Part shown: positions 1 through 46,828 of the stretch, in pieces
Layout of the letters: every line of letters begins with the position of its first letter
How positions within the stretch are numbered: the stretch's first letter is position 1
The notes under the pieces: model-generated
What the model was told of the DNA's origin: nothing
Databases searched by the model: none
Seen by the model: only the letters and a program-made list of their open reading frames with translations
Translations under genes and position numbers: made by a program
Assembly: GCA_025358305.1 (NCBI GenBank)
Contig: JANYJZ010000010.1
Span: forward strand, 1-46,828
Reading direction: 5' to 3'
Length of the DNA: 46,828 bases
Source: Ignavibacteriota bacterium
Lineage (GTDB): Bacteria; Bacteroidota; Ignavibacteria; UBA10030; SZUA-254

Positions 1-87
1 GTAAGGCTCCGCCGGCCTCTCACCCCTGGAGGAGAACCGGTAGCAAAGGACCCAAAACTCTACTCCAAAAGCAACACACCAAAACCC

Positions 88-117
88 TTGACAAACACCG
101 TAAATCGTATGTATCTT
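88..117 (+). promoter_or_regulatory. Consensus-like sigma-70 promoter
   Basis: TTGACA at 88-93, an 18-base spacer and TATCTT at 112-117. Predicted start near 124. No coding gene follows on this strand; the transcript would run straight into the perfect hairpin at 162-189. The TATCTT -10 is the same as in several other promoters of the window. Confidence 0.45.
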
Positions 118-128
118 AACCTCACCTA

Positions 129-148
129 CCTGACATTTCTATTAAGTT
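129..148 (-). repeat. Copy C of a 20-bp dispersed repeat
   Basis: Read on the minus strand this is AACTTAATAGAAATGTCAGG. It differs at one base from 24751-24770 and at two bases from 24777-24796. The match to the first of these extends into GTTAYAACTT on one side. The sequence resembles the repeated termini of integrase-type insertion sequences, but no transposase lies nearby. Confidence 0.6.
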
Positions 149-161
149 GTAACAACGGCAA

Positions 162-189
162 AGCCCGGTGCGCACGTGCGCACCGGGCT
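162..189. terminator. Perfect 14-bp-arm hairpin, probable terminator
   Basis: AGCCCGGTGCGCAC (162-175) is followed immediately by its exact reverse complement (176-189). On the plus strand CTGTTTTC follows; on the minus strand TTTGCCGTTGTT follows. It sits 62 bases beyond the stop of the minus-strand vWA gene, so it probably ends that operon and may work in both directions. Confidence 0.65.
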
Positions 190-250
190 CTGTTTTCACT
201 CCCTTTCCCCTGGAGAGACCGCCGGGGCCCCAGGCAATCCGACTCCGCCC

Positions 251-1603
251 TCAGGGCTTCTTCTTCTGCGCTTCGTAGTTCTGAAACTGCACCGATTTTT
301 TGATCTTTTTCATGTCCGCGGTCGAGTCCCGGAGCTCCTTGGCGTACGACGTCAGCGCATCGATCCGTTTCTGCATCATCGGAGCGGCGGAGGGAGCGTT
401 CGCGACGGCTTCGGAAGCCGAGAGGGCTTGCCGGGCGGCCCCGAGCTGGCGGCCGGCCTCTTCCGGGCGTCCCTCGTCGAGCGCCTTCATCGCGTGTTCC
501 ACGCTTCTGGTGGAGAGGGCGACCTCCGTCTTCGCCTGGACGTCCCAGTTCGTCCCTTTTTTGATCTCCGAAAGGTCGTCGCTGTAGCGTATGTCGACCG
601 AGAAGGAGGCCGGATGCCGGAGGTCGGCCCCCGGGAAAAGAAGCTCGCCGCTCGCGATCCGTTTTGATGCACGCCCTTCAGGGATCTCGAGTTCGACCGT
701 GATCTCCCGGCGGTCGTTCGACGAGAGGTCGCCGACGGGGATCGTGATGCGGCCATCCTCGTTGTTCCATTCGTAGCCGATGACGTCTTTGACGGCGACG
801 CCGCGGCCGAGCGTCAGCCCGACGACCGCATTTTGGGCGACCACGGTGGTGATGCCGCCGAGTTCACGCTCGAAGAACGCCGCAAGCTGCCGCGGTTGCT
901 CGATGAAGTAGTAATTGCCGCCCCCCGCCTCGGCGAGGCCCATCATGAGGTCCTCGTTGTAGTCGAGGCCGACCCCCATCGTGGTGAGGGAGACGGAACG
1001 GTTCCTGTAGGAGTGCGCGATACGCTCCAGCTCCCTGGGATCGGTGATCCCCTGGTTCGCAAGGCCGTCCGAGAGGAGGATGACGCGGTTGATCGAGAGG
1101 TCCGTCGGCGATTCCTCGAGCTGCCGGAACCCTTCCGCCAGGCCGCCTCCGAGGTTCGTGGAGCCGCCAGGGGTGACGCGGCGGAGAAGCTCCTTGATCC
1201 GCTCCTTGTCCGTGACGCGCTGGTGGGGGAGGAGCGTATAGACCTCGTTGTCATAGATGACGATGGAGAGCTCGTCTGCCGCGCCGAGCTGGTCGACGAG
1301 GGAGGAGATGGCCCGCTTGGCATAGTCGAGCTTCTGCTCATCGGCCATGGAACCGCTCCGGTCGAGGACGACGGCGATGTTCTTTGGCCGGTAGGCCCTC
1401 CCCATCTCGGGAACCCCCTGGGTCTCGATCTCGATATGGAGGTAGGCGGTGCCGCCTCGCGTGGAGATGCACGTGGCATTAAGGCTTCCGTGGAGTGTGA
1501 TTTCCCCCATTGCGAGCCGTTTTGGGGACAAGGTAAACGCGAGCGATTGAGCCGTCAAGAACATGACAGCGGCGAGGAGTGCGTAGAGATACTGGGCTTT
1601 CAT
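251..1603 (-). CDS. Secreted von Willebrand factor A domain protein
   Basis: 450 residues from the ATG at 1603, chosen because a strong AGGAGG lies 6-7 bases upstream and the start gives a clean signal peptide (hydrophobic residues about 5-22, ending SLAF). The vWA domain follows, with a complete MIDAS metal site: DRSGSM, the Thr of GGSTNLGGG and the Asp of LLSDG. The middle part is beta-rich, like the C-terminal extension of many bacterial vWA proteins. The end is helical and lysine-rich (KKIKKSVQ, QKKKP). Such proteins act in the periplasm or on the surface, usually in metal-dependent protein binding; the partner is unknown. It is the last gene of the minus-strand run, 89 bases after the outer-membrane protein gene, and ends at the 162-189 hairpin. 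Family call is firm, specific role unknown. Confidence 0.85.
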   Translation of the reverse strand: MKAQYLYALLAAVMFLTAQSLAFTLSPKRLAMGEITLHGSLNATCISTRGGTAYLHIEIETQGVPEMGRAYRPKNIAVVLDRSGSMADEQKLDYAKRAISSLVDQLGAADELSIVIYDNEVYTLLPHQRVTDKERIKELLRRVTPGGSTNLGGGLAEGFRQLEESPTDLSINRVILLSDGLANQGITDPRELERIAHSYRNRSVSLTTMGVGLDYNEDLMMGLAEAGGGNYYFIEQPRQLAAFFERELGGITTVVAQNAVVGLTLGRGVAVKDVIGYEWNNEDGRITIPVGDLSSNDRREITVELEIPEGRASKRIASGELLFPGADLRHPASFSVDIRYSDDLSEIKKGTNWDVQAKTEVALSTRSVEHAMKALDEGRPEEAGRQLGAARQALSASEAVANAPSAAPMMQKRIDALTSYAKELRDSTADMKKIKKSVQFQNYEAQKKKP

Positions 1604-1692
1604 CAGAGTCCTCCTTTCGGGAATGGTGAGATGCCCCGTGTTTCTAGGCATACTCACGAGGAAGGAGAAATGTTCCCGGCGGAGCCGGTCCG

Positions 1693-2493
1693 CTACATGG
1701 TCAACCGGAGGCTCACGAGGTATGTCGCCGTGATCTCCCGACGGAGATACTCGTCCAGTGGGAACCGGGCCTGGAGGCCCGGTTCGAGCCGGTCGATCCG
1801 AAAGTACCCCCCGAGGACTGCCTCGTCGATGGTGCGGTCGTCGATCGAGCCCGCGTCCGAAGTCAGGATCATCCGTGCGGAGTAGCCGGCGCCCAGGGAA
1901 AATTCCTGCTGCTGCAGCTCAAAGGTGACGCCGTAGTCAGCGTAGAGGTTCGTGCCGCCCCTGCCCGATGTCGAAACATCGAAGGAGGGACCGATCCGCG
2001 CCAGGAGACGGAGCGAGGGGGCGACCTCGTGGTCGAAGTTCACGGCCGCCGAGGCCTGGAAGACATGGGGGATGTAGGCCTCGAACCGGTCGATGTCGGC
2101 GAGCGTGGCAACGCCACGGGCGAGATCTTGGTGCTCGTCCATCAACGGGAGCCTGACGCCGATGTCGCCGTAATAGGAGGAGCCGGAGGGGCCGAACTGG
2201 AGGCCGAGGTAGGGGTTCCCGAGCGCCGATTCATCGTACGACAGCCCGAAGGGTGAAGAGTAGGAGCTGAAGATGAAGGGCATCTCGACGACGAGCGCGG
2301 TGCCCCCGCGCAAGGTGAACGCCCCGGAAAGCGTCGTGACGAGCCCGGTGGTCCCTGCGTTGCGGTCAGTGAAGTTCGGCTTGAGAAACTCAATGCCGAC
2401 GTTCGATTGCGTGACGCGCCCGCGCCACAGGTTTTGGGCGGAGACGGAAGCAGAAAGGGAAGCAACAACGATGAGAGAGAGAAGTGTGCGCAT
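1693..2493 (-). CDS. Probable outer-membrane beta-barrel protein
   Basis: 266 residues. Residues 1-19 form a signal peptide ending SVSAQ. The rest alternates polar and hydrophobic residues in short strands, rich in Gly, Tyr and Phe, and ends with RREITATYLVSLRLTM, typical of small transporter-like or OmpW/MetA-pathway-type barrels. The start ATG at 2493 has GGAGG about 6 bases upstream. It lies 50 bases after the yebC stop and 89 bases before the vWA gene, so it is probably co-transcribed with both. No closer family is recognised. Confidence 0.7.
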   Translation of the reverse strand: MRTLLSLIVVASLSASVSAQNLWRGRVTQSNVGIEFLKPNFTDRNAGTTGLVTTLSGAFTLRGGTALVVEMPFIFSSYSSPFGLSYDESALGNPYLGLQFGPSGSSYYGDIGVRLPLMDEHQDLARGVATLADIDRFEAYIPHVFQASAAVNFDHEVAPSLRLLARIGPSFDVSTSGRGGTNLYADYGVTFELQQQEFSLGAGYSARMILTSDAGSIDDRTIDEAVLGGYFRIDRLEPGLQARFPLDEYLRREITATYLVSLRLTM

Positions 2494-2543
2494 ACGATCC
2501 TCCGGAGAAGGCGGCCACCACCACTCGGGCCGCGGGTGTGACG

Positions 2544-3251
2544 CTATTTCATGGTATGATAGACCGCCTGGACGTCGTCGTCGTCCTCGAGGCGTTCGAG
2601 GAGCTCTTCCACTTCCTTCGCCTTGTCCTCGGAAAGCTCGCTCGTCGAGACGGGGAAGCGCTGGACCTGTGCGCTCGTGACGGCGATCCCTTTTTGGGTG
2701 AGCGCCTTCTGCAACCCGGCGAAATCGTTGAAACTCGAGTAGACATAGACCGTCCCCTCGTCGACGGCGAACTCTTCCGCGCCGAAGTCGATCAACTCAA
2801 GCTCGAGTTCCTCGAGATTGAGACCCGGGGCGGCGGCGAACTGAATGACGCCTTTTCGCTCGAAGAGGAAGTCAACGGAACCCGTCGTGCCGAGCGTGCC
2901 GCCTGCGCGGGTGAAGTAGCTCCGGACGTTCCCGACCGTCCTGGTCGTATTGTCGGTCGCTGTCTCCGCGACGATGGCGATCCCGTACGGACCGTACCCT
3001 TCATAGACGACCTCTTCGAGGGACGTTTCCTTCGACGTGGCGCGCTTGATCGCCCCTTCGACCTTGTCCTTCGGCATGTTCACGCCCTTGGCGCTCTCGA
3101 TGGCCACGCGTAGGCGGAGGTTCGTCTCGGGGTCGGCGCCGCCTTTCTTCACCGCAAGTGTGATCTCCTTGCTGATCTTGGTGAAGGCGACGGCCATCTT
3201 CCCCCACCGCTTTTCCTTGCGCGCTCTCCGGAACTCAAATGCTCTTCCCAT
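2544..3251 (-). CDS. yebC: YebC/PmpR family DNA-binding regulator
   Basis: 235 residues, normal length for the family. The N-terminus MGRAFEFRRARKEKRWGKMA is the form seen in Bacteroidota-type YebC proteins, which supports the start at 3251 rather than the internal Met at residue 19. Family landmarks follow: FTKISKEI, the GVNMPKDKVEGAIKRA helix, EGYGPYGIA and the RTVGNVRSYFTRAGG segment. YebC proteins act as transcription regulators, and the TACO1 relatives act in translation of proline-rich stretches. Its start overlaps the 3' end of obg by 17 bases, implying translational coupling. Confidence 0.95.
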   Translation of the reverse strand: MGRAFEFRRARKEKRWGKMAVAFTKISKEITLAVKKGGADPETNLRLRVAIESAKGVNMPKDKVEGAIKRATSKETSLEEVVYEGYGPYGIAIVAETATDNTTRTVGNVRSYFTRAGGTLGTTGSVDFLFERKGVIQFAAAPGLNLEELELELIDFGAEEFAVDEGTVYVYSSFNDFAGLQKALTQKGIAVTSAQVQRFPVSTSELSEDKAKEVEELLERLEDDDDVQAVYHTMK

Positions 3252-4284
3252 GACGTCGCTTTCCTTTTCCTAGTACGATTGGTATGATGGGCTTCGGCTC
3301 TTTCTTCGCCAACTGTTTCCAGATCGCGTCGAGGAGCAGATGCACGCCTTCGCCTGCGACCGACGAGATCGGAACGACATCGATCCCTTTCTTGAACTTC
3401 AGCTTCGCGATCACCTTCCGCGCCGCGTCGTCGGCGAGGTCCATCTTCGTCAGGGCGATGACCTGGGGCTTCTCGAGCATCTCCTCGTTGAAGAGCTCCA
3501 ACTCGTTTAGGAGCGTCTTGTACTGCTCTTTCGGGTCCTCGCTCGTGCACTCGATGAGGAACACGAGGACCCTGGTGCGTTCGATGTGCTTCAGGAACTC
3601 GATCCCGAGCCCCTTCCCGGCGTGCGCCCCTTCGATGAGGCCCGGCATGTCGGCTACGACGAAGCTCTTGTACTCCTGGTACCGGACGATCCCAAGATTC
3701 GGGATGAGCGTCGTGAACGGATAGTCGGCGATCTTCGGCTTCGCAGCGGAGATCCTCGAGATGAGCGTCGATTTCCCCGCGTTCGGGAACCCGACGAGAC
3801 CGACGTCCGCAAGGAGCTTCAGTTCGAGCTGGATCATGCGTTCGTCCCCCGGGATTCCGGGCGTCGCCTTGCGCGGGGCCTGGTTCGTCGGCGTCGCAAA
3901 CTCGGCGTTGCCGCGCCCGCCCTTGCCGCCCTGGGCGATGATGAACTCTTCGTTGTCCTTGATGAGATCGACGTAGACGGCGTCCGACTCCGCATCCTTC
4001 ACGAGCGTGCCCGTGGGGACCCGCACGACGATGTCCTCGGCCGACTTGCCCGTCTTGTTCGAGGCCATGCCGGCATGCCCGTTGTCCGCCTGATAGGAGC
4101 GCTTGTACCGAAAGTCCATGAGCGTCGTGAGCTGCCGGTCCGCCCGGAGGATGATGCTCCCGCCGCTGCCGCCGTTGCCGCCGTCGGGTCCTCCTTTCGG
4201 GATGAACTTCTCCCTGCGGAAACTGATCGTTCCGTTGCCGCCTTTGCCTGCTTTGACGCTGATGGTTGCCTGATCGATGAACAT
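3235..4284 (-). CDS. obg: GTPase Obg/CgtA
   Basis: 349 residues. Residues 1-158 form the glycine-rich Obg fold (KGGPDGGNGGSGG at 30-42, GGKGGRGNAEF near 119-129). The G domain has G1 GFPNAGKS (165-172), G2 at the YPFTTL segment, G3 DMPG (212-215), G4 TKMD and G5 SSVAGEG. The C-terminal OCT domain is absent or reduced to a short basic tail ending GKGKRRHGKSI, as in many FCB-group Obg proteins. Obg is an essential GTPase of 50S ribosome assembly and the stringent response. An AGGA lies just upstream of the ATG, 9 bases after the stop of the preceding gene, and the 3' end overlaps yebC. Confidence 0.97.
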   Translation of the reverse strand: MFIDQATISVKAGKGGNGTISFRREKFIPKGGPDGGNGGSGGSIILRADRQLTTLMDFRYKRSYQADNGHAGMASNKTGKSAEDIVVRVPTGTLVKDAESDAVYVDLIKDNEEFIIAQGGKGGRGNAEFATPTNQAPRKATPGIPGDERMIQLELKLLADVGLVGFPNAGKSTLISRISAAKPKIADYPFTTLIPNLGIVRYQEYKSFVVADMPGLIEGAHAGKGLGIEFLKHIERTRVLVFLIECTSEDPKEQYKTLLNELELFNEEMLEKPQVIALTKMDLADDAARKVIAKLKFKKGIDVVPISSVAGEGVHLLLDAIWKQLAKKEPKPIIPIVLGKGKRRHGKSI

Positions 4285-4293
4285 TGGGTCCTG

Positions 4294-5367
4294 TTAGCTT
4301 GTCTGAGAATATTGCTGGAACATGATGCCGGAGAACCGTTCCGCGTCATAGGAGTAGGGATCGATGTCGTTCCGGATGTAGATCTCGTCGATGAACTTCG
4401 AGGCTTCCTTCCATGACGGAAGGGCGCCCATGGACTGGATCGCCGTGTGGAAGGCGCGTTCGTCCTGCTTGAAGATCCTGATGATGAACCGCCGCCTGTC
4501 CTTTTCGCCGATGACGGCGAGGAGATCCATCGCCGCAACGGGCGCGGGGACCGGCACGGGGGGAGGCGGGAGGGGCGCTTCCGGCGCTTCGACCTCGAAC
4601 GCGCCGATGGTGCGCCGGACGTCCTCGAGGAGCTCGGCCAAGGCGGCGCGCGTGATCGTCTTGGCGTCCTGGGCCCGTTCTCCCTCGAGCCGCAGGAGGA
4701 CCTGCGTCATCCCCTTGTCCTCGAAGAACTTGATGATGGCCTTGATGGGGAGAGCGTTCGTCCCGGTCTTGAACGGAAAGTCCATGAACTCGTAGAGGGG
4801 GAGAAGGACGCGCCCGAGCTCATCCCCCGTCTTGCGGCGGACGAACCCGGCGTCGACCTTCCACACGAGCGACGCGAATTCCTCCCGGGTGAACGAGGTC
4901 ACCTGCTTGTCGTCCATGTAGCGCGAGATGACGTCGCGGTAGTACTCGTAGGGGCCGAAGTACCGGAAGAGGCGCACAAGCCCTTGGGCGGAGATCGTTC
5001 GATCGTGCTCGAACAGGACGTTCGCCAGCGTCCACTGGGGCCGGACGAGGTAGTTCACCATCATATGGATCGTATCGTCGAGGCGTTTGAGGTAGTCCAC
5101 GCGTTCGAACGTGTAATGCAGGACGAGGATCGAGTTGATCTGCTGCTGGAGGTTCTGGACCTCCGGGTGGTCGTAGAAGAACCGCGTCGCCTTGCGCTCA
5201 CGGCGCAGTTCGTCGGCGAGGAGCGCTTCGACGTCGGCCCGGAAGAACGCCTTTATCGAATGGGGGATGTCCGCCGCGAGGAGCTCCTTGAGGGCGATCG
5301 ACTGCGCCGCGCCGACGGTGCGTCGGGCGATCGTGTCGATGAGGATCGCGATCTCTTCTTCAAACAT
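4294..5367 (-). CDS. Conserved-looking helical protein of unknown function
   Basis: 357 residues, not recognised. No signal peptide or membrane segment, so probably cytoplasmic. The protein is mostly charged alpha helix with many aromatic residues (FRYFGPYEYYRDVISRYMDD). A proline-rich linker with PLPPPPVPVPAP near residues 265-280 divides a long N-terminal domain from a C-terminal domain of about 75 residues (DLLAVIGEKDRRRFIIRIFK onwards). It begins 2 bases after the TPR gene's stop and ends 9 bases before obg, so it is translated from the same message. The position suggests a housekeeping or envelope-assembly partner of the TPR protein, but that is inference. Confidence 0.8.
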   Translation of the reverse strand: MFEEEIAILIDTIARRTVGAAQSIALKELLAADIPHSIKAFFRADVEALLADELRRERKATRFFYDHPEVQNLQQQINSILVLHYTFERVDYLKRLDDTIHMMVNYLVRPQWTLANVLFEHDRTISAQGLVRLFRYFGPYEYYRDVISRYMDDKQVTSFTREEFASLVWKVDAGFVRRKTGDELGRVLLPLYEFMDFPFKTGTNALPIKAIIKFFEDKGMTQVLLRLEGERAQDAKTITRAALAELLEDVRRTIGAFEVEAPEAPLPPPPVPVPAPVAAMDLLAVIGEKDRRRFIIRIFKQDERAFHTAIQSMGALPSWKEASKFIDEIYIRNDIDPYSYDAERFSGIMFQQYSQTS

Positions 5368-5369
5368 CG

Positions 5370-8300
5370 CTATTTCTTCCCCTTCCCCGTGAGGAGCCGG
5401 ACGCGGTCGATCTCCTTGCGAGCGGCGGACTTGAACGTGGCGTCGAGGCCGGATCGGTCGATGATCTGCTGGTACATCCCGATCGCATCGTCGAAGTGCG
5501 ACATCTTCTCGTACGACTGGCCCGCCATGTAGAACGACGTCGCGGTCCAGTCCACCTTTCCCTGGCGCGCGACGAGGTACGGGACCTTCAGGAACTCCAG
5601 GATCGCCTGCTGGTAGTCCCCCTTATCGTAGTAGGCTTCCCCGATGTCGTAGCGGATCTCCGCCTCGAGGAGGCTCCCCGCCTCGTCGAGGATGCTCTGA
5701 AGATGGAGGATCGCCTGGTCGTAATATCCGGTCTTCGTGTAGAGCGTGCCGATCTTGATCTTCTTGTCGATGATGCTCTCGTCGTTCGGGAAGCGCTCGA
5801 TGTAGTCGCGCGCGGTCCGCAGCGCGTTGTCGTAGAGCTTCGTCGACTCGTACGCCTCGATGAGGTTGTTCATCGCGTACGAGAGGATATCCCCTGCGAG
5901 CTCGGGCTGCGCGGTGATGGCCTGGTAGTGGCGGATCGCGTCCTCGAACCGCTCCGCGTTGAAGTGCATGTTCCCGAGGGAGAGGTGGACGCGCGGAACG
6001 ACGTCCGACGCGGGAGACTTCGTGAGGATCTTCGTGTACTGCTTCGCCGCCTCCTCGAGCGCGTTGCTCACCTCGAGGATTTTGCCGAGGTAGTACTCGC
6101 CCCACGGGCCGAACCGCGTCTCGTCGTACTCGCCGGCGAGTTCGCTGAACACCTTCTTGGCGCTCGTATACTCTTCCTTGCGGAAGTAGGAAAGGCCTTT
6201 TTCGTACGCGAATTCCGCGAGGGCCGCCTTCTGCTTCCCGAACCGCTTCTCGAACTCGTCGGTGAGCTTCTGCGCTTCGGGGAGCTTGTCCATCCGGTAC
6301 GTCGCGACGACGGCGCGCGACTGGTAGCGTTGGGCCAGGGCGGCTGAGTCCGCCGCTGCGGCGAGCTGCGTAAACTGCTTCGCCGCTTCGGCGTACTGTT
6401 CGGACTGGAAGAGGAGCTCGGCGATCTCCGGCGTGGCGCTGCCGGCCCCGCCGAGCGCCGCCGCCTGCTTGAAGTAGGATGCCGCGCGGTGCGGATCTCC
6501 CTCGCCCTTGGCGAGCGAACCGAGCGCGTAGAATGCCTTGCTCGTCACACTAGGGTCGGATGCAGAGGCGATGGATCTGTGGTAGATCTTCGCCGCTTCC
6601 TGTCGGTCGCCTTTCTTCTCCGTCGCCGCGGCCAGGGCGACCAGGAGCGTATCGCGGCCTTCGCGGGGGAACGCCGAAACGTCGTCGCTGTCGACGAGGG
6701 CGCGGTAGAGCGTGACGGCACCGGCCGCGTCGCCGGATTCGAGTGCGCAGGAGGCGAGGAGGCGTTCGGCTTCGCGCGCGGCCGGCGTGTAGAAGAACTC
6801 ATCTGTCGCGCGCTGGAGGAGCGGCTGCGCGCCGGTGCAGTCGCGGCGTGCGATACTCATGCGCGAGAGTTCCATGAGTGCGTCGACCGTGTGAGCGTCG
6901 GTGTACGGCGCGGCGAGGATCTCTCGGTACGCGGCCGCCGCGGAATCGTTCGATCCGGTCTGCCGGTATGCTTCACCGGCGAGCGAGAGCGCTTCCGCCC
7001 GGTCCCGCGGAGCCGCCGGGAGAGCGATCGCAATGCGCAGTGCGGCGAGGGCATCCTTCGGCTGGTGCTCGCCAAGTTCGTCCCTCCCGAGACCGATCAG
7101 GACGGCCGCGCTGTGCGGCGCCTGGGGATAGTGCGAAAGGTATTCGCGGGCCGCCGCAATGCGGCCGGCCCGGGGAAGTGATGCGCCCATGAGCTGCGCG
7201 CGCTCGTAGGAGGCTTCTTCCGTCCGCGCGCCGTCCGGGAACTCCTTCAGGAACGCGTCGTAGTATCCCGCGGCCGCTTGGCGTTGTGCAGGGTCGGATT
7301 CCGACTGGAGGTGCGCTGCGCGGGCCCGGAGAAACGCCGCCTCGGCCCGGTGTTCGCCGGTGATGCCGGCACTGAGCGCCGCGCCGAACTGGTCCGATGC
7401 GGCGCCGTAGTCGTTGAGATCGTTCAGATAGATAAGACCGAGCTGGAACGCGAGTTCGCTCTTCGAACGGTCGAGGAGGACCTCGCCGATGAGCCGGGTG
7501 AGCTTTCGGACCGCCTCGTCGCGCCGCGTCGTGCTCCGGTGCTGCATCGCGTCGATGAGGGAGTCGAGCGTCCCCGCAGCGCCGAACGCGGGATACCGCT
7601 TCTGGATGTCACGATAGGTCTTCAGAGCGCCGTCGGCGTCGCCGAGGAGGAACTGGGAGCGCGCGGTGGCGTATGCGGCTTCCGCGCTCCGCCCGGAAAG
7701 CGGATGCTGCTGGAGGAGCTGATCGTACGAGGCGATCGCGCTCCGGTAATCGCTGCGCGCGTCCTGGTGGAGCGTGCCGAGGAGGAAAAGGACCTCGTCG
7801 GAAGCAGGGTCGCCGGGGAAGAGCGAGAGGAACGAGCGGTAGTGCTGCGCCGCGTCCTCGTATTGCCGGAGCGCGGTTGCGGCCTGGGCCGCGAGGATAA
7901 GCGCGCGGCGCGTCCGGGGCGACTGGGGGAGCGCCAACGCCTTCCGTGCGAACGCGAGCGATTTGTCCCACTGCTTCGCCGAGGCCGCCGCATTCGAAGC
8001 GCCGAGGAGGGCCGTTTCCGCTTGGCGCGTGCCCGCGGAGGCGAGTGCGCACTGTTCGAACGCCTTGACGGCGCCGGCGTTGTCGCCGGACCGGGCGAGC
8101 ATGATGCCGATCTGCAGATTGGCGGACCCGCGGACGGTGTCGTCGAGGTTGTCGTTCTTCGCAACCGACGTCAGGTGGCCTACGGCCGCGGTGCTCTTAC
8201 CGGCCCGTGCTTCGAGGATGCCGAGCTCGAGCGTCGCGAGGGGGAGAACGGGAGTTCCGGGATACTGGGCGATGACGGAACGGAATGTTTCCGCGGCATC

Positions 8301-9017
8301 ATCGAGGAGGCTCGTCGCCGCCTGCATCTTGCCGATCGAATAGAGGGCGGAAGCCTTCACGGGTCCGGGAGCGTCGCTCTCGCTGACGCGGCGCGCCTCG
8401 CGCAAGGCGAGCTCGGTCTGGCCTTCCTCAGCGTAGAGTTCGCCGATGGCGAGCCGTGCGGGAAGGACGCTCTTGCTCGAAGGGTATTCCTGGATGATCG
8501 CGCGAAGGGCCTTCCGGGCGCTCTCACGCTCGCCGGCGCTTCGGTAGAGTTCGGCGGCCTTCAGGAGAGCGTCCGGAGCGACGGCGCTCTTCGGCTGGAA
8601 CACCTTCACGCGTTCGTACGCGGAGGCGGCCTCGTGGTCATTGCCCATGGCGTGGAAGGCCTCGCCTACGTTTAGCCAGGCCTCCGGCGCCTTGGGATGC
8701 TCGACGTACGCCAGCGCGAAGTTCTGGAACGTCACGCGAGCGTCCTCGTACCGTTTGAGCTTCATCTGCGTGAGTCCGAGGTAGAACCGAGCATCGATGC
8801 CCTGCGCCGTCGCCGGGTAGGCGGCGATGAAGTTCTTCAGCTGCTCCGCCGCGAGGTCGTACATCGCGTCATTATAGAGGTTCACCGCGAGCTTGAATTC
8901 GGCGTTTTCCTTCGTTCCTTGGGCGCGGAGGTCCGTACGGTGGAGGAAGAGGCCAAAGAGCAGCGTAACGGCAATCAGGAGACGACCGTGCCGGAGTATA
9001 TGGTCAAAAACGTTCAT
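5370..9017 (-). CDS. Large secreted tetratricopeptide-repeat protein
   Basis: 1215 residues from the ATG at 9017. That start gives a signal peptide or anchor (LLIAVTLLFGLFLHRTDLRAQ). No clear Shine-Dalgarno sequence precedes it, and an upstream TTG at 9134 is rejected because it lies inside the -35 element. From about residue 45 to the end the protein is built of TPR units (A..Y...L..YP.S..A..A motifs such as AAEQLKNFIAAYPATAQG and DAIRHYQAITAQPELAGD), well over twenty in all. The C-terminal part resembles YbgF/BamD-type TPR units. Such periplasmic TPR proteins are scaffolds for envelope complexes; no enzymatic domain is seen. First gene of the operon running to vWA. Confidence 0.85.
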   Translation of the reverse strand: MNVFDHILRHGRLLIAVTLLFGLFLHRTDLRAQGTKENAEFKLAVNLYNDAMYDLAAEQLKNFIAAYPATAQGIDARFYLGLTQMKLKRYEDARVTFQNFALAYVEHPKAPEAWLNVGEAFHAMGNDHEAASAYERVKVFQPKSAVAPDALLKAAELYRSAGERESARKALRAIIQEYPSSKSVLPARLAIGELYAEEGQTELALREARRVSESDAPGPVKASALYSIGKMQAATSLLDDAAETFRSVIAQYPGTPVLPLATLELGILEARAGKSTAAVGHLTSVAKNDNLDDTVRGSANLQIGIMLARSGDNAGAVKAFEQCALASAGTRQAETALLGASNAAASAKQWDKSLAFARKALALPQSPRTRRALILAAQAATALRQYEDAAQHYRSFLSLFPGDPASDEVLFLLGTLHQDARSDYRSAIASYDQLLQQHPLSGRSAEAAYATARSQFLLGDADGALKTYRDIQKRYPAFGAAGTLDSLIDAMQHRSTTRRDEAVRKLTRLIGEVLLDRSKSELAFQLGLIYLNDLNDYGAASDQFGAALSAGITGEHRAEAAFLRARAAHLQSESDPAQRQAAAGYYDAFLKEFPDGARTEEASYERAQLMGASLPRAGRIAAAREYLSHYPQAPHSAAVLIGLGRDELGEHQPKDALAALRIAIALPAAPRDRAEALSLAGEAYRQTGSNDSAAAAYREILAAPYTDAHTVDALMELSRMSIARRDCTGAQPLLQRATDEFFYTPAAREAERLLASCALESGDAAGAVTLYRALVDSDDVSAFPREGRDTLLVALAAATEKKGDRQEAAKIYHRSIASASDPSVTSKAFYALGSLAKGEGDPHRAASYFKQAAALGGAGSATPEIAELLFQSEQYAEAAKQFTQLAAAADSAALAQRYQSRAVVATYRMDKLPEAQKLTDEFEKRFGKQKAALAEFAYEKGLSYFRKEEYTSAKKVFSELAGEYDETRFGPWGEYYLGKILEVSNALEEAAKQYTKILTKSPASDVVPRVHLSLGNMHFNAERFEDAIRHYQAITAQPELAGDILSYAMNNLIEAYESTKLYDNALRTARDYIERFPNDESIIDKKIKIGTLYTKTGYYDQAILHLQSILDEAGSLLEAEIRYDIGEAYYDKGDYQQAILEFLKVPYLVARQGKVDWTATSFYMAGQSYEKMSHFDDAIGMYQQIIDRSGLDATFKSAARKEIDRVRLLTGKGKK

Positions 9018-9105
9018 GAACGGGATGGGAATCGTCGTTGTTGTGCGAATGATGCGCCCGAGAGGAGGCCGGCGAAGGGCCGGAAAGATCCCAAAAATCT
9101 GAACA

Positions 9106-9134
9106 AAGATAGGGTTATTTTGTGAGTTGTGCAA
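9106..9134 (-). promoter_or_regulatory. Promoter of the TPR-obg-yebC operon
   Basis: On the minus strand TTGCAC (9129-9134), a 17-base spacer and TATCTT (9106-9111), continuing as TATCTTTG. This also fits the Bacteroidota pattern TTTG-N20-TAnnTTTG. Predicted start near 9099, giving a leader of about 80 bases before the ATG at 9017. Confidence 0.6.
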
Positions 9135-9179
9135 ACACGGTTCTCGGTGCGAGCCCGGTCACCGGCAGCAAGAAAGGGA

Positions 9180-9210
9180 TTGTTTTTTTTGGGGATTGTG
9201 AGCATATTAG
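9180..9210 (+). promoter_or_regulatory. Possible promoter for the lipoprotein gene
   Basis: TTGTTT (9180-9185), a 17-base spacer and CATATT (9203-9208), or alternatively TATTAG (9205-9210). The predicted start falls at about 9215, on the ATG itself, with no Shine-Dalgarno sequence upstream. This would be a leaderless message. Weak consensus. Confidence 0.3.
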
Positions 9211-9214
9211 TGTA

Positions 9215-9610
9215 ATGAACAGCATGTTTGGACTCGTTCTCCTCCTTCTCCTCGCCGGCTGCAGCTGCCCGAGGACCCGTACGGAAGCTTCAGGGTCGGG
9301 CGACCATCCGGCCGGCTCGCCGACCGCCATCAAGCAGAATTTCACCTATATCGACGGCGTCATCGACTCCGTCATCGCCGTCGGCGGAAAACCACCGCAG
9401 CTCGTCGTCACCGTGACATCCGCCCGTGCGGGAAGCGGCGGGACGAGCATGGTGGAAACGGGGACCCAGCTCACGGTAACGCCGGAGATCACGGGCGACG
9501 CCCGGGTCCCGGACCTGTTCCTGCATCCCAGGCAGGGCGCCAAGTTCTCCGGGAGTGTTTCCAGGGCCCTGGATGGACACTGGTCCCTGTTGGACGCCGA
9601 ATCACGCTAA
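9215..9610 (+). CDS. Small putative lipoprotein
   Basis: 131 residues from the ATG at 9215. Residues 1-16 are a lipoprotein signal peptide with lipobox LLAGC, then a Ser/Gly-rich spacer. The mature part (residues 45-131) looks like a single beta-barrel or OB-like fold: FTYIDGVIDSVIAVG, LVVTVTSARAG, TQLTVTPEITG, and FSGSVSRALDGHWSLL. No family recognised. It lies divergent from the TPR operon and 24 bases before the next plus-strand gene, with which it may be co-transcribed. Confidence 0.65.
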   Translation: MNSMFGLVLLLLLAGCSCPRTRTEASGSGDHPAGSPTAIKQNFTYIDGVIDSVIAVGGKPPQLVVTVTSARAGSGGTSMVETGTQLTVTPEITGDARVPDLFLHPRQGAKFSGSVSRALDGHWSLLDAESR

Positions 9611-9634
9611 CCACGCCACCATCAAGGAATTCGC

Positions 9635-12280
9635 ATGACTCGATATCTTCTCCTCGCCGCCGTCGCGGTGTTCTGCCTCTCGCTCTTCCTCGTCATCACC
9701 CATGCGCCGACCCCGTCCCCCGAAGGCGCGGAGCCGTTCGTCCGGAGCGGGGAGTTCCATTCCACGTTTGCGCTCGAATCGATGCGCTGGTTCAACGACC
9801 AGCGGGCGTTCCCTGCCGGGACGATCCCCCTCGATTGGCGGACGAAGGCGCTCGCACAGATCGAACAGTCGAATCTCCGGAAGACGGCCTCGGCCTCCTC
9901 CATCTCCTGGTCGTTCCTCGGCCCCGACAACATCGGCGGCCGCATCCGTTCCGTCGTGGTCCATCCGACCAATTCCAATATCCTCTTCTGCGGATCGGTG
10001 AGCGGCGGGATCTGGAAGAGCACGGACGCCGGCGCGTCCTGGATCGTCGCGAACGACTTCATGCCGAACCTCGTCATCAGCTCGATCGTGATCGACCCGA
10101 CGAACGCGAACATCATGTACGCAGGGACGGGGGAGGGATTTTTTAATTCCGACGCGTTGCGCGGCGTCGGCGTCCTCAAATCGACCGACGGCGGCTCGAC
10201 CTGGGCGGCGCTCTCTTCCTTTTCCGGAAGCCCGGCGGGATTTCCATATTATGTCAACGACCTGTACATTCGTCCCGATCTGAGCAGCACCATCTATGCC
10301 GCGACGAACCAAGGCGTCTTCCGGACGACGAACAGCGGCTCGACCTGGACATACATCAAGCGGGGGGACAACACGTACCGCGCGACGCAGATCGTCGCCT
10401 CCGCGACCGCGCCCCAGACATTCTACGTCGCATTCGGCAATTTTAGCCGCGACGGGATCTATGAGACGACGAACGGCGGAACAGCCTGGACGAAGCTCGC
10501 CGGCGGGTTCCCCACCTCGGGATTCAACCGGATCAGCATGGGGATCTCGAAATCCAACCCCCTGGTCCTCTACGCGGTCCTCACCGACTCGGCGACGTAC
10601 GGGACGAAGGCCATCGAGCGCTCGAGTGACGGCGGGGCGACCTGGACCGCTGTCGTTGCGCCGACCGACGCCGGGGGCGGGACGCACCTCGGCACCCAGG
10701 GCTGGTACGACAACGTCGTCGCCGTCCATCCGACGAACGAGAACATCGTCTACATCGGCGGCATCAATTCCTTCAAGTCGGTCTCGGGCGGGGCCACCTG
10801 GACGCAGATCACGTCCGGGTACTCGCCGTTCATCCACCCGTACATGCATGTCGACCAGCACGCGATGGCGCTCGACCCGAACAACGCGCAGGTGGTGTAC
10901 TTCGGTAACGACGGCGGCATGTACAAGTCCACCGACGGCGGCGGTTCCTTTACGAACGCGAACGCGGGACTCGCGGTGACGCAGTTCTACTCGGGCGCGG
11001 TCCATCCGACGCTCGACATCTTCTACGGCGGCACCCAAGACAACGGCACGCTCAAGGGGACCGGTACGCTCTCCTGGGTCTCGGTCTTCAGCGGCGACGG
11101 CGGCGTCACGCGGATCGACCCGACGACCCCCACGACGGTCTACACGGAGTACACGTTCCTCGATATTCAGAAGTCGACCAATAGCGGCGCCCTCTGGGCG
11201 AAGTCGATCAACGGCATACCGACCTCCGGCTCGGGCCAGGGGAGCGGGGCATCGGAGCGTTGCAATTTCATCGCCCCGTACGCCATGGACCCGAGCAATT
11301 CGCAGGTCCTTGTGGCGGGGACCTACAAAGCCTACCGGACGACGAACGGCGGCGTACTCTGGGCCGCGATCAGCGGCGACCTGACCGGCAGCGGGGCGGG
11401 AGCGACGACCGACCCCGGAGCGGTCATATCGGCGATCGCCATCGCGAAGTCGGGCGGGGACACGATCTACGTCGGCACGAGCGGGTTCGATACGCTTGCC
11501 GCGGCGCCGAAGGTCCAGGTGACCGCGAATAAAGGAGTGAGCTGGACCGACGTGACGAAGTCGCCGCTGCCGAAACGGTATATCACGTCGATCGCGGTCG
11601 ACCCAGCGAACGCGAGCCGCGCCTTCGTCGGGTTCTCGGGCTACAACGCGAACTCATCGCTGCCCGGGCACGTCTTCCGGACGACGAACCGCGGCACCTC
11701 CTGGACGAACGTCACGGGCGACCTCATCGATATACCCGTGAACTCGATCGTCCTCGATCCGAGCAACGCGAACCATATGGCGGTTGGGACCGACCTCGGC
11801 GTCTTTGAGACGGCGAACGGCGGGACGAACTGGCTCCAGCAAAACACGGGCCTAGCCAATGTGAGCATCGCCGAACTCGAGCTCCGGGGCGACGGGTTCC
11901 TCTTCGCCACGTCGCACGGACGCGGCATGTACCGCTCCGTGGCGGTCTGGACCACGACCGGCGTGACCGAACTGCCGGCGGAACTTCCATCGGCGTTTGT
12001 TCTGCAGCAGAACTATCCCAACCCCTTCAACCCGACGACGACCATCCCGTTCACCGTGCCGTCGCGCGCGGCCGTCCGGCTCACGGTCTACGACGCCGTT
12101 GGCCGCGAGGTCGCGCTCCTCGTCAACGAAGAGCTCTCGCCGGGAACCTACAGCGCGACGTTCGACGCCTCCTCGCTCGCCTCGGGGGTCTACTTCTACC
12201 GGATGACGGCGGCGAACCAGGGAGCGGTTGCAGGGCCTGCGCTCTATTCGGAAGCGAAAAAGATGGTCCTCGTCCGGTAA
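9635..12280 (+). CDS. T9SS-exported BNR/sortilin-like beta-propeller protein
   Basis: 881 residues. AAGGA stands 7 bases before the ATG. A signal peptide or anchor (LLLAAVAVFCLSLFLVITHA) is followed by many BNR/Asp-box units of the form S.DGG.TW (STDAGASW, STDGGSTW, TTNSGSTW, SSDGGATW, KSTDGGGSF, TTNGGVLW, TTNRGTSW), the blade signature of sialidase/sortilin/VPS10-type propellers. The last 100 residues are a T9SS type A sorting domain (FVLQQNYPNPFNPTTTI through SGVYFYRM to KKMVLV). It is exported across the outer membrane and attached or released. No catalytic residues of sialidases or GH74 enzymes can be assigned with confidence, so the ligand is unknown. It ends before a 36-bp palindromic terminator. 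Confidence 0.9.
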   Translation: MTRYLLLAAVAVFCLSLFLVITHAPTPSPEGAEPFVRSGEFHSTFALESMRWFNDQRAFPAGTIPLDWRTKALAQIEQSNLRKTASASSISWSFLGPDNIGGRIRSVVVHPTNSNILFCGSVSGGIWKSTDAGASWIVANDFMPNLVISSIVIDPTNANIMYAGTGEGFFNSDALRGVGVLKSTDGGSTWAALSSFSGSPAGFPYYVNDLYIRPDLSSTIYAATNQGVFRTTNSGSTWTYIKRGDNTYRATQIVASATAPQTFYVAFGNFSRDGIYETTNGGTAWTKLAGGFPTSGFNRISMGISKSNPLVLYAVLTDSATYGTKAIERSSDGGATWTAVVAPTDAGGGTHLGTQGWYDNVVAVHPTNENIVYIGGINSFKSVSGGATWTQITSGYSPFIHPYMHVDQHAMALDPNNAQVVYFGNDGGMYKSTDGGGSFTNANAGLAVTQFYSGAVHPTLDIFYGGTQDNGTLKGTGTLSWVSVFSGDGGVTRIDPTTPTTVYTEYTFLDIQKSTNSGALWAKSINGIPTSGSGQGSGASERCNFIAPYAMDPSNSQVLVAGTYKAYRTTNGGVLWAAISGDLTGSGAGATTDPGAVISAIAIAKSGGDTIYVGTSGFDTLAAAPKVQVTANKGVSWTDVTKSPLPKRYITSIAVDPANASRAFVGFSGYNANSSLPGHVFRTTNRGTSWTNVTGDLIDIPVNSIVLDPSNANHMAVGTDLGVFETANGGTNWLQQNTGLANVSIAELELRGDGFLFATSHGRGMYRSVAVWTTTGVTELPAELPSAFVLQQNYPNPFNPTTTIPFTVPSRAAVRLTVYDAVGREVALLVNEELSPGTYSATFDASSLASGVYFYRMTAANQGAVAGPALYSEAKKMVLVR

Positions 12281-12334
12281 CCGCCACGAGGAGAGAGCGG
12301 GCGCCCGATTCGGGTACTCGCGTACGAGATCCAA

Positions 12335-12370
12335 AAGGAAAGGCAAGCCCAATTGGGCTTGCCTTTCCTT
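12335..12370. terminator. Bidirectional terminator
   Basis: A perfect 36-base palindrome (18-base arms meeting at AATT, stem starting AAGGAAAGGCAAGCCC). It lies between the converging ends of the BNR gene (12280) and the radical SAM gene (12393). Symmetric A/T-rich flanks suit both strands. Confidence 0.85.
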
Positions 12371-12392
12371 CTAAGGAACCTGATGCCGGCAA

Positions 12393-14033
12393 TTAGTGGT
12401 TGGTCGGGCCGGCCACGACCGCAGGTACGGCCGTCGGATGCAACGGCAACGGCGCGAGATGCGGCACCGCACCGTTGCCGTTCTTCCGTAACCCTGGAGA
12501 GAGCTGTGTCGTCGATTTGAGATACGCGTTGGGGTCGTGGTAGAGCGCTCCGGCGGGGAGGTGCTGCCAGAGCGAGCCGAGATCCCTGCGCACCTGGTCC
12601 TTGTAGAACTGGGGAAGCTGGTCCGATTCCTGAGCGTAGAACCGCCGAAACTCCGCGTCGGCCGTCAGGAGCCTGTGAATGTTCGTGTTGTACCGGATCC
12701 TTCCGAACCCTTCCGACGATATCGCTCGGACGACGTTCATCCACTTCGGGACCATCATCCGGTTCGCCCTGAGGCGCCGCATAATCGCCCGTCCCGAAAA
12801 TGTGTGCCTGCCGAGATCCGCCACGTGTCCGTAGAACTCGGGCCAGGAATAGTTCTTCGGCTTGACGTTCATCGCACGGTTGTTGTCCAGAAAATGGAAC
12901 GGAAACGGCAGGACGCGGTTCGCGCGCTGGTACTCGAGGTTCAACGGGGCGGCCTCGCCGAACGCCGAGAGGAGCGAGTACCCCGGGAACGCTCCGGGCG
13001 TCATGTCGACGAAGCGCTTCGTCAGCTCGAAGGGCTCGGGCCCCTCGTCGTCATCGAGACCGAGGACGAAGTTCGTCTGGACGTAGGGGATGTACCGGAG
13101 GATCGTATTGACATGTTCGGAGACCTGCCGGACCTTTTCGAGTCCCTTGAGCTCGCCCGTCCGTGATTTTTCACCCAGCGCATACCACGATTCGACCCCC
13201 GGGAGCAACCCTTTGAACCCGTTGCGCTGCATCCTCTGCAAACGCGGCTCGGAGAGGAGCGAGAGGCTGCTCTCGGCGATGAAATCGATCCGGTTCGGGG
13301 GCACCGACTCCTCGATCGCGTTCATGTAGTCGTCAAACCGGACGCCGAAGTTCGGGTCGTGCCATCCGACGAGCGGGCGCTTGAACTGCTTCAGGAGGAA
13401 GGAGAGGTCGTCCTTCATAACGTCGAAATCGAGGGGCTGGTAGGGAACGGTGGAGTCGATGCAGAATGCGCACGTGTAAGGGCACCCGAGGCTGCCGAGC
13501 ATCGGGACCATCTTGATCAAGGGCGCCTTGCGCAAGGTCCGCTCGATGAACTTCCACCGCTCCCGGATCCCCGGGAGCGTCGAGGGTTGCTGCTTCGCCG
13601 CAAGGTGGACGCCGAACGGCCGGTGCTGTGAGCAGTCGTCGAGGATCTCGTGGATGATCCCCCGGTCCGTGAACCCGACGACGTAGTCGAAATAGAGCCG
13701 CGCGTCATCCGGATAGCAGCGCGCATGCGGCCCGCCGAGGACCGTCACCGCGCCGCGCGACCGGAACAGAGCGCTCAGGGCGTAGGCGGTCTGCGCGGCC
13801 TCCGTGAAGGCGCCGATGAAGACGAGATCGACGTCCTTGGGAAGTTCCTCGATGAGATCTTCGAACCCGGTATAGCAGACGAGCGTGACGTCGTGGCCTT
13901 CCTGCTCGCACCAGACGCCGACGACCTGTGGCATGATGCTTGCGAGGTTGGCGTTCATCACGCGCGCGAACAGCGCCCGTGTGGGTCCCTTGGTGACAAG
14001 ATCGATGATGCCGATCCGAAGCGTGCGCTTCAT
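12393..14033 (-). CDS. Radical SAM protein with B12-binding-like N-terminus
   Basis: 546 residues. GGAGC lies 6 bases before the ATG. Residues 1-135 look like a cobalamin-binding Rossmann domain (IGIIDLVTKGPT, DVDLVFIGAFTEAA, VTVLGGPHARCYPDD) but without the DxHxxG cobalamin-ligand motif. The radical SAM core carries the 4Fe-4S cysteines C184, C188 and C191 in GCPYTCAFC. C-terminal residues 360-546 are specific to this protein, with a Pro/Ala-rich tail. Relatives of this layout act in lipid, hopanoid or cofactor modification, but the substrate cannot be read here. Upstream lie a copy of the shared promoter box (14121-14171) and a terminator-like hairpin in the leader (14069-14096). Confidence 0.85.
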   Translation of the reverse strand: MKRTLRIGIIDLVTKGPTRALFARVMNANLASIMPQVVGVWCEQEGHDVTLVCYTGFEDLIEELPKDVDLVFIGAFTEAAQTAYALSALFRSRGAVTVLGGPHARCYPDDARLYFDYVVGFTDRGIIHEILDDCSQHRPFGVHLAAKQQPSTLPGIRERWKFIERTLRKAPLIKMVPMLGSLGCPYTCAFCIDSTVPYQPLDFDVMKDDLSFLLKQFKRPLVGWHDPNFGVRFDDYMNAIEESVPPNRIDFIAESSLSLLSEPRLQRMQRNGFKGLLPGVESWYALGEKSRTGELKGLEKVRQVSEHVNTILRYIPYVQTNFVLGLDDDEGPEPFELTKRFVDMTPGAFPGYSLLSAFGEAAPLNLEYQRANRVLPFPFHFLDNNRAMNVKPKNYSWPEFYGHVADLGRHTFSGRAIMRRLRANRMMVPKWMNVVRAISSEGFGRIRYNTNIHRLLTADAEFRRFYAQESDQLPQFYKDQVRRDLGSLWQHLPAGALYHDPNAYLKSTTQLSPGLRKNGNGAVPHLAPLPLHPTAVPAVVAGPTNH

Positions 14034-14068
14034 GGCAGCTCCTTTCCGTGTGGGTCGCGTACCTCTAT

Positions 14069-14096
14069 AAAAAAAGGAGGTGCGATGACCCTCCTT
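14069..14096 (-). terminator. Leader terminator or possible attenuator
   Basis: On the minus strand AAGGAGG, a 9-base loop and CCTCCTT run directly into seven Ts, a standard intrinsic terminator. It lies between the predicted start of transcription near 14113 and the radical SAM ATG at 14033. It could be a conditional attenuator, or simply end transcripts from the small gene at 14253-14474. Confidence 0.55.
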
Positions 14097-14120
14097 CTTG
14101 CCTGCTCCTGTTGCGAACCT

Positions 14121-14171
14121 AAGTTAGCGAGAATTCGCATCAAAGGGAATAGATCCAAGGGATGAAAAAGG
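14121..14171 (-). promoter_or_regulatory. Shared-box promoter, copy 4 (radical SAM gene)
   Basis: Minus-strand box CCTTTTTCATCCCTTGGATC (14152-14171), then TTCCCT or ATTCCC as -35 and TAACTT (14121-14126) as -10 with a 17-18 base spacer. The box matches copy 3 (CCATTTTCATCCCTTTGGAC) except for one missing T and one neighbouring base. This is the most degenerate of the four copies. Confidence 0.4.
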
Positions 14172-14252
14172 ATCTAGCGTTTCAGGCCTTGAGGGCTCGT
14201 TTTTCATTCGAATTGACTAAAAAGAAATGCGTTCAGCCGAAGATGTGGCCCA

Positions 14253-14474
14253 TCAGGCCGCCGCGGTCCCTTTCCGAGAAGAGAGGAAGAGGGCGCCCCC
14301 GACGACGGCGATCGCGATCCCGACATAGGGCTGCCACTCGACGGTGTGCTCGTTCTCCTTCGTCAGCTCGAGCGACCCCACTTCCAGGACCTTCTCCCTC
14401 GTGGCGTAGGTATAGCCCGTGTAGAGTGTCATGAGGAGACCGATGATGAGGAGAGCAGCGCCTGCTGTTTTCAT
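14253..14474 (-). CDS. Small two-helix membrane protein
   Basis: 73 residues. AAGG lies 7 bases before the ATG. Two membrane helices (about residues 4-24, AGAALLIIGLLMTLYTGYTY, and 49-66, YVGIAIAVVGGALFL) flank a charged 22-residue segment (REKVLEVGSLELTKENEH). A basic tail follows. It resembles the short stress-associated membrane proteins (DUF3185-like) common in soil and sediment bacteria, but I cannot fix the family. Confidence 0.7.
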   Translation of the reverse strand: MKTAGAALLIIGLLMTLYTGYTYATREKVLEVGSLELTKENEHTVEWQPYVGIAIAVVGGALFLSSRKGTAAA

Positions 14475-14554
14475 GAGAAGCCTTTCTCTGTATGATGTGG
14501 TCCGCCGCGAACGGCGGTTGGCGTATCGTTCTCTGCGCGGTCCGCGTTCCGCCT

Positions 14555-15184
14555 TTACGGCGCGATGATCCCCTGGCTCTTCAGCTCGGAGAGCACAAGG
14601 CCGACGATGTTCGGACGGACCGCTTCGACGGACGACGGTTCGGGGGTCCTGCTCGTCGCGCTCCAGATCATGTGGCCGTCACCCTTCGCGCTCCAGACAT
14701 CGATCGCCCGGATGCGGACCTTCTGGGAATCGACCGTCGCAGCGTGCTGCACGTCCCGGTAGTAGGTGTAGAACCGCTCCCTTCGGGGATCGTATCGCAT
14801 CCTCGATTCCGTCGTCACGTATCCCTCCTGCGCCTGCGTCGTGGTTTCCGTTGGGAGTCTCCGGGTGATGAGCACGCCGTCATACGCTGCCGTCCGTACA
14901 GCCAGAATCACCTGGTCGGTATCCGGCACCGCGTCCGGGAACTGCCGGTAGGAGGGGGTCGCGGCAACGTGGTGTTTCGCGAGCTCCGCGCTAAAGGCGT
15001 CCTCCCAGAGACGGCGCTGAACCGAGTTCTGGCTGACGGAGATGACGAGCATCGACGTGAGGGCCGGCGGTTGAAAGGAGGGGTCGCTCCAGACGTCGAC
15101 GAGTTCCGACGTGGTGCAGCCGGCGATGAGGAGGGCGGCGACGAAGATCGCTCCCCGGATGAGGAACGTGCGTTCTCTGTGCAT
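14555..15184 (-). CDS. DUF4136-like lipoprotein
   Basis: 209 residues from the ATG at 15184, which has AGGA 6 bases upstream and starts 13 bases after the alcohol dehydrogenase stop; a longer in-frame extension has no support. The signal peptide ends at lipobox LIAGC, followed by TTSELVDVWSDPSF, the start typical of DUF4136-like lipoproteins (VWxDP). The rest alternates strand and helix: SMLVISVSQN, AELAKHHVAATPSYRQFPD, DGVLITRRL and a C-terminal helix VGLVLSELKSQGIIAP. Function unknown; outer-membrane or inner-membrane lipoprotein. Probably co-transcribed with the dehydrogenase. Confidence 0.75.
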   Translation of the reverse strand: MHRERTFLIRGAIFVAALLIAGCTTSELVDVWSDPSFQPPALTSMLVISVSQNSVQRRLWEDAFSAELAKHHVAATPSYRQFPDAVPDTDQVILAVRTAAYDGVLITRRLPTETTTQAQEGYVTTESRMRYDPRRERFYTYYRDVQHAATVDSQKVRIRAIDVWSAKGDGHMIWSATSRTPEPSSVEAVRPNIVGLVLSELKSQGIIAP

Positions 15185-15197
15185 GCGTGGTCCTATG

Positions 15198-16226
15198 TCA
15201 GTTCGTGAGGATGACCTTGAGCGCCTTCTCGTTCGCGGCGTTCCCAAAAGTGTCGTACGCCTTCATGATGTCGGCGAACGCGAAGTGGTGCGTTATGAGC
15301 AGCTTTGGCTGAAGCTTTCCTGAAAGGACAGTCCGCAGGAGCATCGGCGTGGAGACCGTATCGACGAGCCGCGTCGTGATCGTGACGTTGCTCGACCAGA
15401 GCTTCTCGAGATGGAGAGTGACGCTCTTGCCATGGACGCCGATGTTGGCGAGATGGCCGCCCGGCGCGACGATCGATTGGCAGATGTCGAACGTGGCGCC
15501 AATGCCCACCGCCTCGATCGCTGCGTCCACGCCCCTGTCGTGCGTGAGCTTCATGATCTCCTCGACGGGGTTGTTCTGGACGAGTTTCGTGGCGCCGAAC
15601 GACTTCGCGACAGCGAGCCGGTTGGCGTCCGGGTCGACCATGATGATCTCCGCGGGGGAGTAGAACTGGGCTGTGAGAAGCGTCGCGAGGCCGATGGGCC
15701 CGGCGCCCACGATGGCGATCGTGTCGCCGGGTTGGACGCGTCCGTTGAGGACGCCGCATTCAAATCCCGTCGGCAGGATGTCGCTCAGCATGACGAACGC
15801 TTCCGTGTCACCGCCGTCGGGCACGCGGTGGAGGCTCGAGTCCGCATGCGGGATCCTGACATACTCCGCCTGCGTGCCGTCGATCGTGTTCCCGAGGATC
15901 CAGCCGCCGTGTTCGCAGTGGGAGTACATCCCTTTTCGGCATGAGCCGCACTTTCCGCAGGAAGTGATGCAGGAGATGAGTACCGTATCGCCGGCATGGA
16001 AGTTCGATACGCCCGCGCCGGTCTCCTCGACGATCCCGACTCCCTCGTGGCCGAGTGTACGGCCGTCGGTGACGGTCGGGACGTCGCCCTTCATGATGTG
16101 AAGGTCCGTCCCGCAGATCGTCGTGTGCGTGATCTTCACGATCGCGTCGGTCGGGTCGATGAGGACCGGCTTCGGTTTTTCTTCCAGTGCCCGTGCGCCG
16201 GGACCGTGATAGAGTAGGGCTTTCAT
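15198..16226 (-). CDS. Zinc-dependent alcohol dehydrogenase (MDR superfamily)
   Basis: 342 residues. GGAAAAGGAAC precedes the ATG. Catalytic zinc ligands C38, H60 and E61 (TLGHEGVG) are present. The structural zinc has four cysteines C90, C93, C96 and C104 (CGKCGSCRKGMYSHC). The NAD(P) Rossmann loop is GAGPIGLA, followed by the acidic residue of MVDPD, which points to NAD rather than NADP. It oxidises an alcohol or reduces an aldehyde in the cytoplasm; the closest relatives are broad-range isopropanol/butanediol-type enzymes. Such dehydrogenases often sit in general-stress clusters, in keeping with its neighbours. Confidence 0.93.
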   Translation of the reverse strand: MKALLYHGPGARALEEKPKPVLIDPTDAIVKITHTTICGTDLHIMKGDVPTVTDGRTLGHEGVGIVEETGAGVSNFHAGDTVLISCITSCGKCGSCRKGMYSHCEHGGWILGNTIDGTQAEYVRIPHADSSLHRVPDGGDTEAFVMLSDILPTGFECGVLNGRVQPGDTIAIVGAGPIGLATLLTAQFYSPAEIIMVDPDANRLAVAKSFGATKLVQNNPVEEIMKLTHDRGVDAAIEAVGIGATFDICQSIVAPGGHLANIGVHGKSVTLHLEKLWSSNVTITTRLVDTVSTPMLLRTVLSGKLQPKLLITHHFAFADIMKAYDTFGNAANEKALKVILTN

Positions 16227-16322
16227 GGATGTGGGTTCCTTTTCCCTCGAGCATCTGCTTCGAGAATTCCTGCGGTACGAACCGCAGGGAGTGGCGTGTG
16301 ACCGGCGCGGGTCACGGCCGGC

Positions 16323-17021
16323 CTAGTTCTTGATGACCGAGACATGTTTGGTGAGCGCGCGGGCGAGCGAGCCGTCGGCATAGGCATAGTTGGCGACCTC
16401 CAGACGGGTATGGAGGGCGAGTTTTTCCATGATATTGTGGATATGACTCTTGATCGTGTAGGTTGCGATATGGAGGCTTTGTCCGATTTCCTTGTTGCTC
16501 AGCCCCTCGCTGATGAGCCCGATGACCTCGGCCTCCCGCTTCGTCATCCGTATCGATTTCGTGAGGTTCGTCTTGCCCGTCTGCACCGCATGATCGATGA
16601 TCTGCGAGAAGAGCGATCCGTTGAGGATCGCTGGAAGCACCTTCTCTCCTTCCGCGACGGCGCGAATGGTCGTGAGGAAGTCTTCGAGCGAGGCGTCCTT
16701 CAGGATGAACCCCGCCGCGCCGGCCTTCACGAACTGCAGGATGTCCCCCTGGACGGGGGCGAGGTCCATGACGATGACCTTGGCCTTCGGGAACTCCTTC
16801 CTCACGATCTCGACGACATGAAGGCTGTTCTGGCTGCGGAGCCCCAGGTCGAGAAGGATGACATTGGGCTTCATCTGGTGGATCCGGAGGACGGTGTTCT
16901 CGCTGTTCCCGGAGGCGCCGACGACGCTGATGTCCTTGTGACCCTTCAGCATCGACGCGAGGCCGTCCCGAAGGAGTCGATTATCCTCGATGAGGAGAAG
17001 GCGGATCTTATCCTTTGGCAT
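16323..17021 (-). CDS. NarL/FixJ-type response regulator, atypical receiver (RR1)
   Basis: 232 residues, GGAAG upstream of the ATG. The receiver domain has E12/D13, phospho-acceptor D58 (LLDLGL) and K108 (FILKDAS). The switch position that is Ser or Thr in ordinary receivers is Asp86 (VIVMDLAPVQGD). The LuxR-type HTH lies at about 160-220 (MTKREAEVIGLISEGLSNKEIGQSLHIATYTIKSHIHNIMEKL). It is clearly paralogous to 23938-24648, which carries the same substitution. No kinase is adjacent. It follows the AsmA-like gene on the same strand. Whether it is phosphorylated normally is uncertain. Confidence 0.92.
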   Translation of the reverse strand: MPKDKIRLLLIEDNRLLRDGLASMLKGHKDISVVGASGNSENTVLRIHQMKPNVILLDLGLRSQNSLHVVEIVRKEFPKAKVIVMDLAPVQGDILQFVKAGAAGFILKDASLEDFLTTIRAVAEGEKVLPAILNGSLFSQIIDHAVQTGKTNLTKSIRMTKREAEVIGLISEGLSNKEIGQSLHIATYTIKSHIHNIMEKLALHTRLEVANYAYADGSLARALTKHVSVIKN

Positions 17022-17084
17022 ATCTTCCCGTGTGAGTGTCTGTGACCTCTGCTGTTCCAGAGCGCATGAAGCGGACGATGGCGA

Positions 17085-18452
17085 TCAGAACCCGGCCACG
17101 TCGCAGATGCCGCCGCGAACGGCAAGCCATGCGAATTCGAGGAGCGCTTCGTCGCTCTTCCTCGCGTAGTCTATGTTCCCGAGTTTCATGTCGCCCGACT
17201 TGTCCCGCGCATTGGAGGTGCGGAGCTTGATGTTGTTGGCGAAGAGCGAGATGAGCGTATTGCCGACCCCGCTTTCGCTCCCCGTCTTGCCGTCGATGGC
17301 GACGATCTTCATATCCTTGTAGGCGAGGCGCACGGAACCGTTCGCCTTGCCGTCGTGGACGTCCACGTCGAACGAGCCCTCATGAAGAACGCCGGTCTTC
17401 ATCCGCTTGTGATCGGAGATCTCAATGAAGGGGTTGATCGCGCTCAGGTGCATCGCGCTGAGAGAGCCCGAATACCGGAACGAGAGTCCCGCGCCTGAGA
17501 GCGGCATGACCATCTGGACGTTCATCGCGCCCTCATGCATGAATCTTCCCTGGGCGAGGATGACGGCCGTGTCGCCGCGTTCGCTCATGTTGCCGATCCC
17601 CGCCGCCACGATCTCCATGCTGTCGCATGTGAGGACCGCCGGGTCGGCGACGGCGACGTACCGCTCGGCGTACATCAGCCGGCCGTTCCCGATCCTGATG
17701 CTGTCGATGTGGAGCGACTGCTTGATCGACGAGATGATCTCCTTCGGCATGCGCGGGGGCGCTGCACCATCGTCCGGGGGCTTATCCTTGTTGATGAGGA
17801 CGGAAAGCGACGGCTCCGTCACATGCACGGTCCGGGCGCGGTACCCCGTCCCCTCAAGGAGCCCGAGGCTCGCGAGCCCGGTGACCCGGCATTCAGGGAA
17901 TTCGAGATGGAACCGCGTGCTCCGGAACTTGCTTCCGGCGAAGAACTGCTCGTCGTCCATTGGCGGCCGCAGTTCCGCGAGCTCGATGGTGAGGATCGAG
18001 TCCGGCACGGAGAGCCGGAGCCGCGCGCAGCGCAGCTCATACCGAGCGTGCGCGAACGACATCACGAAGTTCTGTGCCTCCATGTGGGAACTCGCGATCT
18101 GATCAGGAGCGAGCGCGCCGCGAAAGAGGAGCGGGAGCCTCGCCGCCCCGGTGAGCGAGAATTTCGCGACGGTGCACGTCATTGCTGAATTGGCCGCCAG
18201 AATCCTCACAGAGTCGCATTCAAGGCGGTTCTCCCAGACGGCGTAATGGAGCCGTCCGATATCAACGGTATAGGCGGGATACGTCTCTGCCACGGCCTGG
18301 GTGATCCTCTGTTTGATGGACCCGTCGATATAGTGCGGGAGGAGGAAGATGAGCACGAAGAACGCGACGAGGGCCATTCCGACGGCGAGACGGACGTGCG
18401 TGGCCTTCTTCCGAGGGAGCGGGACGTCGTTCTCTCTGTCTCCTGGTCGCAT
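17085..18452 (-). CDS. AsmA/DUF748-like membrane-anchored protein
   Basis: 455 residues from the ATG at 18452; a GTG at 18500 is possible but neither start has a good Shine-Dalgarno sequence. A basic N-terminus and one membrane helix (VGMALVAFFVLIFLLPHYIDG, about residues 22-42) are followed by a long periplasmic region. It starts IKQRITQAVAETYPAYTVDIGRLHY, the pattern of AsmA/TamB/DUF748 proteins. These bridge-like proteins work in lipid traffic or outer-membrane homeostasis. The C-terminus keeps the strand pattern (RLAYKDMKIVAIDG, NIKLRTSNA). It lies just upstream of RR1. Confidence 0.75.
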   Translation of the reverse strand: MRPGDRENDVPLPRKKATHVRLAVGMALVAFFVLIFLLPHYIDGSIKQRITQAVAETYPAYTVDIGRLHYAVWENRLECDSVRILAANSAMTCTVAKFSLTGAARLPLLFRGALAPDQIASSHMEAQNFVMSFAHARYELRCARLRLSVPDSILTIELAELRPPMDDEQFFAGSKFRSTRFHLEFPECRVTGLASLGLLEGTGYRARTVHVTEPSLSVLINKDKPPDDGAAPPRMPKEIISSIKQSLHIDSIRIGNGRLMYAERYVAVADPAVLTCDSMEIVAAGIGNMSERGDTAVILAQGRFMHEGAMNVQMVMPLSGAGLSFRYSGSLSAMHLSAINPFIEISDHKRMKTGVLHEGSFDVDVHDGKANGSVRLAYKDMKIVAIDGKTGSESGVGNTLISLFANNIKLRTSNARDKSGDMKLGNIDYARKSDEALLEFAWLAVRGGICDVAGF

Positions 18453-18660
18453 GGTCAACAGAGAGCCTCGATGGAGGCGCCCGTCGGCGAGCGGCCGCAC
18501 TGTGTGCGCATCTTCAAAAGTGTGTGCATTCTCGTCATGAGGTTTTCAGTTCGGCGTGGCAGGCCCGATGCGCCGCCGCCGTTTCTCGCAGGGAGGTCGC
18601 AAGAAACGGGGGACGCCCTTCGGGCCGTATGACGCATCCGTGCTCTATCACGGTGCTGCG

Positions 18661-19158
18661 CTAGTGGTCCCGATCTTGGCCCTTACCCTTGCCGTGACCG
18701 CGGCCGTTGCCATTATTGTGTTTCTGCTGCTTCATCCAGTTTCCGTGCTCGGGATGGTTCTTGTTGACGAAGTAGCGTTCATCGCGGCTGTCCCGGATCG
18801 GCTGCTGGTCGTGACGGCCCTTGAAGGAGGCGTACTGGTCCCGGTACTTTTCGTGGTGGCGGTATGGTGAGGGGTCGTTCACGACGACCTTGTACGAGTT
18901 GTACACGTCGTAATCATGATACCGCGGGGGCAGATGGGACCGGCCGATCCAGCGGCCGTTCTCCTGATAGTAGTACCGTTGTTCTGAGACGCTGTAGTAG
19001 GATTCAATGTCCGGCAGGTAGTAATACTCGACATGATCGTAGCCGGTCGGTCCCCAGGCCGGCTGGCTCCCGATGTTGACATTGACCTTGAAGTGGACCT
19101 GCGCCTGGACAGCACCGACGACGAGCATTGCGGCGATGAGTAGAAAGAGGTAACGCAT
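18661..19158 (-). CDS. Secreted Tyr/His/Gly-rich protein of unknown function
   Basis: 165 residues from the ATG at 19158, where AAGGAG lies 8 bases upstream. Signal peptide 1-20 (YLFLLIAAMLVVGAVQAQ). The mature protein is rich in Tyr, Asp and Arg (DHVEYYYLPDIESYYSVSEQ, GRWIGRSHLPPRYHDYD). It ends in a low-complexity, hydrophilic tail of His, Asn, Gly and Lys (KHNNGNGRGHGKGKGQDRDH). It resembles small periplasmic stress proteins found beside DUF6600/YXWGXW lipoproteins, but no firm family. A GTATCTT lies just upstream and may be its -10. Confidence 0.7.
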   Translation of the reverse strand: MRYLFLLIAAMLVVGAVQAQVHFKVNVNIGSQPAWGPTGYDHVEYYYLPDIESYYSVSEQRYYYQENGRWIGRSHLPPRYHDYDVYNSYKVVVNDPSPYRHHEKYRDQYASFKGRHDQQPIRDSRDERYFVNKNHPEHGNWMKQQKHNNGNGRGHGKGKGQDRDH

Positions 19159-19250
19159 GATGATTCTCCTTAAAAGATACAGCTGACAGAAACGAATATT
19201 CGGTTGCGCGTACATCGTGTGGGATGATCGCCGGCCCGTGAGTGAGGCTT

Positions 19251-20705
19251 TTAGGGCTTCGGATCATCCACTTTTTCCTTCTTCATTTTCGGCGGCGGGA
19301 CGGTCCGCGGCTTCGGCTTCACGGAGGGAACTCGACCCTGTCTTGGCTTCGCTTGGTCGATGCTCCTGCCCTTGTCTATCGGGGTGACGGCCGGAGTCTG
19401 CTGCTGGCGCCCCTGCGGATCGGGCAGCTGAAGATTGCGTCCGCGCGGTGCGTCCGCGGGCCTCTTATCGGCGGGAATGACCGTCGGCTGCTGCTGTCTT
19501 CCCTCGGGAACGGGCGGCCGTGCGGTCCGGCCGCGCTGCAGATCCTCGATCTTCGTATCGGGAGGTGTGACTACCGGCGATTGCTGCGGCTTTCCTTCGG
19601 GAACGGGGGGCCGTGCGGTCCGGCCGCGCTGCGGGTCCTCGATCTTCGTGTCGGGGGGAGTGACCACCGGCGATTGCAGCGGTTTTACCTGCACGTCAGG
19701 TTCGTTCGGGATCCTTCCGCGCTGTGCGTCACCGACCTTCGGGCTGGTAGGTGCGGACACGGGCGGCTGTTGTTCCTGCCGTCCCGTCTCGAGCTTCACA
19801 GGCGGCGGAAGGACAGCGGGCGGCACGGATTGATCGCGTCCGCCGCCGGCAGGACGTTCATCGCGCATCTGATGTCCGGCGCTTCGTTCGGAAGCGGGCC
19901 CTAATTCTTTGAGGTCGACAGGCTTCGTGGGCGCGGGGTTGCGATCGTTCGATACGACCGGCCGCACGCGCGGACGATAGATCTGCAGCTGATCGTTGCT
20001 GAGGGCCTGACCGGGCCTGCCGTTGTCGCGGATCCGCACAGGTGTGATCGGCGCGGCCAGGACCCGCTGCACGTCGTCACGTCCGGGACCAGAGGCGTAC
20101 TTCGTGCCGCGGCTATTGTCGACGTAGATGTTGTTGATGACGACGGACGTGTTGATGATGGTCGTGTTCGTCGATCGGTCGATGTAGACGTGGTCGATGT
20201 CGGGCCGGTTGATGTCCCTGTCTCGGACGAAGGTCCAGCGGTCGTTCGGGACGCGGTACCCGCCGCCGAAGGAGAGTTCAAGGCTTACGCCGGGTCCCAT
20301 GGGGGCCCATCCGTAGTAGCCTTCCGATCTCCTCCAGGTCACCCACGCTGGTCCCCATTCGTTCTGGGGCACCCAGAGCCAGCCGTAATAATCATCGAAG
20401 GCCCAGCGGCCGTAGTGGAAGGGTGCCCATCCCCAGGAATAGTCGGAGAACCAGGTCCATCCGGCCTCCGTGTAGACCCAGTGGCCGTTCGTACCGTACG
20501 GAGTGAAGTCCCGGTCGACATCGGGTGCCCAGGCATATCCGTAGTCCTGATACCTGACCCAGGTCCCGTAGGGGCTGAGTTCGTCGTAAAAGAGCTGGAA
20601 GCTGACGCTGGCGTTCGGCGCCTGCGAGGTTGCCCTGGGTTGCATCGTGCACGCTCCGAAGATGAGGAGGAGCAAGAGCGGAATGAATTTGATCAAGGTC
20701 TTCAT
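19251..20705 (-). CDS. DUF6600-type lipoprotein with proline-rich repeat tail
   Basis: 484 residues from the ATG at 20705 (CGGAG upstream). Signal peptide with lipobox FGAC. Residues 40-160 are rich in aromatic YGxW motifs (SPYGTWVRYQDYGYAWAP, GHWVYTEAGWTWFSDYSWGW, GWLWVPQNEWGPAWVTWR), the hallmark of DUF6600/YXWGXW lipoproteins. The second half is a Pro/Gln/Arg-rich, disordered stretch with tandem 31-residue units (PVVTPPDTKIED.QRGRTARPPVPEG). Probably an outer-membrane or periplasmic lipoprotein linked to envelope stress. Its biochemical role is not known. Confidence 0.85.
   Translation of the reverse strand: MKTLIKFIPLLLLLIFGACTMQPRATSQAPNASVSFQLFYDELSPYGTWVRYQDYGYAWAPDVDRDFTPYGTNGHWVYTEAGWTWFSDYSWGWAPFHYGRWAFDDYYGWLWVPQNEWGPAWVTWRRSEGYYGWAPMGPGVSLELSFGGGYRVPNDRWTFVRDRDINRPDIDHVYIDRSTNTTIINTSVVINNIYVDNSRGTKYASGPGRDDVQRVLAAPITPVRIRDNGRPGQALSNDQLQIYRPRVRPVVSNDRNPAPTKPVDLKELGPASERSAGHQMRDERPAGGGRDQSVPPAVLPPPVKLETGRQEQQPPVSAPTSPKVGDAQRGRIPNEPDVQVKPLQSPVVTPPDTKIEDPQRGRTARPPVPEGKPQQSPVVTPPDTKIEDLQRGRTARPPVPEGRQQQPTVIPADKRPADAPRGRNLQLPDPQGRQQQTPAVTPIDKGRSIDQAKPRQGRVPSVKPKPRTVPPPKMKKEKVDDPKP
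19501..19686 (-). repeat. Tandem 93-bp coding repeat, two near-identical units
   Basis: Unit 1 (19501-19593) and unit 2 (19594-19686) encode the same 31 residues with few changes (SPVVTPPDTKIED, RGRTARPPVPEG). More divergent units continue towards the protein's C-terminus. The high nucleotide identity suggests recent duplication and possible length variation between strains. Confidence 0.8.
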
Positions 20706-20722
20706 GGGGTTCTCCGTTATGT

Positions 20723-20750
20723 AGAATATTGTGTGTGTCGGTCCGTGCAA
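20723..20750 (-). promoter_or_regulatory. Possible promoter of the DUF6600 lipoprotein gene
   Basis: Minus strand TTGCAC (20745-20750), a 16-base spacer and TATTCT (20723-20728). The start would fall near 20716, about 11 bases before the ATG at 20705. Confidence 0.4.
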
Positions 20751-20756
20751 TCCGGT

Positions 20757-20984
20757 CTAGATCATGCTATTCGTCGATTTCTGGAAGGCTCTCGAATAGC
20801 CCTTGAAGCTGCGAGACAGGCCGATCAAGCCGAGGATCGCCGCGGCGATCCCGCATCCGAGGGGCCAGATGGAGATGCCGAGCGCCGAGCCCTCAGCCGA
20901 CCGAGAAGGGTCGTAGGCGAGGACGCCGACGATGACTAGGAGGAGTCCTCCGGCGAAGAGAGCGAATGCGATCATTTTGTTCAT
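20757..20984 (-). CDS. Small two-helix membrane protein (DUF3185-like)
   Basis: 75 residues from the ATG at 20984; an upstream in-frame Ser/Arg-rich extension is rejected because it would cover the promoter. Two membrane helices (MIAFALFAGGLLLVIVGVLAY and GISIWPLGCGIAAAILGLIGL) flank a DPSRSAEGSA loop, as in DUF3185 proteins. A basic C-terminal tail follows. A copy of the shared promoter box lies 84-140 bases upstream, giving a leader of about 75 bases. Function unknown; the family is associated with stress-inducible loci. Confidence 0.7.
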   Translation of the reverse strand: MNKMIAFALFAGGLLLVIVGVLAYDPSRSAEGSALGISIWPLGCGIAAAILGLIGLSRSFKGYSRAFQKSTNSMI

Positions 20985-21067
20985 TGAATTTCTGCCAGTA
21001 TGGTTGCTGAATCTGGAAGAGAAGGATGACCTCGACGCACTCGAGGAGCCTCTTCTCATTGCGCTGT

Positions 21068-21124
21068 AAGATACCGTTAAATCAAGCGGTTAATCAATCG
21101 TGCAAAGGGATGAAAGATGGACTA
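21068..21124 (-). promoter_or_regulatory. Shared-box promoter, copy 1
   Basis: Minus strand: box TTTCATCCCTTTGCACGATT upstream of -35 TTGATT (rc of 21092-21097), an 18-base spacer and -10 TATCTT (rc of 21068-21073). The 33 bases at 21092-21124 are identical to 22448-22480. Predicted start near 21060, driving 20984. Confidence 0.7.
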
Positions 21125-21220
21125 TACCCCATACATGCGAGGGGAAATGATGCGGAAGTGGAGCGCGTTCGGGGAGATTGGAGAGCAGGGCGGCAGGGCA
21201 CTCTCGGGGTCGCGTACGGG

Positions 21221-21260
21221 ACATAAAAGAAGCGGCAGGCCGTGTTCCGTGCATGCCGCT
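21221..21260 (-). terminator. Terminator after the outer-membrane barrel gene
   Basis: Arms AGCGGCA (21231-21237) and TGCCGCT (21254-21260). On the minus strand the stem is followed by TCTTTTATG. Confidence 0.55.
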
Positions 21261-21403
21261 CATTCCTCCTGACCGGCGATCGAACGAAGCCGGATCGAGA
21301 TATCCTCGTTCAATCTTTCATGCACTCATGGCGTCGGGCGCGTTGAAGGGGATGTGCACGGTTCCGCTCGTGGTACTCTTACCCCTGTAACAAGTGCTGG
21401 CGG

Positions 21404-21901
21404 TCATTCAAAGAAGTACCGAGCTCCGAGACCCGCGTCGATCGCAAATCCCGTCGACGAGGAGAGCTGGAGCGACGGGACGATCTCGATGAAGACGTCG
21501 ATGGGGGTGTCGTGCGGCAGCCAGGCGATGCCGAGCACGCCGCGGACGGCCGTGGAACTGTTGTAGCCCGCCCCGGTGTTGATGCGGCCGCCGATCCCGT
21601 AATAGAGCGGGAACCGCTCGGTCGAACTGATGGCGTCGAACGAGTGCCAGAGGTAGTCCATATGGAAATGCACCCGGCTGCCCCCGTTATAGGACCCGTC
21701 GTACTTGCTGATCCGGTCGCCGCCGAGAGACCATCCGAGGCCGAAATCGAACGCATTCTTCTCCGACGTCCAGAGTTTTGCGCTGAGCCCCGTCGGTTCC
21801 CCGACGATGACGCCGAGTCCGAACTTCCGGTTTTGGGCGTTCGACGCTTGGGCCGTGAGGAAAAGGGAGAGGATGAACAGCGTGAGCATCCATTGTTTCA
21901 T
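21404..21901 (-). CDS. Small outer-membrane beta-barrel protein
   Basis: 165 residues from the ATG at 21901 (AAAGGA about 6 bases upstream). Signal peptide 1-22 (LTLFILSLFLTAQASNAQ). The mature protein begins KFGLGVIVGEPTGLSAKLWT, the opening of small barrel proteins often annotated as DUF3996 or BAPKO_0422-like. It runs through alternating strands to the C-terminal GFAIDAGLGARYFFE, which ends in aromatic residues as outer-membrane barrels do. Ligand unknown. Confidence 0.75.
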   Translation of the reverse strand: MKQWMLTLFILSLFLTAQASNAQNRKFGLGVIVGEPTGLSAKLWTSEKNAFDFGLGWSLGGDRISKYDGSYNGGSRVHFHMDYLWHSFDAISSTERFPLYYGIGGRINTGAGYNSSTAVRGVLGIAWLPHDTPIDVFIEIVPSLQLSSSTGFAIDAGLGARYFFE

Positions 21902-22087
21902 GGTGTGTCCTTTGATGTGTGGGTTGGCAATTGGAGCTGAATCAAACTGTGAACCCGACGCGTGGACCGTTCCTGCGAGCTTCCGCCCACCTGGTCCAAG
22001 CCGTGCAGTTCGTGTCTCTCTGTATCGTCCTACGGATCGTGTTGAACGTGTCATTCATGAGCAAGAAGCTGCACGTCGAGCCGTATC

Positions 22088-22249
22088 TTAGGCCTTGCCG
22101 CCGATCGGGTTGCGGCCCTGTATGATCCGGATCAATACGACCACGATCGCGATGGCCAGGAGAATATGGATGAATCCGCTCATGGTGAAGGAGGTGATGA
22201 GCCCCAAGACCCAGAGGATGATCAAAACGACGGCGATAGTATACAGCAT
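22088..22249 (-). CDS. lmo0937-family small membrane protein
   Basis: 53 residues from the ATG at 22249, with AAGGA 8 bases upstream. Two membrane helices (LYTIAVVLIILWVLGLITSF and HILLAIAIVVVLIRII) with the family signature LWVLGLITSFTMSGFIHILL and a short RNPIGGK tail. The family is widespread and often stress-induced; molecular function unknown. Its transcript should start near 22417 at the shared-box promoter, giving a leader of about 165 bases. Confidence 0.9.
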   Translation of the reverse strand: MLYTIAVVLIILWVLGLITSFTMSGFIHILLAIAIVVVLIRIIQGRNPIGGKA

Positions 22250-22423
22250 GGGAGTAATCCTTCTATATGTGAGGTTGCGATTGTACCCCCGTTCTCGGTC
22301 GAGTTCGGGCGTTAATTGGGACCGGGTGCGTCGCGATCGGGTGTGTACCGACTTTTGCGGCATCAGAATAGCCGAAGCCGAACACTCAGAACGACCCGGT
22401 CTCAAATCATCCACCAACATAGG

Positions 22424-22480
22424 AAGATACAACCGAAAGGGACGTTGAATCAATCGTGCAAAGGGATGAAAGATGGACTA
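22424..22480 (-). promoter_or_regulatory. Shared-box promoter, copy 2
   Basis: Minus strand box TTTCATCCCTTTGCACGATT, -35 TTGATT (rc of 22448-22453), an 18-base spacer, -10 TATCTT (rc of 22424-22429). It drives the lmo0937-family gene. The first ~35 transcribed bases resemble those of copy 3. Confidence 0.7.
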
Positions 22481-22490
22481 CGTCTTTTCA

Positions 22491-22518
22491 ACGAAAAGAG
22501 CGGACCGTGTGGTCCGCT
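22491..22518 (-). terminator. Terminator after the GH130 gene
   Basis: AGCGGACC (22499-22506), loop GTGT, GGTCCGCT (22511-22518). On the minus strand the stem is followed by CTTTTCGTT. Confidence 0.75.
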
Positions 22519-22570
22519 CCCTTAGTTCTCGGGATGTGCAGTATGCCGGAGGAAGCGCCCCTGTGCGCCT

Positions 22571-23509
22571 TTAGTGGTGGTCGAGCCAGTCGAGAAGCTC
22601 GCGGACGCTCGCCGTCGCCAGGGCGATGCTCGAATCAGCCGCGCCGTAGTAGATCTTCATCGAGTCGCCGTCGGACCCGATCGTGTAGCCGCACGGAAAG
22701 ACCGCGTCGTCCACGTCGCCGTTGAGCTCGTAGTCCTCCTGCGGGCCGAAGATCCACTCGCTGCCGCGCCGTATGCAGCGCTCCGGCGTCTTCAGATCGA
22801 ACAGGGCCAATCCGAGGCGGTAGAGGGAGCTGCTTGCCGTCTTGCGGACGCCGTGGTAGATCACGAGCCAGCCCCGGGGCGTTTCGATGGGGGGAGGGGA
22901 GAGTCCGATCTTGTTTGCGTCCCACCAGGCGCCTTTCCGTGCTTCGAGCATGAGCTTAGGGTTGCCCCAGTTTCGCAGGTCGGGGGAGTAAGAGACCCAC
23001 ATGTGCGCACCGGTGGAATTGACGGGACGATGGATGAGGACCCATTGGCCGTCGATGCGCCGAGGCAGGAGCGTGCCGTCCTTGTCCTCCGGCTGCATGA
23101 TGAGGCCGAGGCGTTCGAAGGAGACGAAGTCCTTCGTCATGGCGAGGGCGATACCGGGCCCGTCGGCCGAGTAGGCCGTGTAGACGATCGCAAACTTCTC
23201 GAGTTCCGGGACGAACGTGATGCGCGGGTCCTCGATGCCCCAGAGTTCCTCCGGGAAATGCACCGGATCCGCCGGCATGGTCGGCTTGGGGTCTACCTTC
23301 CAATTGTCGACGCCGTTGACCGACCGGGCGACGCAGAGGTGGGAATGCCCCCGCCGGTCCTCCACGCGGCATAAGAGAAGCGTGGTCCCGTCCGGCATGA
23401 GCGTCGCTCCCGGATTGAAGACGCTGTTGATGGGATAGGGCCAATCCGCGGCGGTGAGGATGGGGTTCTTCGGGTGACGGTGGAAGAGTTCCTGATTGTG
23501 ATGGTTCAT
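22571..23509 (-). CDS. GH130 glycoside phosphorylase or beta-mannosidase
   Basis: 312 residues, the usual length for short GH130 enzymes. Family landmarks are NPILTAADWPYPINSVFNPGA near the N-terminus, LLCRVEDRRGHSHL, WGIEDPRIT (with the catalytic Asp of the family), VLIHRP, KIGLSPPPIETPRGWLVIYHGV and VDDAVFPCGYT near the end. GH130 enzymes split beta-mannosides either by phosphorolysis or by hydrolysis. The choice depends on phosphate-binding residues that I cannot assign safely. Its ATG overlaps the preceding stop as ATGA, so it was built as the second gene of a coupled pair with the glycosyltransferase whose remnant precedes it. Confidence 0.92.
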   Translation of the reverse strand: MNHHNQELFHRHPKNPILTAADWPYPINSVFNPGATLMPDGTTLLLCRVEDRRGHSHLCVARSVNGVDNWKVDPKPTMPADPVHFPEELWGIEDPRITFVPELEKFAIVYTAYSADGPGIALAMTKDFVSFERLGLIMQPEDKDGTLLPRRIDGQWVLIHRPVNSTGAHMWVSYSPDLRNWGNPKLMLEARKGAWWDANKIGLSPPPIETPRGWLVIYHGVRKTASSSLYRLGLALFDLKTPERCIRRGSEWIFGPQEDYELNGDVDDAVFPCGYTIGSDGDSMKIYYGAADSSIALATASVRELLDWLDHH

Positions 23510-23712
23510 TGACGACGTACCTCCTTCGGTATGAGAATGGTGTCCGCTGCCAGACGCAATTCCAGCAGGGCTTGGAGAAACGCTAGGGTGGATTCTCCAC
23601 CTTGCTCTTCATTTGGGCGGTCGGGGTGGAGCCCGTCCCGGCAGCCGCCCGTGGTTGGATCGTAGATCGGCACGTTGAGATCATCACGGCCGAGGAACCA
23701 GTCGAACGCGAC
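23506..23712 (-). pseudogene. C-terminal remnant of the GH130-linked glycosyltransferase
   Basis: This frame encodes VAFDWFLGRDDLNVPIYD, TGGCRDGLHPDRPNEEQGGE and STLAFLQALLELRL. These are the conserved last ~65 residues of the GT4-type glycosyltransferase that commonly precedes GH130 genes. The rest of that enzyme, about 700 residues, is missing. Upstream of 23712 the frame stays open to 23922 but the translation is unrelated Arg/Pro-rich sequence, and the shared promoter follows within 150 bases. The stop overlaps the GH130 start (ATGA), as in the intact operon. An internal deletion that left promoter and 3' end is the simplest explanation. Confidence 0.75.
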
Positions 23713-23815
23713 GCGTCCGGTGCGCGGTCGTACGCGGGAGAGGCCGTCCGCCGGTCGTCGACCGACGGGGGTCTCTCGGGGCTCAGCGCGAGACCCTCGC
23801 ACCCGGATATGAGAA

Positions 23816-23839
23816 ACCCGGCGGACGCAAGAGCCGGGT
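23816..23839 (-). promoter_or_regulatory. Hairpin in the copy 3 leader
   Basis: ACCCGGC (23816-23822) pairs with GCCGGGT (23833-23839). On the minus strand it is followed by TTTCTC, about 15-40 bases after the predicted start. It may be an attenuator-like or stabilising structure. Confidence 0.35.
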
Positions 23840-23862
23840 CTCGAACTAATCCGCCAATAGAG

Positions 23863-23919
23863 AAGATACGTCGAAAACGGCCGCGGATGCAATCGTCCAA
23901 AGGGATGAAAATGGGATGA
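23863..23919 (-). promoter_or_regulatory. Shared-box promoter, copy 3
   Basis: Minus strand box TTTTCATCCCTTTGGACGAT, -35 TTGCAT (rc of 23887-23892), an 18-base spacer, -10 TATCTT (rc of 23863-23868). It now drives the glycosyltransferase remnant and GH130. Just downstream TATTGGCGGATTAGTTCGAG resembles the leader of copy 2. Confidence 0.65.
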
Positions 23920-23937
23920 CACGACGTGAAGATAGGG

Positions 23938-24648
23938 CTATTCCTCGATCAGGGAGACGGAATCGGCGGCCGCGAGAAAGCCGACGCTGTTATGGGCGTA
24001 GTTGGCGATCTGGACGCGGGTGTGGAGGGTCAGTTTTTCGAGGATGTTGTGGACGTGGCTCTTGATCGTATAGGTGGAGAGGTGGAGCTTTTGGGCGATC
24101 TCCTTGTTCGTCATGCCGCTGGAGATCAGTTCGATCACCTGGCGTTCGCGCCGGGTCATGCGGACCGATTCCATGAGCTTGTCGGATGATTCCTGGCTTC
24201 CGTTCACCGCATGGTCGATGATCTGCGAGAACAGCGAGCCTGTGAGCGCCGACGGCAGCACTTGCGCCCCTCGCGCCACCGAACGGATGGTCTTCAGAAA
24301 ATCCTCGATCGTCGCATCCTTCACGATGAACCCGGACACGCCTGCCCGGACATACTCCAGGACGTCGGACTGGGTGGGGATGAGATCCATGACGATCATC
24401 TTCGTTGCAGGATGCTTCGCTTTCGTGGATTTCACAAGTTCGAGGCTGTTCTGGCTCCGGAGCCCCAGATCGAGGAGCACGACATTGGGTTTGAACGACT
24501 GGAGCTTTGACGCGATGCTCTCATTTGTTCCAAGGGCCGAAATCACCCGGAGATCGGAGTGTGCCTCAAGCAACGACTCGATCCCTTCTCGGAGAAGTCG
24601 ATTGTCCTCAATGAGCAGCACGCGAATCTTATGTGTTAGACTGGTCAT
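23938..24648 (-). CDS. NarL/FixJ-type response regulator, atypical receiver (RR2)
   Basis: 236 residues. Receiver with E14/D15, phospho-acceptor D60 (LLDLGLRSQNS) and K110 (FIVKDAT). The switch Ser/Thr is replaced by Asp88 (MIVMDLIPTQSD), exactly as in RR1. The LuxR HTH is RMTRRERQVIELISSGMTNK followed by EIAQKLHLSTYTIKSHVHNI. RR1 and RR2 agree at roughly half of all positions, so they are duplicates that flank the stress block. RR2 is divergent from the propeller histidine kinase at 24871, which is a possible but unproven partner; that kinase has its own canonical regulator downstream. Confidence 0.92.
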   Translation of the reverse strand: MTSLTHKIRVLLIEDNRLLREGIESLLEAHSDLRVISALGTNESIASKLQSFKPNVVLLDLGLRSQNSLELVKSTKAKHPATKMIVMDLIPTQSDVLEYVRAGVSGFIVKDATIEDFLKTIRSVARGAQVLPSALTGSLFSQIIDHAVNGSQESSDKLMESVRMTRRERQVIELISSGMTNKEIAQKLHLSTYTIKSHVHNILEKLTLHTRVQIANYAHNSVGFLAAADSVSLIEE

Positions 24649-24750
24649 CTCGTTCCGGGGTGACGCTGGAAAGTGCCTCAGGGACTACGTAGGACGCTAT
24701 AAAAGGTAATACATAGAACCAAAAGAAGCAACTTCATTCCCGTCTGTTAT

Positions 24751-24796
24751 AACTTCATAGAAATGTCAGGTCTAAGAACTTAATGGAATTGTCAGG
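24751..24796 (+). repeat. Two 20-bp direct repeats, 26-bp period (copies A and B)
   Basis: AACTTCATAGAAATGTCAGG (24751-24770) and AACTTAATGGAATTGTCAGG (24777-24796). A third copy lies inverted at 129-148. They sit between divergent genes, 36 bases upstream of the kinase promoter. They could be the multi-repeat end of a lost insertion sequence, or operator sites. Confidence 0.65.
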
Positions 24797-24831
24797 CAGC
24801 AGACCTCGGAAGCGCGTGACCGAGAGTTTCC

Positions 24832-24860
24832 TTGAAAGTCCCCCTATTTTTGGCTACATT
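24832..24860 (+). promoter_or_regulatory. Promoter of the propeller histidine kinase
   Basis: TTGAAA (24832-24837), exactly 17 bases, TACATT (24855-24860). The start would fall about 24867, 4 bases before the ATG at 24871, giving an almost leaderless message. Confidence 0.55.
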
Positions 24861-24870
24861 CTTCACACTC

Positions 24871-27800
24871 ATGACCGCACTGCTTTCCATTCGTACCCGT
24901 CCGCTCTTCCTTCTGTTCCTGACGCTCTGGGCACCGCTCTGCGCGGCCGGCAACGGACCGGGAGGGCAGCCCTTGACGTTCACCTATATTTCCGTCGAAG
25001 ATGGTCTTTCCCAGAGCACCGTCACGTCCATCGTGCAGGACAGGGAGGGGTTGCTCTGGTTTGCGACAGCCGACGGCCTGAACCGCTACGACGGCGTGTC
25101 ATTCACCGTCTTCAAGCACGACAACATGGACACCCGCAGCATCCTCTCGAACGTCCTCGCCCCGCTCGCGCTTTCCGGCACGGGGACGATCTGGATCGGC
25201 ACGTCGACCGGGCTCTGCCGGTACGACAAATCGACGAACGCCTTTACCGCCATGCCGCTCCACTCGGCCCACGCGGAGATCGCCCTACTGCCGCAGGTCA
25301 CCGAACTACTGGCGGACCGGGGGGGCTTGCTCTGGGTCGGGACGCTCACCGGCCTCATGGTCATCGCGGCCGACTCCGCTGGGCAGGTCCCGGAGGGCCT
25401 CAACGAGCTCCTCTACCGGACGTCGAAGGGGGAGCAGGTTTCCAAACTCTACGAGGACCGAGAAGGCATCGTCTGGATCGCGGTCGGAGAGAGGCTCGTT
25501 GCCTACCGGAGGAACGACGGCACGATCACCGAGGTCGCGCTCCCCGGACAGCAAGCGAGAATCTTCTCGCTCCTCGAGGACGGGTCCGGCACGATCTGGG
25601 CGGGCACCGATGATTCGAGACTCCTCGGGTACAGGCGAGACCCGACCCTTCCCGTCGACCGCGGGGAGTGGCAGGTCGAGCCGCTGCGCTCGGAGAAGCT
25701 GAAGACCCCGCTCGGGAACTTCGTGACGACCATCGCGGAGGGTCAAGCGGGAGAACTTTGGGTCGGTACCCGGCTCGCCGGCCTCCTGCGGTTCGACCGG
25801 ACCCGACGATCGTGGGAAGAATGCGTGCCGCCGATACCGGATCAGCGGTTCGAAGGGGTCACTGTCGTCTCCGTCGACCGCTCGGGCCTCGTCTGGGTGG
25901 GATACGACGGGGCCGGCATCGTGAAGATCGATCCGAACGCGGCGAAGTTCCACCACATCCTCCTGCCGAAGACGAGCGCGGCGGTGAGCGGCGATAACTT
26001 TCTCAAGCCCGTCATCGTCGACCACACGGGCCGGCTCTGGATCGGCACGTATGACAAGGGGCTGACGATGCTCGACCGGGCGTCGGGCCGGCGCGTGCAC
26101 TACGTCCACGACCCGGCGAACCGCGAGAGCCTCTCGAGCAACTCCCTTTTGTCGCTCGCCGAAGACGACCGCGGCCGACTCTGGATCGGCACGGTGAACG
26201 GCATCGACCGGCTCGACGGCGAGGGAAAACCCTTCCGTCACTTCGGGACGATGTCCGCCGGGAGCGATTCCGTCAACGACGGCGACGCATGGTGCCTCGC
26301 CGCCGATGCGTTCCATAGTGTGTGGGCGGCCACGGGCACGGGCGTATTGAGATTTGACGAGCTCCGGGAGGAGTTCGTTCCGGTCGTCTCGACCGCGAGC
26401 CTCAGGGACAACTGGGCGACATGCCTCGCGTTCGAGCCCGATTCCACCATGTGGATCGGGACCGCGAAGACCGGGATCCTCCACGCGAAACGGACCGGAG
26501 AGGTGCTGGAGCGGTTCTCCATGGATGTTCCGGGAACGCTGCCGTTCAAGTTCGTCAAGTGCCTCACGCTCCTTTCCGACGGCGTCCTCTGGATCGGGAT
26601 GACGGAAGGCCTTTCCCGGTATGACACGAAGGCGAAGACCTGGAGGTCGTACTACCAGAAGGACGGCCTCCCCGACGAATCGGTCTACGGCATCCTCCCG
26701 GCGAACGATTCGACGCTCTGGTTCAGCACGAACCGCGGGATCGTCCGGATGACGGTGCGCGATCCCGCGCACCCGCTCTTCCGCAACTACACGCCGGACG
26801 ACGGGCTCCAGTCGTACGAGTTCAACACGAACACGTACTGCAAGAGTCGGGCCGGGGAGTTCTTCTTCGGCGGCATCAACGGCCTGAACAGCTTCTTTCC
26901 GGACTCCGTCCGGGACAATCCCCACGTGCCGAACGTGGTGATCACCGGATTCAAGATCTTCGACCAACCCGCGAACCTCGGCCAGGCGACCGAGACGGTC
27001 GGGTCGATCACGCTCCGGTACACCGAATCGGTCTTTTCGTTCGAGTTCGCCGCCCTCGAGTACACCAACCCGCGCCGGAACAACTACGCCTATATGATGG
27101 AGGGGTACGACCGCGACTGGGTCCTCTCCGGCAACCGGCGCGAAGCCCGGTACACGAACCTCGACCCCGGGGAGTACGTCTTCCGGGTCCGCGGATCGAA
27201 CAGCGACGGCGTCTGGAACGATCGTTGCGCGGCCGTGAAGATCTCGATCGTGCCGCCGTTCTGGCGCACGTCGTGGTTCTACGCCGTCGCGGGGATCTGT
27301 CTCGCTGGCGCCTTCGGCGGCGCCGTGCGGTACCTCTCCGTCCGGAAACTCCGGCGGACCTTGGACGCGATGGAGCGCGCGAACTCGATCGAAGAGCACC
27401 GCCGGGCGACGAGAGAGGGGATCGCGCGCGATCTCCACGACGACGTCTCCTCGACCTTGAGCAGCATGTCGCTCTTCGCCGAGGCCTCGAAGCTCCGCGT
27501 GCCACCCTCGGGGGGCCAAGGCGCCGGCGAGGTGCTTGCAAGGCTCCACGCGATGGCCAGAGAGGCGGAGGACGCGATGGAGCAGGCCGTCTGGTCGCTC
27601 TCGCCGCACCACCAGCGCCTCAGCCACCTTGTCTCGCGGATCCACGATGTCGCGATCGAACAGTGCCGAGAGCAGGGGATCGCCTGTGCGGCTCGCGTGC
27701 CTCTGCTCGAGAACGACTGCGACCTCTCCGACGTCGCGCGGAAGAACTGTTTCCTCATCTTCCGCGAAGGCCTTGCGAACGTTCTCCGGCATTCGGGCGC

Positions 27801-28035
27801 ACGGTCGGTGGAACTTACCATCGACGTCTCCGAAAACGAGTTCCACATGCTCTTGAAAGACGACGGCAGGGGGTTCGACCCCGCGTTGCCGGGAAAACGG
27901 CCCAGGGGCGGCAACGGATTGAAGAATATGGCATCCCGGGCGGCGGAGATCGGAGGGACGCTCGCATTCCGGTCCGCGCCGGGCACAGGGACGACGCTTT
28001 CGCTCTCTGTGCAATTGGCACAAATGCGCTATTGA
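24871..28035 (+). CDS. Two-component propeller sensor histidine kinase
   Basis: 1054 residues from the ATG at 24871; an in-frame TTG at 24832 is rejected because it is the -35 element. A signal peptide is followed by about a dozen Reg_prop blades (GLLWFATADGLNRYDG, TIWIGTSTGLCRYD, GRLWIGTVNGIDRLDG, VLWIGMTEGLSRYD). A Y_Y_Y domain follows (RNNYAYMMEGYDRDW to VRGSNSDGVWN), then one membrane helix (about 800-820). The HisKA_3 domain has phospho-accepting H856 in ARDLHDDVSSTLSSM. The HATPase domain has an N-box-like FREGLANVLRHS, DDGRGFDP and GLKNMASRAAEIGG. It senses a periplasmic ligand; this architecture is best known for glycan sensing in Bacteroidota, but no polysaccharide-utilisation genes are next to it. 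The partner is the regulator 58 bases downstream. Confidence 0.95.
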   Translation: MTALLSIRTRPLFLLFLTLWAPLCAAGNGPGGQPLTFTYISVEDGLSQSTVTSIVQDREGLLWFATADGLNRYDGVSFTVFKHDNMDTRSILSNVLAPLALSGTGTIWIGTSTGLCRYDKSTNAFTAMPLHSAHAEIALLPQVTELLADRGGLLWVGTLTGLMVIAADSAGQVPEGLNELLYRTSKGEQVSKLYEDREGIVWIAVGERLVAYRRNDGTITEVALPGQQARIFSLLEDGSGTIWAGTDDSRLLGYRRDPTLPVDRGEWQVEPLRSEKLKTPLGNFVTTIAEGQAGELWVGTRLAGLLRFDRTRRSWEECVPPIPDQRFEGVTVVSVDRSGLVWVGYDGAGIVKIDPNAAKFHHILLPKTSAAVSGDNFLKPVIVDHTGRLWIGTYDKGLTMLDRASGRRVHYVHDPANRESLSSNSLLSLAEDDRGRLWIGTVNGIDRLDGEGKPFRHFGTMSAGSDSVNDGDAWCLAADAFHSVWAATGTGVLRFDELREEFVPVVSTASLRDNWATCLAFEPDSTMWIGTAKTGILHAKRTGEVLERFSMDVPGTLPFKFVKCLTLLSDGVLWIGMTEGLSRYDTKAKTWRSYYQKDGLPDESVYGILPANDSTLWFSTNRGIVRMTVRDPAHPLFRNYTPDDGLQSYEFNTNTYCKSRAGEFFFGGINGLNSFFPDSVRDNPHVPNVVITGFKIFDQPANLGQATETVGSITLRYTESVFSFEFAALEYTNPRRNNYAYMMEGYDRDWVLSGNRREARYTNLDPGEYVFRVRGSNSDGVWNDRCAAVKISIVPPFWRTSWFYAVAGICLAGAFGGAVRYLSVRKLRRTLDAMERANSIEEHRRATREGIARDLHDDVSSTLSSMSLFAEASKLRVPPSGGQGAGEVLARLHAMAREAEDAMEQAVWSLSPHHQRLSHLVSRIHDVAIEQCREQGIACAARVPLLENDCDLSDVARKNCFLIFREGLANVLRHSGARSVELTIDVSENEFHMLLKDDGRGFDPALPGKRPRGGNGLKNMASRAAEIGGTLAFRSAPGTGTTLSLSVQLAQMRY

Positions 28036-28060
28036 ACCGTATGCCCGAGGTGCTTACCTT
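28032..28060 (+). promoter_or_regulatory. Promoter of the NarL-type regulator (RR3)
   Basis: TTGAAC (28032-28037, overlapping the kinase stop codon), 17 bases, TACCTT (28055-28060). Just upstream lies TGCGCTATTGA, which recurs at the promoter of the T9SS gene (28811-28839). Confidence 0.5.
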
Positions 28061-28093
28061 ACCACCGAGAGATCAATCACCCTACAGGTCCCC

Positions 28094-28762
28094 ATGACAC
28101 AACTGCCCGCTCCCGTCCGCGTCGCCATCGTCGAGGACCACGGAGCGTATCGAAACGTGCTGAGCGAGATCATTGAGGCGACGCCCGGCCTGCGCCTCCT
28201 CGGGGCGTTCGGCGCGATCGAGGGGTCCCTCGACTCCCTCGCGGACGCCGACATCGTCCTGATGGACATCGGACTGCCGGGGCTGAGCGGCATCGAAGGC
28301 GTCGCTCTGGTGAAGAAGAGGAACAGCGCCGTCAAGGTCATCATGGTGACGAACCACAGCGACGACGAACGCGTCTTTCAGGCGATCGCCGCCGGCGCGG
28401 ACGGCTATCTCCTGAAGAAGACCTCGACGACGAAGATCCTCGAAGCGATCACCGAGACGATGCGCGGCGGCGCCACGATGGCCCCGTTCATCGCGCGACG
28501 GGTCCTCGACGTCCTCCAGGGGCGCGGGACACCGGCGGAGGGCTCTCCCGCACTTCCCGCCGGCGGCGAAGGGGCGCTCTCCGCTCGCGAGCGCGAAGTG
28601 CTCACACTGCTTGTGGAGGGGATGAACTACCGGGAGATCGCCGAGAAGATCTTCATCAGCCCCGATACGGTAAGGAACCACATCCGGAACATCTACGAAA
28701 AACTCCACGTCCACTCGCGCTCTGAAGCGGTCGTCAAAGCCATCCGCCAAAAACTCGTCTGA
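28094..28762 (+). CDS. NarL/FixJ-type response regulator (RR3)
   Basis: 222 residues. Receiver with E14/D15, phospho-acceptor D58 (LMDIGLPG), the normal switch T86 (VIMVTNHSD) and the conserved Lys in GYLLKK. A Pro/Ala/Gly linker (about 147-165) leads to the LuxR HTH: SAREREVLTLLVEGMNYREI and AEKIFISPDTVRNHIRNIYE. This is the orthodox partner of the HisKA_3 kinase just upstream. It may also have its own promoter at 28032-28060. The adjacent exported protein gene is a plausible target. Confidence 0.95.
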   Translation: MTQLPAPVRVAIVEDHGAYRNVLSEIIEATPGLRLLGAFGAIEGSLDSLADADIVLMDIGLPGLSGIEGVALVKKRNSAVKVIMVTNHSDDERVFQAIAAGADGYLLKKTSTTKILEAITETMRGGATMAPFIARRVLDVLQGRGTPAEGSPALPAGGEGALSAREREVLTLLVEGMNYREIAEKIFISPDTVRNHIRNIYEKLHVHSRSEAVVKAIRQKLV

Positions 28763-28810
28763 CGCCTCGCTCTCCCGGCGCGCGCGAGAGAGAATGACCC
28801 ATTTGCGCTA

Positions 28811-28839
28811 TTGATACCAACTCCGCATGGTCGTATGTT
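28811..28839 (+). promoter_or_regulatory. Promoter of the second T9SS-exported protein
   Basis: TTGATA (28811-28816), 17 bases, TATGTT (28834-28839). The -35 is embedded in TTGCGCTATTGATA, sharing TGCGCTATTGA with the RR3 promoter. Predicted leader about 50 bases. Confidence 0.55.
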
Positions 28840-28896
28840 GAGAGGATAGAACACAACCTTTTTTTCAACCTCCCACTACGGTAAAGGGTATCATCG

Positions 28897-30324
28897 ATGA
28901 ATGTTTCGCTCAGATTTTTGGTTCCGCTCGTCCTCCTCATTGCCACCTGGTCGTCCCTCAGTGCCCAGTGGGTCAAATGCACGGACATTCCCGGGAACGA
29001 CAGCATCTACACGGTCCCCGCTGGGACCGGACTGCGGGACCTTGCGGTCAACGGCTCGCGCCTCTTCGCGATGCGGATCACCGGGCTCGACTCAATTTTT
29101 TACTCCGATGACCTCGGCTCGACCTGGCATCTGAGCAAGCCGCCCGGCATCGTCATCGCCGGCACCACCTATTACCCATCGCTTGCCCACGTCTGGAGTC
29201 ATGACGGTACGCTCTTCACGTCCGGGACCCAAGGGACCTCGGCGGGGACACTCTTCGTGTGGCGCTCCTCGGATAATGGAGCTTCCTGGACCGCTTCAAG
29301 CAACGGCATCACAAGCCAGTATGTCGGCCCGACGCCGAAGGTCTTCTATGGCAGCGGCAGCACGATCTACGCCGGAACGGAGAGCAGCGGGATCCTGCTT
29401 TCCACCGACAACGGTGTGAACTGGATCCCTGCACGGCAAGGGGTCGCGACCTACGTGTTTGGCGGTTTTACCTTCTTTGTGAGCATCGATGGGATCGCTG
29501 CGGTCGGCAGCGACCTTTTTGCCGGACTCAGCGCCAACATCAGCGCCGTGGGCTACGGCGTCGTTCATTCGACGCTCGGCGACACCTCGTGGACGAGCGT
29601 CAGCACGGGCCTCCCGCTGAACTCGACTGTTCTCGCAATCGTCTCGGTCGGCACGTCCATCTACGCCTCCGTCGTCTCCTACGGCACGTTCACCTCCGGG
29701 ATCTACCGGTCGACCGATCTCGGCGCGTCGTGGACGAGGGTCTCGACCGGCCTGCCGTTTCCCGGATCCGGCCAGAACCTCTTCACCTCCGGCAACACCA
29801 TCTTTACGTTCACCGGAACGGCCCTCTACGAGATGAACAATGCCGACACGAGCTGGACCGCAGTGGATAATACGGGACTTCCCTCCACCTACTCCGTCTC
29901 GGCGTACGCCGTCGTGGGAAGCACGATGTTCATCACGGTCCTCAGGGGGGATGTGCCGTTGAAGGCGACCACCGCCATCTGGAAGCGCGACCTTTCCCAG
30001 ATCACGGCCGTCAAAGAAGTTGCGGCGGCCGCTCCGGCGTCGTTCTCCCTTGCGCAGAACTATCCCAACCCCTTCAATCCGACGACGACCATCGCCTTCC
30101 GGGTGTCGGAGCCTGCCCGGGTGACCCTCACGATCTTCAATCTCCTCGGCGAGACCGCCGCGACGCTTGTCGACAAGGACCTGACGCCGGGGGCTTTCGA
30201 AGCGACGTGGGACGCGCGCGGTGCCTCCAGCGGCGTCTATTTCTACCGCCTCCAGGCCAGGCCCTTTGCCGGCGGCGCTGCGGGCACTTTTACGCAGACC
30301 AACAAGCTCCTCCTTCAGAAGTAG
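28897..30324 (+). CDS. T9SS-exported beta-propeller-like protein
   Basis: 475 residues, AAAGGG upstream of the ATG. Signal peptide 1-23 (FLVPLVLLIATWSSLSAQW). Repeated Asp-box-like units (YSDDLGSTWHL, SSDNGASWTA, STDNGVNWIP, STDLGASWTRV) suggest a six- or seven-bladed propeller. A type A T9SS sorting domain ends the protein (FSLAQNYPNPFNPTTTI to SGVYFYRLQ and NKLLLQK). Exported to the surface or medium. It lies 134 bases downstream of RR3 under its own promoter. No catalytic motif is recognised, so binding or adhesion is as likely as hydrolysis. Confidence 0.88.
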   Translation: MNVSLRFLVPLVLLIATWSSLSAQWVKCTDIPGNDSIYTVPAGTGLRDLAVNGSRLFAMRITGLDSIFYSDDLGSTWHLSKPPGIVIAGTTYYPSLAHVWSHDGTLFTSGTQGTSAGTLFVWRSSDNGASWTASSNGITSQYVGPTPKVFYGSGSTIYAGTESSGILLSTDNGVNWIPARQGVATYVFGGFTFFVSIDGIAAVGSDLFAGLSANISAVGYGVVHSTLGDTSWTSVSTGLPLNSTVLAIVSVGTSIYASVVSYGTFTSGIYRSTDLGASWTRVSTGLPFPGSGQNLFTSGNTIFTFTGTALYEMNNADTSWTAVDNTGLPSTYSVSAYAVVGSTMFITVLRGDVPLKATTAIWKRDLSQITAVKEVAAAAPASFSLAQNYPNPFNPTTTIAFRVSEPARVTLTIFNLLGETAATLVDKDLTPGAFEATWDARGASSGVYFYRLQARPFAGGAAGTFTQTNKLLLQK

Positions 30325-30644
30325 ATTCCCGTTCGTTCCTGTACGGCGTCGTATCGCACACCGGCCGCCCCCTCTTGGTCCATGAGGGGCGGCCGGTTGC
30401 ATTCTGCGCGTCCCGTCTCGCACGACGATCTCTCCAACTCTGTTGCCCGCCACGCGTAAGCGCCGCGCGCGCGAACGCGCGACGCCGTTCCTGAAAATAT
30501 AAAAAATATGTATCTCGCTATTGGTGCCGAATCTGTTACATTAGAGGGTGTATGGCGCGAATGCGCCCTATCATACGCCTGCCCCGACCGTCGCTGCAGA
30601 TGAGACACGCACCTACCATGCCTGTCGGAAAGCACACGTAATCC
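30325..30644. other. Intergenic stretch of 320 bases
   Basis: A terminator hairpin lies at 30360-30397. The remainder (30398-30644) contains an A/T-rich patch (about 30494-30512) and an imperfect dyad GTATG-GCGC-GAAT-GCGC-CCTAT-CATAC (about 30550-30576) upstream of the small gene at 30645. I see no ORF or RNA gene. Confidence 0.5.
30360..30397 (+). terminator. Terminator after the T9SS protein gene
   Basis: CCGGCCGCCCC (30361-30371) pairs with GGGGCGGCCGG (30386-30396), one flanking A-T pair. TTGCATTCTG follows; the T-run is poor but the stem is strong. Confidence 0.6.
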
Positions 30645-30971
30645 ATGGCAACAGATGATATCGGCGAATTCGCATGGCAGAAGTGGCAGGCCGTCTATGC
30701 CATCCTTCGGACAGCGACCTTCCTTCGCCTCCTTGAAGAGAGACCCAAACGTACTGCGGAGGATCCATTGAAGAAACCCACGCTCCTTTCGAACTCCCGT
30801 GAATGCATCATCGAGTTGACCCATCGTGACCAGGACCCCGGCATGTGGATCATCCGGCACGCGACGCGCTATATGTGGTTCAAAAAGCGGATCTCGTCGC
30901 ATTGGTTCAACAGCGAACTCCAGGCAATGGAGTACGCCGAGGAACTGAAGCAAAAGCACGCCCTCGCGTAG
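30645..30971 (+). CDS. Small protein of unknown function
   Basis: 108 residues, not recognised. It has no signal peptide. The first half is helical (FAWQKWQAVYAILRTATFLRLL), followed by a basic stretch (ERPKRT). The second half has three aromatic-rich strands (ECIIELTHRDQDPGMWIIRH, YMWFKKRISSHWFNS) and a C-terminal helix (ELQAMEYAEELKQKHALA). The start has only a distant GGAAAG. The mixed alpha/beta composition and normal codon use favour a real gene, but the evidence is limited to coding character. Confidence 0.55.
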   Translation: MATDDIGEFAWQKWQAVYAILRTATFLRLLEERPKRTAEDPLKKPTLLSNSRECIIELTHRDQDPGMWIIRHATRYMWFKKRISSHWFNSELQAMEYAEELKQKHALA

Positions 30972-31115
30972 ACCCGCTCCACACCCCGTGTGGGGAGGCG
31001 CCTGAGCGCGCCTTCCCCCCATGTTCTAGACGCCCGAACGCCCCCCCAACAGCGAGTTACCCTATGTTCATCCATTTTTGTAACGTGGGTGAATGGAGGA
31101 GAGCCTTCCGTGTGG

Positions 31116-31153
31116 TATCTTGGTTGTAGAAGATTGAGCGATCCTACAACCAA
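31116..31153 (+). promoter_or_regulatory. -10 element overlapping a perfect 10-bp dyad before yceI
   Basis: TATCTT (31116-31121) overlaps TTGGTTGTAG (31120-31129), whose exact inverse CTACAACCAA lies at 31144-31153 after a 14-base gap. The dyad covers the expected transcription start and is placed like a repressor operator; it could also form a 5' stem-loop in the message. No good -35 is visible, which suggests an activator or a weak promoter. Confidence 0.5.
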
Positions 31154-31180
31154 CCCACTCACGAAGAAAGGCAGCACGTC

Positions 31181-31726
31181 ATGGCACAATGGACAATTGA
31201 CCCGACCCACTCCGAGATCTCCTTCAAAGTGAAGCACCTCGTCGTTTCAAGCGTCACGGGACGATTTGACACGTTCCAGGCGACGATCGACTCGGACACA
31301 GAGGATTTCAGCGACGCGAAGATCCGGTTCGAAGCCGACGCGGCGAGCATTCAGACGAAGAACGAACAGCGCGACGGACATTTGAAGTCGCCCGATTTCT
31401 TCGACGCGGCCGCCTATCCGAAACTCTCGTTCGTCTCGACCTCGGTCCGGAAACTTTCGGCCGACAAGCTCCAGGTGGCGGGCAATTTCACGCTGCGCGG
31501 CGTGACGAAGGACATCGTCCTCGACGTCACCTTCAACGGGACCGGCACCGGCTTCGGCGGAGCGCAGGTCGCGGGATTTGAGATCCAGGGCAAGATCAAC
31601 CGGTTCGACTTCGGTCTCCACTGGAACGCGCTCACGGAAGCGGGCGGCGTGGCGGTCGGCAGCGACGTGAAGATCGACATCCAAGCCGAGTTCCTGAAAG
31701 TACAAACGGCCGTGAAAGCGGCGTAA
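31181..31726 (+). CDS. YceI family lipocalin-like protein
   Basis: 181 residues, AAAGG 9 bases before the ATG. It starts MAQWTIDPTHSEISFKVKHL, with the family pattern W.ID..HS...F.V.H. It continues with GRFDTFQATI, ADAASIQTKNEQRDGHLKSP-DFFD, FTLRGVTKDIVLDV and the C-terminal VGSDVKIDIQAEF. YceI proteins form an extended lipocalin barrel that binds isoprenoid chains. This one has no signal peptide, so it is a cytoplasmic form. It is followed by a strong hairpin and then the SnoaL-like lipoprotein gene. Confidence 0.93.
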   Translation: MAQWTIDPTHSEISFKVKHLVVSSVTGRFDTFQATIDSDTEDFSDAKIRFEADAASIQTKNEQRDGHLKSPDFFDAAAYPKLSFVSTSVRKLSADKLQVAGNFTLRGVTKDIVLDVTFNGTGTGFGGAQVAGFEIQGKINRFDFGLHWNALTEAGGVAVGSDVKIDIQAEFLKVQTAVKAA

Positions 31727-31729
31727 TCC

Positions 31730-31772
31730 GTCCCGGACGCCCCCCTCCCAGAAATGAGGGGGCGTCCGGGAC
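31730..31772 (+). terminator. Strong hairpin after yceI
   Basis: GTCCCGGACGCCCCC (31730-31744) and its exact inverse (31758-31772) with a 13-base loop. There is no T-run after it, so it may be a processing or partial-termination signal before the next gene. Confidence 0.6.
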
Positions 31773-31805
31773 TCTCCAGAACGTACCACACGAAAGGATC
31801 AGTGT

Positions 31806-32378
31806 ATGGAACAGACAGGACGCACGCTCGCCGGAATGATCGCCGCGGCTCTCGCCCTCACGGTCATCTTCGCCAGCTGCTCCGGGGGAGACTCCCCCGA
31901 ACTGCAGTCGCTCCGGTCCCAAGCAAAGCAGGTCGCGGACGAACGCACGGGCATCGATGCCCGGCTCGCGATCTTCGACACGCTCGACTACACCGTCTTC
32001 TCCAACCAGGAGTGGACGAGGTTTCATGAAAGCCACGCCGCGGACATCAAGGTCTACTGGCCCGACGGCCACGTGACGCAGGGGCTCGACCGGCACATCG
32101 AGGACCTGAAGGCGATGTTCGTCTACGCTCCCGACACGAGGATCAAGGAACACCCGATCCGCATCGGCACCGGAAACTACACCGTCGTCACCGGAGTGTT
32201 CGAGGGGACATTCACCAAACCGATGCCCATCGGGAACGGCAAGTTCATCCCGCCCACCGGCAAGGCGTTCAAAATGCCGATGGCGACCATCGGGGTCTGG
32301 AAGGACGGCGTCATGACCGAAGAACATCTCTTCTGGGACAACCAGACGTATATGAAGCAGATCGGACTCATCCCCTAG
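31806..32378 (+). CDS. SnoaL/NTF2-like ester cyclase-type lipoprotein
   Basis: 190 residues, AAAGGAT upstream of the ATG. Lipoprotein signal with lipobox FASC, then a Ser/Gly linker. The rest is a cone-shaped SnoaL/NTF2 fold: an N-terminal helix (NQEWTRFHESHAADIKVYWP), DGHVTQGLDRHIEDLKAMFV, HPIRIGTGNYTVVTGVFEGT and the strands FKMPMATIGVWKDGVMTEEH-LFWDN. SnoaL-like proteins include polyketide cyclases and many uncharacterised binding proteins. A catalytic role is not certain for this secreted form. Confidence 0.85.
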   Translation: MEQTGRTLAGMIAAALALTVIFASCSGGDSPELQSLRSQAKQVADERTGIDARLAIFDTLDYTVFSNQEWTRFHESHAADIKVYWPDGHVTQGLDRHIEDLKAMFVYAPDTRIKEHPIRIGTGNYTVVTGVFEGTFTKPMPIGNGKFIPPTGKAFKMPMATIGVWKDGVMTEEHLFWDNQTYMKQIGLIP

Positions 32379-32414
32379 GCGCCTCGGCACCCTTTATCGG
32401 GCCTACGAATTGCG

Positions 32415-32467
32415 AGCGGCCCGCTGCTCTGCAGATCTCTGCTGAGCAGCGGGCCGCTGTTATTTTA
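32415..32467 (+). terminator. Terminator after the SnoaL-like gene
   Basis: AGCGGCCCGCTGCTC (32415-32429) and its exact inverse (32444-32458), followed by GTTATTTTAC. It stands between the converging SnoaL-like and aroB genes. Confidence 0.8.
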
Positions 32468-32501
32468 CGCCGGCGCCGAGAACTTCTTCGGCGTGCGCGA
32501 A

Positions 32502-33578
32502 TCAGGGCCGGAAGGCGCGCGAGACCGAGCGGATGAGCGAAGGGGGGATGTCGCGGGCGACGATCACCTTTCCGATCTTTCGCGGGACGACGAACCCACC
32601 TGAGGCCCCCAGGGCGACGAGACGTTCGACGAGCCGGTCCCGGGGGATGAAGCCGATCGAGGGATGGTAGGGCACTCTGCCGAGGAGGTCGTCGAAGAGC
32701 GCACCGTCGGCCTTGTCGGTGAGTCCCGCCGCGAGCGCGAGGCGAAGTTCCCAGCGCAGTCCGAGGACCACCGCCTCGCCGTGCCGAAGCCGGTACCGAG
32801 AAAGGTCCTCGAGTGCGTGTCCGACCGTGTGGCCGAGGTTGAGAACGGCGCGTCCGCCCCCGGCGCGCTCTTCGCGTTCATCGTCCTGGATGAGCTTCGC
32901 CTTCACCCTATTGCACCGGAGAATGATCTCCCGGAGCGCCGAGGGGTCGCCGGCGAGGATCGCGGCGATGTGACGGTCAAGGTAGGCGAAGATCCCCCGG
33001 TCGAGCATGCCGTATTTTAGGATCTCCCCGACCCCGGAGATGATCTCTCGCTTCGGAAGTGTCGCAAGGAACTCCGTGTCGGAGAAGACGAGGGAGGGCT
33101 GATGGTAGGCGCCGATCGCGTTCTTGCTCAGGGGGTGGTTCACCGCGGTCTTCCCGCCGATCGAACTTTCCACCTGCGCGAGGAGCGTCGTCGGCACCTG
33201 GACGAGCGGGATCCCTCTCCGGAAGGTCGCGGCGACGAACCCGGTGACGTCCCCCACGACGCCGCCGCCGAAGGCGAATAGGGCGGACCGCCGGGAGTAG
33301 TGCGATTCGAGGAGGCGCGTGATGATGCGGTTCGCGCACGCGAGCGACTTCTGGCGCTCTCCTCGGGCGATAACGATCTCCAGGACCTCGCATCCTTCCT
33401 TCCGGAGGAGTGCACTGAGGCGCCGCACATGCAGCGCGGCAACGCGCGTATCGGTGACGACCGCGATCTGCCGAGGGATGCCGAGCCGGGCCGCGAGGCC
33501 CGGGAGCGCAGGGAGGATGCCCGTTCCAAGGGTGATGGGGTACGAGCGCTCTCCGAGTTGGACCCGAATCATGTTCAT
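32502..33578 (-). CDS. aroB: 3-dehydroquinate synthase
   Basis: 358 residues. It catalyses the second step of the shikimate pathway, DAHP to 3-dehydroquinate, with NAD and a divalent metal. Visible motifs are FGGGVVGDVTGFVAATFRRG (NAD-binding), VPTTLLAQVESSIGGKTAVNHP (substrate-binding), the metal-ligand Glu in SGVGEILKYG and the His pair region NLGHTVGHALE. The ATG overlaps the aroK stop as ATGA, so translation is coupled. Confidence 0.97.
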   Translation of the reverse strand: MNMIRVQLGERSYPITLGTGILPALPGLAARLGIPRQIAVVTDTRVAALHVRRLSALLRKEGCEVLEIVIARGERQKSLACANRIITRLLESHYSRRSALFAFGGGVVGDVTGFVAATFRRGIPLVQVPTTLLAQVESSIGGKTAVNHPLSKNAIGAYHQPSLVFSDTEFLATLPKREIISGVGEILKYGMLDRGIFAYLDRHIAAILAGDPSALREIILRCNRVKAKLIQDDEREERAGGGRAVLNLGHTVGHALEDLSRYRLRHGEAVVLGLRWELRLALAAGLTDKADGALFDDLLGRVPYHPSIGFIPRDRLVERLVALGASGGFVVPRKIGKVIVARDIPPSLIRSVSRAFRP

Positions 33579-34141
33579 GAGGTTCTCTGCGGCGGTGGTC
33601 GGTGCTTCACCGCCCGGACGATCTCGTCGACCGTGATGCCGACGCGGTTGTTCCCCGTGGGGATGATGATATCAGCGCGGAGGTAGAAGGGTTCGCGCGT
33701 TGAGAAGAGGTGCCGGATCCTCGCCCGGAGATCGTCGTCGGTGAGGAGGTTGCCGTCCTTCCCCCAGAGCATCGGGCGGTTGTTCTTGAACCTCAGCCGG
33801 TGGTAGAGCTGCTCTTCGTCGACCTGGAGATAGATGAGAAGCCCGGAGGCCTTCACGGCCCGCAGGTTCTCCTCGTTGGCGACGGTGCCGCCGCCGAGGG
33901 AGACGACGCACGACCGCCGGGTCGCCATCCGGCCGAGGATGTCGAGCTCCACCGTCCGGAAATACTCCTCGCCCTCGTCGCTAAAGAGCTCGGTGACCTT
34001 TCTGCCGGTCGCCGCTTCGATCTCCGCGTCGATGTCGGCATACTCGAAGCCGAGCGTGTTGGCGAGGATAGGGGCGATGGTGCTCTTGCCGCTCCCCATG
34101 AATCCGGTGAGGTAGATGAGCGATGCGTTCGGCGGTTCCAT
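33575..34141 (-). CDS. aroK: Shikimate kinase
   Basis: 188 residues. Walker A GFMGSGKST near the N-terminus, the shikimate-binding Asp of YADIDAEIEAATG, the Arg of EEYFRTVE, GGGTV before the second substrate site and the LID region RFKNNRPMLWGK. It phosphorylates shikimate with ATP. It starts 3 bases after the outer-membrane protein gene and overlaps aroB by 4 bases. Confidence 0.96.
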   Translation of the reverse strand: MEPPNASLIYLTGFMGSGKSTIAPILANTLGFEYADIDAEIEAATGRKVTELFSDEGEEYFRTVELDILGRMATRRSCVVSLGGGTVANEENLRAVKASGLLIYLQVDEEQLYHRLRFKNNRPMLWGKDGNLLTDDDLRARIRHLFSTREPFYLRADIIIPTGNNRVGITVDEIVRAVKHRPPPQRTS

Positions 34142-34144
34142 GGC

Positions 34145-34849
34145 TCAAAAATGCCAGGCGAGGCCGACGGCGAGGTGCATGCCGTCGATGTTGACTCGGG
34201 AGTGCATCGTCTCGGCGGGCAGAGGTATGATCGTTCCCTTGACCGTCGTCGAGGTCTGCTGGAACCGGTTGACGGTCTCGAACTGCACGTCGCGGAACTT
34301 GAGCTCTCCGCGCAGGGAGATGGCCGGGGAGGTGTACCACTCCATCCCGCTCAAGACGTGGATCCCGAACCCGAGGCTCCGGTCGGTCGTCTCGGCCGAT
34401 GTACCGCCGTACTCGTACCGGCGCTGCCCGAAGTAGGCCCCGACGCCGCCCCCCATGAAGATGCGGATCTCGTCGGTGCCGACGGGGATGAAGAAGTATC
34501 CCGTCGCCTCGACGGGGACCGCCGTGACGCCGTCGAGGACCGGGACCGAGAGCGACCCGTACGGGACCGAAGAGGAGGTGCTCCTGGAAATGATCTCGAC
34601 GCTCAGGCCCAGCTGGAGGTTGCCCGAAGGGAGCGTGCGGCGCACATCGATGCCGGCGCTCAGGATGTCGTCCAGGGGGAAGAACTGGCTCCGGAGGAAC
34701 TCGTCAGGGTCGGCGGTGCGGTAGAAGACTTTGGAGGAGGTGGTGTAGGAACCGAACAAGGAGAGGCTCGTGGGCCGCTCCTGAGCGGCGATCGGGGCAC
34801 TGAGAGCCCCGATCGCCATCAGAATCATTGCCGTGCAGCAGAGTCGCAC
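34145..34849 (-). CDS. Outer-membrane beta-barrel protein of unknown function
   Basis: 234 residues from a GTG at 34849 (AGGA about 9 bases upstream). An internal ATG at 34828 would shorten the signal peptide. Signal peptide MILMAIGALSAPIAAQ. The mature protein is a run of amphipathic strands (SLSLFGSYTTSSKVFY, LQLGLSVEIISRS, EIRIFMGGGVGAYFGQRR) ending GMHLAVGLAWHF, with the terminal Phe usual for outer-membrane barrels. It lies between ppiD-like and aroK with tight spacing, so it is co-transcribed. Confidence 0.75.
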   Translation of the reverse strand: MRLCCTAMILMAIGALSAPIAAQERPTSLSLFGSYTTSSKVFYRTADPDEFLRSQFFPLDDILSAGIDVRRTLPSGNLQLGLSVEIISRSTSSSVPYGSLSVPVLDGVTAVPVEATGYFFIPVGTDEIRIFMGGGVGAYFGQRRYEYGGTSAETTDRSLGFGIHVLSGMEWYTSPAISLRGELKFRDVQFETVNRFQQTSTTVKGTIIPLPAETMHSRVNIDGMHLAVGLAWHF

Positions 34850-34883
34850 AACGGCACATCCTTTTAAATAAGTGAATCCCGCG

Positions 34884-36986
34884 TCAGCGGTAGAACTGGT
34901 CGCGGTTGTCGACGAGCTCGGCCGACTTCTTCAGGTTCTCGGACCAGTCGGTGAAGAAGCGGTTCCGCTTCTCGGTGAGGAGCTGCGTCAGGAGCGGGTC
35001 ATGCTGAGCCCGGTAGAGTGTCGAATCGAACGCCGATTTGCTCGTGAGCGTGATGAGATAGACGCCGCGCTGTCCGTCGACGGCCTTCGACATCTCGCCC
35101 TGGTTCAGCTGGGCGACCGTGCCGATGAAGCCCGGATCGCGTCCGATCGCCGGGAGGAACTGCGACAGGGTGAACGGCGCAAGGTGCTGGACCGGGAGAT
35201 CGGAGCGCTGCATGGTGATCTTGCCGAGGCTGTCGCCCGGGGAGAGCGTCGACCGGAGCTGGGTGGCGAGTGCCTTCAGCTTCTCGATCTTCTTGTCGTG
35301 CTTTACTTTCACTTCGATGACCGCCTTCACGTCGTCGTACGGCCGCACGCCGGCCTCCCGGATCTCGGAGACCATGAAGACGCCGAAGCCGTTCTGGAGC
35401 GAGTAGGACTCGCTGACGGCGCCCATCTTGGCCGTGAACGCGAACTTGGAGACGGTGGAGTTGACGCCGATGCCCGGGATGACGCCGGCCTTCTGGAACG
35501 CGGGCGTCTCAAGGAGATTGTACTTGCTCTGTTCCGCCTCCTTCGTGAAGTCGCCTTCCTTCGCCAGAAACGCGAAGTCCTGGGCGCGTTGGGAGATGTC
35601 GGCGCGCGTGGCGGAGCTCATACTGATCTTCATGAGGATGCTCGAGATCTTCACTTCGCGGCTGTCGCGGCCGAGGACCTTGATGACGTGGTATCCGAAT
35701 TGGGTGCGGACCGGTCCCGTGATCTGTCCAGGCTTCGTCTTCCCCGCGGCCTCTTCGAACGGCTTCACCATCCGGCCTTTGCCGAACCAGCCGAGATCGC
35801 CGCCCTTCTGGGAGGACGGGTCCTTCGAATATTGCTTTGCGAGGGATCCAAAATCCTCCCCCTTCTTCGCGCGCTCGGTGAGCGTGCGGGCGAGCTTCAA
35901 TGCGGCGATGCTGTCATTGTTCTCGACGCGGATGAGGATGTGCGCCGCATGGGTGAACTCGTCCTTCCCGGCGCGGAACTCGAGCACCTTCATGAGGTGG
36001 TAGCCGTCGAATTCCTTCACGGGTCCGACGATGCTCCCGGCGGAGGCGGAGAAGGCCGCGGTCTCCTGGTCGGGGGTGAGCTCGCCGTGCTTCACGAAAT
36101 TGTCGGATGCGGGGGTCTCGGAATAGGTCTTCACGAGTTCCGCGAAGTCGGCGCCCGCCTTCGCGCGCCGAACGATGTCTTCCATGTCGCTGATGACGCT
36201 CTGGCTGTCGACAGCGGAGGGCGCTTCGGGGAACAGGACGTACTTCAGCTTCCGCGTCGCTTCGGTCTTGAACTCCTCCTGGTGGTCGCTGTAGTACCGG
36301 CGGTAGTCCTCCTCGCCCGCGGCGATCTCGTTGTCCTTCACCAGGGCGTTCGGGTCGAAGTAGATGGTCTCGGCGGTGTACTTGATGTTCTCGTCGCTGA
36401 AGCGCTGGAGGACGTCACCCTCAGTGACGCGGACGCTCGACAGGATGATGCTTTGGAGCTTCTCGCGCAAGTGCTGCTTCCGGACGATGTCCTCGACGCG
36501 GACGACGACATCCTTGTTCTTCGGGTTCTTCAGCTGGAACTCGTACTGCTGGCGGTTAAAGGTGCCGGTGGAGTCGGTGAACTGGCCCTTGAGGAAGTCC
36601 GGCGGGGTCGGGCCGAAGATGGCGTCGATGATCTCCTGGTTGGAGACGGTGATCCCGAGCTTCTTGATCTGTTCGTCGTAGAGATGCTGCTCGACGACCT
36701 GGTTCCAGACCTGGTCGCGGATGAGCCGCTGCTGGTTGTCGTCCGGCTCGACGCCGGATTGGGTCTTCTGATTGTCGGCGGCCTGGCGAACCATGTCGGA
36801 AAAGTCCTTGTACTGGATCGCTTCCCCGTTGATGGAGCCGACCTCCTGCGAGCGAGCGTTCATCTTGGCGCTCTTGCGGCCGGTGATATCCATCCCCCAG
36901 TCGAGAACGATGTACACAACGAAGAGTCCAGCGAAAATGGCGAACACCTTCGTCATGCTCTCCCGAATCTGTGTCATTAACGGCAT
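34884..36986 (-). CDS. PpiD-like membrane-anchored peptidyl-prolyl isomerase
   Basis: 700 residues. Residues 1-10 are cytoplasmic, then one membrane helix (VFAIFAGLFVVYIVLDWGMD), then a periplasmic SurA-type N-terminal chaperone domain (about 45-230; VGSINGEAIQYKDFSDMVRQ). A parvulin domain lies around 345-440 (HAAHILIRVEN, FGSLAKQYSKDPSSQKGGDL and GWFGKGRM, QFGYHVIKVL), with a further parvulin-like stretch before and after. PpiD assists folding of newly exported and outer-membrane proteins, which suits the outer-membrane protein gene 34 bases downstream. The length is normal for FCB-group PpiD/SurA-like proteins. The extended parvulin array distinguishes it from E. coli PpiD. Confidence 0.9.
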   Translation of the reverse strand: MPLMTQIRESMTKVFAIFAGLFVVYIVLDWGMDITGRKSAKMNARSQEVGSINGEAIQYKDFSDMVRQAADNQKTQSGVEPDDNQQRLIRDQVWNQVVEQHLYDEQIKKLGITVSNQEIIDAIFGPTPPDFLKGQFTDSTGTFNRQQYEFQLKNPKNKDVVVRVEDIVRKQHLREKLQSIILSSVRVTEGDVLQRFSDENIKYTAETIYFDPNALVKDNEIAAGEEDYRRYYSDHQEEFKTEATRKLKYVLFPEAPSAVDSQSVISDMEDIVRRAKAGADFAELVKTYSETPASDNFVKHGELTPDQETAAFSASAGSIVGPVKEFDGYHLMKVLEFRAGKDEFTHAAHILIRVENNDSIAALKLARTLTERAKKGEDFGSLAKQYSKDPSSQKGGDLGWFGKGRMVKPFEEAAGKTKPGQITGPVRTQFGYHVIKVLGRDSREVKISSILMKISMSSATRADISQRAQDFAFLAKEGDFTKEAEQSKYNLLETPAFQKAGVIPGIGVNSTVSKFAFTAKMGAVSESYSLQNGFGVFMVSEIREAGVRPYDDVKAVIEVKVKHDKKIEKLKALATQLRSTLSPGDSLGKITMQRSDLPVQHLAPFTLSQFLPAIGRDPGFIGTVAQLNQGEMSKAVDGQRGVYLITLTSKSAFDSTLYRAQHDPLLTQLLTEKRNRFFTDWSENLKKSAELVDNRDQFYR

Positions 36987-37103
36987 TGTGGTGGTATTCC
37001 TATGATAGAATGAAGGGTAACAGGCTGAATGAAAAATATACGAGGAAAATCCCTGAAATGCAACGAAGATTTCCCCCCGCGACAGCAGTGCGAGGGGAGT
37101 GTC

Positions 37104-37132
37104 TTGCCTCTGACGCCGAGGAGGAGTATATT
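37104..37132 (+). promoter_or_regulatory. Promoter of the threonine synthase gene
   Basis: TTGCCT (37104-37109), 17 bases, TATATT (37127-37132). The predicted start near 37139 leaves a 19-base leader. Confidence 0.6.
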
Positions 37133-37157
37133 ACCCGCCCATAGTGAAAAATGCCCG

Positions 37158-38333
37158 ATGAAAACCTATTTTACGCATCTTCGCTGCAGCCAGTGCTCCC
37201 GGGAATTCTCCCCCCGTTCGATTCAGACCGTCTGCCCCGACTGCAATAAAACGCTCCTGGCCGAGTACGATCTGGCCGCGGCCAAGGGGGGGCTTTCCCG
37301 AGAGGAGATCGCCAAACGGCCCGGCGATCTCTGGCGCTACCGCGAGCTTCTCCCGGTCTTCGAGGAGAAGAACATCGTGACGCTCGGGGAGGGATGGACC
37401 CCCCTTCTGAAGACCCCCCGGCTCGGGGCCGAGCTGAAGCTGTCGAACCTCTACGTCAAGGAAGAGGGGTACAACCCGACAGGCTCGTTCAAGGCCCGGG
37501 GTCTCGCCCTCGCCGTTTCGAAGGCGAAGGAGCTCGGCATCCGCGAGGCCGCGATGCCCTCGGCCGGCAACGCCGGCGGCGCCTTGGCCGCCTACGCGGC
37601 CCAGGCGGGGATCGTTGCGCATGTCTTCGTGCCGAAGGACACCCCCGTCGTGAACATCCGCGAGGTCTCCGTCTACGGCGGACGCGTCGTCTTGGTCGAC
37701 GGGGTCATCAGCGACGCGGCCAAGGCCATGAACGAGGGCCGAGCGGGGACCTCCTGGTTCGACATGTCGACGATGAAGGAGCCCTACCGGCTCGAAGGGA
37801 AGAAGACCATGGGCTACGAGATCGCCGAGCAGTTCGCTTGGGAGCTCCCCGACGTCATCTTCTACCCGACGGGCGGGGGAACGGGACTCATCGGCATGTG
37901 GAAGGCGTTCCGGGAAATGGAGGCGCTCGGTTGGATCTCCGGTAAGAGGCCCCGGATGGTCTGCGTCCAGTCTTCGGGATGCGCCCCGGTCGTGCGCGCG
38001 TTCGGCCAAGGGAAGACCGAGACCCAGTTCTGGGAGAACGCGAAGACCGCCGCCTCCGGCCTCAGGGTCCCGAAGCCGTTCGCCGATACGCTCATCTTGG
38101 AGGCGCTCTACGAAAGCAGCGGCATCGCTGTGGCGGTGCCCGACGCGGAGATCATCGCCGATATCCGCCTGGCCGCCCGGACCGAGGGGCTCTTCCTCTC
38201 GCCCGAAGGGGCCGCGACGGTCACGGCGGCCCGGGAACTCTCCAGGAGCGGGTTTCTGAAGCCTGCCGACTCGGTGCTCCTGTTCAACACCGGTTCGGGA
38301 TACAAATATTTCGAGCTCTTTCCCGGCCCATAG
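37158..38333 (+). CDS. thrC: Threonine synthase
   Basis: 391 residues from the ATG at 37158; upstream in-frame codons lie across the promoter and are rejected. A zinc-ribbon-like N-terminus (CSQC and CPDC) precedes the PLP fold. The Schiff-base Lys is in NPTGSFKARG, the substrate loop is SAGNAGGALAAYAA, and the phosphate-binding glycine loop is PTGGGTGLIGMWKA. It converts O-phosphohomoserine to threonine. Homoserine kinase and dehydrogenase genes are not in the window. The leader is too short to hold an attenuator. Confidence 0.95.
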   Translation: MKTYFTHLRCSQCSREFSPRSIQTVCPDCNKTLLAEYDLAAAKGGLSREEIAKRPGDLWRYRELLPVFEEKNIVTLGEGWTPLLKTPRLGAELKLSNLYVKEEGYNPTGSFKARGLALAVSKAKELGIREAAMPSAGNAGGALAAYAAQAGIVAHVFVPKDTPVVNIREVSVYGGRVVLVDGVISDAAKAMNEGRAGTSWFDMSTMKEPYRLEGKKTMGYEIAEQFAWELPDVIFYPTGGGTGLIGMWKAFREMEALGWISGKRPRMVCVQSSGCAPVVRAFGQGKTETQFWENAKTAASGLRVPKPFADTLILEALYESSGIAVAVPDAEIIADIRLAARTEGLFLSPEGAATVTAARELSRSGFLKPADSVLLFNTGSGYKYFELFPGP

Positions 38334-38334
38334 G

Positions 38335-38363
38335 TTGACTTTTATACCGGGTTTTTGTATGAT
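38335..38363 (+). promoter_or_regulatory. Promoter of the STAS gene
   Basis: TTGACT (38335-38340), 17 bases, TATGAT (38358-38363). Start near 38370, leader about 33 bases. Confidence 0.65.
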
Positions 38364-38402
38364 TGAACATTCCACTTGTCCCGTACATCCGTAGGAAACA
38401 CT

Positions 38403-38750
38403 ATGCAAATCAAAGAAAAAATCGATAACGACGTCGCCATTCTGACCTTCAAGGGCGACCTTCTCGGCGAACCGGATACGACGAAGATCCGCGAGAAGAT
38501 CCACAGCCTCCTTGAGGACAACGTGAAGCACGTCATTATCGATCTCGGCGGTGTGAACTACATGAATAGCTCCGGCATCGGCACGCTGATCGCGGCTTTG
38601 ACGACGATGAAGAACGGCGGCGGCGCCCTGCGCCTCGCGAACGTCGGCGGCAAGGTCCAGAACCTCTTTGTCGTGACGCAGCTCGTGAAGGTGTTCGACA
38701 CGTACGAGACGGTGGACCGGGCGCTCGCAAGCTACAGGGGCGAGAAGTAA
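38403..38750 (+). CDS. STAS-domain anti-sigma factor antagonist
   Basis: 115 residues, AGGA 6 bases before the ATG. A single STAS domain: N-terminal strand VAILTFKGDL, helix TTKIREKIHSLL, and the phosphorylatable serine loop VNYMNSSGIGTLIAAL (S56/S57), followed by LRLANVGGKVQNLFVVTQL. The acidic residue usually before the Ser-Ser is Asn here. Such proteins release sigma factors or control phosphatases by partner switching with an RsbW-like kinase; no such kinase is in the window. This may link to the stress theme, but no direct evidence. Confidence 0.92.
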   Translation: MQIKEKIDNDVAILTFKGDLLGEPDTTKIREKIHSLLEDNVKHVIIDLGGVNYMNSSGIGTLIAALTTMKNGGGALRLANVGGKVQNLFVVTQLVKVFDTYETVDRALASYRGEK

Positions 38751-38780
38751 TTTCAATGCTGTTCCAGGAGGGTTCCGGTC

Positions 38781-39251
38781 GTGGACCTTTCATCACCGGC
38801 GTTCCAGAATAACGGTCTCATTCCCACCAAGTATGCGCACCAGGGAGTGACGGGAGGAAGAAACATCTCCATCCCCCTCGCCTGGGACGGTGTCCCAGCC
38901 GGTACGCAATCATTCGCACTCTCGATCATTGATCCGCACCCGGTCGCCAAGAACTGGGTGCACTGGATCGCCGTGAACATCCCCGCTCTCACGCGCGAAC
39001 TCGCCGAGGGCGCTTCGCGCTCGCTCATGCCCTCCGGCACGAAAGAACTCTACACCTCCTATGGGGACGCCGGCTACGGCGGACCCGAACCCCCGAAGGG
39101 CTCCGGCCCACATCCCTACGTCGTCACGCTCTACGCACTCAACGTCAAGGCGCTCGACTGCACCCTGACGGCATCGCTCACGGCGTTCCTGAAGCTCCTG
39201 GACGGGAACGTCCTTGCCAGCGCGGTGCTCACCGGCATCTACGAACGCTGA
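38781..39251 (+). CDS. YbhB/YbcL family PEBP-like protein
   Basis: 156 residues from a GTG at 38781, with AGGAGG 9 bases upstream. Phosphatidylethanolamine-binding-protein fold: FQNNGLIPTKYAHQG, NISIPLAWDGVP, the ligand-site IIDPHPVAKNWVHWIAVNIP and GYGGPEPPKGSGPHPYVVTLYAL. Bacterial members are cytoplasmic; the role is unsettled, possibly kinase or protease inhibition. It lies 30 bases after the STAS gene. Confidence 0.93.
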   Translation: MDLSSPAFQNNGLIPTKYAHQGVTGGRNISIPLAWDGVPAGTQSFALSIIDPHPVAKNWVHWIAVNIPALTRELAEGASRSLMPSGTKELYTSYGDAGYGGPEPPKGSGPHPYVVTLYALNVKALDCTLTASLTAFLKLLDGNVLASAVLTGIYER

Positions 39252-39255
39252 ACCG

Positions 39256-39277
39256 CGCGCCCCCCCGTCGGGGCGCG
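39256..39277. terminator. Small hairpin between convergent genes
   Basis: CGCGCCCC (39256-39263) pairs with GGGGCGCG (39270-39277) between the PEBP and kinase stops. No T-run, so weak. Confidence 0.4.
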
Positions 39278-40585
39278 TCACGTGAGGAAGATGGTGAACT
39301 GGGTCGGCTGACCTGGCGGGCTTTCAAGCGTGAACTCGAACTTGTGGTGCGCGAGGATCTCCTGGACAAGCGTGAGACCGATCCCCTGGCCGTTCTCCTT
39401 CGTGCTGAAGAACGGCGTGAAGAGGTGCTTTCGCGTCTCCTCCGAGATGCCGGGGCCTGAGTCCTCGATCGTCACGCTCTGTTTTCCGTCCTTCCTCCCC
39501 AGTCGTACGGTGATCGTTCCGCCCGTCTCGACCGCCTCCATCGCGTTCTTCAAGATGTTCAGGAACACCTGCTCCATCTGATGGGCGTCAATGACGGCCG
39601 GCGCGAGGTCGGAACGGATGTCCCAGACGACGCGGATCGACCGGCGCGCGAGTTCCGCGCCGAGGAGTGCGACGAGGTGCTCCAGGATCGGCTTCACCTC
39701 GGTGAGCTGCCTGTGCGGCAGCGGCAGCTTCACGATGTCGGCGAAGCTCTTCATGAACGCATTGAGGTGCTCTGTCCGTGCGATCGCGACCGTGAGCGCC
39801 GTCTCGAAGTCGCCTCGGTCCGCTTCACGGATCTGTTCCTTGTAGTGGAGGCAGGAGTGGAGAAGGGAGTTTGCCGCCCCGAGGGAGTTGTTCACCTCGT
39901 GGGAGAGCATCCGAATGAGCTTCTCGTATGCGGCCTTTTCGGACCTGCGGAACTCCTCGGTGAGCTCCTCGATGAGGTAGAAGGTGCGCGGATGCCCCTG
40001 GTCGATGAACTGCGACCTGTGGCACTTCACCTTCCGGACGCCGCGCAAGGTGACGACCGCCGACTCGCCCACCGCGAGGCCGTCAAGCGTGCCGCCGATG
40101 GGGAGGTGGAGCGACGCGACCTTCCGTCCAAGGAGGTCGGCGCTGGCGGCCTGGAGGATCAATTCTGCGCCGGGGTTGACGAATGAGATCTTCCCGTCGT
40201 AATCGAGCGTGACGATCGCCGTCGGCGTGACCCGAAGGATCTTCTCGAGGAAGAAGTGCTGTTCCTGGATCCTCACCCGTTCTCTAAGGAGGTTGTCGAT
40301 CATGAGGTTATAGACGCCGATGAGCCTGTCCATCTCCGGCTGGCCGAGCTCCCGAATGCGTGTCGTGAAGTCCCCTCCCTTCATGAACTCGACGCCGGAG
40401 GCGATGAGTTCCAACGGCTCGAAGAGCCCCCGGAAGATCTTCGTCGCCGCGAGGAACGAAAGGATGAAGAAAACCTCCAGGGCGAGGAGCCATGCTCGGT
40501 GGTCCCAGAGGAGCGCGGTCACGACGATCGCGAACGCGAGGTGGATGGCGAGGAGATAGAGGGAGAACTTCCGGCGGAGGGTCAC
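39278..40585 (-). CDS. NtrB/NtrY-like sensor histidine kinase
   Basis: 435 residues from a GTG at 40585 that overlaps the regulator's stop as GTGA. Two close membrane helices (about 7-26 and 31-50), a HAMP-like segment (FEPLELIASGVEFMKGGDFT), a PAS domain (about 108-205; FLEKILRVTPTAIVTLDYDG), then the phospho-acceptor H229 in MLSHEVNNSLGAANS. The ATP-binding domain has N-box FLNILKNAMEAV, G1 DSGPGI and G2 KENGQGIGLTLV. With almost no periplasmic loop it probably reads a membrane or cytoplasmic signal. It is the partner of the NtrC-type regulator just upstream. Confidence 0.94.
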   Translation of the reverse strand: MTLRRKFSLYLLAIHLAFAIVVTALLWDHRAWLLALEVFFILSFLAATKIFRGLFEPLELIASGVEFMKGGDFTTRIRELGQPEMDRLIGVYNLMIDNLLRERVRIQEQHFFLEKILRVTPTAIVTLDYDGKISFVNPGAELILQAASADLLGRKVASLHLPIGGTLDGLAVGESAVVTLRGVRKVKCHRSQFIDQGHPRTFYLIEELTEEFRRSEKAAYEKLIRMLSHEVNNSLGAANSLLHSCLHYKEQIREADRGDFETALTVAIARTEHLNAFMKSFADIVKLPLPHRQLTEVKPILEHLVALLGAELARRSIRVVWDIRSDLAPAVIDAHQMEQVFLNILKNAMEAVETGGTITVRLGRKDGKQSVTIEDSGPGISEETRKHLFTPFFSTKENGQGIGLTLVQEILAHHKFEFTLESPPGQPTQFTIFLT

Positions 40586-41949
40586 AACGATATGCCGAAC
40601 TTGTCGAGCCGGCGGTAGAGGGCGGCCCGGCTCAGACCGAGCGCTTCGGCGACCCGGCTGATGTTGCCGCCGAACTGTTCCATGCATCTCGCGATCATCG
40701 CCCGCTCCACCTCCTCCAGGGTCATGCTGCCGGGCGCCGGCAGGCCGGCGTCGTCTGCTTTGGCCGTGTGCGGGGTCTCAAAATCGATGATGTCAAGCGT
40801 GTTCTTCGACGTCATGAGGACGGCCCGCTCGATGACCTGGCGGAGCTGGCGGATGTTGCCGTTCCAGGGCAGCTGCCGGAGCATTTGCATCGCGCGTTCG
40901 GTGATCGTGACGCCCGTCCGACGGTAGACGTTCCCGATGTTCGCCAGGAAGTGACCCGCCAGCAGCGGGATGTCGGCGCTCCGTTCGCGCAAGGGCGGGA
41001 CGTGGAGTGCGATGAGGTTGAGGCGGTACAGAAGATCCTCGCGGAACTCCCCTTCTTGGATCATCTCGGCGAGATTTGCGTTCGTCGCGGCGATGACGCG
41101 CACGTCGACCGTCCGCGGAGTGCTCGAGCCGAGCGCCTCGTAGGACCGGTCCTGGAGGACCCTCAGGAGCTTCACCTGGCAACTCGCGTCGAGGTCGCCG
41201 ATCTCGTCGAGAAGGATCGTGCCGCCGTGCGCGAGCTCGAACCGGCCTTTGCGGTCCTGGCGCGCGTCGGTGAAGGCTCCGGCGACGTGGCCGAACATCT
41301 CGCTTTCGAAGAGCGTCTGCGAGATGCCGCCGAGGTTCACCTTGACGAACGGCTTCGCTTTGCGGGCGCTGTTGCGGTGGATCGCCTCGGCGACGAGCTC
41401 CTTCCCCGTGCCGCTCTCGCCAGTAATGAGGACGGACGCGTCGGTCGCGCTCACGCGGCCGACGATCTGGAGAAGGTGCAGGAGCTTCGGGTCCCGGCCG
41501 ACGATGGGGCTGAAGTCGTGGGCCGCGTCGAGTTCCTCCCGGGATGGGGCGGGGTACGGGTCCCGCGATCCGGCCGCGGCGAGTCCGAGGGTCGTGCGGA
41601 CGGACTGGAGGATCTGATCGTTCGTCCAGGGCTTCGTAATGAAGTCGGCGGCCCCGGCCTTGACGCCGAGGACGGCGAGCGAGATGGAGCCCCACGCGGT
41701 CATGAGGATGACGGGGAGCTCCGGCCGCCGAGCCTTGATCTGCCTGAGGAGTGCGAGTCCTTCCTCGCCGGTCGTCTGCCGGGAGAAGTTCATGTCCTGG
41801 ATGACGAGCGAGACGCGGTTCGCCGAGAGATGCTCCATGGCTTGGGCGGGGCTCGCCGCCGAGAGCGAGTCGTACCCCGCCTGCTTCAAGAGAAGCGCGA
41901 GCGAGGTGACGACGGAGGCGTCGTCATCAACGATGAGAAGTGCGCCCAT
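40582..41949 (-). CDS. NtrC-type sigma-54-dependent response regulator
   Basis: 455 residues from the ATG at 41949; a GTG 12 bases earlier is possible. Receiver with D7-D9 acidic pocket, phospho-acceptor D52, T84 (ILMTAW) and K106 (FITKPW). AAA+ domain: Walker A GESGTGKE (177-184), sigma-54 loop GAFTDA (224-229; the fifth residue is Asp rather than Gly, a variant seen in many active members) and Walker B GGTILLDEIGD (242-252). The Fis-type HTH is NISRVAEALGLSRAALYRRL. It is expected to activate the sigma-54 promoter found before the adaptor gene at 46534. Confidence 0.95.
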   Translation of the reverse strand: MGALLIVDDDASVVTSLALLLKQAGYDSLSAASPAQAMEHLSANRVSLVIQDMNFSRQTTGEEGLALLRQIKARRPELPVILMTAWGSISLAVLGVKAGAADFITKPWTNDQILQSVRTTLGLAAAGSRDPYPAPSREELDAAHDFSPIVGRDPKLLHLLQIVGRVSATDASVLITGESGTGKELVAEAIHRNSARKAKPFVKVNLGGISQTLFESEMFGHVAGAFTDARQDRKGRFELAHGGTILLDEIGDLDASCQVKLLRVLQDRSYEALGSSTPRTVDVRVIAATNANLAEMIQEGEFREDLLYRLNLIALHVPPLRERSADIPLLAGHFLANIGNVYRRTGVTITERAMQMLRQLPWNGNIRQLRQVIERAVLMTSKNTLDIIDFETPHTAKADDAGLPAPGSMTLEEVERAMIARCMEQFGGNISRVAEALGLSRAALYRRLDKFGISL

Positions 41950-42027
41950 CTTCCGTCTCACGTATGGTGGTCATGCGAAGATCCAGGGTCTAAGGGGATG
42001 CGTCACAAGGGGCGCGTGTCAAGCGCC

Positions 42028-42035
42028 CGGACAGC
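42028..42035. promoter_or_regulatory. Half-site of the efflux-operon dyad
   Basis: CGGACAGC, identical to one arm of the dyad at 46619-46638, sits in the 161-base gap between the last permease gene and the regulator gene. The other arm is only partly matched (TGTCAAG). It may allow autoregulation, but 8 bases could match by chance. Confidence 0.25.
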
Positions 42036-42110
42036 GGTAACATAGCAGACGCAGCGTTCAGAAGCAAGGGGGCGTGGCTCGAAGGCGTCCCCCCCGGTGC
42101 GGCCGCAGCA

Positions 42111-43325
42111 TCAGTCGCAGTGGAGCGCTTCGGCGGGCTCGATCTCCATCGCAAGCCAGCTCGGATAGAGCCCGCAGGCGACGGTCAGGCCGTACATGAG
42201 GCTCGCGGAGATGACGAGCGCGACGCCGTAGATGCCGTTCGGGATCTCGCTCAACAGATTCAGGAGCGGGAACTGCACGATGATGGCCGTCCCGACGATG
42301 AGTCCGAACGTCGTCAGGACGAGGAGTTCGCCGAGGATCTGCCAGTACACCATGCGGGCGCTCGATCCGAGCGCCCTGCGCAGGCCGATCTCGTTCGTGC
42401 GCCGTGAGACGTTCTGCCAGAGCACCCCGATGAGTCCGAGCGCCACCATGAGGAGGAGAAACCCGGCGATGCAGCCCACGACGATCATGACCGCGATGTC
42501 CGGTTTGAAGTTGGCCCGGCGGAGCTCCTCGAGGGTTTTGATCTCGAATGACCATCCCTTCGCCGTCGATGCGAGGGTCCGGTCAAGCGACTCCTTGAAC
42601 GAGGCGTCCGTGCCCGGTCGTACTCTGATCAGGAGGTCCGACGAGGTGGCCCGGGTCGTCTTCAAGATGTCGAGGTACTCGATGGAGACGTTCGCCGGTG
42701 CGGAAAACTCCCCGTCCTTTCGGAACTCCTCGATAACGCCGACGATCCGGATGTCGCGCATCCCCCGTCCCGTCGGGAAGGAATCGCCCTTCGGGTACGG
42801 GTTCTTCCCGATCGGATTTTCGCTGCCGAAGCGCTGCCGAACGAGGGCCTGGTTGACGATGGCAGGGGTCCACGCGAGCGAGCGGTCGTTTTCCTCGAAC
42901 CATCGGCCCGACACGAGCCGCATCCCGAGGATGTCCTTCGCCTCCTCCGAGCAGTTGTTGATGTAGATGGTGATCTCCTCGCCGTTCACCTTGTCGCGCC
43001 AGATCGACGTGTTGTTCCCGTACGGCGCCATGGCGAACGTCGCCACCCCTTCGACCTGCGGCTGGGCCCGAATGGCGACGAGGAGCTCTTTCATCGTCGC
43101 TTGCTTCACGGCGTTGTACGTCGAATCGAACGGCAGCCGGCTGTCGATGCTGATGCGCCAGACGTTCGCGTACGCGTAGCCGAGCGGCAGGTTGAACCGG
43201 TAGATGCTCACGGCCGCCATGGTGACGACCGCGAAGAGGACGAGGAACGAGATGAGGATCTCGATGGAGATCAACGCGTTCGCCTTCTTCTTGTTCCAGA
43301 TGAGCTTGAAGAGGTGCTTGATCAT
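42111..43325 (-). CDS. MacB/FtsX-type ABC permease (second)
   Basis: 404 residues from the ATG at 43325, which overlaps the first permease's stop as ATGA; an open frame continuing further upstream is an overlap artefact. Layout: N-terminal membrane helix (ISIEILISFLVLFAVVTMAA), a MacB periplasmic core domain of about 220 residues, then three C-terminal helices (IAVMIVVGCIAGFLLLMVAL, LLVLTTFGLIVGTAIIVQF, VALVISASLMYGLTVACGLY). The coupling motif NEIGLRRALGSS and the tail PSWLAMEIEPAEALHCD are typical. It should pair with the first permease as a heterodimer. Confidence 0.92.
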   Translation of the reverse strand: MIKHLFKLIWNKKKANALISIEILISFLVLFAVVTMAAVSIYRFNLPLGYAYANVWRISIDSRLPFDSTYNAVKQATMKELLVAIRAQPQVEGVATFAMAPYGNNTSIWRDKVNGEEITIYINNCSEEAKDILGMRLVSGRWFEENDRSLAWTPAIVNQALVRQRFGSENPIGKNPYPKGDSFPTGRGMRDIRIVGVIEEFRKDGEFSAPANVSIEYLDILKTTRATSSDLLIRVRPGTDASFKESLDRTLASTAKGWSFEIKTLEELRRANFKPDIAVMIVVGCIAGFLLLMVALGLIGVLWQNVSRRTNEIGLRRALGSSARMVYWQILGELLVLTTFGLIVGTAIIVQFPLLNLLSEIPNGIYGVALVISASLMYGLTVACGLYPSWLAMEIEPAEALHCD

Positions 43326-44548
43326 CGGACGGCTCCTTTCAGTGCGAGAACGGGGTGGATCCGCGACATCTTCCAGGCGGGATAGACGCCCGAGAGGAGG
43401 CCGAAGACGAGGATCATGAGAAAACCGTAGCCGAAGACCCTGAAGTTGAGCGTGAGATGCGCGTACGGGATGAGGCCGCTCCCGTTGATGACCGCGAGGA
43501 CTATCCCCGCGAGCACGAAGCCGATCGCGCCGCCCACGACCGTCAGGATGAGGTTCTCCACGATGAACTGTCCGACGAGCGTCCAGGAAGAGGCGCCGAA
43601 GGACTTGCGCACGCCGATCTCGGAGGAGCGCTCGTAGATGCGGCTGATGTTGATGTTGATGAGATTGAGCGTCGGCAAGAGCATGAAGAGGAGCATGCCG
43701 AGAGCGATCGCCCCGAGGAGCATCGGCGCGCTGCGTTCTCCGACCAATTCCCTCGCCATGCTCTCGAAGAACGTCTCCGGGGAGCCTGCCATCGTCTTGT
43801 AGTCCGGGTCGGTGAACTGGACCATCGGCAGCCGGGACTGGAACTCCTGCTTGATGCCGACGAAATCGCTCTTGTCGCGGGCGAGGAGGAGGCCGAGGTA
43901 GCCGCCCATGAGCTTTTCCCGGCGGGCCACCTGCGGCGACGTGCTGTTCGGCACCCAGATGTCCGCGTACGGGACATGGCGCATCAAGGAGACGTTCTCG
44001 ACGACCCCGATGACCTGGAAGCGCTGGCGGTCGACGTCGATGAACTTCCCGAGCGCGGGGGTGTCCCCGAAGAACCGCTCGGCCGTCGCGGCGTTGATCA
44101 CGGCGACGAAGTTCGCATTGCGCTCGTCGTCGTCGGTGATGGGCCTCCCCGCGATGAACGAGAAGTCGAGGATCTTCCAGAATTCTCCGTCGGTCCGCTT
44201 GAGCTCCGAGGTGATCTCCTTGCCGTCCTTGAACGACGTCACGGGCTGTTCCTCGCCGAAGATGGAGAAATGCTCGACGTTCGCGAGGCCGCGCACGTAC
44301 TTGTCGAGAAACCCGTACCCGGGGTTCCCGTTCCACTGCGACTCGGGCCCGATCATGTCCATGTAGAAGACGCCGAGCGTGCGATCGAGGTTCGTCTCGG
44401 GGGTCATCGGGGCGAACATGTGGTCGAGGAGCGCCGTGGTCACCATGAGCCCGACGAGGGTGAAGCTGATCGCAAAGAGGCTGATGAAGGTGAAGAACTT
44501 CCTCCGGAGAAGGACCTTGAAGGCGATCTTGATGTAGTTCTTGAGCAT
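43322..44548 (-). CDS. MacB/FtsX-type ABC permease (first)
   Basis: 408 residues from the ATG at 44548 (GGGAG 7 bases upstream). Same order of parts: helix FFTFISLFAISFTLVGLMVT, a periplasmic domain of about 230 residues, then helices APMLLGAIALGMLLFMLLPT, FIVENLILTVVGGAIGFVLA and FGYGFLMILVFGLLSGVYP. The coupling motif is SSEIGVRKSFGASS and the end is AWKMSRIHPVLALKGAVR. MacB-type permeases do not span substrate across the membrane; they drive export from the periplasm through an outer-membrane channel. Confidence 0.92.
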   Translation of the reverse strand: MLKNYIKIAFKVLLRRKFFTFISLFAISFTLVGLMVTTALLDHMFAPMTPETNLDRTLGVFYMDMIGPESQWNGNPGYGFLDKYVRGLANVEHFSIFGEEQPVTSFKDGKEITSELKRTDGEFWKILDFSFIAGRPITDDDERNANFVAVINAATAERFFGDTPALGKFIDVDRQRFQVIGVVENVSLMRHVPYADIWVPNSTSPQVARREKLMGGYLGLLLARDKSDFVGIKQEFQSRLPMVQFTDPDYKTMAGSPETFFESMARELVGERSAPMLLGAIALGMLLFMLLPTLNLININISRIYERSSEIGVRKSFGASSWTLVGQFIVENLILTVVGGAIGFVLAGIVLAVINGSGLIPYAHLTLNFRVFGYGFLMILVFGLLSGVYPAWKMSRIHPVLALKGAVR

Positions 44549-44607
44549 AGGAAACTCCCTCTGGTGCAACGTGAATGTCCGCGCCCCCCCGGAGCGGGCG
44601 CCCGTTG

Positions 44608-45273
44608 TTAATTGACCTGGCGTCCGTCGAAGAGCCGGATGGTCCGTTCGGTCTTTTCCGCCATCCGAGGGTCGTGCGTCACCATGACGATTGTCGACTT
44701 CTCCGCCTTGTTCAGATCGAGGAGGATCGAGATGATGTCGTCCCCCATCTGGCTGTCGAGGTTCCCCGTCGGTTCGTCCGCCAGGACGATCTTCGGGCTG
44801 CCGACGATGGCGCGGGCGATCGCGACGCGCTGCTGCTGGCCGCCCGAGAGCTGGCCCGGAAAATGGTGCACCCGCGCGCTCAAACCGACGCGTTCGAGGG
44901 CCCTCAGGGCGAGCGTGCGGCGCTCGGCGCCCGACATTCGCCGGTAGAGAAGCGGCACTTCGACGTTGTCCACGACGCTCAGGTCCTGGATGAGGTGGAA
45001 TGTCTGGAAGATGAACCCGAGGCGCTCGTTCCGGATCCGCGCGAGCTGCCGGTCGCCTTGGGCCGCGACCGCGGACCCGGCGAGTTTCAGCGTCCCCCCC
45101 GAGGGGGCGTCGAGCAGTCCCATGATGTTCAGGAGCGTGCTCTTGCCCGAACCGGACGGGCCCATGATGGAGATGAACTCCCCTTCGCGGATGTTGAGGC
45201 TGATCGCATGGAGCGCGACGGTCTCGATTTTGTCGGTTCGGTATATCTTTTCGATGTTGTCAAGCGTGATCAT
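44608..45273 (-). CDS. MacB/LolD-type ABC transporter ATPase
   Basis: 221 residues, GGAGG 7 bases before the ATG. Walker A GPSGSGKST, Q-loop in FIFQTFHLIQDLS, signature LSGGQQQRVAIARAI, Walker B IVLADEPTGNLDS and H-loop VTHDP. The spacing matches LolD/MacB/FtsE-type ATPases. It powers the two permeases that follow. Confidence 0.96.
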   Translation of the reverse strand: MITLDNIEKIYRTDKIETVALHAISLNIREGEFISIMGPSGSGKSTLLNIMGLLDAPSGGTLKLAGSAVAAQGDRQLARIRNERLGFIFQTFHLIQDLSVVDNVEVPLLYRRMSGAERRTLALRALERVGLSARVHHFPGQLSGGQQQRVAIARAIVGSPKIVLADEPTGNLDSQMGDDIISILLDLNKAEKSTIVMVTHDPRMAEKTERTIRLFDGRQVN

Positions 45274-45289
45274 GCAACGACCTCCGTGG

Positions 45290-46534
45290 CTAGTGGATCT
45301 TGATCTGTGAGAGATGGGAATATTCGTTCATGTCGGAGACGATGACCTCGTCCCCGTCGGCGAGCCCGGTGGCGATCTCCACGTCGTCGAAGTTCATGAC
45401 GCCGAGAGTCACCGGGACCTGCCGGGCGGTCGTGCCGTCGATCCGGAAGACCGTCTGCTGTCCTTTGCCGTTGACGTAGGGCCCCTTCTTTAGGACGAGC
45501 ACGCTGTCGCGCCGGCTCGTGATAAGGGATACGTCGGCGCGCAAGTTCGGCCGGAGGGAGGCGCTCTGCGCGCCGTCGATGGCGATAGAGAGCTTCTGGA
45601 CGCCGTTCTCGATCGTGGGGTAGATCGTTTGGATCGTCCCCGGGATCGAGAGGTCGTTCACGCGGACAATCGCCGACATGCCGATCGAGAGGCTCGCCGC
45701 ATGGATGTCGGAGACGGTCGCTTCGACCCGGTAGCTCGTGAGGTCGGCGACCCGGGCGATGATGTCCCCGCGGTGAATGCTCGAGCCGACCTCCTCCTTG
45801 ATCCATGTGACGACGCCGTCGTGTTCCGCCTTGCAGGCGAGGAGCTCGAGCTGGCGCCGGATGTCCTCCTTCTCCTTCAGGAGCGTATGGACCTCCGTCG
45901 TCATCCCTTCGAGCTGGTTGTCGAGCGATTCCTTCGTGTTGCGGATCGATTCGCCGAGCTTGTCGCGTTCGATGTGTGCGATGCGCTCCTCGAGTTTCGT
46001 CTGTTCCATCTGGTCCTTCGCGATCGCCCCGAGGGCGAGCATTTTGTCGCTCTGTTCCGACTTCGACTTCAGGAACTCGAGCCGCAAGTCCTTGATCGAA
46101 AGCTGCCCGTTGAGGTCCTCGAGCGTGCGCGCCATGTCGAGCTTTAGCTGCTGCTGTCTGTTCGCCTTGAGCGACACTTCTTTCTCCGTCCGGTCGAGCG
46201 AGAGGGCGAGCTCGCTCCGGTCGAGTTCGAGGAGCATCTCCCCGTGCTTCACGCGTTCTCCCGGTTTCTTGCGCACCGAGAGGAGCCGTGATTCTCCGGG
46301 AGAGGATATCGCCTGTTCGAACGCCGGGACGATCGTCCCCGAAGCCGAGATCGAGCCGTCGATGGTCGCACGTCGGACGTGCGCCGTCAGGACGTCCGCG
46401 CGGCTCACCGACGGGCTGATCCAGGCCGACAGGAGAAAAAAGAGCCCTGCGAGCCCGGCGAGAACGACACCCGCCTGGAGGAGTTTCTTGTTCCGACGCT
46501 GCCGGACGATATGTGGTTCGATGTCTCTATCCAT
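45290..46534 (-). CDS. HlyD/MacA-type periplasmic adaptor
   Basis: 414 residues from the ATG at 46534, which is the first start after the sigma-54 promoter. One N-terminal membrane helix (LLQAGVVLAGLAGLFFLLSA), an N-terminal biotinyl-lipoyl half (HVRRATIDGSISASGTIVPA), a long coiled-coil hairpin (about 120-250, heptads of Leu with Lys/Glu), the second lipoyl half (DGVVTWIKEEVGSSIHRGDI) and beta-barrel and membrane-proximal domains. It should bridge the ABC complex to a TolC-like channel, which is not encoded in the window. Confidence 0.94.
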   Translation of the reverse strand: MDRDIEPHIVRQRRNKKLLQAGVVLAGLAGLFFLLSAWISPSVSRADVLTAHVRRATIDGSISASGTIVPAFEQAISSPGESRLLSVRKKPGERVKHGEMLLELDRSELALSLDRTEKEVSLKANRQQQLKLDMARTLEDLNGQLSIKDLRLEFLKSKSEQSDKMLALGAIAKDQMEQTKLEERIAHIERDKLGESIRNTKESLDNQLEGMTTEVHTLLKEKEDIRRQLELLACKAEHDGVVTWIKEEVGSSIHRGDIIARVADLTSYRVEATVSDIHAASLSIGMSAIVRVNDLSIPGTIQTIYPTIENGVQKLSIAIDGAQSASLRPNLRADVSLITSRRDSVLVLKKGPYVNGKGQQTVFRIDGTTARQVPVTLGVMNFDDVEIATGLADGDEVIVSDMNEYSHLSQIKIH

Positions 46535-46555
46535 GGGGATACGACGGAGGAAAAG

Positions 46556-46570
46556 GCAAGCATCGTGCCA
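46556..46570 (-). promoter_or_regulatory. Sigma-54 promoter of the efflux operon
   Basis: On the minus strand TGGCAC (46565-46570), GATGC, TTGCC, matching the -24/-12 consensus TGGCAC-N5-TTGC. The start would fall near 46545, about 11 bases before the adaptor ATG. An NtrC-type activator is encoded at the end of the same cluster. Confidence 0.85.
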
Positions 46571-46592
46571 AAAGAAAGGGGTCAAAAGGAGG

Positions 46593-46638
46593 CCGGATCG
46601 TGTCCGGAGCGCAAGCCGGCTGTCCGATACCGGACAGC
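46593..46638. promoter_or_regulatory. Upstream activator sites
   Basis: A perfect dyad GCTGTCCGATACCGGACAGC (46619-46638; 8-base arms, 4-base spacer) is centred about 84 bases upstream of the predicted start. A second, weaker pair CCGGA-N5-TCCGG (46593-46607) includes another TGTCCGG. Position and symmetry suit binding of a dimeric NtrC-type activator. Confidence 0.7.
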
Positions 46639-46671
46639 ACGTGTGCGCTTTAGAGAGGAAACGCGCCAGAA

Positions 46672-46702
46672 ACAAAAAACCCCCGGCCCATGGGGCCGGG
46701 GG
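46672..46702 (-). terminator. Terminator of the gene entering from the right
   Basis: CCCCCGGCCC (46680-46689), loop ATG, GGGCCGGGGG (46693-46702). On the minus strand it is followed by TTTTTTGTTT. It insulates the efflux operon from the upstream gene. Confidence 0.85.
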
Positions 46703-46711
46703 TTCGTCACG

Positions 46712-46828
46712 TTACGGATGCCACCAGTACGTGAGCTTGAGAAGGAACGCGCTCTCGTAGTCGGTTGCGCCGAACGTCTTGCCGATGTCCCTCCCGAGGT
46801 CTAACTGGCCCGGGTCGTCGGTGTTCGT
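46712..46828 (-). CDS. C-terminal end of a probable outer-membrane protein (partial)
   Basis: The last 38 codons of a gene that starts beyond the window. The translation contains GQLDLGRDIGKTFGATDYES and ends AFLLKLTYWWHP before TAA. The final amphipathic strand with several aromatic residues suggests a beta-barrel (for instance an alginate-export or porin-like protein), but this is too short to be sure. The stop is followed by a strong terminator. Confidence 0.6.
   Translation of the reverse strand, partial: TNTDDPGQLDLGRDIGKTFGATDYESAFLLKLTYWWHP

Follow-up and report, generated by a model that had tools for sequence, protein, structure and literature searches.

A putative sigma-54 control module for split MacB/FtsX-type exporters, its recurrence across bacteria and its regulators with mostly aspartate in the sigma-54 contact loop

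The window, i.e. the whole stretch of DNA that was analysed, is an entire contig of 46,828 bases from an Ignavibacteriota genome (3.2 Mb in 42 contigs). Close to one end it carries a run of six genes on the minus strand, preceded by a predicted sigma-54 promoter and a predicted activator site:

46705-46677, minus strand: strong terminator-like hairpin (13 pairs and a T run), 3' of the upstream gene
46638-46619, minus strand: predicted upstream activator site, perfect 8-4-8 dyad GCTGTCCG-GTAT-CGGACAGC
46607-46593, minus strand: weak terminator-like hairpin, overlapping the half-site CGGACA
46601-46606, minus strand: additional half-site CGGACA, lying 20 bp downstream of its counterpart in the main dyad
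46570-46555, minus strand: predicted sigma-54 promoter element (-24/-12), TGGCACGATGCTTGCC, near-consensus
45290..46534, minus strand: periplasmic adaptor, HlyD/membrane-fusion type, 414 aa
44608..45273, minus strand: ABC ATPase, LolD/MacB-like, 221 aa
43322..44569, minus strand: permease 1, MacB_PCD and FtsX domains, likely start ATG 44548
42111..43325, minus strand: permease 2, MacB_PCD and FtsX domains, start overlapping the end of permease 1
40582..41961, minus strand: NtrC-type response regulator (receiver, AAA+, Fis-type HTH), loop GAFTDA
39278..40687, minus strand: histidine kinase, true start probably downstream of 40687

The order of the genes, with the adaptor, the ATPase and two permeases followed by an NtrC-type activator and its kinase, had been proposed by a first-pass annotation made from the sequence and was confirmed by Pfam. 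The regulator starts at GTG 41961 or ATG 41949, and about 150 bp separate it from permease 2. Sigma-54 promoters have a -24/-12 element of the consensus GG-N10-GC with characteristic flanks, and such an element with consensus flanks is present at 46570-46555, where TGGCACGATGCTTGCC has its single mismatch-free occurrence in the window. The promoter pattern TGGCAYRNNNNTTGC is found twice in the window, compared with 0.01 occurrences expected per shuffle; the other perfect copy (13929-13943, plus strand) lies within, and antisense to, a minus-strand gene whose product, by eye, resembles a B12-binding radical SAM protein. Transcription is predicted to start on the minus strand at about 46544, 12 bases beyond the -12 C, which would leave a leader of only about 10 nt ahead of the adaptor ATG at 46534. 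The dyad has no other exact copy in the window, and its core TGTCCG-N4-CGGACA (46621-46636) is located 50 bp from the -24 element, so that, given the predicted start, the dyad centre falls at about -84.5, in agreement with the earlier description of a sigma-54 promoter with a perfect 8-4-8 dyad about 84 bases upstream. Since the GC-rich window contains nine perfect 8-4-8 dyads, which are thus not rare by themselves, conservation was tested, and it is conservation that carries weight. The strong hairpin at 46705-46677 sets the operon apart from the preceding gene (8 terminator-like sites were found in the region versus 4.2 in shuffles). A scan for sigma-70 promoters gave no site upstream of the operon and one inside it, and an Rfam scan of the window returned nothing at gathering scores.

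The MacB_PCD and FtsX domains of the permeases, the ABC ATPase and the adaptor place the transporter among the FtsX/MacB_PCD-type ABC exporters. Adaptor, permease domains and a MacB-like ATPase are features in common with MacAB and related systems, and the top solved-structure match of permease 1 is MacB, at a distance. Unlike MacAB, however, the window system has a separate ATPase, two different permease halves and no TolC gene in its run of six genes. MacB itself was rejected as the identity, both because the NCBIfam cut-off of 966 is far above the scores of the permeases (66 and 34 bits) and the ATPase (231 bits) and because ATPase and permease are not fused in one chain; the earlier label 'MacB-type' calls for caution, since the MacB_PCD and FtsX domains sit on split halves. 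Among NCBIfam models, those of the darobactin exporter DarCDE rank first for the adaptor (DarC, 98 bits) and second for the ATPase (DarD), both scores being far under the respective cut-off. A PADLOC scan of four proteins yielded other AAA+ activators and weak matches, none of them naming this system.

Close homologues of the adaptor were detected in only three of 14 family relatives (G001-G014), namely G008 (66% identity), G006 (48%) and, at the edge of a contig, G014 (56% across 71 residues). The dyad is kept in G008 as TGTCCGCTAACGAACA, with one mismatch in the core, together with the promoter TGGCACGGTGTTTGA, which has GA in place of GC at -12, and in G006 as TGTCCGTTAACGGACA, with an exact core, together with the promoter TGGCATGAAGATTGC. 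Exactly 50 bp separate the 16-mer core from the promoter in the window as well as in G008 and G006. In G014 only a half-site and a poor promoter precede the adaptor, at the contig end, and the regulator (71% identical) is still found between permease 2 and the kinase. The anticipated retention of dyad and -24/-12 element in relatives was therefore seen in two of them but not in the third. Gene order in G008 is as in the window (regulator 76% identical), except that an opposite-strand gene, presumably for a CPBP-type membrane protease, intervenes between permease 2 and the regulator, indicating that the regulator genes need not share the transcript of the exporter genes. Permease 1 of G008 (L184, 6443-7677) is split into two overlapping frames, by a frameshift or an assembly error. 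In G006 the regulator (67%) and the kinase are located at the end of another contig (G006:C52), and the ORF beside permease 2 at the start of the operon contig (L185, 116-1465) is, as we presume by eye, a transposase gene; an insertion likely broke the assembly at this point.

Within the 3.2 Mb of the own genome the core TGTCCG-N4-CGGACA occurs once in exact form, and nine further sites have one mismatch, compared with four for a reversed control pattern. In addition, contig C28 (L186, 227-10520) harbors a paralogous second exporter system, in which the genes for a GAFTDA regulator and a kinase run divergently to those for an adaptor, an ATPase and two long permeases; its site is degenerate, with two mismatches (TGTACGATAACAGACA), and lies 73 bp from TGGCGTGGAAATTGC. 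The proposed sigma-54 circuit, regulator pair included, is thus upheld by the presence of rpoN (one RpoN match in the genome) and by dyad and promoter in two of the three family orthologues. That this circuit is also self-contained is plausible in view of the one exact core, but has to be qualified by the second system on C28.

The recurrence of the arrangement was analyzed with the pattern TGTCCGNNNNCGGACA, 36-64 bases, TGGCAYRNNNNTTGC in one genome per species, covering about 85,000 species; by arithmetic with equal base frequencies, about one to a few matches would be expected by chance in the whole collection. At least 122 sites were found in at least 120 stretches, which excludes the module as a rarity. 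Those listed comprise 46 sites from Bacteroidota, 72 from Pseudomonadota (alpha, beta and gamma), one each from Acidobacteriota and Fidelibacterota, and two without a named phylum. When records were grouped by named genus or, otherwise, by the start of the record title, the dyad-promoter pair was present in at least 51 groups, 31 of them named genera. Evenly drawn samples contained the exact pattern in 3 genomes out of 395 for the own phylum (4 sites, counting the own genome) and in 5 out of 101 for the family to which a Bacteroides strain belongs (5 sites, counting that strain), while the reversed pattern had no match in either sample; the strict pattern therefore catches few genomes per group, yet more than the control. 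Searches (phmmer) with the window's own proteins detected adaptor or permease homologues downstream of 82 of the 122 listed sites, within the stretches covered, representing 37 genus-or-record groups with 22 named genera, whereas one site had an ATPase homologue only and 39 had no homologue of these three proteins downstream. Likewise, Pfam analysis of the first genes behind 116 listed sites, six others with fewer than 400 bases behind the site being left out, gave HlyD_3 (50), ABC_tran (12), MacB_PCD (10), OEP of the TolC type (8) and PCMT (4), the first ORF being taken as the longest near the promoter, a choice that can pick the wrong frame where the DNA is GC-rich. A regulator match accompanied 49 of the 122 listed sites, downstream in 12 cases and on the divergent side in 37. 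The first-pass annotation had called sigma-54 control of such a pump by a co-encoded pair uncommon. This assessment did not survive, since the pair occurs in at least 51 groups, at least 37 of them with adaptor or permease downstream, and since a 2025 survey, in the portions considered here, already ties sigma-54 promoters to FtsX-type ABC permeases (PMC12316311). The window system is one example of a widespread, little described control module.

The spacing between site and promoter is phased. Gaps among the listed sites fall into the ranges 38-46, 50-54 and 57-64, with one at 36, while 47-49 and 55-56 are empty. This corresponds to a period of about 10 bp, and none of 20,000 simulations was as periodic (88 group-gap combinations from the 51 genus-or-record groups), a result that held for all five test periods in the range of 9.5-11 bp. 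Moreover, a second site (at least 10 of 12 matches, within -90 to +60) was found near 72 of the 122 listed sites compared to 6 of 122 random positions in an unseeded control, mostly at offsets of 17-24; the half-site CGGACA of the window, at offset 20, falls within this range. Phased gaps and second sites would be expected of a factor that contacts the polymerase from one and the same side of the DNA helix.

The window regulator possesses the receiver, sigma-54 AAA+ and HTH domains of NtrC-type enhancer-binding proteins, and carries GAFTDA instead of an exact GAFTGA in the loop. It has receiver, sigma-54 AAA+ domain and Fis-type HTH in common with NtrC, NtrC1, NtrX, ZraR and AtoC, and the closest chains of known structure are those of NtrC-family regulators and of ZraR, but it scores below the NCBIfam cut-offs of the best 25 of 94 models. 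Judged by sequence, it would differ from these family members in its GAFTDA loop, its dedicated dyad TGTCCG-N4-CGGACA and its ABC exporter target. Among 43 regulators beside listed sites (readable and at least 380 residues long), 42 contain TDA in the loop (27 GAFTDA, 13 GSFTDA, one GAYTDA and one GSYTDA) and one, L092, contains GAFTGA, although many of them are close relatives (Massilia, Sphingomonas), so that 42 of 43 does not represent 43 independent cases. In a tree of the AAA+ domain with the loop masked (84 rows), the 55 TDA rows required 2 changes versus 24 in shuffles and formed two subgroups, one with the window regulator and the other with the divergent type. L092, which was missing from this tree because its piece is short, was added in a second tree of 85 rows, where the TDA label required 3 changes compared with 25 in shuffles; both trees were built by a quick method from the AAA+ to C-terminal part, and in the background rows long branches come together. 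The L092 regulator (Sphingomonas tagetis, upstream of the site at 1247) is placed among the sphingomonad TDA rows, with 79% identity to L080 over 169 columns, and thus looks like a natural return from Asp to Gly. Overall, the regulators of this widespread module group together in the AAA+ tree, most of them with Asp in the sigma-54 contact loop.

An association that does not depend on the site was obtained from the sigma-54 regulators of three genomes (the own genome, a Massilia and a Bacteroides). They contain 47 sigma-54 domain matches, of which 27 were classed; three strong matches with an unreadable loop (L176, L177 and L204) and 17 weak ones (34 bits or less), which were taken as other AAA+ proteins, were left out. 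Adaptor, permease or TolC genes were located within about 5 kb of 7 of 7 TDA regulators, compared to 1 of 20 others (Fisher p 9e-6, or 5e-4 minus three regulators ascertained via the window or the site), with flanks of about 5 kb per side that differ slightly for the pieces of the window, L186, L228 and L229, and with one control cut at a contig end. ATPase matches were left uncounted because ABC ATPases are promiscuous. The exception, L248/L200, is a GAYTGA regulator that also serves an exporter: L248 (G438:C6) is a Massilia exporter with an adaptor and two permease halves beside this regulator. In the tree this regulator forms a long branch adjacent to the TDA rows, and it possibly represents the form that preceded the Asp loop. 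Taken together, this exporter-linked GAYTGA regulator and the GAFTGA regulator of L092 at a site indicate that the association can exist without the loop variant. Bacteroides sp. 214 (G439) contains four TDA regulators (L227-L229 and L252), each near different exporter parts, namely TolC; adaptor and TolC; permease and ATPase; and two permeases.

Intramembrane-sensing kinases are characterized by two membrane helices, a very short loop and no periplasmic domain. The window kinase is of this hairpin form: its two transmembrane helices have about 6 residues between the hydropathy windows, the periplasmic loop is nearly absent, and HAMP and PAS are matched weakly beside an ATPase domain. The very small sensing loop noted earlier was therefore recovered, and it is common in related kinases: the hairpin was resolved in 28 of 36 kinases (those of the own system, G008, C28 of the own genome and L187, and 32 beside listed sites), with loops of 1-16 residues, 27 of them not longer than 11, while at the threshold used six of the remaining eight had one helix and two had none. 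Among 10 kinases scanned, a PAS match was present in the window kinase (1.7e-4), L118, L131, L143 and L155 (best 1.8e-8), weak in L074 and L077 (E 0.006-0.017) and not found in L094, L106 and L087. The PAS domain is thus patchy, and the membrane hairpin is the most constant part. Kinase and exporter genes frequently adjoin. The suggestion in the first-pass annotation that the kinase monitors membrane state or an internal signal is a guess.

Gene content, conservation and phasing together make it very probable that expression of the split MacB/FtsX-type exporter and its periplasmic adaptor in the window is controlled by a sigma-54 circuit dedicated to them. Upon a presumed signal, the hairpin kinase would phosphorylate the co-encoded NtrC-type regulator, which would bind TGTCCG-N4-CGGACA and the half-site 20 bp away and assemble there. 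Its AAA+ ring would then contact the sigma-54 polymerase at -24/-12 via the GAFTDA loop, in a fixed helical phase, and ATP hydrolysis would open the promoter, leading to production of the adaptor, ATPase and permeases and, supposedly, to export of a substrate. Should the whole run be transcribed as a unit, the regulator and the kinase would also be made, resulting in positive feedback. It could be argued that promoter and dyad are due to chance, or belong to another regulator, and that the exporter is expressed otherwise, as the window has nine perfect dyads and a second promoter-like match inside a gene (13929). However, the 50-bp spacing fixed in G008 and G006 and the phased recurrence in at least 51 genus-or-record groups led us to reject a chance promoter and dyad, and the sigma-70 scan offers no site upstream of the operon, so that we consider this reading extremely improbable. 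Equally at odds with the circuit would be a GAFTDA regulator that acts without sigma-54, either by repressing transcription or by activating the main polymerase. VfmH of Dickeya, a GAFTDA protein, was not found together with sigma-54 in a pull-down, although its authors, in the part of the article considered, are undecided about sigma-54 contact and mention that sigma factors are maybe seen only under stress (PMC10714721). In contrast, the NorR variant G266D, with Asp in the loop, is described in the relevant portion of that study as fully constitutive while keeping sigma-54 contact and open-complex formation (PMC2941729), and the corresponding section of a Desulfovibrio vulgaris study counts GAFTDA among the variants expected to remain active and names targets of DVU2106, a protein with this loop (PMC4641369). 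Moreover, the association of TDA regulators with phased -24/-12 elements argues that GAFTDA contacts sigma-54 in this group, and action without sigma-54 is therefore very unlikely.

The input of the predicted sigma-54 circuit is a separate question, for which the Bce modules of Firmicutes offer one model. Bce regulators are OmpR-type, whereas the window regulator is NtrC-type, and unlike Bce modules the window system has a sigma-54 promoter and a periplasmic adaptor. Both have in common an ABC transporter, a kinase without a dedicated sensing domain and a regulator that induces, or in the window is predicted to induce, the transporter, and the Bce kinase has been proposed, in the portions of the article considered, to follow the transporter through its conformational cycle (PMC10314905). 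By analogy we hypothesize that the hairpin kinase may read the cycling of the exporter, whereby the pump would tune its expression to demand; this would add to the sigma-54 circuit and not replace it. The hairpin with loops of 1-16 residues in 28 of 36 kinases and the frequent vicinity of kinase and exporter are consistent with such self-monitoring, but the type of the regulator, the eight kinases not resolved as hairpins at the threshold used and the PAS matches in the own and several related kinases, which could sense a cytosolic ligand, count against it, and we regard it as possible, though clearly short of an even chance. The PAS matches lead to the other model, in which the kinase would sense a cytosolic or membrane-dissolved ligand through PAS or hairpin, independent of the pump. 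PAS was matched in five of the 10 kinases scanned but was absent or weak in the other five, and is thus not a detectable common part; ligand sensing is nevertheless a serious candidate, not far below an even chance. Combining the sigma-54 circuit with self-monitoring would define a Gram-negative, cross-phylum counterpart of the Bce modules, in which the exporter is the sensor, a hairpin kinase and a GAFTDA activator mediate sigma-54 self-induction at TGTCCG-N4-CGGACA, and the Asp loop is an adaptation long kept by these activators, with Gly regained in a rare case (L092), a scenario that we put forward tentatively and consider rather doubtful as a whole.

The 2025 survey reported that sigma-54 promoters are enriched for COG0577 in Bacteroidia, gamma-Proteobacteria and Opitutia and for COG1136 in Opitutia, presented this as the first link to the FtsX-type ABC family, and also covered enhancer-binding proteins by class (PMC12316311). 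Compared with the portions of that survey considered, whose main text does not contain the terms UAS, 'upstream activat' or bEBP, the present analysis adds the dedicated activator site, the regulator group, the loop variant and the kinase. The main text of an earlier survey on sigma-54 and the bacterial exterior has no words beginning with ABC, efflux or MacB (PMC3162934), and that of a D. vulgaris regulator-binding study has no motif of the TGTCCG-N4-CGGACA kind (PMC3333781). None of the titles and abstract openings searched, which lie largely outside subscription journals, connected the site or the regulator group with exporters. What began as a lone promoter observation thereby becomes a testable cross-phylum module, in which one DNA site helps to predict regulator-exporter pairs in bacteria whose pumps have no known trigger, and which offers a sigma-54 system for asking whether a pump can report its own workload. 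It also provides natural test cases for the role of Asp in the sigma-54 contact loop, as the Asp loop renders NorR constitutive according to the part of the study considered (PMC2941729), yet Asp is found in 42 of the 43 regulators beside listed sites.

The 39 listed sites without an exporter homologue downstream are heterogeneous, and several of them have fewer than 700 bases behind the site. Inspection of their first ORFs by eye revealed 6 outer membrane efflux proteins and 4 PCMT-like proteins, while at 12 sites, in Xanthomonas and one Dyella record, the first ORFs form a cluster of their own made up of non-exporter genes. Sites with a gap of 42-44 and no exporter homologue include L059, L071, L082, L100, L104, L109, L115, L133, L137, L141 and L148, the named records among which are Xanthomonas, and the first ORF of L115 and L133 presumably encodes a small secreted protein with repeated TVQVRP-like motifs. 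In L093, L095, L096 and L139, which are sphingomonad or proteobacterial where named, the site stands before a protein-L-isoaspartate methyltransferase-like gene.
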